Shown here piece after piece: positions 1-33,267 of a stretch of DNA of 33,267 nt. The notes under the pieces were generated by a model, which did not search any database, was not told where the DNA came from, and saw only the letters and a list, made by a program, of their open reading frames with translations. A program made the position numbers and the translations under genes. This stretch comes from Phaeobacter sp. HF9A. Its GTDB lineage: Bacteria > Pseudomonadota > Alphaproteobacteria > Rhodobacterales > Rhodobacteraceae. Every line of letters begins with the position of its first letter. The first letter of the stretch is position 1. The stretch covers positions 1 through 33,267 of the forward strand of contig NZ_JAATOX010000033.1 in NCBI RefSeq assembly GCF_011806385.1. The letters run 5' to 3'.

Positions 1-594
1 CCCGAGACCCTGGCCAGCGCGATGCTCGACGGGGTGCGCGACCTCGGCCTGCGGCTCAGCGGCGCGGCGGCGCGGCTTGCCACACGGGTGGAGATGCTGC
101 GCGCCGAAGGTCATGATCTGCCGGATTTCTCTGAAACGGGCCTCCTGGACAGTCTGGAAGACTGGCTGTTGCCGATGCTCTCCGGCGTGCGCAGCGCCAA
201 TGACTGGAAAAGCTTTGACCTGCTGCCCGCCCTGCGCGCCGCGCTGAGCTGGGAGCAGACGCAGCTTCTGGACCGCGAGGTGCCCGGCAGCTTTGTCACG
301 CCGCTGGGGCGCAAGATCCCGATTGATTACGACGGTGACCTCCCCGGCATCGAGGTCCGCCTGCAAGAGATGTTCGGGGTCACCCGCCATCCCACTGTCG
401 CCGGTGTGGCGCTCAAGGTGACCCTGTTGTCCCCGGCCCGCCGCCCGATCCAGATCACCCGGGATTTGCCGGGCTTCTGGGCGGGATCCTATGCGGATGT
501 GCGCAAGGATATGCGCGCCCAATACCCCAAACACCCCTGGCCCGAAGACCCGACACAGGCCGAAGCCACCCTGCGCGCCCGTCGCAAAGGGTAA
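1..594 (+). CDS. hrpB: ATP-dependent helicase HrpB, C-terminal part (5' end outside window)
   Basis: The open frame enters from the left edge, so only about the last 197 residues of a protein usually near 800 residues long are present. The helicase core with the DEAH box and P-loop would lie upstream. What is visible matches the HrpB C-terminal domain: a stretch with LLDREVPGSFVTPLGRKIPI followed by the family ending around DLPGFWAGSYADVRKDMRAQ and YPKHPWPEDP. HrpB is a DExH-type RNA helicase-like protein whose physiological role in most bacteria is poorly defined. The reading frame ends in TAA and no obvious intrinsic terminator follows before the Nudix gene. The family assignment is secure from the C-terminal signature; activity cannot be judged without the core. 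Confidence 0.92.
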   Translation, partial: PETLASAMLDGVRDLGLRLSGAAARLATRVEMLRAEGHDLPDFSETGLLDSLEDWLLPMLSGVRSANDWKSFDLLPALRAALSWEQTQLLDREVPGSFVTPLGRKIPIDYDGDLPGIEVRLQEMFGVTRHPTVAGVALKVTLLSPARRPIQITRDLPGFWAGSYADVRKDMRAQYPKHPWPEDPTQAEATLRARRKG

Positions 595-745
595 AAACAC
601 ATCACTTCCGCGCAAAAGCGTCGCGATCTGCGCCATATTGGCGGCAAAACCCGTTGCAAAGCAGTAGAATCCGCCATATCTGCCGCCGATCCCTCCCCCG
701 TCCGACTTAGGACTTTCCTAGGCCAAAGATATTACATTCGCACCG

Positions 746-1204
746 ATGCAACATGTTCTGCGCAAACTCTGGTCCCAGACGCTCCACCCGATGCTGTCGC
801 GCCCGCGGCGGCTGCAAGTGGCTGCGCTGTGCTATCGTCAGAGCGACAGTGGCCGCGAGGTTCTGTTGATCACCAGCCGCGACACCGGTCGCTGGGTGCT
901 GCCCAAGGGCTGGCCGATGGAGGGCAAGACCTGCGCCGAAAGCGCCGCCCAGGAAGCCTGGGAAGAAGCCGGCGTGCGCAACGGGCGGCTCGATGAGCGC
1001 GCCATCGGACGCTATGAATACGACAAGCGCCTGGACAATGGTGCGGTGGAACCGCTCGAAACCCTGGTCTACCGGCTGGAGGTCGCGGAACTCCTTGATG
1101 ACTTCCCCGAGGCCCATGAACGCACCCGCAGCTGGGTCAGCCCATCGGTCGCGGCCACTTTGGTCGATGAGCCCCAGTTGCGCGACCTGCTCAGCCGGTT
1201 TTGA
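746..1204 (+). CDS. Nudix hydrolase with altered Nudix box
   Basis: A 152-residue single-domain Nudix protein. The Nudix box lies at residues 55-77. It keeps Gly55, Glu70, Glu73, Glu74 and Gly76, but the first Glu of the G-x5-E-x7-RE-x2-EE-x-G pattern is Lys61 and the Arg is Gln69. The catalytic metal-binding EE pair is intact, so hydrolase activity is plausible. The run WVLPKGWPMEGK resembles alphaproteobacterial Nudix proteins related to the diphosphoinositol polyphosphate / diadenosine polyphosphate hydrolase group, but the substrate cannot be read from sequence. No clear Shine-Dalgarno precedes the ATG at 746; ATG 791 is a possible later start. The gene lies between hrpB and a Pit phosphate transporter on the same strand, which may or may not reflect a link to phosphate metabolism. 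Confidence 0.88.
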   Translation: MQHVLRKLWSQTLHPMLSRPRRLQVAALCYRQSDSGREVLLITSRDTGRWVLPKGWPMEGKTCAESAAQEAWEEAGVRNGRLDERAIGRYEYDKRLDNGAVEPLETLVYRLEVAELLDDFPEAHERTRSWVSPSVAATLVDEPQLRDLLSRF

Positions 1205-1307
1205 CCCCCTTGGCCTGCCCATCGGATCTCTGCCCCGGACCCGCTGCCCCGCTGCGCGCAGTGCCGGTCTGCAAAGCGCCGCCCCCGCCGGGAATTGAGG
1301 CCGCGCA

Positions 1308-2804
1308 ATGAGCACACGGCCCGACTGGCGCGCGCTCGACAAGGATCTTGCCCGGCTGACGCAGATGGAGCGGGTCGCCGGCTATGTGGTGCGCCCCCTG
1401 TTTGGCCTTGGCATTGCCCTGGCCTTCATGACGCTGGCCGGGCTTGCGGCAGCGCTGGCGCTGGGAACCTCGCCCACCACGGTGATGGCGGCCACCGCCG
1501 CTGTGTTCGGGGCTTATCTGGCGCTGAACATCGGCGCCAATGATGTTGCCAACAATATGGGACCCGCAGTTGGTGCCCGCGCCCTGCCCATGGCCGCCGC
1601 GCTGATCGCCGCCGCCCTGGCGGAGGCGGCGGGCGCCATGCTTGGCGGCAGCGAAGTGGTGGCCACCGTGTCCCGCCGCCTGATTGATCCCACCAGCATC
1701 AGCAGCCCGGATTTGCTCATCCGCGCAATGATGGCCGCAATGATCGCCTCGGCGCTCTGGGTCAACCTGGCGACCTGGATGGGGGCGCCGGTCTCCACCA
1801 CCCAGAGCATTATCGGCGCCATGATCGGCGCGACCACCGCCGCTGCGGGCTTTGCCGCGGTGGATTGGCTGACCTTTGGCGGCATCGCCGCCAGCTGGGT
1901 GCTGTCGCCGTTGTTCGGCGCGGCGCTGGCCATGGGGTTGCTGGCGCTGATCCAGCGCCTGATCAGCCGCAAGCCGGACAAGCTTGCCGCCGCCCGGCAA
2001 TGGCTGCCGCTGTTCCTTGCCGGCATGGGCCTCACCTTCGGGACGTTTTTCCTGCTGAAGCTGCCGGATACGGTCGCCAGCGTGCCGCTTCAACAGGCGC
2101 TGCCGATCGGGCTGGCCTGTGGCCTCTTGTGTTTCCTGATCGCGCGTCCGGTTATTCGACGCCGCGCAGCGCAGCTTCAGGATCAGAAAGGCGCGATCAA
2201 GGCGCTGTTTCGCCTGCCCTTGGTGATTGCGGCGGTTCTGATGTCTTTTGCCCATGGCGCCAATGACGTGGCAAATGCCGTCGCGCCGCTGGCTGCCATC
2301 GTGCAGGTGCTGGACCGGCTTTCCACCGGCACCCACCCGGCCGAGATCAACCCGTTTCCCGCCATTCTGGATGTGCCCTTCTGGGTGGTGCTGGTCGGCG
2401 CCTTTGGCATGGCGGTCGGCGTGTTGCTGTTTGGCCCGCGGCTGATCAACATGGTCGGCAATCAGATCACCAAGCTGAACCCCATTCGCGCCTATTGCGT
2501 CTCGACCTCTGCGGCGCTGACGGTGATCATCGCCAGCTGGCTGGGGCTGCCGGTGTCCTCCACCCATGTGGCGGTTGGTGCTGTGATGGGGGTTGGTTTT
2601 TATCGCGAACATATGGCCGCAAAGGCGCGCCAGGCCGGGATCAAGCCGCTGCGCCCGGGGCTGCCGCACGAAGACCGGCGGCGGCGACGGTTGGTGCGGC
2701 GCAGCCATGTTCTGACCATTCTCGCCGCCTGGATCATCACCGTGCCGCTCTCGGCGCTGCTCTCGGCGCTGCTGTTCATGCTATTGCACGCGCTGGCCGC
2801 CTGA
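1308..2804 (+). CDS. pit: Inorganic phosphate transporter, Pit (PHO-4) family
   Basis: A 498-residue integral inner-membrane protein of the low-affinity, proton-coupled phosphate transporter family. The two inverted halves each carry the family signature: GANDVANN at residues 76-83 and HGANDVANA at 318-326. Each is followed by a P-V-S-[ST]-T motif (PVSTTQ at 163-168 and PVSSTH near 415). About ten or more hydrophobic segments are visible, with a charged cytoplasmic loop between the halves around residues 222-235 and 285-300. The length is normal. The ATG at 1308 is preceded by TTGAGG at 1295-1300. The gene lies 103 bp behind the Nudix gene and converges on argF. Pit proteins import metal-phosphate complexes; specificity for phosphate rather than sulfate is inferred from the signature. 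Confidence 0.93.
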   Translation: MSTRPDWRALDKDLARLTQMERVAGYVVRPLFGLGIALAFMTLAGLAAALALGTSPTTVMAATAAVFGAYLALNIGANDVANNMGPAVGARALPMAAALIAAALAEAAGAMLGGSEVVATVSRRLIDPTSISSPDLLIRAMMAAMIASALWVNLATWMGAPVSTTQSIIGAMIGATTAAAGFAAVDWLTFGGIAASWVLSPLFGAALAMGLLALIQRLISRKPDKLAAARQWLPLFLAGMGLTFGTFFLLKLPDTVASVPLQQALPIGLACGLLCFLIARPVIRRRAAQLQDQKGAIKALFRLPLVIAAVLMSFAHGANDVANAVAPLAAIVQVLDRLSTGTHPAEINPFPAILDVPFWVVLVGAFGMAVGVLLFGPRLINMVGNQITKLNPIRAYCVSTSAALTVIIASWLGLPVSSTHVAVGAVMGVGFYREHMAAKARQAGIKPLRPGLPHEDRRRRRLVRRSHVLTILAAWIITVPLSALLSALLFMLLHALAA

Positions 2805-2976
2805 TTTCCCGAGCCCCACAGGCGCCGTGATCTGATCAGTCGTGGAGCAATCGCAAAATGCGCCGCGCCGGGCCACTCGGCCCGGTGCCACGCCCAACGG
2901 GAGGGGGGGGCATTTTCAATGCATGCCCGACGGGCGGGAGCGCCCCGCCCTGCACTGGCATCAATACCTCAGCGGC
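2805..2976. terminator. Convergent pit/argF intergenic region with two GC hairpins
   Basis: This gap separates two genes that face each other. It holds a 7-bp perfect hairpin (CCGGGCC-ACTC-GGCCCGG, 2868-2885) and a second one (GGGCGGG-AGCG-CCCCGCCC, about 2931-2949), with a run of eight G at 2903-2910 between them. Neither hairpin has a proper U-tract, so a terminator role is inferred from position only. The second hairpin looks like the G+C-rich intergenic palindromes scattered in this genome. Confidence 0.35.
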
Positions 2977-3903
2977 TCAGACGCCGAGGCACCAGCGCAT
3001 CACGGCCTTTTGGGCGTGCAGACGGTTTTCCGCCTCGTCAAAAATCACCGACTGTGGGCCGTCCATCACCGCCGAGGTGACCTCTTCCTCGCGGTGGGCG
3101 GGCAGGCAATGCATGAACAGCGCATCCGGTTTGGCATGCGCCATCAGCGCATCGTTCACCTGATAGGGGCGCAGCATATTGTGACGCCGCTCCTTGGAGG
3201 ACTGGCTGTCATGCATCGACACCCAGGTATCGGCCACCACCAGATCGGCGCCCTCAACCGCTTTGACCGGATCGCGCTCGATGGTGATGGTGGAGCCCGC
3301 CTTGCGGGCGAGGCCGACGAATTCATCCTCCGGGTCCAGTTGCGCCGGGCCGGTGAAGGTTAGGTCGAACCCAAACTGCCCCGCCGCATGCAGAAAGGAG
3401 GCGCAGACATTGTTGCCATCACCGGTCCAGACCACCTTCTTGCCCCGGATCGGGCCGCGGTGCTCTTCATAGGTGAGGATATCCGCCATAATCTGACAGG
3501 GATGGGTGCGGTCGGTGAGCCCGTTGATCACCGGCACATCGGCATATTCCGACATCTCTGTCAGCACCGATTCGTCAAAGGTGCGGATCATGATCAGATC
3601 CACATAGCGCGACATCACGCGGGCGGTATCAGCGATGGTTTCACCGTGGCCCAGCTGCATGTCCTTGCCCGAAAGCACCATGGTTTCGCCACCCATCTGG
3701 CGCACGCCAACGTCAAAGGAGATCCGCGTCCGGGTCGAGGGCTTTTCAAAAATCAGCGCCACCATGCGGCCCTTGAGCGGCTGCTCTGCGTCGGGGGTGC
3801 CCTTGGGCTGCCCGGCCCGGGCGGCCTTCATGGCGGCGGCCTGGTCGATGATGTTGCGCAGCTCGGTCGCGTCGGTTTTGTGGATATCGAGGAAGTGGTT
3901 CAT
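2977..3903 (-). CDS. argF: Ornithine carbamoyltransferase
   Basis: A 308-residue cytosolic enzyme that joins carbamoyl phosphate and ornithine to make citrulline in arginine synthesis. All key motifs are present: the carbamoyl-phosphate loop STRTR at residues 56-60, HPCQ at 134-137, and the ornithine-binding HCLPAHR at 265-271. The length is typical for an anabolic OTCase. It is the second gene of an argD-argF pair on the minus strand, 77 bp downstream of argD, and that spacer contains a hairpin repeat. Co-transcription with argD is likely although the repeat could modulate it. The call is firm. Confidence 0.96.
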
Positions 3904-3932
3904 GGGTCAGTCGCTTTCTGGGGGCCTGGAAC

Positions 3933-3978
3933 ACGGGGGCCAGCCCCCGTACCCCCGGGATATTTAGGAAAAGATGAA
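3933..3978 (-). repeat. Hairpin intergenic repeat, copy 1 (argD-argF spacer)
   Basis: Read on the minus strand this is TTCATCTTTT, a short A/T segment, TATCCCGGGGG, then an 8-bp perfect stem (ACGGGGGC-CA-GCCCCCGT on the plus strand, 3933-3950). The same layout recurs at 23006-23049 and 26690-26736: conserved TATCCCGGG, then a G-rich stem with a 2-3 base loop. Stem bases differ between copies but pairing is kept, which points to selection on the structure. It lies 3 bp from the argD stop codon. Confidence 0.75.
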
Positions 3979-3980
3979 CG

Positions 3981-5156
3981 TCAGGCGGACTCGACGGCGG
4001 TGGCCGCTGCGTCAAGCCGGGTCATGGCTTCGGTGATATCCGCCTCGGTGATGGTGAGCGCGGGCAGCAGGCGGATGACATTGTCGGCGGCGGGCACAGT
4101 GATCACCTCTGCCGCGTAGCCGGCCTGCACCACGTCGATGTTTGCCGCCTTGCATTTCAGGCCCAGCATCAGGCCGGTGCCGCGCACCTCCTCGAAAACC
4201 TCCGGGTGGGAGGCGACCAGCCCCTCGAGTTTCTGGCGCAGCAGCCCGGCCTTTTTGTTCACCTCGGCGAGGAACTCCGGCGTTGCGACATGATCCATCA
4301 CCGCGCAGCCCACCGCGCAGCCCAAGGGGTTGCCGCCATAGGTGGAACCATGGGTGCCTGCGGTCATGCCGGAGGCTGCGTTTTCGGTCGCCAGCACGGC
4401 GCCGAGCGGAAAGCCACCGCCGATGCCCTTGGCCACCATCATGATATCCGGGGTGATCCCGGCCCATTCATGCGCAAAGAGCTTGCCGGTACGGCCAACG
4501 CCACATTGCACCTCATCGAGGATCAACAGAAGGCCATGTTCATCGCAAAGCGCCCTGAGCGCCTTCAGGTCCTGATCGGGCATCGGGCGAATGCCGCCTT
4601 CGCCCTGCACCGGTTCGACCAGAATGGCCGCCGTGGTGTCGCCAATGGCTGCCGCCACCGCCTCGGTGTCGCCCCAGGGCAGATGTACAAAGCCCGGCAG
4701 GATCGGGCCAAAGCCCTTGACCATCTTTTCCGATCCCGCTGCCGCGATACCGGCGGAGGAGCGACCGTGGAAGGAGCCCTCAAAGGTGATGATCTCCACC
4801 CGCTCCGGCTGGCCCTTGTCGTAGAAATACTTGCGCGCCATTTTCACTGCCAGCTCGCAGGCCTCGGTGCCGGAGTTGGTGAAGAACACCGTATCGGCAA
4901 AGGTTTCCGCCACCAGCTTGTCCGCCAGCGCCTGCTGCTGTGGGATCTCATAGAGGTTGGACACATGCCAGAGGTTCTGCGCCTGGTTGGTCAGCGCCTC
5001 CACCAGCGCCGGATGGGCATGGCCCAGCGCGTTCACCGCGATACCAGAGCCCAGATCCAGGAAGCGTCGACCGTCCGCCGCGATCAGCCAGGAACCTTCG
5101 CCTTTGACGAAGCTCAGGGGGGCACGATTATAGGTTGGCAAAACGGAAGCGATCAT
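3981..5156 (-). CDS. argD: Acetylornithine aminotransferase (class III PLP enzyme)
   Basis: A 391-residue PLP-dependent transaminase that converts N-acetylglutamate semialdehyde to N-acetylornithine; it may also act in lysine synthesis, as ArgD does in other bacteria. Visible features (numbered from the chosen start) are NSGTEA at 94-99, the cofactor Asp in [14 protein letters not shown] near 214, and the Schiff-base lysine in [15 protein letters not shown] at about 243. I chose the ATG at 5156 because AAAGGAT lies 7-8 bp upstream of it; the ATG at 5165 would sit directly against that site. It is followed by argF on the same strand. The 378-bp upstream region presumably carries the promoter, but I see no convincing ARG-box-type operator. 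Confidence 0.95.
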
Positions 5157-5543
5157 CGGGATCATCCTTTGGATATGACACTGTGAAAGTCAGGACCAAA
5201 TCTCTGCCCCACCACGGGGCATCGGTCAATAACAGGTCCGGGCGTTGAAGGAATGTTTTGCGCTGTCGGCATCAAGAAAGACAGGCGCGCAGGATCAAAT
5301 ACGCTGCAAGGAGCAGCGGGTCAGGCGCATTGGCGTCGGCGTCGGACCGACAGGAGAGATGCGTGTTTGATCATAGAAAGGCTCCATAGCGGAGGATTTA
5401 CCGCCTGAAAAGCCCCTTTGGCAGGTTTATTGCACAAAATGGCACACCGTGGCCAATGCGCCTGATGACGTCATGGCGGGCTTCGTTCAGCACCGAAGGC
5501 TTTGCGCTTGCCTTTGGCCCCGCGCTGACGCACCCCTTGCGCC
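5157..5543. other. Divergent intergenic region argD / EamA transporter
   Basis: About 390 bp between two divergently read genes. It must hold the argD promoter and that of the transporter. I found no convincing extra gene, tRNA or riboswitch in it. Some short symmetric words are present (TGACGTCA at 5466-5473) but nothing that can be assigned. Confidence 0.5.
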
Positions 5544-6458
5544 ATGACACATGAGACACCGCAGAACCCGCCGCTTGCGGCAGCCCTGATCCTTCTGGCG
5601 ACCGTATTCATCGCGGCCACCACCTTGCTGGCGAAATCGCTGGGCACGGAGACGCTGGGCCCGCCGCTTCCGGCCTTGCAGATCAGCCAGGGGCGGTTTG
5701 TCTTTGCCTTTCTTGGCCTCTGCATCGCAGTGGGCCTCATGCGCCAGCGCATCCGCGCGCCGCATTGGGGGCTGCATATCGGGCGCTCCACCTTTGGCTG
5801 GGGCGGGGTCACCTTGATGTTTGCCTCCGTTGCCTTCATCCCGCTGGCGGATGCGACGGCGATTTCCTTTCTGAACCCGGTGATTGGCATGGTCTTGGCG
5901 ATCCCCTTCCTGGGCGAGAAGGTCGGCCCCTGGCGCTGGCTGGCGGCGGCGATCGCGCTTGGCGGGGCGATGATCCTGCTGCGCCCCACACCAGAGAGCT
6001 TTCAGCCGGCGGCCCTCCTGGCCCTTGGCGCGGCCCTGATGATGGGAACGGAGCTGATCTTTATCAAGAAACTGGCGGGGCGCGAGCCGCCCTTGCAGAT
6101 CCTCTGGGTCAACAATCTGATCGGCATGTGTATCGCCAGCGGCGCCGCGCTTGCGGTCTGGCAGATGCCGACGCTGGCGCAATGGGGCGCTTTGGTCGCG
6201 CTGGGTCTGTTGATGGCCTGCGCCCAGGCCTGTTTCATCAACGGCATGGCGCGGGCGGATGCGTCCTTTGTGGCGCCTTTTGCCTATGGAACGCTGGTCT
6301 TTGCCGCGCTTTATGACGCGGTGATTTTCGGCGTGCTGCCGGATTGGGTGAGCCTGCTGGGCGCGGCAACGATCCTGTCGGGCGCGGCGCTGCTGGCCTG
6401 GCGTGAGAGCCGCAATGGCAAGCGGCCAACGGTGACCCTGCGCCGCCCTGCGCCCTGA
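5544..6458 (+). CDS. DMT-superfamily transporter (EamA family)
   Basis: A 304-residue protein with about ten hydrophobic helices arranged as two EamA repeats (roughly residues 10-145 and 155-290). Typical repeat-end features are visible: ADATAISFLNPVIGMVLAIP in the first half and a related segment ADASFVAPFAYGTLVFAALY in the second. Proteins of this family export metabolites such as amino acids, purines or other small solutes across the inner membrane; the substrate cannot be predicted. The gene stands alone, reads away from argD and converges on an ABC-2 permease. No good ribosome binding site precedes the ATG, so the start is less certain than the family. Confidence 0.85.
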   Translation: MTHETPQNPPLAAALILLATVFIAATTLLAKSLGTETLGPPLPALQISQGRFVFAFLGLCIAVGLMRQRIRAPHWGLHIGRSTFGWGGVTLMFASVAFIPLADATAISFLNPVIGMVLAIPFLGEKVGPWRWLAAAIALGGAMILLRPTPESFQPAALLALGAALMMGTELIFIKKLAGREPPLQILWVNNLIGMCIASGAALAVWQMPTLAQWGALVALGLLMACAQACFINGMARADASFVAPFAYGTLVFAALYDAVIFGVLPDWVSLLGAATILSGAALLAWRESRNGKRPTVTLRRPAP

Positions 6459-6482
6459 CCCCTGCCCCTTGGGCTTGTGCCC

Positions 6483-7307
6483 TCAGGCCTTCAGCCGATA
6501 GCCGGTCCGCAGCATCTGCCAGGCCAGCGTCAGCACCGCCGCCGTCGCCCCTAGGCAGAACAGCGCGCCAAGCGCCGGGTTGCTGTCGGACACCCCGATC
6601 ATCCCGTAGCGCACCCCGTCGATCAGGTAAAACACCGGGTTCACATGGGAAATCGCATAGAGCACCGGCGGCAGCGCTTCGACCGAATAGAAGGTCCCGG
6701 AAAGAAAGGCCAAGGGCGTCACGATGAAATTGGTGATCGCCGCCATCTGGTCGAATTTATCGGCAAAGACCCCGGCAACAATGCCGACCCCGCCCAGAAA
6801 CGCCGCGCCCAGCACCACGAACCCCAGCGCCACCAGCGGATGCGCCGGCACCATGCCGAGAAGCAGCATCAGCCCAAGCCCGATCCCCGTCGCGACCAAG
6901 ACGCCCCGCGCGATCGCCCCCGCCAGATAGCCAAGCAGGATTTCCAGCCCCGACAGCGGCGGCATCAAGGTATCGACGATATTGCCCTGCACCTTGGAAA
7001 TCACCAGCGAGGAGGATGTATTGGCAAAGGCGTTCTGGATCACCGTCATCATCATGATCCCCGGCGCGATGAAGGACATGAAATCCACCCCCATCACATC
7101 GCCCCGACGCGGGCCAATGGCGATATTGAAGATCAGCAGAAACAGCGCCGCCGTCACCATCGGCGCCAGCAGCGTCTGGGTATGCACAACCCAAAACCGG
7201 GTGATCTCGCGCACGGCCAGCGTCTTCAGCCCCAGCCAGTTGACCCGGCCAAAGCGGCGCTCTCCGACTTTGATGCGAAAACTCATCTCTGTGTTGTTGT
7301 CGGACAT
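6483..7307 (-). CDS. ABC-2 type transporter permease
   Basis: A 274-residue permease with about six transmembrane helices after a cytosolic N-terminus of some 40 residues. It has the ABC-2 family pattern seen in DrrB/NodJ-like exporters: FWVVHTQTLLAPMVTAALFL at the first helix, MSFIAPGIMMMTVIQNAFAN, and the late motif PLAFLSGTFYSVEALPP followed by SHVNPVFYLIDGVRYGMIG. Such permeases work with a separate ATP-binding subunit to export polysaccharides, lipids or drugs. No ATPase gene is next to it here: the upstream neighbour is divergent gcrA and the downstream neighbour is a convergent EamA gene. The partner ATPase must be encoded elsewhere. The function beyond permease is unknown. Confidence 0.9.
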   Translation of the reverse strand: MSDNNTEMSFRIKVGERRFGRVNWLGLKTLAVREITRFWVVHTQTLLAPMVTAALFLLIFNIAIGPRRGDVMGVDFMSFIAPGIMMMTVIQNAFANTSSSLVISKVQGNIVDTLMPPLSGLEILLGYLAGAIARGVLVATGIGLGLMLLLGMVPAHPLVALGFVVLGAAFLGGVGIVAGVFADKFDQMAAITNFIVTPLAFLSGTFYSVEALPPVLYAISHVNPVFYLIDGVRYGMIGVSDSNPALGALFCLGATAAVLTLAWQMLRTGYRLKA

Positions 7308-7497
7308 GCGACCCTCTGTTTGCTGTGCAGGGCACTGAATAAAGGCTCCACGCAGGGATGCAAGCGGCGGATCTTGCCCCGGGCGCCGCCGTTCCTGCTT
7401 GTATCTCGCCCGTCAGTGACTAAAATAGGGGGTGAACATGGAATTCGATGGCGGCCCCAGGCGTATTGCGGCCGCTATTCTCTTTGAAAGGCACCTT

Positions 7498-8094
7498 ATG
7501 TCCTGGACTGATGAGCGCGTCGAACTGCTCAAGAAAATGTGGGGCGAAGGCCAGTCGGCCAGTCAGATCGCCAAGGAACTCGGTGGCGTGACCCGCAATG
7601 CGGTTATTGGCAAGGTCCACCGCCTGGGTCTGTCCAACCGCACCACGGGCGCCAGCAAGGCCGCTGCCGAGCCGAAGGAAAAACCGGCTCCCAAGGCCGC
7701 CGCCGCCCCCGCCAAGCCAAAACCGCAGCCCAAGACGGAACCGGCACGCCCGGTCACACCGGAACCTGCGGCCGAAAAACCGGTGATGGAAACCAAATCC
7801 GCCAGCCCGGCCCGCAAGCAGATCATTCCCGCAGGTCAGCCGCTGCCGCCGCAGCCCTCGGCCAATGAGATCCCCGCCGAGGCCCTGGCCAAGGTCAACG
7901 AGGTCGAGAAGAAAGCCAAGAAGCTCACCCTGATGGAGCTGACCGAGCGCACCTGCAAATGGCCCGTGGGCGATCCCGCAACCGAAGATTTCTGGTTCTG
8001 CGGCCTGCCCGTTCAGCAGGGCAAACCCTATTGCGAAGCCCATGTCGGCGTCGCCTTCCAACCGATGAGCTCGCGCCGCGACCGCAAACGCTAA
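7498..8094 (+). CDS. gcrA: GcrA cell-cycle regulator
   Basis: A 198-residue GcrA protein. GcrA binds sigma-70 RNA polymerase and GANTC sites methylated by CcrM, and it controls cell-cycle genes in alphaproteobacteria. The N-terminal DNA-binding helix-turn-helix begins at residue 1 with MSWTDERVELLKKMW and continues through TRNAVIGKVHRLGLSNRT (to about residue 50). An Ala/Pro/Lys-rich linker follows to about residue 130. The C-terminal sigma-binding part contains ERTCKWPVGDP and FWFCGLPVQQGKPYCEAH. I chose ATG 7498 because GcrA proteins start MSWT and GAAAGG lies just upstream; an in-frame ATG at 7432 would add 22 unrelated residues. No GANTC site was seen in the 190 bp upstream. It is transcribed alone and closed by a strong terminator. 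Confidence 0.96.
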   Translation: MSWTDERVELLKKMWGEGQSASQIAKELGGVTRNAVIGKVHRLGLSNRTTGASKAAAEPKEKPAPKAAAAPAKPKPQPKTEPARPVTPEPAAEKPVMETKSASPARKQIIPAGQPLPPQPSANEIPAEALAKVNEVEKKAKKLTLMELTERTCKWPVGDPATEDFWFCGLPVQQGKPYCEAHVGVAFQPMSSRRDRKR

Positions 8095-8116
8095 GGCGCC
8101 AGACAGATCGAACAGC

Positions 8117-8154
8117 AAAACCCCGATGCCGATATGGCGCCGGGGTTTTCTTTT
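8117..8154. terminator. Bidirectional intrinsic terminator between gcrA and the photolyase gene
   Basis: AAAACCCCG at 8117-8125 pairs with CGGGGTTTT at 8141-8149, and TTTTC/TTTTG follows. Because the left arm begins with AAAA, the minus-strand transcript also gets a U-tract, so the hairpin can stop both convergent genes. Confidence 0.85.
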
Positions 8155-8169
8155 GTCTTGCCGCCTTGT

Positions 8170-9663
8170 TCACTTCAGTTGCGACAGAAATTTATCGGCA
8201 ATCGTCACATGGTGGTCCTTGTTGTCAGGCGTCATCCGCTCTGCCGTACGGCACATCATGGCCCAACGCGGGTTCTTTGCCAGCGCATCTGAATGTTTGA
8301 AAATGAAACGCCAATACAACCCGTCCCAGACCTCCGTCCAAGGTCCTTTGTCCCAATGGCTCATTTTCCGTATGTAGTTTGAGCCGGAGAAGTAAGGCTT
8401 GGTGGTGATCAACCCGCCATCTGCGTGCTGGCTCATGGCGTAGACATTGGGAACCATGACCCAATCGCAACTGTCCACGAACATCTCCATGAACCAGCGG
8501 TAAATGTCGTCCGGGTCAATCTCGCACAGGAACATGAATCCGCCCAGCACCATCAGCCGCTCGATATGGTGGCAATACCCCGTCTCAAGCACGCGCCGGA
8601 TGGTGTCGTCTAGCGGGGCAATGCCGGTCGTGCCGTCATAGAAGCTGCGGGGCATCGGGCGGTGGTGGCCCCAATGGTTCGTGCGGCGCATGGGCACGCC
8701 GAGGTCGTCATAGGTGGCGCGCATAAATTCACGCCAACCGATGATTTGACGGAGAAAACCCTCCAGCGAATTCAAAGGGATATCCCTGCGCTCTGCATAG
8801 GCAAGCGTGCTGTCCAGCACCTGGCGCGGGGTTAGCAGCCCGATATTCAGCACAGGGGTCAGAATGGCATGCCAGAGCCAGCTTTCACCTTCGACAATCG
8901 CATCCTCAAAATCGCCAAACCGCTCAAGCCGCCGCTCAAGGAACTGATCGAACCAGGCGGTGGCAGCCGCGTGCGAGCTTGGATAGTAGAGCGTTTCCAA
9001 ACGGCCTGTCGCATTTGGGAATTGGGCAAGAACGCTTTCCTTCGCGGCCTCATCTATGGCGTCATGGGCGGGCCAATCCATCCAGGGCAAGCTTTCTAGC
9101 AACGCCTTTGGCACCTTCTTGCGGTTGTCTTCGTCAAAGCTCCATTTCCCGCCTCGGGGTTCGTCCCCCTCCATCAGCACGCCCAGACGGCGACGCTGGC
9201 TTTTATAGAAATCCGCCATGAACCAGCGCTTGCGGCCTTGCGACCATTCACGATTGTCGGCCGGGCTGTTCAGAAAGCCGGGAGACGGCAGGAAATCAAG
9301 CGCGATCCCCGTGTCATCGGCGGCCCCACGAAGGCGACGTTCGGCAATGAAATCAACCGGGTCGGCCATCACCGCTTCTGTGATTCCTTGCTCCCTTAGG
9401 CTCTGGAACAGCCGCAGGCAGGCCCCTTCTTGCCCGTCATAGGCAAAGATCTCGGCGTTCAAACCTTGTTTCACCAGCCCCTGCTGAAAGCGCGCCATAC
9501 TGGCCCGGTGCAACCAGAGCTTCTGACGATGCATATTAACCGGATATTGCGGATCGCCAAAAAACAGCGGGTCTTCGAAAAGCACCACCTGGCTGACAGG
9601 GTCAAGCAGGGCCGGATGATCGGAAAACAGCTGATTTGGCAGCAGGATGGCGGCTCTAGTCAT
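8170..9663 (-). CDS. Cryptochrome/photolyase-related protein (FeS-BCP/CryB-like, COG3046) without Fe-S ligands
   Basis: A 497-residue flavoprotein of the bacterial (6-4) photolyase / cryptochrome B group. The N-terminal Rossmann-like part (residues 1-150) is typical. The FAD-binding helical part has LNSLEGFLRQIIGWREFMRA, TGYCHHIERLMVLGGFMF at 361-378, and a PNVYAMSQHADGGLITTKPY segment. In classical members the next stretch carries C-x2-C-x12-C for a 4Fe-4S cluster. Here the stretch after SGSNYIRKMS (426-435) reads HWDKGPWTEVWDGLYW with no cysteine, and the fourth ligand position just before TGYCHH also seems lost. DNA repair by light is the family role; a cryptochrome-like sensory role is possible. 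Start ATG 9663 follows AAGGTGAG; GTG 9678 is an alternative. DUF2256 lies just upstream. Confidence 0.9.
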   Translation of the reverse strand: MTRAAILLPNQLFSDHPALLDPVSQVVLFEDPLFFGDPQYPVNMHRQKLWLHRASMARFQQGLVKQGLNAEIFAYDGQEGACLRLFQSLREQGITEAVMADPVDFIAERRLRGAADDTGIALDFLPSPGFLNSPADNREWSQGRKRWFMADFYKSQRRRLGVLMEGDEPRGGKWSFDEDNRKKVPKALLESLPWMDWPAHDAIDEAAKESVLAQFPNATGRLETLYYPSSHAAATAWFDQFLERRLERFGDFEDAIVEGESWLWHAILTPVLNIGLLTPRQVLDSTLAYAERRDIPLNSLEGFLRQIIGWREFMRATYDDLGVPMRRTNHWGHHRPMPRSFYDGTTGIAPLDDTIRRVLETGYCHHIERLMVLGGFMFLCEIDPDDIYRWFMEMFVDSCDWVMVPNVYAMSQHADGGLITTKPYFSGSNYIRKMSHWDKGPWTEVWDGLYWRFIFKHSDALAKNPRWAMMCRTAERMTPDNKDHHVTIADKFLSQLK

Positions 9664-9726
9664 GAGGCGTTCGCTCACCTTCGTTTCGCTCTGCGGGGTT
9701 TGGGACGTCAGAAAATGCGCCCGTCA

Positions 9727-9861
9727 TTATGATGTCCTGCAACGTTTGGAACAGTATTTCACCGCGTCCCAGACCTTTTCCCATTTCTTGCGCCAGGCAA
9801 AGGGGCGACCACAGGCGGGGCAGATCTTCTGGGGCAAATCCGATTTCTTTTGGTGTTTCAC
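9727..9861 (-). CDS. DUF2256 small zinc-finger-like protein
   Basis: A 44-codon gene. The product has CPACGRPFAWRKKWEKVWDA followed by VKYCSKRC, giving a C-x2-C and a C-x3-C pair, which is the complete DUF2256 domain. The start is GTG at 9859-9861 (minus strand); GGGAGA lies a few bases upstream and an in-frame stop lies about ten codons upstream, so the gene cannot be much longer. DUF2256 is often found beside or fused to photolyase/cryptochrome-related genes. Here it ends 63 bp before the photolyase start, so the two probably form an operon. The function is unknown; the paired cysteines suggest zinc binding. A longer frame (9656-10036, minus) runs over this region in another phase and is judged spurious. 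Confidence 0.88.
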   Translation of the reverse strand: MKHQKKSDLPQKICPACGRPFAWRKKWEKVWDAVKYCSKRCRTS

Positions 9862-10036
9862 GACGTCTCTCCCAAAACAGGCTCAATTGGTCAGCGCCTT
9901 CCGGTGAAGGCACCATGCCTCCAGACCGCCCTTTCCGGCGCGCATGTTTGGTCACGATCCCCTCGGCCTGAGCGGTCCACGCAGCCCGGCGCCGGCCCTC
10001 CCGGATCTTTTCAAGCGCGGCTGTTGCGGCGGCCAT

Positions 10037-10411
10037 ATGCTAAGGAATTGATCCGAAGCAGACCCCGCCAAGCCCCTATCGCGCAGGCCAAATCTGCAGA
10101 ACGCAGACCTCGTTTGAACCAAACAACGTGCATGAGCCTTCCACCTCTAGCGGTCAATTTCATCAATTACGTCCGCCGGCCAGGATCAGATCACAAAACT
10201 ATCGCAGTAAAGATCGTGTTTCACCAACAGTGTTGCCGCTAAGGTATTGGCCCACGCGATCTATTTTGACCGTTTCCATCAGCCTGAGGCCATTTCGCCG
10301 TTGCGCGAGGGGAGAGATCCTCCCCACGGCAAGATGGAGAAATATCCATATGTGTGGCTGCGCGCCCAGCCGGTATGAAACGCGGGCAAATCGTTAAACA
10401 GGGATAAGATC
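10037..10411. other. Gene-free stretch upstream of the exported-protein block
   Basis: About 375 bp with no convincing coding region; the frame at 10128-10397 has no recognisable sequence character. It separates the minus-strand photolyase operon from the plus-strand exported-protein block and must hold their promoters. TTGACC at 10266-10271 could be a -35 element but no matching -10 is obvious. Confidence 0.4.
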
Positions 10412-10603
10412 GTGAAGTTCACAACAATTCTCGCAACTCTTGCGCTGACGCTTTCCGCGCCTGCCTTTGCGCAGGACGCCAAAGGAGCCGAAAAGCAAAG
10501 CGCGCCCGCCTCCGCTGCGGACACCCAGGAACGCGCCACCGGCAACGGTAAGGGCACCCGGGCAACCACGCGCCAAATCTCGGCGCAGGTGGACTTGATG
10601 TAA
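10412..10603 (+). CDS. Small secreted protein, unknown function
   Basis: A 63-residue product starting with GTG. Residues 1-20 form a clean signal peptide (MKFTTILATLALTLSAPAFA, with cleavage likely before QDAKG). The mature part is about 43 residues, rich in Ala, Lys, Thr and Gln, without cysteine and without a recognisable fold. AGGGA lies about 8 bp upstream of the GTG. It is the first gene of a same-strand series of exported or membrane proteins that runs to 17824. I do not recognise the family. A real gene is supported by the signal peptide; a remnant of a longer gene cannot be excluded. Confidence 0.5.
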   Translation: MKFTTILATLALTLSAPAFAQDAKGAEKQSAPASAADTQERATGNGKGTRATTRQISAQVDLM

Positions 10604-10610
10604 ACGATGG

Positions 10611-10688
10611 TTTGCTGCGCAGGTTGAGAGCCGAAAGGTGCAATTTCCTGCCTCGTTTGTCCCTGGCGGACGACGCCTGCGCAGCAAA
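10611..10688. repeat. 13-bp perfect inverted repeat with 52-base spacer
   Basis: TTTGCTGCGCAGG at 10611-10623 is the exact reverse complement of CCTGCGCAGCAAA at 10676-10688. It lies in the 190-bp gap between the small secreted protein and the next gene. The transcript could fold into a long-armed structure, either a terminator or attenuator lacking a U-tract or part of a small RNA. No family is recognised. Confidence 0.6.
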
Positions 10689-10793
10689 GCAATATTTGAA
10701 CCGCGCAAACTGCTCTCCTGGCTTCGGAATTGTCCCGAACCGAACAGTCGGCAGCCCTTTTCAAAAGACTTTTTGAGTATCTGAGCCTCGCCA

Positions 10794-11363
10794 ATGAAAA
10801 TCGACCTGAACCAACCTGATCGCCTGATCCTGAAGGGCACAACCAGCGTAATTTCGGCTGTATTGTGCGTGATCTTTCTTGTCGTACTGGGGCTCGGCCT
10901 GAGCGCGGCCATTGCCGGTGTCACCGCTGGCTGGGGCATCGCTGCGGGGAGTGTTTTCATTGGCGGGGGTATTTTATGGCTGGTTTACCACAAGACAGAA
11001 GTTGTGTTTGACCGCGCCAGCAACCTGCTGACGCTGCGCAAGACCATGCTGCATGGAACCCGTGAGGAAAACATCGCGCTGGAGAATGTAAAACAGGCCG
11101 ATGTGGATCTGAAACGCAACGATCGCAGCAACAACCGCCTACACGCCAGCTATACCTACCGGCTGTGTGTGGTGACGGGGGCTGCCCAGAACCGGCACCG
11201 TGTTGCCTTGTCCCATGGCTATACGACAAGCAAACGCCATCTTCTGACGGCGCAGAAAATCAATGATTGGCTGGGGGTCCCCGACGCGCCAATCGCGGTT
11301 GGCCCCAGCATGGCTGATGTGGCCGAGGTGATCAAAACCTTGGGTTTTGGCAAAGCCTCCTGA
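10794..11363 (+). CDS. Two-TM membrane protein of unknown function
   Basis: A 189-residue protein. Two adjacent hydrophobic helices occur at about residues 17-40 and 43-66, after a short polar N-terminus. The following part (KTEVVFDRASNLLTLRKTML, then a segment with several beta-strand-like stretches) resembles the PH-like soluble domains that follow twin helices in many small bacterial membrane proteins, but I do not recognise a named family. The ORF lies 34 bp upstream of the TMEM43-like gene and is probably co-transcribed with it. The ribosome binding site is weak. A joint role in the membrane with the TMEM43-like protein is an inference from position only. Confidence 0.7.
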   Translation: MKIDLNQPDRLILKGTTSVISAVLCVIFLVVLGLGLSAAIAGVTAGWGIAAGSVFIGGGILWLVYHKTEVVFDRASNLLTLRKTMLHGTREENIALENVKQADVDLKRNDRSNNRLHASYTYRLCVVTGAAQNRHRVALSHGYTTSKRHLLTAQKINDWLGVPDAPIAVGPSMADVAEVIKTLGFGKAS

Positions 11364-11396
11364 TCTGAATATCAAACACTTTCAAAGGCTTAAAAC

Positions 11397-12578
11397 GTGT
11401 CTCATTTTACTGAAACAACACAGGTTGGCCTGTTCTCCCGGCTGAAAAATGCGTTCAGGGGCATCGGGATCGGGATCGGCTTTATTGGCATCGCGGTATA
11501 TTTTCTGTTCTGGAACGAAGGCAACGCGGTCCGCACCGCGCGCGCCCTGGCCGAAGGCGCCGGGCAGGTTGTGTCCGTCGACAGCGCCAAGCTGGATCCG
11601 GCGAATGAGGGGCAGCTGGTTCACATCAATGGCCCGCTTAGCCTTGCGGCGCCGCTGGCGGACATAGCGCTGAACGTGACCGGCCCTGCGCAGGCGGTGC
11701 GCCTGGAGCGCAAGGTCGAGCAGTTTGCCTGGATCGAAGAGAAACAAAGCACCACAGAGACGAAACTGGGTGGCGGGCAGGAAAAGACCACGCAATATAC
11801 TTATCGTATGGATTGGACGGATGCCCCCGCCAGTGGCGCAAAGTTTCGGCTGCCGGAGGGGCATCTGAACCCGCCCTTACCGATCAAATCAAAAGTTATC
11901 CGCCAGCCAGAAGGCACCATCGGGGCCTTTAGCGTGAATGATGAGATCTCTGATCTGGGGGGCGCCACACCCATGCAGCTCACCGTTGCACAGGCAGAGG
12001 ACATCACCGATGCGCTGTCTCTGGATCATGCGCCAAAGCTGGTCGCGGGGCAGCTGGTCACCAGCAACGATATCACGGCGCCGCAACTTGGCGATCTGAG
12101 AGTGAGCTATCAGGCCTCCACCATCGACGCGGCCAGTGTGGTCGGTGTGCAGCGCAGCGGTGCGCTGGTGCCCTATACCGCGCAAAACGGGCGCGAGATC
12201 TACCTGGTCGAAGGCGGCTACAAGACCGCAGATGAAATGTTCCAGACGGCGGTTCGCGTCAACACATTCAAGACCTGGATGCTGCGTATCGGTCTGATGG
12301 TGCTGTTGTTTCTGGGCTTCAAGGCGCTGTTCGGCGTGGTCGATGTCATCGCCAGCATTCTGCCCTTCCTGGGCTGGATCACCGCCTCTGTGACCTCGCT
12401 GATCAGCCTCGCCCTGACGCTGGTTGTCGGCGGCACAACGATGGCGATCGCCTGGGTCTACTTCCGTCCGTTTCTGGCGCTGGCGATCCTTGCCGTGGCG
12501 TTGGGCGGCGCTGGCTTTACCGCCTACCGGCTGCGCAAATCGGCACCCAAGACGCCTGAGACACCCCAGACACCCTGA
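11397..12578 (+). CDS. TMEM43 family membrane protein
   Basis: A 393-residue homologue of eukaryotic TMEM43/LUMA. The topology fits the family: one helix near the N-terminus (residues about 22-41, ending FLFWNEGNAVRTARALAEG), a large extracytoplasmic region to about residue 290, then three or four helices at the C-terminus (about 296-385). The motif FWNEGNAVRTARAL and the later QFAWIEEK / TYRMDWTD pattern are characteristic. The GTG start at 11397 follows AAAGGC. In animals TMEM43 is an inner-nuclear-membrane/ER protein; in bacteria its role is unsettled. It sits directly upstream of the four-cysteine exported protein array with a 33-bp gap, and it may be the membrane partner of those proteins, which is an inference. 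Confidence 0.88.
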   Translation: MSHFTETTQVGLFSRLKNAFRGIGIGIGFIGIAVYFLFWNEGNAVRTARALAEGAGQVVSVDSAKLDPANEGQLVHINGPLSLAAPLADIALNVTGPAQAVRLERKVEQFAWIEEKQSTTETKLGGGQEKTTQYTYRMDWTDAPASGAKFRLPEGHLNPPLPIKSKVIRQPEGTIGAFSVNDEISDLGGATPMQLTVAQAEDITDALSLDHAPKLVAGQLVTSNDITAPQLGDLRVSYQASTIDAASVVGVQRSGALVPYTAQNGREIYLVEGGYKTADEMFQTAVRVNTFKTWMLRIGLMVLLFLGFKALFGVVDVIASILPFLGWITASVTSLISLALTLVVGGTTMAIAWVYFRPFLALAILAVALGGAGFTAYRLRKSAPKTPETPQTP

Positions 12579-12611
12579 TTTTTCAACCTATTCCACGTGA
12601 CAGGACACATA

Positions 12612-13079
12612 ATGAAACACTTCTACCTTTCGATTGCGATGATGTTTGGCGCTGGCACGCTTCAGGCCGGTCAATTCTGCGAACTTGACGGCACCGAAAT
12701 GTTCACATGCACCCTCAAAGGAGGCACCCAGGGGGTCGAGGTCTGCAACGCGGTATGGGCCGACGGCACAAAGGCTGCCTATGGGTTCTTCAAATCCAAC
12801 GGCACGGTCGAAAAGGAGATCCTGCAGGACATGGCGCCCATCACCGCCACGCCCTGGAATGGCATGGGCAATTTCATGAGCGAATCCGTGACCTTTGAAG
12901 GGGGCGGTGGCTACGCTTATGAAGTCTGGTGGGGCAGCGAGCAAAGCGCAGGTGCCACCGAGATGGGTGGCATCAATGTGCTGAAAAACGGCGCGCTGAT
13001 TGCTGACATTCGCTGTGACGCGGGGACTGTGAACAGCGACCTGACGTCGCTCATCGAGCTGATCGAAGCGGCGCAATAA
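12612..13079 (+). CDS. Exported four-cysteine module protein, paralogue 1
   Basis: A 155-residue exported protein. The signal peptide spans about residues 1-19 (MKHFYLSIAMMFGAGTLQA). The mature protein is a single module with Cys23, Cys33 and Cys45 spaced C-x9-C-x11-C, an aromatic/Gly-rich middle (SVTFEGGGGYAYEVWWG), and a fourth Cys135 followed by an acidic/hydrophobic tail. The same cysteine plan is found in the products starting at 13091, 14578, 15009 and 15917, so these are diverged paralogues. Start ATG 12612 is chosen because AGGACA precedes it and the signal peptide begins there; GTG 12597 is the alternative. Two periplasmic disulfides are likely. The function is unknown. Confidence 0.82.
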   Translation: MKHFYLSIAMMFGAGTLQAGQFCELDGTEMFTCTLKGGTQGVEVCNAVWADGTKAAYGFFKSNGTVEKEILQDMAPITATPWNGMGNFMSESVTFEGGGGYAYEVWWGSEQSAGATEMGGINVLKNGALIADIRCDAGTVNSDLTSLIELIEAAQ

Positions 13080-13090
13080 AGGTTCGTCCC

Positions 13091-13963
13091 ATGCAGCGTT
13101 TTCTCTCATCGACGACAGCCGCGTTGATGCTCGCCGGTTGGACCAGCGCCGCCATGGCGCAATCCGTTTGTGACGGTGAAGTCCTGTTCCAATGCGCGAC
13201 AGACAATGCGGATTTTCGGGAACAGATCACCGTTTGCGCTCAGGAACGGAGCTATTCCCTGACCCGTCATGCGCTGTCGTCAGGCGAGATGTACTATGAC
13301 ACGCCCCTGATCGCGGATGCCGACACCACATGGTTTCGCTGGTCCGAGGGCGATCAGGCGCAGGTGGAAATCGGGTTCTGGAGCACGGACCTGGCAGAGC
13401 CCGTGACCCTGCATGTGGACCTGCCATGGGATGACGTGAACGAAACGGTTGCCGATACGGGCGCGTATGACATGTGGCTGCAATCCCCGCATTGGCGCGC
13501 GCGTGTTGATCAAACCCTCTGCGCGTCTGGCACGGTTTACGCCGCGCCCGAGGGGCTTTGGCCTCCCCAGAATGCGCGGGGCCCGATCGGAACGTTTTTT
13601 TCCCAGGATGAAATCATACCTCGCGTTGACACGGTGGGCGTGGCACGAGTGTCTGACACGGTGGGCGTGGCACGGGTGACTGACACGGTGGGCGTGGCAC
13701 GGGTGACTGACACGGAAACGAGCCCAGAAGGCGTGCCGGTCTATTCCTCAGCGCGCCCTTCGGCCGCGACCCCGATCTGGTGGATGCTACAACCTGGCGA
13801 AACCGTTGATATCATTGATCGTGAAAATGACTTCATCGCGGTTGCCATCCCGACAAACGGCCTGAGCGGGTGCGTCTTGCGTCCCGAAGACCTTGGCAAG
13901 CCCTACACGGGCCCCTGCGCCACCGGATGGGTCGACGGCGTCTATCTTCAGAAAATCCAATAA
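13091..13963 (+). CDS. Exported four-cysteine module protein with in-frame repeats and SH3-like tail, paralogue 2
   Basis: A 290-residue exported protein. The signal peptide (to about residue 24, ending AAMAQ) is followed by the shared module with Cys27, Cys35, Cys49 (C-x7-C-x13-C) and Cys144. Residues 180-206 are three copies of a nine-residue unit DTVGVARV[ST], coded by a 27-bp tandem repeat. The C-terminal 75 residues look like an SH3-type domain: MLQPGETVDIIDRENDFIAV, two further cysteines, and GPCATGWVDGVYL at the end. The ORF begins 11 bp after paralogue 1. The repeat probably acts as a variable linker between the two domains. Role unknown; SH3-like tails in exported proteins often bind cell-wall or peptide ligands. 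Confidence 0.8.
   Translation: MQRFLSSTTAALMLAGWTSAAMAQSVCDGEVLFQCATDNADFREQITVCAQERSYSLTRHALSSGEMYYDTPLIADADTTWFRWSEGDQAQVEIGFWSTDLAEPVTLHVDLPWDDVNETVADTGAYDMWLQSPHWRARVDQTLCASGTVYAAPEGLWPPQNARGPIGTFFSQDEIIPRVDTVGVARVSDTVGVARVTDTVGVARVTDTETSPEGVPVYSSARPSAATPIWWMLQPGETVDIIDRENDFIAVAIPTNGLSGCVLRPEDLGKPYTGPCATGWVDGVYLQKIQ
13628..13708 (+). repeat. 27-bp tandem repeat, three copies, in frame
   Basis: Three consecutive 27-bp units begin with GACACGGTGGGCGTGGCACG at 13628, 13655 and 13682; a fourth starts (GACACGG at 13709) and breaks off. Units 2 and 3 are identical, and unit 1 differs by a few bases at its end. The period is a multiple of three, so copy-number change would keep the frame and change linker length. 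Confidence 0.95.
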
Positions 13964-13980
13964 CACCGCAGGCATGCGGC

Positions 13981-14002
13981 GCGTGGCCTCCTTGGGCCAC
14001 GC
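13981..14002. terminator. Hairpin between paralogue 2 and the YARHG-like gene
   Basis: GCGTGGCC at 13981-13988 pairs perfectly with GGCCACGC at 13995-14002 around a six-base loop. There is no U-tract, so an RNA-processing or attenuation element inside the operon is more likely than a full terminator. Confidence 0.45.
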
Positions 14003-14038
14003 CATGGAAACGATCACAGCTGTCCAAGGAGACGACAG

Positions 14039-14581
14039 ATGAAAACCCTCTTTCTAACCGCCGCGCTGGTCTGCGCTGCCGGCACTGCAAGCGCCCTGTG
14101 CGAGGACGCGTGGTATTTGCGGAACATGGCCTTCGACAGGGCGGGCTATTGCTTTGGCTCCCCCCTGGGCAAGTCGGTTTTTGACGCCAGCTGTTCGACG
14201 AAATCCCCCACCTTGAACGACTGGGATCAGCGTATGGTGAGCGCGCATAAAAAACTGGAAGCCAGCTACAGCTGCAAGATCAATACCAAGGCGCGCCATT
14301 TGGCCTCCTCCTTGATCGGCAAGCTGGATGATGTCGATCTGTTGCCGACCCTGTCGCAGTTCGAATCCTCCTGTGTCGGCTACACGGGCGCCCCGATCAC
14401 CCTGACCAGCGGCATCGGCATGCGTGACAGCTATCCGACGGGCACCATCGAGAGCGGCGCCACGGTGAACTTCCGGTTTGAACCTTGGGGCGGGTTTGAA
14501 TTCGTTGAGACCGAGACAGGCGCAGGCTGGATCCCCGAAGGATCAGTCAGCCCCGATGACTGCGTTGCTTTTGCAGGATGA
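14039..14581 (+). CDS. Exported YARHG/DUF4453-like protein with SH3-like tail
   Basis: A 180-residue exported protein. The signal peptide ends near residue 19 (CAAGTASA). The first domain contains WYLRNMAFDRAGYCFGSPLG at about residues 25-44, which resembles the RN-x3-[AD]R-x-GY-x-F core of YARHG-type domains and the cysteine-containing DUF4453 family common in Rhodobacteraceae. The rest (from about residue 117) resembles the SH3-like tails of its neighbours, ending ETETGAGWIPEGSV. It does not have the four-cysteine module, so it is an unrelated member placed inside the array. AAGGAG lies 8-9 bp upstream. Its stop overlaps the start of the next gene (ATGA), which implies translational coupling. 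YARHG domains are thought to act in the cell envelope. Confidence 0.78.
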   Translation: MKTLFLTAALVCAAGTASALCEDAWYLRNMAFDRAGYCFGSPLGKSVFDASCSTKSPTLNDWDQRMVSAHKKLEASYSCKINTKARHLASSLIGKLDDVDLLPTLSQFESSCVGYTGAPITLTSGIGMRDSYPTGTIESGATVNFRFEPWGGFEFVETETGAGWIPEGSVSPDDCVAFAG

Positions 14582-15006
14582 CCGGCGTCATGCGTTCTTC
14601 TCTGTTTTGTGCCCTGGCCTTTGCGCCCGTTGTTGCTCATGCGGACTGCCTGCCCGCTGAAACCCTCGCCCTCTCATGTGCCTTGCCGAGCGGCGGGCTG
14701 TTGGAGCTGTGCTGGACTCCCCAAGAGGCCCGCCTGGCCTATGACAAAGAGCCCGGCCTTCCCGCCGAAGTCAGCGTTCCCTTGGGAGATGTGACAGGGC
14801 TTACCGCGAGCGACTGGGCCTCCTCCACACTCCGCGGCATTGGGGCGAGCTATGAGGTTTACCTCTCTGGAGGGGTGGCAGGCATGAACCTGATCCGCGA
14901 CGACGGGGGCACCACTTCCTATGCCTGCGCAAGCGGCACGGCGAATGGCTCGCTTGCCGCGCTCAATGATGCGGCGCTTTACGCCCCCACGACAAAGGAG
15001 AATTAG
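14578..15006 (+). CDS. Exported four-cysteine module protein, paralogue 3
   Basis: A 142-residue exported protein made of the module alone. The signal peptide runs to about residue 22 (ending VVAHA). Cys24, Cys34 and Cys45 follow the C-x9-C-x10-C plan, and the fourth cysteine is Cys117 in SYACASG. The start overlaps the stop of the previous gene by four bases (ATGA), a sign of translational coupling; ATG 14590 is a second possible start. The following paralogue begins after two bases. The spacing Cys3 to Cys4 is the shortest of the five (72 residues). No function is known. Confidence 0.78.
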   Translation: MTGVMRSSLFCALAFAPVVAHADCLPAETLALSCALPSGGLLELCWTPQEARLAYDKEPGLPAEVSVPLGDVTGLTASDWASSTLRGIGASYEVYLSGGVAGMNLIRDDGGTTSYACASGTANGSLAALNDAALYAPTTKEN

Positions 15007-15008
15007 AC

Positions 15009-15917
15009 GTGCGATCATTTCTGACAGTATTCGGCGCCAGCCTGCTGTGCTCTGCGGGCATGGCACAGGCCTTTTGCGACGATATTCTGGCGACACAGGT
15101 GCTGTGTCTCACCGAGGACGCGGACGAAATCAAAGTCTGCGCCAGTCAGCACCCGGAAACAGGAGATCCTGTCTTGGAACTCCATGTGACACCTCAGATC
15201 TCGGATGGCCCGATCTTCCAGCTGGCCGCCGATGTGCCCTTTGGCATGACGCCGGGCACGGGGGGATTTCCGTGGGACGTGTATGAATTTTCCTTTGTGC
15301 ATGAGGGCGGCAGGGCCGTTCTTGGTATAAAAACAGCGATGGACACCACAGACACGTCCGACGCAGAGATTTGGCTGGACCTGTTCGGACGCGGAACCGC
15401 GCCGGACCGCAGCCTCGCTTGCATGCAACCAGCCCTGAGCGCGGAAATCCCGAACCTCTTGGCGTTACGACGGGTGTCCATGAACAGCATGCGCACCGGC
15501 CCAAGCGCCGAGAGCGCTGCCTTCTACCAGCCCAGCAAACCCATTACCGGAGCCACGCCCTACGGCAGTTATGACTGTCGCGAGGTCGCCGGCGTGTTGA
15601 GCAATGAAGGCACCGAAAACGGACAAATCGCGCTCTACGCCGCGCCGACAGATGACGCAGCGATCCTGGGCTATGCATTCCCGTCCGACCTCGGATCCGC
15701 TTTCGAGTGCGCCTTTGAGGACGGCTATTCCGGCGTCATCTGGATTGATCCCGAAAAAGGCGATGGCGCGGGGGGCTATATGGCCCAGCTCGACTATGAC
15801 GAACGGCTCGCGGCATGCTCAATGACGCCCGAAGACTGGCCGCCAAACATGGTCTATTGGGGCAAATGCTCCAGCGCCTGGGTCAAGCAGGGCAATCTCG
15901 CGGGTTTCGGGGGCTGA
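15009..15917 (+). CDS. Exported four-cysteine module protein with C-terminal Cys-rich tail, paralogue 4
   Basis: A 302-residue exported protein. It starts with GTG; the signal peptide ends near residue 21 (SAGMAQA). The module has Cys23, Cys33, Cys44 (C-x9-C-x10-C) and Cys138, with the middle segment VYEFSFVHEGGRAVLGIKTA resembling the equivalent part of paralogue 5. Residues from about 190 form a second region with five or more cysteines and the ending GKCSSAWVKQGNL, which matches the ends of paralogues 2 and 5 (G-x-C-x2-[GA]-[WF]-V) and suggests an SH3-like fold. Its stop codon overlaps the start of paralogue 5 (TGATG). Function unknown. Confidence 0.8.
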   Translation: MRSFLTVFGASLLCSAGMAQAFCDDILATQVLCLTEDADEIKVCASQHPETGDPVLELHVTPQISDGPIFQLAADVPFGMTPGTGGFPWDVYEFSFVHEGGRAVLGIKTAMDTTDTSDAEIWLDLFGRGTAPDRSLACMQPALSAEIPNLLALRRVSMNSMRTGPSAESAAFYQPSKPITGATPYGSYDCREVAGVLSNEGTENGQIALYAAPTDDAAILGYAFPSDLGSAFECAFEDGYSGVIWIDPEKGDGAGGYMAQLDYDERLAACSMTPEDWPPNMVYWGKCSSAWVKQGNLAGFGG

Positions 15918-16966
15918 TGCAGATGAAGCGCTGTGTCTCGTCGGCCATTTTCGCCCTCTCTGCGGCTCCGGCATTTGCGAGTTGCGGCGACGGTGGGACG
16001 CAGATTTTCTATTGTGAAACCGAAAACGCATCTCGCATCCAAGTCTGCCTTCGGGATGAAACCGTGCAGTTCCTTGGTGGTCCGGATTTGTCTGATCCAG
16101 TCTATGACCTGTCCATGCCAGTGCGGTTCATGCCCTATCTTTCAACCGGGATCGCGCACTCCGAAGAGGACTTCAGCTACATACGTTTTTATGAGGGAAA
16201 GCGGGTTTTCACCGTCGGTGTGGATCGGGATCTGGAATTTGCCTCGGTGGCGCTGGGGATGGCGTATGACGCCCTTCCTTCGAACGAGGTGGCCTGCAAC
16301 CCGGATGCGATTGTCGATACCTTCCAAGTGCTCGACCAGTTCGCCCAGACCACGGGCCGGGTCGCTCCGGTTGTATCCGTTCCCGAGGTATCGCCGGACT
16401 GTGGGCCGATCCAAACGCTGCGCCCTGCGGAGTGGATGGACGACAAGGACGTCAGCCCGATCCACCTGGGGCCCGGAGAGGTCACAACAGAGGTGATACC
16501 GCTGGATCAGAACGTGCGCGTCTGTGGCGCGCCGGTTGATGGCTGGCAGGGGGTACGGTTTCAGTCTTATGGGTTTGAATGCGACTTGAACGCGCCGGAT
16601 GCAATCGGCGCTGTGTGCAGCTCCGGCTTTGTGCGCCTGTCTCAACTTCCTGAAATCTCTGCCCCGGCGTCAGAGGTTTCCCGCCCACAAGCGCTCGCCT
16701 GTCAGGCCGGCGGCTTTCGATTTGTGATGGTACGCGCCGACAACGGCGCCATCACGATCGAAAACGATCAGCTGCGCTTGACCCTGCCGCCGGGATCGGG
16801 GCCAGGCACCACCAGCGATACCGGGTCGGAGCAAGTCATGCGCGTGAACGACAAACTGACCCTTTCGCTCTCGCATGAAACGCTTGCGCTACAGGCGTCC
16901 CACAGCGAGCAGGGCCAGCAATCCGGCCTCTGCGTCCCCGTTGATCTGAGCGACGTTTCAAAATGA
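15917..16966 (+). CDS. Exported four-cysteine module protein with long C-terminal extension, paralogue 5
   Basis: A 349-residue exported protein. I start it at ATG 15917, which overlaps the previous stop (TGATG) and places the signal peptide at the N-terminus (ending APAFA, residue 21); a frame open from 15815 would bury the signal peptide. The module carries Cys23, Cys33, Cys44 (C-x9-C-x10-C) and Cys127. A middle SH3-like region follows (LGPGEVTTEVIPLDQNVRVC and AVCSSGFVRLSQL). The last 85 residues form another beta-rich segment with two cysteines. It is the last and largest member of the array, closed by a terminator-like hairpin. Function unknown. Confidence 0.8.
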   Translation: MQMKRCVSSAIFALSAAPAFASCGDGGTQIFYCETENASRIQVCLRDETVQFLGGPDLSDPVYDLSMPVRFMPYLSTGIAHSEEDFSYIRFYEGKRVFTVGVDRDLEFASVALGMAYDALPSNEVACNPDAIVDTFQVLDQFAQTTGRVAPVVSVPEVSPDCGPIQTLRPAEWMDDKDVSPIHLGPGEVTTEVIPLDQNVRVCGAPVDGWQGVRFQSYGFECDLNAPDAIGAVCSSGFVRLSQLPEISAPASEVSRPQALACQAGGFRFVMVRADNGAITIENDQLRLTLPPGSGPGTTSDTGSEQVMRVNDKLTLSLSHETLALQASHSEQGQQSGLCVPVDLSDVSK

Positions 16967-16979
16967 TCTGACACCTGTG

Positions 16980-17017
16980 CCTGCTGCGGGTGCCCCCGTG
17001 GCAGGTCTTGCTTTTTC
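16980..17017 (+). terminator. Intrinsic terminator after the exported-protein array
   Basis: CCTGCTGCGGG (16980-16990) pairs with CCCGTGGCAGG (16995-17005) through nine Watson-Crick and two G-U pairs around TGCC, followed by TCTTGCTTTTTCT. It ends the array and partly insulates the next gene. Confidence 0.6.
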
Positions 17018-17041
17018 TATCCAGTGTTCAGGACGACCAAA

Positions 17042-17824
17042 ATGATATTCAATCGAGCTCTTGCCACCACCGTTGCATTGATCCTGTCGCATGGCGCAGC
17101 GTCGGCCGCGGATCTGGCAACCCTCAGCAGTGCAGACGTCTCCCAATCTGTCGCGCAGATTCGCGAAACCTTTGAAGCGCAGGGCTATCGCTGTGAAAGC
17201 CTGGAGGTGATGGACCCTGACGATGGCAGAATTGATGAAACGGGTTGCGCGCTTTGGAAGGACGCGTTTTCCTTTTCCGACGCGGAGACGCGCGTGATGT
17301 GGACCATGCGCTATGAGAAAGACAACGAGATGCGGATCGTCGTCTTTGATGCGCAGCAAAGCCAGGATCGCGCCTTGATGATTGGTCAGGCCACGTTTTT
17401 CGAAGACGCGGCGATCGAGATCTCCTCCTCGGCGTTCCTGGAGGAAAGGCTTGCTGTATTTTCCGATGCCGCGCCGACATTCGGCACAATTGATACCTCT
17501 GCGGATGCGCTGGATCTGTGCTTTCTGATGTCGAAAGAGCCCAAGGTGCTGACCCCTTCGCGCTTGCCCGAGTCTGCATTGGAAGAGAACCAGAGGTTTC
17601 TTGGCGCCCCAATCAGCCCGGCAGCGATCCTTTGCGAACGCTGGATGAACGAGAAACGCGACGCGGTGGTGGATTTTGCACAATCAGATGCAGGTCCAGC
17701 CTATGCACGCAAGATCGTGTATTACGCCAAGGACGGGAAACCTCAACAATATATGGACATGCTTTGGAATGTTCCGGCGGTGGTGGACTGGAGCAAAGGA
17801 AACCTTCCCACGGAGGACAAATAG
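17042..17824 (+). CDS. Exported protein of unknown function
   Basis: A 260-residue protein with a signal peptide (MIFNRALATTVALILSHGAA, cleavage near residue 22). The mature part has four cysteines (GYRCESLEV, DETGCALW, LDLCFLM, AILCERW) but their spacing does not match the neighbouring module, so it is not an obvious paralogue. ATG 17042 is preferred because AGGACG lies 7-8 bp upstream and the signal peptide starts there; GTG 17024 is the alternative. It sits behind the terminator that closes the array. I do not recognise the family. Confidence 0.7.
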   Translation: MIFNRALATTVALILSHGAASAADLATLSSADVSQSVAQIRETFEAQGYRCESLEVMDPDDGRIDETGCALWKDAFSFSDAETRVMWTMRYEKDNEMRIVVFDAQQSQDRALMIGQATFFEDAAIEISSSAFLEERLAVFSDAAPTFGTIDTSADALDLCFLMSKEPKVLTPSRLPESALEENQRFLGAPISPAAILCERWMNEKRDAVVDFAQSDAGPAYARKIVYYAKDGKPQQYMDMLWNVPAVVDWSKGNLPTEDK

Positions 17825-17867
17825 CGTTTTCTGGCGAACAACTTTTTCTAGCAAACAATAGGTCATT

Positions 17868-17908
17868 GGCCATGAGGAGGTCCGTTTGCCGCGGAGCCCC
17901 TCATGGCC
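17868..17908. terminator. 10-bp inverted repeat after the exported-protein block
   Basis: GGCCATGAGG (17868-17877) is perfectly complementary to CCTCATGGCC (17899-17908), with a 21-base spacer. There is no U-tract. It lies 44 bp after the last exported gene, so it could be a factor-dependent terminator or an mRNA-stabilising structure. Confidence 0.45.
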
Positions 17909-18056
17909 CTCCCCTTGCGGCACATGGCTTTCAAAGCTCAGCGCAGCCGAATTGACCAGCGCCAAACCCCAGGCATAAATGCGCTGCCAAGACACAAAAC
18001 AGAGATGGCGGGGCGTTGCTCACGCGGCCATAAAATTCCCCTTAACTCCATACCCT

Positions 18057-18066
18057 ATATTAATAT
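18057..18066. promoter_or_regulatory. A/T-rich region with ATATTAATAT palindrome before the luxR-type gene
   Basis: The 100 bp before the regulator is the most A/T-rich part of the window. It contains the perfect palindrome ATATTAATAT about 52 bp before the start codon. It is a reasonable promoter or operator location but no consensus can be assigned. Confidence 0.3.
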
Positions 18067-18118
18067 CTTAGATTTTGAATTTACCTTTGCGGTGCCGCCA
18101 AAAGTCTGAGATTGAACG

Positions 18119-18919
18119 ATGAATGCCCCCTTTGACCTGATGGTGGATATCACCGAGGCACCTTCTCTTGATGCGAAATATGAAATTTTTTCGAATTTCA
18201 TCAAGTCGGAGTATGGCTACATCGGTGTGAACTACGTCCTTTTCACGGACACGCGGTCGCTAGAAACCATTCACGGCAATCATGCCTCAAAACGGTCGGG
18301 CCTCCCGGATGAATGGCGCGAGATCTATCAGCGAAACAACTATGCTCGGGACGATCTCGGCATGCGGATGGGGGCTTTGGGCCATAAACCCATGCTTCAA
18401 TCCAGCTTTTACCGTCTCTTGCATGAGGAAAAGCTGCCCCCGAATATAGCCCGTGTGGTGAGCGGGGTGCGCGATTTCGTGTCCTCTGGCGTGGTCATCC
18501 CGCTTGAAGCCAATGGGATCAGAGCAGTCGTGGGACTTTATGATACCTCAGGAATAATCGCCAACCATGACGCCCGCTTCGCGAAGCGCTGGCCCGTCAT
18601 TCAAACACTTGCCAATCACCTGCACCTGAGTAGCGACTGGTCCAGCGACCTGATCACGCAAATGGGCTTGAGCGAGATGAACCTAAAGGTGCTGCGCCTG
18701 AAAGCGCAGGGCCTGCGCGTCAAGGAAATCCTGTATGAAATCCAGCGCGACAACCCCAAAACTGTCGATAATCACATGCGACGGCTGCGCAAGGCTTTGG
18801 GCACACGCAACGATATTGAAACTGTTCTGCGCGCGGCAAAGCTCGGTCTGCTCCAAGAGGACAGCCTGAAGCCTCACCAGGTCAACCCCCAGCTCTATGA
18901 GGCGCTGACGCGCCGGTAA
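18119..18919 (+). CDS. LuxR-type regulator with autoinducer-binding domain, orphan
   Basis: A 266-residue regulator. The N-terminal part (to about residue 170) fits the autoinducer-binding domain: Trp66, Tyr70, Asp79 and Gly124 correspond to the conserved W57, Y61, D70 and G113 of TraR/LuxR. However the P71 position is Leu80 and the W85 position is Gln94. The C-terminal part (184-246) is a LuxR-type helix-turn-helix with LSEMNLKVLRLKAQGLRVKE, TVDNHMRRLRKALG and an AAKLGLL ending. No luxI-type synthase is in the window, so it is an orphan receptor here. It may sense a non-classical ligand or a neighbour's signal, and could control the exported-protein block upstream or act elsewhere; both are inference. 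Confidence 0.87.
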   Translation: MNAPFDLMVDITEAPSLDAKYEIFSNFIKSEYGYIGVNYVLFTDTRSLETIHGNHASKRSGLPDEWREIYQRNNYARDDLGMRMGALGHKPMLQSSFYRLLHEEKLPPNIARVVSGVRDFVSSGVVIPLEANGIRAVVGLYDTSGIIANHDARFAKRWPVIQTLANHLHLSSDWSSDLITQMGLSEMNLKVLRLKAQGLRVKEILYEIQRDNPKTVDNHMRRLRKALGTRNDIETVLRAAKLGLLQEDSLKPHQVNPQLYEALTRR

Positions 18920-19185
18920 ATCGGATCGGACCGCCACGAGAGCCACGCGGCACAGAAGCGCTACGGCAGTTGCTCTGGCCGTGCCGCCGCAGATCACGGC
19001 AGAAAACACCAGGATGGCGTCGAACCACAGGTCCCGACGGCCACGCGGATCTCGCTCAACAGCCGAATTGCGCAACAGGGTCAGCCGTCCCTCTGCGCGC
19101 GCCCCGCAGCCCCCCGACATCCCACAGGTGACAGCTCCGCCCGTTTCGCCTAAACCCGGACATAACAGCAACCGAGGCGAAAACC
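18920..19185. other. Intergenic region upstream of the cyclase
   Basis: About 266 bp without a convincing gene. A minus-strand frame crosses it from inside the luxR-type gene but has no family character. GAGG at 19174-19177 is the ribosome binding site for the cyclase GTG start. Confidence 0.4.
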
Positions 19186-20871
19186 GTGGCGCAGGCACTC
19201 TGGCAGGGAAATTGGATTCAACGCAGCAGGCTGGCCTCGGGGCTGGTGCTCTTTACCTTTGCCTTTTTCCACTTTCTGAACATTGCCGCCGGGCTGGTGT
19301 CGCCCGAACTGCTGGACGCCATGCAAGAGGCGCGCGAAGCCGTGAGCCGCAGCCTGCCGGGGCAGATCGTGCTTTATGGCGCTTTTCTCACCCATGGGGC
19401 GCTGGCGATCTGGCAGGTGGCGATGCGGCGCACCCTGCGGATGAGCTTCACCCAGTGGTTCCAGCTGCTGCTTGGCGTGCTGATGCCGCTGCAACTGATC
19501 CAGCATGTGGTCTATGCGAATTACGCGGTGCGGGTGATGGATTTTGACGCCGATATGTCCTCGGTGATCCTGATGCTCTGGTCCTCGCCCGAGGCGCTGC
19601 AACAATATCTCTTGCTGCTGGTGGTCTGGACCCACGGCTGCATCGGCATTCACATGTGGCTGCGCCTCACCAGATGGTGGAGCCATGTGGTGCCCTATAT
19701 GATCGGCATTGCCGTTTTGGTGCCCAGTCTCGCCCTCGCCGGGCTGGTCACCGAAGGGCGGCGGATGTGGGATTTCTTTACCGACGACGGCATGGCGGCC
19801 GAGATCATGGCCGATTACAACTGGCCCAATGCCGCGCAGGCCGCGGAGCTGGCCCATGTGGCCACCATCGGGCTCTGGGTCTTCTTTGGTCTGCTGGGCT
19901 TTGCCTTTGCCACCTATCTGCTGCGTCGTGGGATTCAGCGCAGCCGCTCGGTCAGGATCAGCTATGTGGATGGCCCCGACATCACCGCAGATCGCGGCCT
20001 CACCCTGCTGGAGATGTCGCAGCTGAAAGCGGTGCCGCATCCCTCGCTCTGTGGTGGCAAGGGGCGCTGCACCACCTGCCGCGTTGCGGTGCTGGAAGGC
20101 GCCGAACACCTGCCCGCGCCCAGCACCGCCGAGGCGCGCAGCCTCACCGCCGTGCAGGCTGCCGACAATGTGCGCCTGGCTTGTCAGATCCGCCCCACGG
20201 AGGCGCTCCGGGTCAAGCGGGTCTACAGCCCCAAGGGCCGCCGCCAGGTCCATGCCGCCCAGGGCGAGGAGAAAACCATCGCGGTGCTCTTCCTCGATAT
20301 CCGTGGCTTCACCGCCCGCTCGGCGGGGCTTTTGCCCTATGACGTGGTGTTCCTTCTCAATCGGTTCTTTGACGCCATCGTGCCCGAGATCACCCGCGCG
20401 GGCGGCAGCGTCGACAAATACATGGGCGACGGCATCCTGGCGCTGTTTGAAACCCGCGACACCCAAAGCTCCGCGCGCGCGGGGCTTGAGGCGGCGGCGA
20501 ATATCGGCGTCGCGCTGGCGCGGTTCAACCGCATGCTGGCCTCCGAGGGCGAGGATCCGGTGCGCATCGGCATGGGGCTGCACGCGGGCACCGTGGTGCT
20601 GGGCGAAATCGGCGCTGCCGGCAACGCGCCGCGCACGCTGATCGGCTCTACGGTCAATGCCACCAGCCGCCTGGAGGCCAAGACCAAGGACCTCGGGGTG
20701 GAACTCCTGGTGTCAAAAGACATTTTCGCCGCCGCCGGTCTGGCCGACCCGGATCTCGGGTTTCAGACCTTCGAGCTGCGCGGCGTTGATGGCCCCATCC
20801 TGGCCCTGCCCCTGCCCCGCGCCTCCGGGCTGGAGAGCCTGATCGACTCAGACGCGCCCACCACGCGCTGA
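19186..20871 (+). CDS. cyaC: Membrane-bound class III adenylate cyclase with heme-type anchor and 2Fe-2S domain (CyaC-like)
   Basis: A 561-residue three-part sensor enzyme. Residues 1-250 form about six transmembrane helices with histidines at 29, 70, 107, 150 and 156, as expected for the diheme-B succinate:quinone reductase type anchor described in Sinorhizobium CyaC. Residues 258-345 are a plant-type ferredoxin domain with Cys289, Cys295, Cys298 and Cys333 (C-x5-C-x2-C-x34-C). Residues 360-540 are the cyclase domain: metal-binding Asp371 (FLDIRGFT) and Asp415 (KYMGDG), Lys411, Thr484 at the purine-selecting position, and Asn491/Arg495 (VNATSR). The expected role is cAMP synthesis in response to the quinone/redox state. 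The start is GTG after GAGG. It stands alone. CyaC name is by architecture only. Confidence 0.92.
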   Translation: MAQALWQGNWIQRSRLASGLVLFTFAFFHFLNIAAGLVSPELLDAMQEAREAVSRSLPGQIVLYGAFLTHGALAIWQVAMRRTLRMSFTQWFQLLLGVLMPLQLIQHVVYANYAVRVMDFDADMSSVILMLWSSPEALQQYLLLLVVWTHGCIGIHMWLRLTRWWSHVVPYMIGIAVLVPSLALAGLVTEGRRMWDFFTDDGMAAEIMADYNWPNAAQAAELAHVATIGLWVFFGLLGFAFATYLLRRGIQRSRSVRISYVDGPDITADRGLTLLEMSQLKAVPHPSLCGGKGRCTTCRVAVLEGAEHLPAPSTAEARSLTAVQAADNVRLACQIRPTEALRVKRVYSPKGRRQVHAAQGEEKTIAVLFLDIRGFTARSAGLLPYDVVFLLNRFFDAIVPEITRAGGSVDKYMGDGILALFETRDTQSSARAGLEAAANIGVALARFNRMLASEGEDPVRIGMGLHAGTVVLGEIGAAGNAPRTLIGSTVNATSRLEAKTKDLGVELLVSKDIFAAAGLADPDLGFQTFELRGVDGPILALPLPRASGLESLIDSDAPTTR

Positions 20872-21081
20872 CCGCCCCGGCCGCCTCTCCTGCCCGCCGC
20901 CACGACCGGCGACAGCTGTTCCGGCATCGCCCGGTTTTGCGTGACCCTCGCACCGGTTTTGGCAGAAATAGCCCAAAATTTCCTTTTTCCACAGGGCAAC
21001 TGGACAAGCCTTCCCCACAACAGGTATTGCCCCCGCAAACGCCATGACCCGGCGTGAGCCGCCAGACGAAAGAGACACCTG

Positions 21082-22800
21082 ATGAATATGTCCAGTAATT
21101 TGACTCCGATCCCGGAGCTTTATGTATCCTATGATTCCGCGCAAAAGCTGAAGGTCGAAGCCGCCGACCTGACCAGCCACGACCTGACCCCCCGTCAGAT
21201 CTGTGACCTGGAACTGCTGATGAACGGCGGTTTCAACCCGCTCAAGGGCTTCCTGTCCGAAGCAGATTACAACGGTGTCGTTGAAAACATGCGTCTGGCC
21301 GATGGCCAGCTCTGGCCGATGCCGATCACGCTTGATGTCTCCGAGGATTTCGCGTCCTCCATCGAGATCGGTCAGGACATCGCCCTGCGCGACCAGGAAG
21401 GCGTGATCCTCGCCACCATGACCGTCACCGACCGCTGGGAGCCGAATAAATCCCGCGAGGCCGAAAAGGTCTTTGGCGCCGATGACGAGGCCCACCCGGC
21501 GGTGAACTACCTGCATAACACCGCGGGCAAGATCTATCTCGGCGGCCCGGTGACCGGCATCCAGCAGCCCATCCACTATGATTTCCGCGCCCGCCGCGAC
21601 ACCCCGAACGAGCTGCGCAGCTTCTTCCGCAAGATGGGCTGGCGCCGCGTTGTGGCCTTCCAGACCCGCAACCCGCTGCACCGCGCCCACCAGGAGCTGA
21701 CCTTCCGCGCCGCGCGCGAAGCCCAGGCCAACCTGCTGATCCACCCGGTTGTCGGCATGACCAAACCGGGCGACGTGGACCATTTCACCCGTGTGCGCTG
21801 CTACGAGGCGGTGCTCGACAAATACCCGGCGGCCACCACCTCCATGAGCCTGCTGAACCTTGCCATGCGTATGGCCGGCCCGCGCGAGGCCGTCTGGCAC
21901 GGTCTGATCCGCGCCAACCACGGCTGCACCCATTTCATCGTTGGCCGCGACCACGCCGGCCCGGGCAAGAACTCCGCCGGCGAAGATTTCTACGGCCCCT
22001 ATGACGCGCAGGACCTGTTCCGCGAGTATCAGGATGAAATCGGCGTCGAAATGGTGGACTTCAAGCACATGGTCTATGTGCAGGAGCGCGCCCAATACGA
22101 ACCCAACGACGAGATCGAAGATCGCGACAATGTCACCATCCTGAACATCTCCGGCACCGAGCTGCGCCGCCGCCTTCAGGAAGGTCTGGAAATCCCCGAG
22201 TGGTTCTCCTTCCCCGAGGTGGTCTCCGAGCTGCGCAAGACCAAACCGCCGCGCGCGCAACAGGGCTTTACCGTCTTCTTCACCGGCTTCTCCGGCTCCG
22301 GCAAATCCACCATTGCAAACGCTCTGATGGTCAAGCTGATGGAGATGGGCGGCCGTCCGGTGACCCTGCTCGATGGCGATATCGTGCGTAAAAACCTCAG
22401 CTCCGAACTGGGCTTCTCGAAAGAACACCGCGACCTCAACATCAAGCGCATCGGCTATGTGGCGAGCGAGATCACCAAGAATGGCGGCATCGCCATCTGT
22501 GCCCCGATCGCGCCCTATGCCGCCACCCGCCGCCACGTGCGCGAGGAGATCGAGCAATTCGGCGCCTTCGTCGAAGTACACGTCGCCACCTCGATCGAGG
22601 AATGCGAACGCCGCGACCGCAAGGGGCTCTACAAACTCGCCCGCGAAGGCAAGATCAAAGAGTTCACCGGCATCTCCGACCCCTATGACGTGCCGCAAAA
22701 CCCCGAGCTCAGCGTCGAGACCGAAAATGTCGATGTCGACAACTGCGCCCATCAGGTGCTCTTGAAACTGGAAAGCATGGGGCTGATCAACGGTCACTGA
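21082..22800 (+). CDS. Bifunctional sulfate adenylyltransferase / adenylylsulfate kinase
   Basis: A 572-residue fusion for the first two steps of sulfate assimilation: ATP plus sulfate to APS, then APS phosphorylation to PAPS. Residues 1-390 are ATP sulfurylase with QTRNPLHRAHQE near 194-205 and GRDHAG near 291-296. Residues 395-572 are APS kinase with the P-loop FTGFSGSGKST near 400 and a later KEFTGISDPYDVP segment. The order (sulfurylase first) is the fungal-type arrangement, also known in alphaproteobacteria. In fungi the C-terminal domain acts as an allosteric PAPS sensor; here the P-loop is intact, so kinase activity is expected. It is monocistronic, with its own terminator. ATG 21088 is a possible alternative start. 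No riboswitch was recognised in the 210-bp leader. Confidence 0.95.
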   Translation: MNMSSNLTPIPELYVSYDSAQKLKVEAADLTSHDLTPRQICDLELLMNGGFNPLKGFLSEADYNGVVENMRLADGQLWPMPITLDVSEDFASSIEIGQDIALRDQEGVILATMTVTDRWEPNKSREAEKVFGADDEAHPAVNYLHNTAGKIYLGGPVTGIQQPIHYDFRARRDTPNELRSFFRKMGWRRVVAFQTRNPLHRAHQELTFRAAREAQANLLIHPVVGMTKPGDVDHFTRVRCYEAVLDKYPAATTSMSLLNLAMRMAGPREAVWHGLIRANHGCTHFIVGRDHAGPGKNSAGEDFYGPYDAQDLFREYQDEIGVEMVDFKHMVYVQERAQYEPNDEIEDRDNVTILNISGTELRRRLQEGLEIPEWFSFPEVVSELRKTKPPRAQQGFTVFFTGFSGSGKSTIANALMVKLMEMGGRPVTLLDGDIVRKNLSSELGFSKEHRDLNIKRIGYVASEITKNGGIAICAPIAPYAATRRHVREEIEQFGAFVEVHVATSIEECERRDRKGLYKLAREGKIKEFTGISDPYDVPQNPELSVETENVDVDNCAHQVLLKLESMGLINGH

Positions 22801-22822
22801 TCCGCGCTTCAGACCTGACAGG

Positions 22823-22855
22823 AACGGCCTCGCTTTTTGCGGGGCCGTTTTTGTT
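22823..22855 (+). terminator. Intrinsic terminator of the sat-cysC gene
   Basis: CGGCCTCGC and GCGGGGCCG form a nine-pair stem (one G-U) around TTTTT, followed by TTTTTGTTT. It begins about 22 bp after the stop codon. Confidence 0.9.
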
Positions 22856-22932
22856 TGTAACCGGCTGTTAAGCTCTTGGCAGATCTATGCGCGCGCCAGG
22901 GGCGCAACGCCCATAAAATGTATCAGCCTCCC

Positions 22933-22966
22933 TGACCCATTGTTTCGTATACGAAACATTAGGTCA
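22933..22966. promoter_or_regulatory. 34-bp near-perfect palindrome (operator- or parS-like)
   Basis: The core TGTTTCGTATACGAAACA (22941-22958) is a perfect 18-bp palindrome. It is flanked symmetrically, three bases away on each side, by TGACC (22933-22937) and GGTCA (22962-22966). This is the dimer-site geometry of a repressor such as a GntR-type protein. The half-sites TGTTTC/GAAACA also equal those of ParB parS sites, but parS has a four-base ACGT centre rather than GTATAC. No regulator gene lies beside it. A third TGACC occurs at 22974. Confidence 0.7.
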
Positions 22967-23005
22967 CGAATGCTGACCTATCCACCCGCCACCGCCGGCC
23001 ATTTC

Positions 23006-23049
23006 TTCTAACTCCAAATATCCCGGGAGCACGAGGGCAGCGCCCTCGT
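23006..23049 (+). repeat. Hairpin intergenic repeat, copy 2
   Basis: Contains CAAATATCCCGGGAGC followed by an 8-bp stem, ACGAGGGC-AGC-GCCCTCGT (23031-23049). Same plan as the copies at 3933-3978 and 26690-26736, with compensated stem changes (GAGGG/CCCTC in place of GGGGG/CCCCC). Confidence 0.7.
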
Positions 23050-23177
23050 CCGTCCTCACCCCACGTCTCGCCCCCAAACGCCACCCAAATGTGTCGAGAC
23101 AATATTTCCCTACACAACTTCAGGTTTTGCGTGGTACGACACACCCGTGTTCAACTGACGGAAAAAAGGAGGCACTC

Positions 23178-23261
23178 ATGACTATTGTATCAATGCAGCT
23201 GCGCTCCATCGTCGCCGACCCTGCGGGCGCCTATCGCCGAGGGCGGTACAGCGCCTCCTGA
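23178..23261 (+). CDS. Possible 27-residue small protein or leader peptide
   Basis: A 27-codon ORF starting with ATG at 23178, preceded by AAAAAAGGAGG with a 6-base spacing, the best ribosome binding site in the window. The product begins MTIVSMQLRSIVADP and ends with a basic RRGRY stretch; it has no helix long enough to span a membrane. It lies 212 bp upstream of the DUF1127-like gene on the same strand, so it could be a leader peptide or an independent small protein. It is not recognised. Support rests on the ribosome binding site alone. Confidence 0.5.
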   Translation: MTIVSMQLRSIVADPAGAYRRGRYSAS

Positions 23262-23473
23262 GGCCACGCCTTAGGCGATATCCATCGCTCTTCCTGAGCT
23301 GACCACAACCTCCCAACTTTGACAGCCCATGCCCGCCCCTTTTCCGGGGTCGCTGCCGTCGCGACATCTGCGTCGCGCGCGGCGCATGATCCCTCCCCGA
23401 GGTCGCGGGTCCGGTCTGTCGTTCCAATCTCACATTTCTCATAGGAGCCCCCACCATCGGGGGAACAGATAAG

Positions 23474-23743
23474 ATGACCTTGATCCTGAACGGACCCGAT
23501 CCCACGCCCGCCCCCATGCCCGCCAATCCCGCGCTGGCGCGTCTGGTGGTCGAAGAACATTTCCGCGCCCTGAGCCCGCTCCGGCGGCTGAGCCTCGCCC
23601 TGCGTCTGCTGACGCTGCGCCGCCCCCCGCCTGCCGGGGCGCTGGAGATCCCGCTCAGCCCGCATATCCGCCGCGATATCGGCATCGAGAGCCAACACCG
23701 GCGCGTGCCGCCAAACCATTGGCGCCCGCCGCCTCTCTACTAG
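23474..23743 (+). CDS. Small DUF1127-like protein
   Basis: An 89-residue basic protein. After a Pro-rich N-terminus it has a helical segment rich in Arg and Leu (LSPLRRLSLALRLLTLRR), then LSPHIRRDIGIE, which resembles the L-[SD]-x3-[LR]-x-DIGI signature that ends DUF1127 domains. DUF1127 proteins are small Arg-rich proteins, some of which act in RNA metabolism and phosphate or carbon homeostasis in alphaproteobacteria. The match is partial: the usual aromatic residues of the helix are absent and the N-terminus is longer. It is followed by a strong terminator, so it is a single-gene unit. A hypothetical gene without this relation remains possible. Confidence 0.6.
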   Translation: MTLILNGPDPTPAPMPANPALARLVVEEHFRALSPLRRLSLALRLLTLRRPPPAGALEIPLSPHIRRDIGIESQHRRVPPNHWRPPPLY

Positions 23744-23766
23744 GCGCAGCCCGCTTGCGGGCGATG

Positions 23767-23795
23767 TCAAAGGGGGCAACGCTTGCCCCCTTTGA
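23767..23795 (+). terminator. Strong intrinsic terminator after the DUF1127-like gene
   Basis: TCAAAGGGGGCAA (23767-23779) and TTGCCCCCTTTGA (23783-23795) form a perfect 13-bp stem with a three-base loop, followed by TCTTT. It lies inside a longer upstream reading of the next gene, which argues for the later start of that gene at 23854. Confidence 0.88.
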
Positions 23796-23853
23796 TCTTT
23801 CGGTGTTTGGTGCCGCAACGCCCCTGCCCTTCGCCCGACTTAAGGACTCCCCC

Positions 23854-24708
23854 ATGCGGTTGATCGCGCTCACCTGCCTCGTGATGCTGGCCTTTGCGGC
23901 AAATTCGATCCTCGGGCGATGGGCCATAGGCCCCGGCTATATGGAGGCGACCAGCTTTGGCCTCCTGCGCCTTGCCTCGGGCGCCATGATGCTGGGACTG
24001 CTCTGCCTGTTGCAACGCCAGCGCCCGGCCGAGGGGGAGCTGCGTTCGCTGGCGGGCGGCGCGGCGCTCACGCTCTATATGGTTGGGTTTTCCGTGGCTT
24101 ACGTGGCTCTGGATGCGGGGCTCGGGGCCTTGATCCTGTTTGGCGTGGTGCAGGGGGTGATGTTTGGCTGGACGGTGCTGCGCGGCCAGGCGATCTCCGC
24201 CCTGCAACTCCTCGGCGCCGCTCTGGCCTTTCTGGGCCTCGCCTATGTGGTCTGGCCGAGCGACACCATCGAGGCGCCACTCTGGGCCGTGCTGCTGATG
24301 GGCCTGGCCGGTCTGGGCTGGGGGATCTACAGCTTGATCGGACGCGCCGCGCAGGCGCCTCTCGCCGCAAGCGCGATCAACTTTGCGCTGGCCAGCGTGA
24401 TGATCCTGCCCTTTGTCTTGCTCCTGGCGCAGGATGCCGTGATCACCCCCTTTGGCGCGCTCCTCGCGGTGACCTCCGGTGCGGTGACCTCAGGGCTGGG
24501 CTATGCGCTCTGGTATCGCATCCTGCCGCAGCTCTCCGGGCCCGTGGCGGCAACCGTGCAACTGAGCGTACCGGTGATTGCCCTCCTCGCCGGCAGCGTG
24601 ATCCTGGCCGAACCCCTCGGCGCGCGGCTGATCCTTGGCGCGCTGACCCTGCTGGGCGGAATTGCGCTGGTCATTCTCTGCCCACCCCGCCGCGCAGGGC
24701 TGACCTGA
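23854..24708 (+). CDS. DMT-superfamily transporter (EamA family)
   Basis: A 284-residue protein with about ten hydrophobic helices in two EamA repeats, starting directly at the first helix ([20 protein letters not shown]). ATG 23854 is chosen because AAGGAC lies 7 bp upstream and because an extended frame from 23719 would run through a terminator hairpin. The C-terminal repeat has [20 protein letters not shown] and the usual [17 protein letters not shown] segment. The sequence differs clearly from the EamA protein at 5544. The substrate is unknown. It is followed after 37 bp by a lipase gene and then phnM, probably one transcription unit. Confidence 0.88.
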
Positions 24709-24745
24709 CGTCACTTGGGCCTTTCCGAATGGCCGAGCGCCCCCT

Positions 24746-25522
24746 ATGTCAAAGCCCATGACCCGCGTGACCCGTCTGATCCTGCCGCTCCTCCTCTGCC
24801 TCACCGCCCTGCCCGCGCAGGCCGAAAAGGGCTGCGTCATCCTGCTGCATGGCTTGGCCCGCACCGAAGCCTCCTTCCTTGTGATGGAAGAGGCGCTGAG
24901 CGCGCGCGGCTATGAGGTGGTGCGCCCCGGCTATCCCTCGACCGAACACACGGTGGAGCGCCTGGCCGATGCGGTGCTGCCGCGTGCCTTCGACGCCTGC
25001 CATCAAACCCCGGTGCATCTGGTGACCCATTCCATGGGCGGCATCCTGGTGCGCTACTGGCTGGCGCATGAACACCCGCCGACGCTGGGCCGCGTGGTGA
25101 TGCTCGCCCCGCCCAATCAGGGCAGCGAACTGGTGGATCAGATGGGCGATTGGGCGGTCTTTGACCTGCTGCATGGCCCCGCCGGCCAAGAGCTGGGCAC
25201 CGGCCCCCGGAGCCTGCCGAAACGCCTGCCCCCGGTGGATTATCCGCTTGGCATCATTGCCGGAAACCAATCCCTGAACCCGGTGTTTTCCGCGATGATC
25301 CCGGGGCCGGATGATGGCAAGGTCTCGGTCGCCAGCACCCGGGTGCAGGGCATGAAGAGCCAGATGGTCCTGCCCGTGACCCACACCTATCTAATGAACA
25401 ACCCGCGCGTCATCGCCCAGGTGGCGAGCTTTCTGAAAACCGGGCGGTTTGAGCCTTCGCTTGGCTGGCTGGATGGGGTATTGGGCCGCAACTGGGATGG
25501 CGGTCTGAACGGGGCAGATTAG
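24746..25522 (+). CDS. Secreted alpha/beta-hydrolase, lipase-like
   Basis: A 258-residue exported protein. The signal peptide covers about residues 1-26 ([14 protein letters not shown]). The mature enzyme begins with the oxyanion-loop motif [10 protein letters not shown] at 31-40. The nucleophile elbow is HSMGG with Ser96; Asp189 or Asp190 ([11 protein letters not shown]) and His213 (VTHTYL) complete a plausible triad. The pattern fits small lipases/esterases of the PGAP1-like or triacylglycerol lipase group, with no sign of a lid helix that would define a substrate. It ends three bases before phnM, so the two are probably translated together. The biochemical link to PhnM is unclear. Confidence 0.85.
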
Positions 25523-25525
25523 GAC

Positions 25526-26683
25526 ATGAGCAAGACAGGAACGTTGGCGCTGCGGCTGGTGGGCGGCGATGTGCTGCACGCGGAGGGGCTGGAGCCTGGT
25601 GGCGCGCTGGAGATCGCAGAGGGGCTTGTCCAGCAGGCCCCCGGCGCCCGCGCGGTGGACCTCTCCGGCTATCGCATCCTGCCCGGCATCATCGACCTGC
25701 ATGGCGACGGATTCGAACGCCACGTGGCCCCACGCCGGGGGGCCATGAAACAGATGGCCGAGGGAATTCGCGCAACAGAGGCCGAACTCGCCGCCAATGG
25801 CATCACCACCGGCGTGCTGGCGCAGTTCTATTCCTGGGAAGGCGGTCTGCGCGGGCCGGAATTCGCCGCGCAGGTCTTTGCCGGCATTGCCCAGGTGCGC
25901 GACCAGCTGGTCACCGACCTGATCCCGCAGTTGCGCTTCGAGATCCACCTGCTTGATGACTACGCGACCCTGCCGGAGCGGATCGCGAAATGGGGCCTGC
26001 CCTATGTGGTGTTCAACGATCACCTGCCGCATGAGCGGCTGGCCGAGGGCAAGAAGCCCCCGCGCCTGACCGGCCAGGCGCTGAAGGCGGGGCGCACCCC
26101 GGAGGTGCATTTTCAGATGTTGCTGGACCTGCACGCGCGCCGCAGCGCGCTGCCCGCCGCGCTGGACCAGCTCTGCGCGACACTGGCACAAATGGGGGTG
26201 ACGATCGGCAGCCATGACGACCCCGATGGTGCAACGCGCGCCGCCTGGCGGCACCGTGGCGCGCGAATCTCGGAATTTCCCGAAACGCTGGAGGCGGCAG
26301 AGGCGGCGCGGGCCGCAGGCGATCACATTATCCTCGGCTCGCCCAATGTGGTGCGCGGCGGCAGCCACAAGGGCAATGTGTCAGCAGTGGAGCTGATCGC
26401 CATGGGGCTTTGTGATGCGCTGGCCTCGGATTACCACTACCCCAGCCCCCGCCGCGCCGCCCTGATGCTTGCAAAAACCGGACTGCTGCCGCTGGAACAG
26501 GCCTGGGCGCTGGTCTCCAGCGGTCCGGCAAAGGTTCTCGGGCTCTCGGATCGCGGCGACCTCAGCCCCGGAAAACGGGCCGACCTGGTGATCCTTGACG
26601 AAGATGATCACGTGGCCGCGACCCTGTCCGGCGGCCGGGTCAGCTACATGAGCGGCTCCATCGCGGCGCGCTTCCTGGGCTGA
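25526..26683 (+). CDS. phnM: Alpha-D-ribose 1-methylphosphonate 5-triphosphate diphosphatase (PhnM family)
   Basis: A 385-residue metal-dependent amidohydrolase-type enzyme. In the C-P lyase pathway PhnM removes diphosphate from alpha-D-ribose 1-methylphosphonate 5-triphosphate. Metal-site motifs are present: LHGDGFERH at 58-66, GSHDD at 228-232, NVVRGGSHKGN at 274-284 and SDYHYPS at 301-307. The length is normal. No other phn gene (phnGHIJKL, phnN, phnF) is in the window. The gene instead follows a secreted lipase and an EamA exporter with close spacing. It may be a second PhnM paralogue or act on another ribosyl phosphate, but it can also serve a C-P lyase operon elsewhere. No clear ribosome binding site is seen; translation is probably coupled to the lipase. 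Confidence 0.93.
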   Translation: MSKTGTLALRLVGGDVLHAEGLEPGGALEIAEGLVQQAPGARAVDLSGYRILPGIIDLHGDGFERHVAPRRGAMKQMAEGIRATEAELAANGITTGVLAQFYSWEGGLRGPEFAAQVFAGIAQVRDQLVTDLIPQLRFEIHLLDDYATLPERIAKWGLPYVVFNDHLPHERLAEGKKPPRLTGQALKAGRTPEVHFQMLLDLHARRSALPAALDQLCATLAQMGVTIGSHDDPDGATRAAWRHRGARISEFPETLEAAEAARAAGDHIILGSPNVVRGGSHKGNVSAVELIAMGLCDALASDYHYPSPRRAALMLAKTGLLPLEQAWALVSSGPAKVLGLSDRGDLSPGKRADLVILDEDDHVAATLSGGRVSYMSGSIAARFLG

Positions 26684-26839
26684 TACCCCTTCATCTTTTT
26701 GAAAATATCCCGGGGGTCTGGGGGCAGAGCCCCCAGCTGCCCCTTGCCGCACCTATCCTTCGCCTGCGGCGGGCGGGGCAGCGCCGCGCGTCAGGCCCGA
26801 TGGGCCCTCCTTGCGGCGCGGTAATCCGGGGGGGCCGGA
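26684..26839. terminator. Convergent phnM/purK gap packed with three hairpins
   Basis: Three structures follow each other: the hairpin repeat at 26690-26736; a nested palindrome in which GCGCCGC (26781-26787) pairs with GCGGCGC (26813-26819) around an inner GGCCC-GAT-GGGCC; and a perfect 10-bp hairpin GGTAATCCGG...CCGGATTACC (26820-26844) that overlaps the purK stop codon. They lack good U-tracts, but together they probably separate the two convergent units. No 6S-RNA-like rod was recognised here. Confidence 0.5.
26690..26736 (+). repeat. Hairpin intergenic repeat, copy 3
   Basis: TTCATCTTTTTGAAAATATC runs into CCGGGGG and an 8-bp stem CTGGGGGC-AGA-GCCCCCAG (26718-26736). It matches copy 1 almost base for base from TTCATCTTTT through CCCGGGGGT. 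Its start is 7 bp beyond the phnM stop codon, which resembles the placement of copy 1 just after argD. Confidence 0.75.
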
Positions 26840-27937
26840 TTACCAGCCTTCGCTTCTCTCGCTGCGAATGATCCGGTTGACGTGACCCATTTTGCGACCG
26901 GGTTTGGCCTCTGCCTTGCCGTAGAGATGGACGGCGCAATCCGGCTCGCGAGCGAGATCGGCAAGCCGGTCCACATCCTCGCCGATCAGGTTCTCCATCA
27001 CCACATCGGCGTAGCGGGCGCCATTGCCGATGGTCCAGCCGGTGATCGCGCGGATGTGCTGCTCGAACTGGTCAATGGCGCAGCCCTCCTGCGTCCAATG
27101 GCCGGAGTTATGCACCCGCGGCGCGATCTCATTGACCACCAAGCCCTGCGCGGTGACAAAGACCTCGACCCCGAGCACACCGACATAATCCAGCGCGTTC
27201 AGGATCTTACCTGCCATCAGAACCGCATCCATGCTCTGGCCCGCGCTCAGGTTTGCGGGCACCGTGGTCGTGTGCAGGATGCCTTCGAGATGCACATTCT
27301 CGCCGGGGTCGAAACAGGCCACCTTGCCATCCAGACTGCGGGTGGCAATGACCGAGACCTCATGCGAAAACGGCACATAGCCTTCGAGGATCGCCGGCGC
27401 GCCCTGCATCGCGGCCAGCGCATCTGCCGCCTCTTCCGGTGCCATGATGCGGACCTGGCCCTTGCCGTCATAGCCAAAGCGGCGGGTTTTCAGGATCGAC
27501 GGCGTGCCGACCTCTTCCAGCGCGGCCTCCAGGCTGGCGGCATCGCTGACATCGGCAAAGGGCGCGGTGGCAAGGCCCAGCTCGCGCAGAAAGCTCTTTT
27601 CGGTCAGCCGGTCCTGCGAGATCCGCAGCGCCTCGCGGCCCGGGCGGATCGGTTTCAGCTCTTCGAGGATATCCAGCGCTGAAGTGGGAATGTTTTCAAA
27701 CTCATAGGTGATCACATCCACCGTTTCGGCAAAGGCGCGCAAGGCGGCCTCGTCCTCATAGCCGGCGGTGGTCACCTGATCGGCCACATGGCCAGCGGGC
27801 GGGTTGGCGGAGGGCTCAAAGATATGCGTCTTGAACCCGAGCCGGGCGGCCGCAACCGAAAGCATGCGGCCGAGCTGGCCGCCGCCAAGAATGCCAATGG
27901 TGGCGCCGGGGGCGAGCTGCGAAGCAGGATCAGTCAT
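26840..27937 (-). CDS. purK: 5-(Carboxyamino)imidazole ribonucleotide synthase
   Basis: A 365-residue ATP-grasp enzyme of purine synthesis that makes N5-carboxy-AIR from AIR, ATP and bicarbonate. The N-terminus has the nucleotide-binding [20 protein letters not shown]; the ATP-grasp region includes [13 protein letters not shown] and [34 protein letters not shown] is the typical PurK metal/ATP site. The start ATG 27937 is chosen because PurK proteins begin a few residues before this glycine-rich loop; the frame stays open to 28012 inside purE. It overlaps the purE stop by eight bases, so the two are translated together. The stop codon lies within a perfect 10-bp hairpin. Confidence 0.95.
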
Positions 27938-28418
27938 CTGTCGGTTCCTCAGGAATGGAGGCGGCAAGGGCTGCGCGCCAGTCATCGAGCCGTTTGGCAA
28001 GTGCCGCATCACTGGTGGCCAGAATACCGGCCGCCATCAGACCGGCATTGGCCGCGCCCGCAGCGCCGATCGCCATGGTGGCGACCGGAAAGCCCTTTGG
28101 CATCTGTACGATGGAATAAAGGCTGTCCACCCCAGAGAGCGCCCGTGTCTGCACCGGCACGCCCACAACCGGCACCCGAGTCTTGGAGGCCATCATGCCC
28201 GGCAGATGCGCCGCGCCCCCGGCCCCCGCGATAATCACGTGCAAGCCGCGTTCGGCAGCGGTTTTGCCATAGTCCCACAGCCGGTCCGGGGTGCGATGCG
28301 CAGAGACGATACGCGTCTCATAGGCCACGCCCAACTCGTCCAGAATAGTGGCAGCTTCCTTCATGGTGGACCAGTCCGACTGGCTGCCCATGATGATCCC
28401 TACTTTGATGTCGGCCAT
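27930..28418 (-). CDS. purE: N5-carboxyaminoimidazole ribonucleotide mutase
   Basis: A 162-residue class I PurE that rearranges N5-CAIR to CAIR, the step after PurK. The family motifs [13 protein letters not shown] near the start, [11 protein letters not shown], and [13 protein letters not shown] are all present. The frame is open upstream to 28583, but ATG 28418 gives the normal N-terminus ([12 protein letters not shown]) and follows GAGGCGAG. It is the first gene of the purE-purK pair. The 293-bp upstream region is shared with a divergent permease gene; I found no purine riboswitch or clear PurR-type site in it. Confidence 0.96.
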
Positions 28419-28711
28419 ATCTCGCCTCTCTGTGGAAGGAGCGCGCACCTTAGCGAAATCCGCTGAAATGGCAATGCGGCGCGGCCGAGAAATGCCGCAG
28501 TCGCAGGGGCGGTAAGCCGGGGTATCTGCCGTCGCGCCCCAAGGCTGCCGCAGGATCGACCCATTGGCAGGAATTCCCGCCAAAGACCGCGAGAGACCGC
28601 CCGCAAAGCATTGTTTTTTGTTCCTTTCCTTGCCAATGATGCCGGGGCCGCCGCGGCTCCTGCGGAAGGTGCAAAGAGACGGCCAGCCGAGGCAATCAAG
28701 GAGAGCACGCG

Positions 28712-29905
28712 GTGTTCCTCAACGCATCCATCGTTGTCGTTTGTGTCCTTGCAGGCGTTGTCTTGATGCTGCCGCGCGTCGCTGGCGCGCGGATCTGGCG
28801 GGCAACAGTAACGCCGCTGGCCTCGATCATCGGCAGCGGCTTTCTGGTGCTGGGCCCCATTCTGGACACCCATTTCGGCATCTGGGCCCCCGCCGTGATG
28901 GCGGCGCTTTGCCTCATGGCCTATGCCTATGGCGCGGCGGTGCGCTACAATATTCGCTGGCTGGCGCAGGACCACCCGCAAGGCCGCAGTGACCGGGCGC
29001 TGGAGCAGCTGGCCTCGCTGGCGCTGGCCTTCGCCTATTTCGTGTCGGTGGCCTATTACCTGAACCTGCTGGGCGCCTTCGCGGTCAGCCTGACGGATCT
29101 GGACGCCAAGGAATATGGCGGGCTGGTCACCAGCGGCGTCTTTGCGCTGATCCTGCTGGTGGGCTGGACGCGGGGCTTTGGCGCGCTGGAACGGCTGGAG
29201 CAGGTCTCTGTCGGGTTGAAACTGGCGATCATCGCGGGCTTGCTCTTTGCGCTGGGATGGCGCTTTACGGCCGAGGCCGGGGCGGGCAATCTGGTGATCC
29301 ATGCGCCCGAGACCGTGGGCTGGCAGGCGGTGACGCTGGTCTTTGGCCTTTTGGTCACGGTCCAGGGGTTCGAGATCACCCGCTACATGGGCTCCGAATA
29401 TGATGCGGCAACGCGGGTGCGGTCGATGCGCTATGCGCAATGGCTCTCGGCGGCGATCTATATGATCTATATCCTGTTTTTGACGTTTCTCTATCTGCCG
29501 GGACAGGCCGCGCTGAGCGAAACCTCGATCATCGGCTTCACCGCGCAGGTGGCACCGGTGCTGCCGATCCTGTTGATCACGGCGGCGCTGGCCGCGCAAT
29601 TTTCGGCGGCGGTTGCCGATACCGGCGGCGCGGGCGGGCTGGTGGCGGAGGTCACCGGCGGGCGGGTGCCTGTGCGCGTGGTCTATGCGTTGCTGACGGG
29701 ATTTGGCCTGGTAGTGACCTGGGGCATGAGCGTGTTTGAGATCATCACCCATGCCTCGCGGGCCTTTGCGCTCTATTATGCGCTGCAATCGCTGATCGCC
29801 GCACGACGCGCGCAGGCCGAGGGGGCGCTGTTGCGCGCGGCCGGGTTTGCGGCGCTGGCCCTGTTGGGGGCTGTCATCGTGATCTTTGGAACGCCGGTGG
29901 AATAG
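28712..29905 (+). CDS. APC-like multi-spanning membrane protein, probable permease
   Basis: A 397-residue protein with about eleven or twelve hydrophobic helices. The first loop after helix 1 ([19 protein letters not shown]) resembles the glycine-rich G-S-G substrate loop of APC-superfamily amino-acid transporters, and [20 protein letters not shown] suggests a later helix of that fold. I do not recognise a characterised subfamily, and no substrate can be given. The start is GTG 28712 with AAGGAGAG 6-7 bp upstream, which is convincing. It is divergent from purE and convergent with the YdcH-family gene. Confidence 0.75.
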
Positions 29906-29981
29906 CGCGAACTAATCGCGACATCGCATAGGCCGGAGCGCGCCTGCCGCTCCTCTCGGGCTCGGTGCATCCCGGCCTGGG

Positions 29982-30206
29982 TCAGGCGATGATATCGGGC
30001 AGCAGCCGGTCTTCGATCTGGGCGATCTTGTCCTTCAGGTTCAGCTTTTGCTTTTTCAGCCGCCGGATGGTGAGCGGATCAGCGGTGCCTTTTTCTTCGA
30101 GGGCGTGAATCGCCTCGTCCAGATCCCTGTGTTCCCTGCGGAAAACCTCCAGCTCTACCCGGAGGACGTCATCGGTTGCCATGGACAGATCGGACTGCTG
30201 GTTCAT
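29982..30206 (-). CDS. YdcH family protein (DUF465)
   Basis: A 74-residue (or 66-residue, if starting at ATG 30182) small alpha-helical protein. It has the YdcH pattern: LEVFRREHRDLDEAIHALEE, a short turn (KGTADPLTIRRLKKQKLNLK) and DKIAQIEDRLLPDII. The two helices probably form a hairpin coiled coil. YdcH proteins are widespread in proteobacteria and their function is not established. No good ribosome binding site supports either start. It is divergent from hsp20; the shared 190-bp region contains the sigma-32-like promoter. Confidence 0.9.
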   Translation of the reverse strand: MNQQSDLSMATDDVLRVELEVFRREHRDLDEAIHALEEKGTADPLTIRRLKKQKLNLKDKIAQIEDRLLPDIIA

Positions 30207-30302
30207 TTGTGACTCGTGTTAAGGACAGTGAAACATACGCACATTAGGCTCGGACAAATCGCAGCGCTAGGGGCGACTGTGACAGGAAAGCTGAACCCGG
30301 GA

Positions 30303-30330
30303 CTTGTGAAACGGCAAGAACATCCCATAT
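30303..30330 (+). promoter_or_regulatory. Sigma-32 (RpoH)-like promoter of hsp20
   Basis: CTTGTG (30303-30308) is separated by 15 bases from CCCATAT (30324-30330), close to the heat-shock promoter pattern CTTGAA-N13/17-CCCAT-T. It is about 70 bp upstream of the hsp20 GTG start, and the gene is of the type normally under RpoH control. The fit is good but not perfect in the -35 box. Confidence 0.6.
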
Positions 30331-30400
30331 TCTATATCACAGAGGTTGCCAGATTGGGACCGAAAGAAACCGTCGCTTTGAAATTAAGGACGAGAATACA

Positions 30401-30814
30401 GTGTCGAAACTTACCTTGGGCTCATACCCGCATATGCTGGGGTTCGAGCAGCTGGAGCGCCTGCTGGAAAGATCCGCAAAATCCGGCAATGAAGGCTATC
30501 CCCCCTATAATATCGAACAGACGTCGGATTTTTCCTATCGCATCACCCTCGCCGTGGCGGGGTTTGCCGAGGAAGATCTGGCCATCACGATCGAGGATCG
30601 CCAGTTGGTGATTCGTGGTCGCCAGCGTGATGATGCCGAGGGCCGCGTCTTTCTGCATCGTGGCATCGCCGCCCGTCAGTTCCAGCGCATGTTCGTGCTG
30701 GCCGATGGCGTCGAGGTCGGCGAGGCGGTGATGGAAAACGGTCTCCTGCATGTGGATCTGACCCGATCCCGGCCGGAAACCGTGGTACAAACGATCAATA
30801 TCAAGAAGGGGTAA
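30401..30814 (+). CDS. Small heat-shock protein, Hsp20/IbpA family
   Basis: A 137-residue alpha-crystallin-domain chaperone that binds unfolding proteins without ATP. The crystallin domain runs from about residue 35 to 130: YNIEQTSDFSYRITLAVAGF, the strand segment LAITIEDRQLVIRGRQ, and the conserved RGIAARQFQRMFVLADGVEV followed by NGLLHVDLTR. It starts with GTG 30401 after AAGGA. It is followed by the DUF1150 gene after three bases, the usual pairing in Rhodobacteraceae and relatives. Confidence 0.94.
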   Translation: MSKLTLGSYPHMLGFEQLERLLERSAKSGNEGYPPYNIEQTSDFSYRITLAVAGFAEEDLAITIEDRQLVIRGRQRDDAEGRVFLHRGIAARQFQRMFVLADGVEVGEAVMENGLLHVDLTRSRPETVVQTINIKKG

Positions 30815-30817
30815 ATC

Positions 30818-31042
30818 ATGCAGACTCAAGTAGATATGCCACAGGTCGGCGGTCGGACCGTCTATGTGAAAACCGTTGCGGTTGCCGATCTGCCCAAAGA
30901 TGTGCAGGCCTCGGTGCCCGGGCGCAAACAGCTTTATGCGGTGCATGACGAGGCGGGCGAACAGCTGGCGCTGGTCGCGGATCGCACCATGGCCTTTGTG
31001 CTGGCGCGGCAACATGATTTCGCGCCCGTCGCAGTGCACTGA
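30818..31042 (+). CDS. DUF1150 family protein
   Basis: A 74-residue acidic protein with the DUF1150 pattern: VYVKTVAVADLPKDVQASVP, then KQLYAVHDEAGEQLALVADR and a C-terminal AFVLARQHDFAPVAVH segment. It is the second gene of the hsp20-DUF1150 pair and closed by a strong terminator. Its function is unknown; constant pairing with Hsp20 suggests a role in the heat-shock response. Confidence 0.9.
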   Translation: MQTQVDMPQVGGRTVYVKTVAVADLPKDVQASVPGRKQLYAVHDEAGEQLALVADRTMAFVLARQHDFAPVAVH

Positions 31043-31104
31043 CGCGCCTCTGGCGCGGTGTCACAGCGCCAATAGACGTCGCACCAAGAAATCAAGACGT
31101 TGGC

Positions 31105-31139
31105 AGGCCCCGCAGATCGCTGCGGGGCCTTTTATTTTG
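31105..31139 (+). terminator. Intrinsic terminator of hsp20-DUF1150
   Basis: AGGCCCCGCAG (31105-31115) and CTGCGGGGCCT (31120-31130) form a perfect 11-bp stem with the loop ATCG, followed by TTTATTTTGT. Confidence 0.93.
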
Positions 31140-31164
31140 TCCCACCACCGCCGGGCCACCTGTG

Positions 31165-31224
31165 ACGTATTGGAAAAAATGTCCACTTTTCGCAATGTCA
31201 ACGCAAATAACCGCCCCAATACGT
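31165..31224. repeat. 9-bp inverted repeat upstream of the chemoreceptor
   Basis: ACGTATTGG (31165-31173) is the reverse complement of CCAATACGT (31216-31224), 42 bases apart, about 100-160 bp before the chemoreceptor start. The segment between is A/T-rich. It could be a pair of regulator sites or an RNA structure; no protein can be named. Confidence 0.45.
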
Positions 31225-31327
31225 GAAGTTATAACAAAAAATCAAACTCTCTGGATCAAAGTCTCCGCAGCTTTGGCGGCCCAAGCAGATTGAAAGCCCC
31301 ATGCGCCCCCTCAATCGGAGATAGAAT

Positions 31328-32800
31328 ATGACTGACACCGACACGGCCCTGGTCCTTGGGCGATTTGGGCTTCAGGGAGAGATGATCCAGGATCTGCGCC
31401 AGGCCAATGCGATCGTGCAGCCGATGCTGGATCAGGTGCTGACCCATTTCTACGACTACGCCCAAAGCGATGCCGAAGCGGTGGCGTTTTTCCCGGATCA
31501 ATCCCTGTTGGATCACGCGCGCAAGGCTCAAAAACGCCATTGGGAGCTCTTGCTGGGCGGCGATTTCCCCGAGAGCTATTTCCTGTCCGCCAAACGGATC
31601 GGCCAGGTGCATTTCAAGATCCAGCTGCCGTTCTCGCTCTACTTGGCGGGCTATGCGCAGGCGACCTCCTATATTCAGCGCACCTTGATCGAACGTGCCA
31701 GCACCCTTCTGTCGCCGCCCGCGCGCAAACGGCTGCACCATATGCTGGGCGCCTTGAACCGCGCGTTTGCGATGGATACGTTTTTTGTGATCGACGCCTA
31801 TTTCTCGGCCCAGACCGCAGAGCAGGAAATCGCCTTTGACCACCTGACCAAAGGGGTAGACCGGATGGCGTCGGGCGATTTGACCCGGCTGATCCCGGAC
31901 AGCTCCGAGAGCGACTATCCGCAGCGCTACGACGGGATTCGGATGTCCCTGAACCGGCTGATGACGGGGATGAGCGACGTGATCGGCAAGGTACAGGCGG
32001 CGATGGCAACGGTCAGCCAGACCTCCGGGCATCTGTCAGACAGCGCCCAGAACCTGGCGCAGCGGGCCGAAGCGCAGGCGGCAACGCTGGAAGAAACCGC
32101 CGCCGCGGTCGAAGAGATCACCACCAGCATGCGCTCCTCTTCCAATGGCACCACCGAGACCCGCGATCTGGCGCGCCAGACCCAGGCCACCGCAGAACAG
32201 GGCAATGAGATCGTCTTGCAGGCGGTGCAGAAGATGGAAGAGATCGCGCAATCCTCCACGCAGATCAGCCAGATCATCAGCGTGATTGATGATATATCCT
32301 TTCAGACCAACCTTCTGGCGTTGAATGCCGGGGTCGAGGCCGCACGGGCGGGCGAGGCCGGTCGCGGTTTTGCGGTGGTGGCCTCCGAAGTGCGCGGCCT
32401 GGCGCAGCGGGCCGCCAACTCTGCCAATGAAATCAAAACCTTGATCACGGTGAGCGGCACGCATGTGACCGAAGGCGTGGAGCTGGTCAACCGGGCGGGC
32501 ACCACATTGGATCGCATCGTGTCCGACGTCAAACGGGTGAGCGAGCTTTCGGCCACGGTGGCCAGTTCGGTGGTGGAGCAATCCACCGGCATCAGCGAGA
32601 TCAACACCGGGATTTCGCATCTGGATACGGTGACGCAAGAGAATGTGGCGATCGCCGAACAGACCGCCTCGGCCTCGCATTCCCTGCGCAAGGATACCGA
32701 CGCGCTGACCGGGTTGATCGCCACTTTCAAGGTGCTGTCGGCTGATGCCACCGCCCATGAGGCAAAAGCCATGGCGCCGCGCCTGGTCAGCGGGTTCTAG
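31328..32800 (+). CDS. Soluble globin-coupled methyl-accepting chemotaxis protein (HemAT-like)
   Basis: A 490-residue cytoplasmic chemoreceptor with no transmembrane helix. Residues 1-160 form a globin-coupled sensor domain; the proximal heme ligand is probably His95 in [20 protein letters not shown], which matches the HemAT pattern. A HAMP-like linker follows ([16 protein letters not shown], about 177-191). The signalling domain has the conserved tip [20 protein letters not shown] (321-340) and [18 protein letters not shown], with coiled coils and glutamine/glutamate-rich methylation-type segments on both sides ([13 protein letters not shown]). It should sense oxygen or another diatomic gas and control CheA. 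GGAG lies 7 bp before the ATG. Its stop codon overlaps that of the convergent copper ATPase gene. Confidence 0.93.
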
Positions 32801-33267
32801 GGGCGCTGCGCCAGCCCCCCTGCCCGCCGCAGCCGCAGCGCATTGGTCAGCACAGACACCGAAGACAGCGCCATGGCGGCGGCGGCAAAGACCGGTGACA
32901 GCAGAATGCCAAAGGCCGGATACAGCGCCCCGGCGGCCAACGGGATCAGCGCCGCATTATACAGAAAGGCCCAGCCGAGGTTCTGACGGATATTGGCCAG
33001 GGTCGCGCGCGAAATCTCCAGCGCGGTCACCACGCCCATGAGGTCGCCGGACATCAGCACCACATCGCCCGCCTCGATCGCCACATCGGTGCCGGTGCCG
33101 ATGGCAATGCCCACATCCGCCTGAGCCAGCGCCGGGGCGTCATTGATACCGTCGCCGACAAAGCCCAGCTTGCGCCCGCGCGAGCGCAGATCCTCCAGCG
33201 CCGCCACCTTGCCTTCGGGCGCGACACCGGCCACCACATGGCTGATGCCCAGATCGCGGGCGATGGC
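32797..33267 (-). CDS. Copper-type P1B ATPase, C-terminal part (start outside window)
   Basis: The last 156 residues of a heavy-metal P-type ATPase, read from the right edge. The hinge motif [20 protein letters not shown] is present, then [14 protein letters not shown], and the last two helices with [11 protein letters not shown] and [17 protein letters not shown]. The YN and M-x2-SS residues mark the Cu(I) (CopA-type, P1B-1) group. It exports copper from the cytosol using ATP. The N-terminal metal-binding domains, phosphorylation Asp and CPC motif lie beyond the window. The stop codon shares CTAG with the chemoreceptor stop. Related names are copA or actP; the subtype is inferred from the last two helices. 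Confidence 0.93.

What the first reader, a model, noticed from the sequence alone, without database searches (positions are those of the whole stretch)
12612..16966. Array of five exported paralogues built on a four-cysteine module
Products starting at 12612, 13091, 14578, 15009 and 15917 all have a signal peptide followed at once by C-x7/9-C-x10/13-C and a fourth Cys 72-95 residues later. Four of the five have the exact first spacing C-x9-C and three share C-x10-C for the second. Overall identity is low, so this is an old tandem expansion held together by a disulfide plan. I do not recognise the module as a named family. Stop/start overlaps (14578, 15917) and 2-11 bp gaps point to one operon. 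Seen in sequence: cysteines, signals, overlaps. Inferred: common fold, shared function.
Basis: partly seen in the sequence, partly recalled or inferred. Interest (0 to 1): 0.82.

Follow-up and report, generated by a model that had tools for sequence, protein, structure and literature searches.

The report
Mobile array of exported inhibitor-like modules
A marine bacterium carries a row of related, exported, cysteine-rich small proteins from an unnamed family whose cousins sit beside cell-wall-cutting enzymes and in giant phages, which suggests a transferable shield that blocks wall-cutting enzymes, though no blocking activity has been shown.

Summary
Products at 12612, 13091, 14578, 15009 and 15917 each carry a signal peptide and a four-cysteine module; the four cysteines are invariant in 9 to 18 orthologue rows per gene. 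Homology is firm for 12612, 14578 and 15917, suggestive for 15009, weak for 13091.

They belong to a conserved ten-gene cassette (10794-18919) with a TMEM43 protein, a YARHG-DUF4453 protein and a LuxR-type regulator. It is under purifying selection, has shorter versions elsewhere, and sits on conjugative plasmids in two species.

The family gave no convincing hit in Pfam, NCBIfam, PHROGs or PDB. It occurs across Pseudomonadota and in jumbo phages. AlphaFold2 models 12612 confidently (pLDDT 90); Foldseek finds no PDB match at E 0.001 but four jumbo-phage proteins. Cysteines are lost in pairs, implying disulfides C1-C3 and C2-C4. MliC membership was tested and rejected.

In 7 of 36 non-rhodobacterial loci read, the module gene lies beside, or one gene from, a peptidoglycan glycosidase (GH19, GH108, PF11860), twice with a type VI VgrG. 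Best reading: periplasmic immunity or inhibitor proteins against such enzymes, this cassette being a mobile array of orphan inhibitors. The function is inferred from relatives; none of ten window neighbours scanned is a wall glycosidase.

The parts
10794..11363 (+). 189-aa membrane protein (by eye), first gene of the conserved cassette
   Evidence: Orthologues 72-88% identical in 6 of the 7 cassette records searched (the seventh, L075, is a remnant); no Pfam family above cut-off
11397..12578 (+). TMEM43-family membrane protein
   Evidence: Pfam PF07787 E 1.1e-65
12612..13079 (+). Exported single-module protein, the clearest family member
   Evidence: AlphaFold2 pLDDT 90.3, pTM 0.84; core-family profile E 8e-21; cysteines at residues 23, 33, 45, 135
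13091..13963 (+). Exported protein: N-terminal four-Cys module plus a possible SH3-like C-terminal domain
   Evidence: Module link weak; sub-cut-off MliC E 0.008; C-terminal part SH3_3 E 0.067, below cut-off; model low confidence
13622..13711 (+). In-frame three-fold repeat DTVGVARV inside 13091; one copy in the 6 orthologues aligned (approximate limits)
   Evidence: Sequence and alignment
14039..14581 (+). Exported YARHG + DUF4453 protein interleaved in the array
   Evidence: Pfam E 3.1e-18 and 1.4e-36
14578..15006 (+). Exported single-module protein (start may be 14590)
   Evidence: hhalign 95% to the core family over 101 columns; BLAST E 1.2e-8 to the 12612 family
15009..15917 (+). Exported protein: four-Cys module plus C-terminal region with further cysteines
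   Evidence: Four Cys invariant 13/13; BLAST E 0.011 to the 15917 module; hhalign to the pooled family not significant
15917..16966 (+). Exported protein: four-Cys module plus a further C-terminal part of about 200 residues (start more likely 15923)
   Evidence: Core profile E 0.001-0.002; hhalign 93.6% to core over 81 columns; no Pfam family
16979..17006 (+). Terminator-like hairpin with T-rich tail after the array
   Evidence: 12-pair stem (the scan found 11 such sites against 9.2 expected, so the class is not above chance); z -2.81
17024..17824 (+). Exported conserved cassette protein of unknown family (start may be 17048)
   Evidence: Orthologues 72-77% in 5 of 7 cassette records, partial in L075, none in L025; weak PepSY_2 below cut-off
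18119..18919 (+). LuxR-type regulator with autoinducer-binding-like domain
   Evidence: Pfam Autoind_bind E 1.4e-5 (above cut-off), GerE 7.6e-5 (just below cut-off); inverted and upstream in L079 (60%), best match inverted and downstream in L080 (43%, perhaps a paralogue)

Best explanation
The window holds a mobile cassette whose core is a tandem series of diverged members of an unnamed family of exported, two-disulfide, mainly beta proteins. The family acts as periplasmic inhibitors (immunity proteins) of peptidoglycan-cleaving glycosidases. Elsewhere a member is encoded next to one such enzyme, as an effector or endolysin and its antidote; here several diverged copies, some carrying further domains, stand without an enzyme and would shield the periplasm against glycosidases delivered by rivals, phages or conjugation machinery. 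Proposed mechanism: Sec export, two disulfides (C1-C3 and C2-C4) lock the fold, and a loop between central strands contacts the enzyme. Shown: family, paired cysteine loss, cassette conservation and mobility, enzyme neighbours of some relatives. Inferred: export (signals read by eye), inhibition, targets, loop, regulation by the LuxR-type protein.
For: Family membership and model. Enzyme neighbours: G843 and G907, GH19 without a signal peptide, frames as called overlapping the module gene by 4 bp (module starts called as non-ATG); G878, PF11860 muramidase E 3e-115, 21 bp away; a Helicobacter prophage, GH19; Ideonella, GH19 plus PG_binding_1 downstream; Paraburkholderia sprentiae, VgrG, GH108, one protein, module, one protein, PAAR; Burkholderia stagnalis, VgrG, then an effector whose C-terminus is GH19-like by eye (Pfam found none), with the module's open frame beginning 4 bp before its stop. 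The two type VI effectors are 52% identical over 588 residues and then differ, so the catalytic part was exchanged while a module-family gene stayed downstream. Signal-bearing homologues in jumbo phages by structure and sequence. YARHG has been proposed to bind peptidoglycan (PMC3355149, passages read). Purifying selection, dN/dS 0.06-0.26. Copies beside conjugation genes.
Against: None of ten window genes around the cassette scanned with Pfam is a wall glycosidase, and rhodobacterial single-copy relatives lie beside dnaG-rpoD or dnaX-recR (by eye), which suits a housekeeping role as well. Enzyme adjacency was seen in 7 of 36 non-rhodobacterial loci (3 of 23 genome loci, all one genus; 3 of 5 plasmid loci read, of 7 found; 1 of 8 phage genes); neighbours were read by eye and Pfam run only on suspects, no matched control loci were scanned, and the plasmid loci were found with a GH19-linked query. 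The modules of 13091 and 15009 are weakly tied to the family. No known inhibitor fold appeared in the 50 PDB rows shown. PADLOC gave only two chance-level hits for the ten cassette proteins.
Confidence: 0.5

Rival explanations
1. Housekeeping envelope proteins: the module tunes endogenous lytic transglycosylases or another wall process, and the cassette is an envelope operon (TMEM43, YARHG, regulator) rather than a shield against foreign enzymes.
For: Single-copy members at fixed chromosomal places beside dnaG-rpoD in several genomes and beside dnaX-recR in Mameliella and Tropicibacter (genes recognised by eye); TMEM43 protein of unknown role; TM1040 and P. piscinae copies lie near VirB-region lytic transglycosylases.
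Against: Patchy, partly plasmid-borne and in one strain decayed cassette; enzyme pairs in type VI and prophage settings.
Confidence: 0.25
2. A conjugation accessory: the cassette protects the donor or recipient wall during transfer or excludes entry, by restraining VirB1-type transglycosylases.
For: In pP13_b and the TM1040 131-kb plasmid it lies between the relaxase and coupling-protein genes and the VirB operon, which has lytic transglycosylase genes.
Against: The TM1040 megaplasmid copy has no such neighbours in the stretch read; ten window neighbours scanned show none; the T. mobilis A3R06 replicon is typed non-mobilizable.
Confidence: 0.1
3. Ligand-binding or adhesive beta-barrels (lipocalin-like) with no link to glycosidases.
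For: Mainly beta model; weak Foldseek rows include CRABP, nitrophorin and a designed barrel with low TM scores.
Against: No significant match (E 0.058 at best); enzyme pairs point elsewhere.
Confidence: 0.1
4. Only three of the five modules are homologous; 13091 and 15009 reach the same cysteine spacing by convergence.
For: hhalign to the pooled family 19% (24 columns) and 1.5% (20 columns); 8 of 15 module or core pairs stayed at or below the 4% listing limit.
Against: Invariant cysteines at matching places, collinear local alignments from residue 2-3 or 7-8 (13091-15009 E 0.41 over 147, 15009-15917 E 0.011 over 93); the low-confidence 13091 model has eight strands in its first 107 residues.
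Confidence: 0.25

Closest known systems
Periplasmic immunity proteins of peptidoglycan-hydrolase effectors (X-Tfi XAC2610, Tsi1, Tsi3)
   Same: Proteins that inactivate a peptidoglycan hydrolase of the same cell; XAC2610, made with a signal peptide, inhibits a GH19 effector (PMC10933484, passages read); Tsi3 inactivates a muramidase effector (PMC3792639, abstract start seen in listing)
   Different: No convincing sequence match of the family in PDB; XAC2610, Tsi1 and PliI-Ah are described as beta-propeller topology and none appears in the 50 PDB rows shown; the window cassette has no enzyme recognised beside it
MliC/PliC c-type lysozyme inhibitors (Pfam PF09864)
   Same: Small exported proteins (recalled); 13091 has a sub-cut-off hit
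   Different: hhalign 0.9% at most against 30 MliC sequences, with a positive control of 99.94%
Acquired interbacterial defence or orphan immunity arrays
   Same: Stacked immunity-like genes without effectors on mobile DNA (PMC12247911, PMC10470768: listing and abstract starts only)
   Different: Protection not tested here; the listed work is on gut Bacteroidales; the modules here are diverged members of one family
YARHG domain proteins
   Same: 14039 carries YARHG and DUF4453, a pairing noted in PMC3355149 (passages)
   Different: The four-Cys module is a different family

Membership tests
MliC (PF09864) | Profile score above the curated cut-off of 22 bits | tested here: not met
   13091 16.6 bits; other four no MliC hit; whole genome no match at E 0.001
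MliC (PF09864) | Profile-profile similarity to MliC sequences | tested here: not met
   0.2-0.9% for the five modules and for the pooled family; control halves 99.94%
Unnamed four-Cys exported module family (defined here) | Signal peptide followed at once by C1, then C2 after 7-9, C3 after 10-13 residues, and C4 near the end of the module | tested here: met
   All five, invariant in orthologues
Unnamed four-Cys exported module family (defined here) | Significant profile similarity to the chromosomal core family | tested here: inconclusive
   Met for 12612, 14578, 15917; not reached for 13091 and 15009
Unnamed four-Cys exported module family (defined here) | Common predicted fold | tested here: inconclusive
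Immunity proteins of peptidoglycan glycosidase effectors | Encoded next to the enzyme | tested here: not met
   No wall glycosidase among ten window neighbours scanned; met for 7 of 36 non-rhodobacterial relatives, counting one GH19-like call by eye and one gene between in L202
Immunity proteins of peptidoglycan glycosidase effectors | Inhibits the enzyme in vitro or protects cells | not testable with these tools
   Needs bench work
Acquired interbacterial defence arrays | Several immunity-like genes, no effectors, on mobile DNA | tested here: inconclusive
   Five modules, no wall-enzyme effector among ten neighbours scanned, conjugative-plasmid copies in two species; that the modules are immunity proteins is inferred
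Acquired interbacterial defence arrays | Confers protection against heterologous effectors | not testable with these tools
   Needs competition assays
PliI/Tsi1/X-Tfi beta-propeller inhibitors | Matching fold | tested here: inconclusive
   Not among the 50 rows shown of 779 matches at E up to 10; none at E 0.001; the second aligner was unavailable

The most novel reading that the evidence does not exclude
An unnamed superfamily of two-disulfide periplasmic anti-glycosidase proteins links three arms races: antidotes to type VI and endolysin-type wall enzymes, exported proteins of jumbo phages that would block lysis or superinfection, and plasmid-borne stacked inhibitor cassettes in marine roseobacters beside a quorum-type regulator, grown from one gene to many by adding diverged copies and further domains.
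Probability: 0.3. Interest if true: 0.85.

Novelty: new variant of a known kind. Interest (0 to 1): 0.68.

Why it matters
If right, it gives a name and a test to proteins annotated as hypothetical in many Pseudomonadota, identifies a candidate job for an exported protein of several jumbo phages, and shows that orphan-immunity arrays move on conjugative plasmids among marine bacteria. The type VI and GH19 pairs make the inhibitor claim directly testable with two purified proteins.

Tried and rejected
MliC membership: a sub-cut-off Pfam hit of 13091 suggested it; a first test was flawed because 9 of 30 MliC loci had been read on the wrong strand; the repeat with all 30 corrected was negative with a working control.

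Known folds: Foldseek against PDB gave nothing at E 0.001 for either model. SH3: hhalign of the C-terminal parts to a profile of two real SH3_3 domains reached 9.8% for 13091 and at most 2.5% for the others, so SH3 is only a hint. PHROGs and PADLOC gave only chance-level hits. The 12612 orthologues gave no relative in viral contigs; the phage-type query gave two contigs of the same lengths as phages OBP and pEt-SU, and a third query gave one short match, L198, which I did not read. PseM immunity (PMC12494544, passages read) is described as a Nudix-type protein. PMC11253643 (passages) describes GH-19-like and other type IV effectors of Stenotrophomonas; no immunity fold was compared. Literature searches that found nothing on the cassette: DUF4453 (one paper, on YARHG), TM1040 with pSTM2 (none), TMEM43 with Roseobacter (none), jumbo phage with superinfection exclusion (one paper, listing only). 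These cover only the held open-access library.

The phage EL protein that topped the viral fold search was not found by profile and its sequence was not read.
Full report
What is there. The pattern is not chance: shuffles of each mature sequence reproduce it in 2 to 8 of 20,000 cases, and the four module cysteines are invariant in every orthologue row: 18/18, 15/15, 9/9, 13/13, 9/9 (several rows are one genome fetched by two tools). A YARHG-DUF4453 protein (14039) is interleaved. A terminator-like hairpin follows the last module gene (such sites as a class are not above chance in this region, 11 found against 9.2 expected).

The unit is a cassette. A ten-gene block, 10794 to 18919, recurs in the same order in Tritonibacter mobilis, Epibacterium sp., Phaeobacter piscinae and the Ruegeria sp. 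TM1040 131-kb plasmid. Flanks differ among the genome copies read, while the P. piscinae and TM1040 plasmid copies share conjugation genes around them. All ten genes are under purifying selection against up to seven orthologues each (dN/dS 0.06 to 0.26; the 18119-L080 pair was saturated). A scan of genome contigs with the 12612 orthologues gave 11 loci. Their content is graded: 12612 alone (L084, L085, L086), with 13091 (L082), with 13091 and 15009 (L081, L083), the six array genes with the upstream part cut off by the contig end (L076), the six plus the membrane pair and a rearranged remainder (L079, L080), and all ten (L077, L078). The TM1040 megaplasmid has the membrane pair plus 12612, 13091 and 15009. 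This suggests growth by addition, though the direction was not tested on a tree. T. mobilis F1926 keeps a deleted remnant whose LuxR-type gene matches in two frames. By protein search the cassette gene 15009 is strong in 5 of 292 genomes of the order, with three further matches at E 0.006 to 0.0096 that I do not count as cassettes; among 61 relatives it is in 4, the window's genome included.

The module family. Distant single-copy relatives of 12612 (23-34% identity) lie beside dnaG-rpoD in many of the loci read, and 12612-type genes beside dnaX and recR in L085 and L086 (genes recognised by eye). A profile of 12 members matched 61 of 292 genomes of the order and 12 of 398 of the phylum sample, six of them outside the window's family. 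In the window's own genome, up to E 10, it finds 12612 (E 1e-48) and 15917 (E 0.036) and nothing else, so it does not see 13091, 14578 or 15009 there. Profile-profile tests over 136 pairs of 17 profiles put seven of 15 module or core pairs above 4%, against one of 121 other pairs, the C-terminal domains of 13091 and 15009. BLAST among all segments, without composition correction, ranks 12612-14578 first (E 1.2e-8) and 15009-15917 third (E 0.011), after 13091C-15009C. A broader profile kept 14578 at 95% and 15917 at 91%, but gave 13091 only 19% and 15009 1.5%. No module scanned matches Pfam above cut-off or NCBIfam, and PDB sequence searches gave only weak unrelated rows.

Structure and disulfides. 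AlphaFold2 on 12 sequences gives 12612 at pLDDT 90.3 and pTM 0.84, nine strands and a C-terminal helix; of the five models two were good (90, 88) and three poor (65-73). For 13091 the model is poor (58.5). Foldseek finds no PDB match at E 0.001 but four jumbo-phage proteins in BFVD at E 2e-6 to 2.5e-5 with TM 0.68 to 0.73 (query-normalised): EL, PhiEaH1, RisingSun and Klebsiella phage Miami. Sequence links agree: from a relative outside the order, OBP E 1e-4 and a Helicobacter prophage 3e-9; PhiEaH1 4e-5; and profile hits in Miami (two genes, 3e-22 and 1e-10), PhiEaH1 (1.6e-5) and weakly RisingSun (0.005), not EL. The 12612 protein itself found no phage by tblastn. All eight phage or prophage proteins read begin with a signal-like segment (by eye). 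Across 82 distinct members of the 12612 and wider family, 71 have all four cysteines, six have only C2 and C4, four (related phages) only C1 and C3, and one lacks C4 alone (L160, L161, L175 and L180 left out as duplicates or partial; the plasmid relatives L200-L203, found later, not counted). Paired loss implies disulfides C1-C3 and C2-C4.

Function. Neighbours of 36 non-rhodobacterial loci were read: 23 genome loci, 5 of 7 plasmid hits and 8 phage genes. Seven lie beside, or one gene from, a peptidoglycan glycosidase: GH19 in G843 and G907, a PF11860 muramidase in G878 (these three are one genus), GH19 in the prophage, GH19 in Ideonella, GH108 in P. sprentiae with VgrG and PAAR, and a GH19-like end in B. 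stagnalis with VgrG, called by eye since Pfam gave none. In G843 and G907 the frames as called overlap by 4 bp, with non-ATG starts for the module. The enzymes in G843, G907, G878 and the prophage start without a signal peptide (by eye) while the module has one, the usual layout of an exported wall enzyme and its periplasmic antidote. The two type VI effectors share 52% identity over 588 residues and then differ in the catalytic part. Published precedents exist for a GH19 effector with an inhibitor (PMC10933484, passages) and a muramidase effector with its inhibitor (PMC3792639, listing). Around the window cassette itself, ten flanking genes scanned with Pfam include an aminotransferase, GcrA, a photolyase-related protein and ATP sulfurylase, but no wall glycosidase and no conjugation gene.

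Reading. The array is best explained as a mobile set of diverged periplasmic inhibitors of wall-cutting glycosidases, probably acting on enzymes from outside since none was found next to it. The further domains and the YARHG protein, proposed to bind peptidoglycan (PMC3355149, passages), fit a wall-located role. The conserved tryptophan-glycine loop (W62, G64 and mostly G66 of A2) is my candidate contact site; that is inference. I put the family claim for three modules at about 0.95, for all five at about 0.75, and the inhibitor function of this cassette at 0.5.

Limits. Neighbour reading was by eye with Pfam on suspects; no matched control loci were scanned; most neighbours of the jumbo-phage genes are hypothetical; plasmid loci came from a GH19-linked query. 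Signal peptides were judged by eye. The genus of the window is inferred from shared handles with Tritonibacter and Epibacterium records and was not looked up.

Noticed in passing
window 13622-13711: Three in-frame copies of a DTVGVARV unit in 13091 where the 6 orthologues aligned have one; a recent expansion in this copy.
   Followed up: partly
L075 9925-11454 (T. mobilis F1926): Decayed cassette: fragments of 13091 and 17024 side by side, and the LuxR-type gene matching in two frames.
   Followed up: partly
L202 716-3049 and L203 1287-3908: Two type VI effectors are 52% identical over 588 residues but have different catalytic ends (GH108 versus GH19-like by eye), each followed by a module-family gene.
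   Followed up: partly
L105 (G075:C1:844075-844851): One open frame with two tandem modules, showing that the module also duplicates within a gene.
   Followed up: no
L156 2393-2851 and L157 1965-2423 (Klebsiella phage Miami): Two module genes in one jumbo phage with complementary cysteine losses (C1+C3 kept in one, C2+C4 in the other).
   Followed up: partly
L079 and L080: The LuxR-type gene is moved and inverted relative to the array, and further LuxR-type relatives lie nearby, so the regulator may be an independent piece.
   Followed up: no
L199 and L200 (enterobacterial plasmids): Module gene downstream of a shared row of FtsX-like permease, SUMF1-type enzyme and two hypothetical proteins (lipoprotein-like by eye).
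   Followed up: no
L183 336-4367 (G878): Tail-sheath-like genes a few kb from the muramidase-module pair, recognised by eye; possibly a contractile injection system.
   Followed up: no
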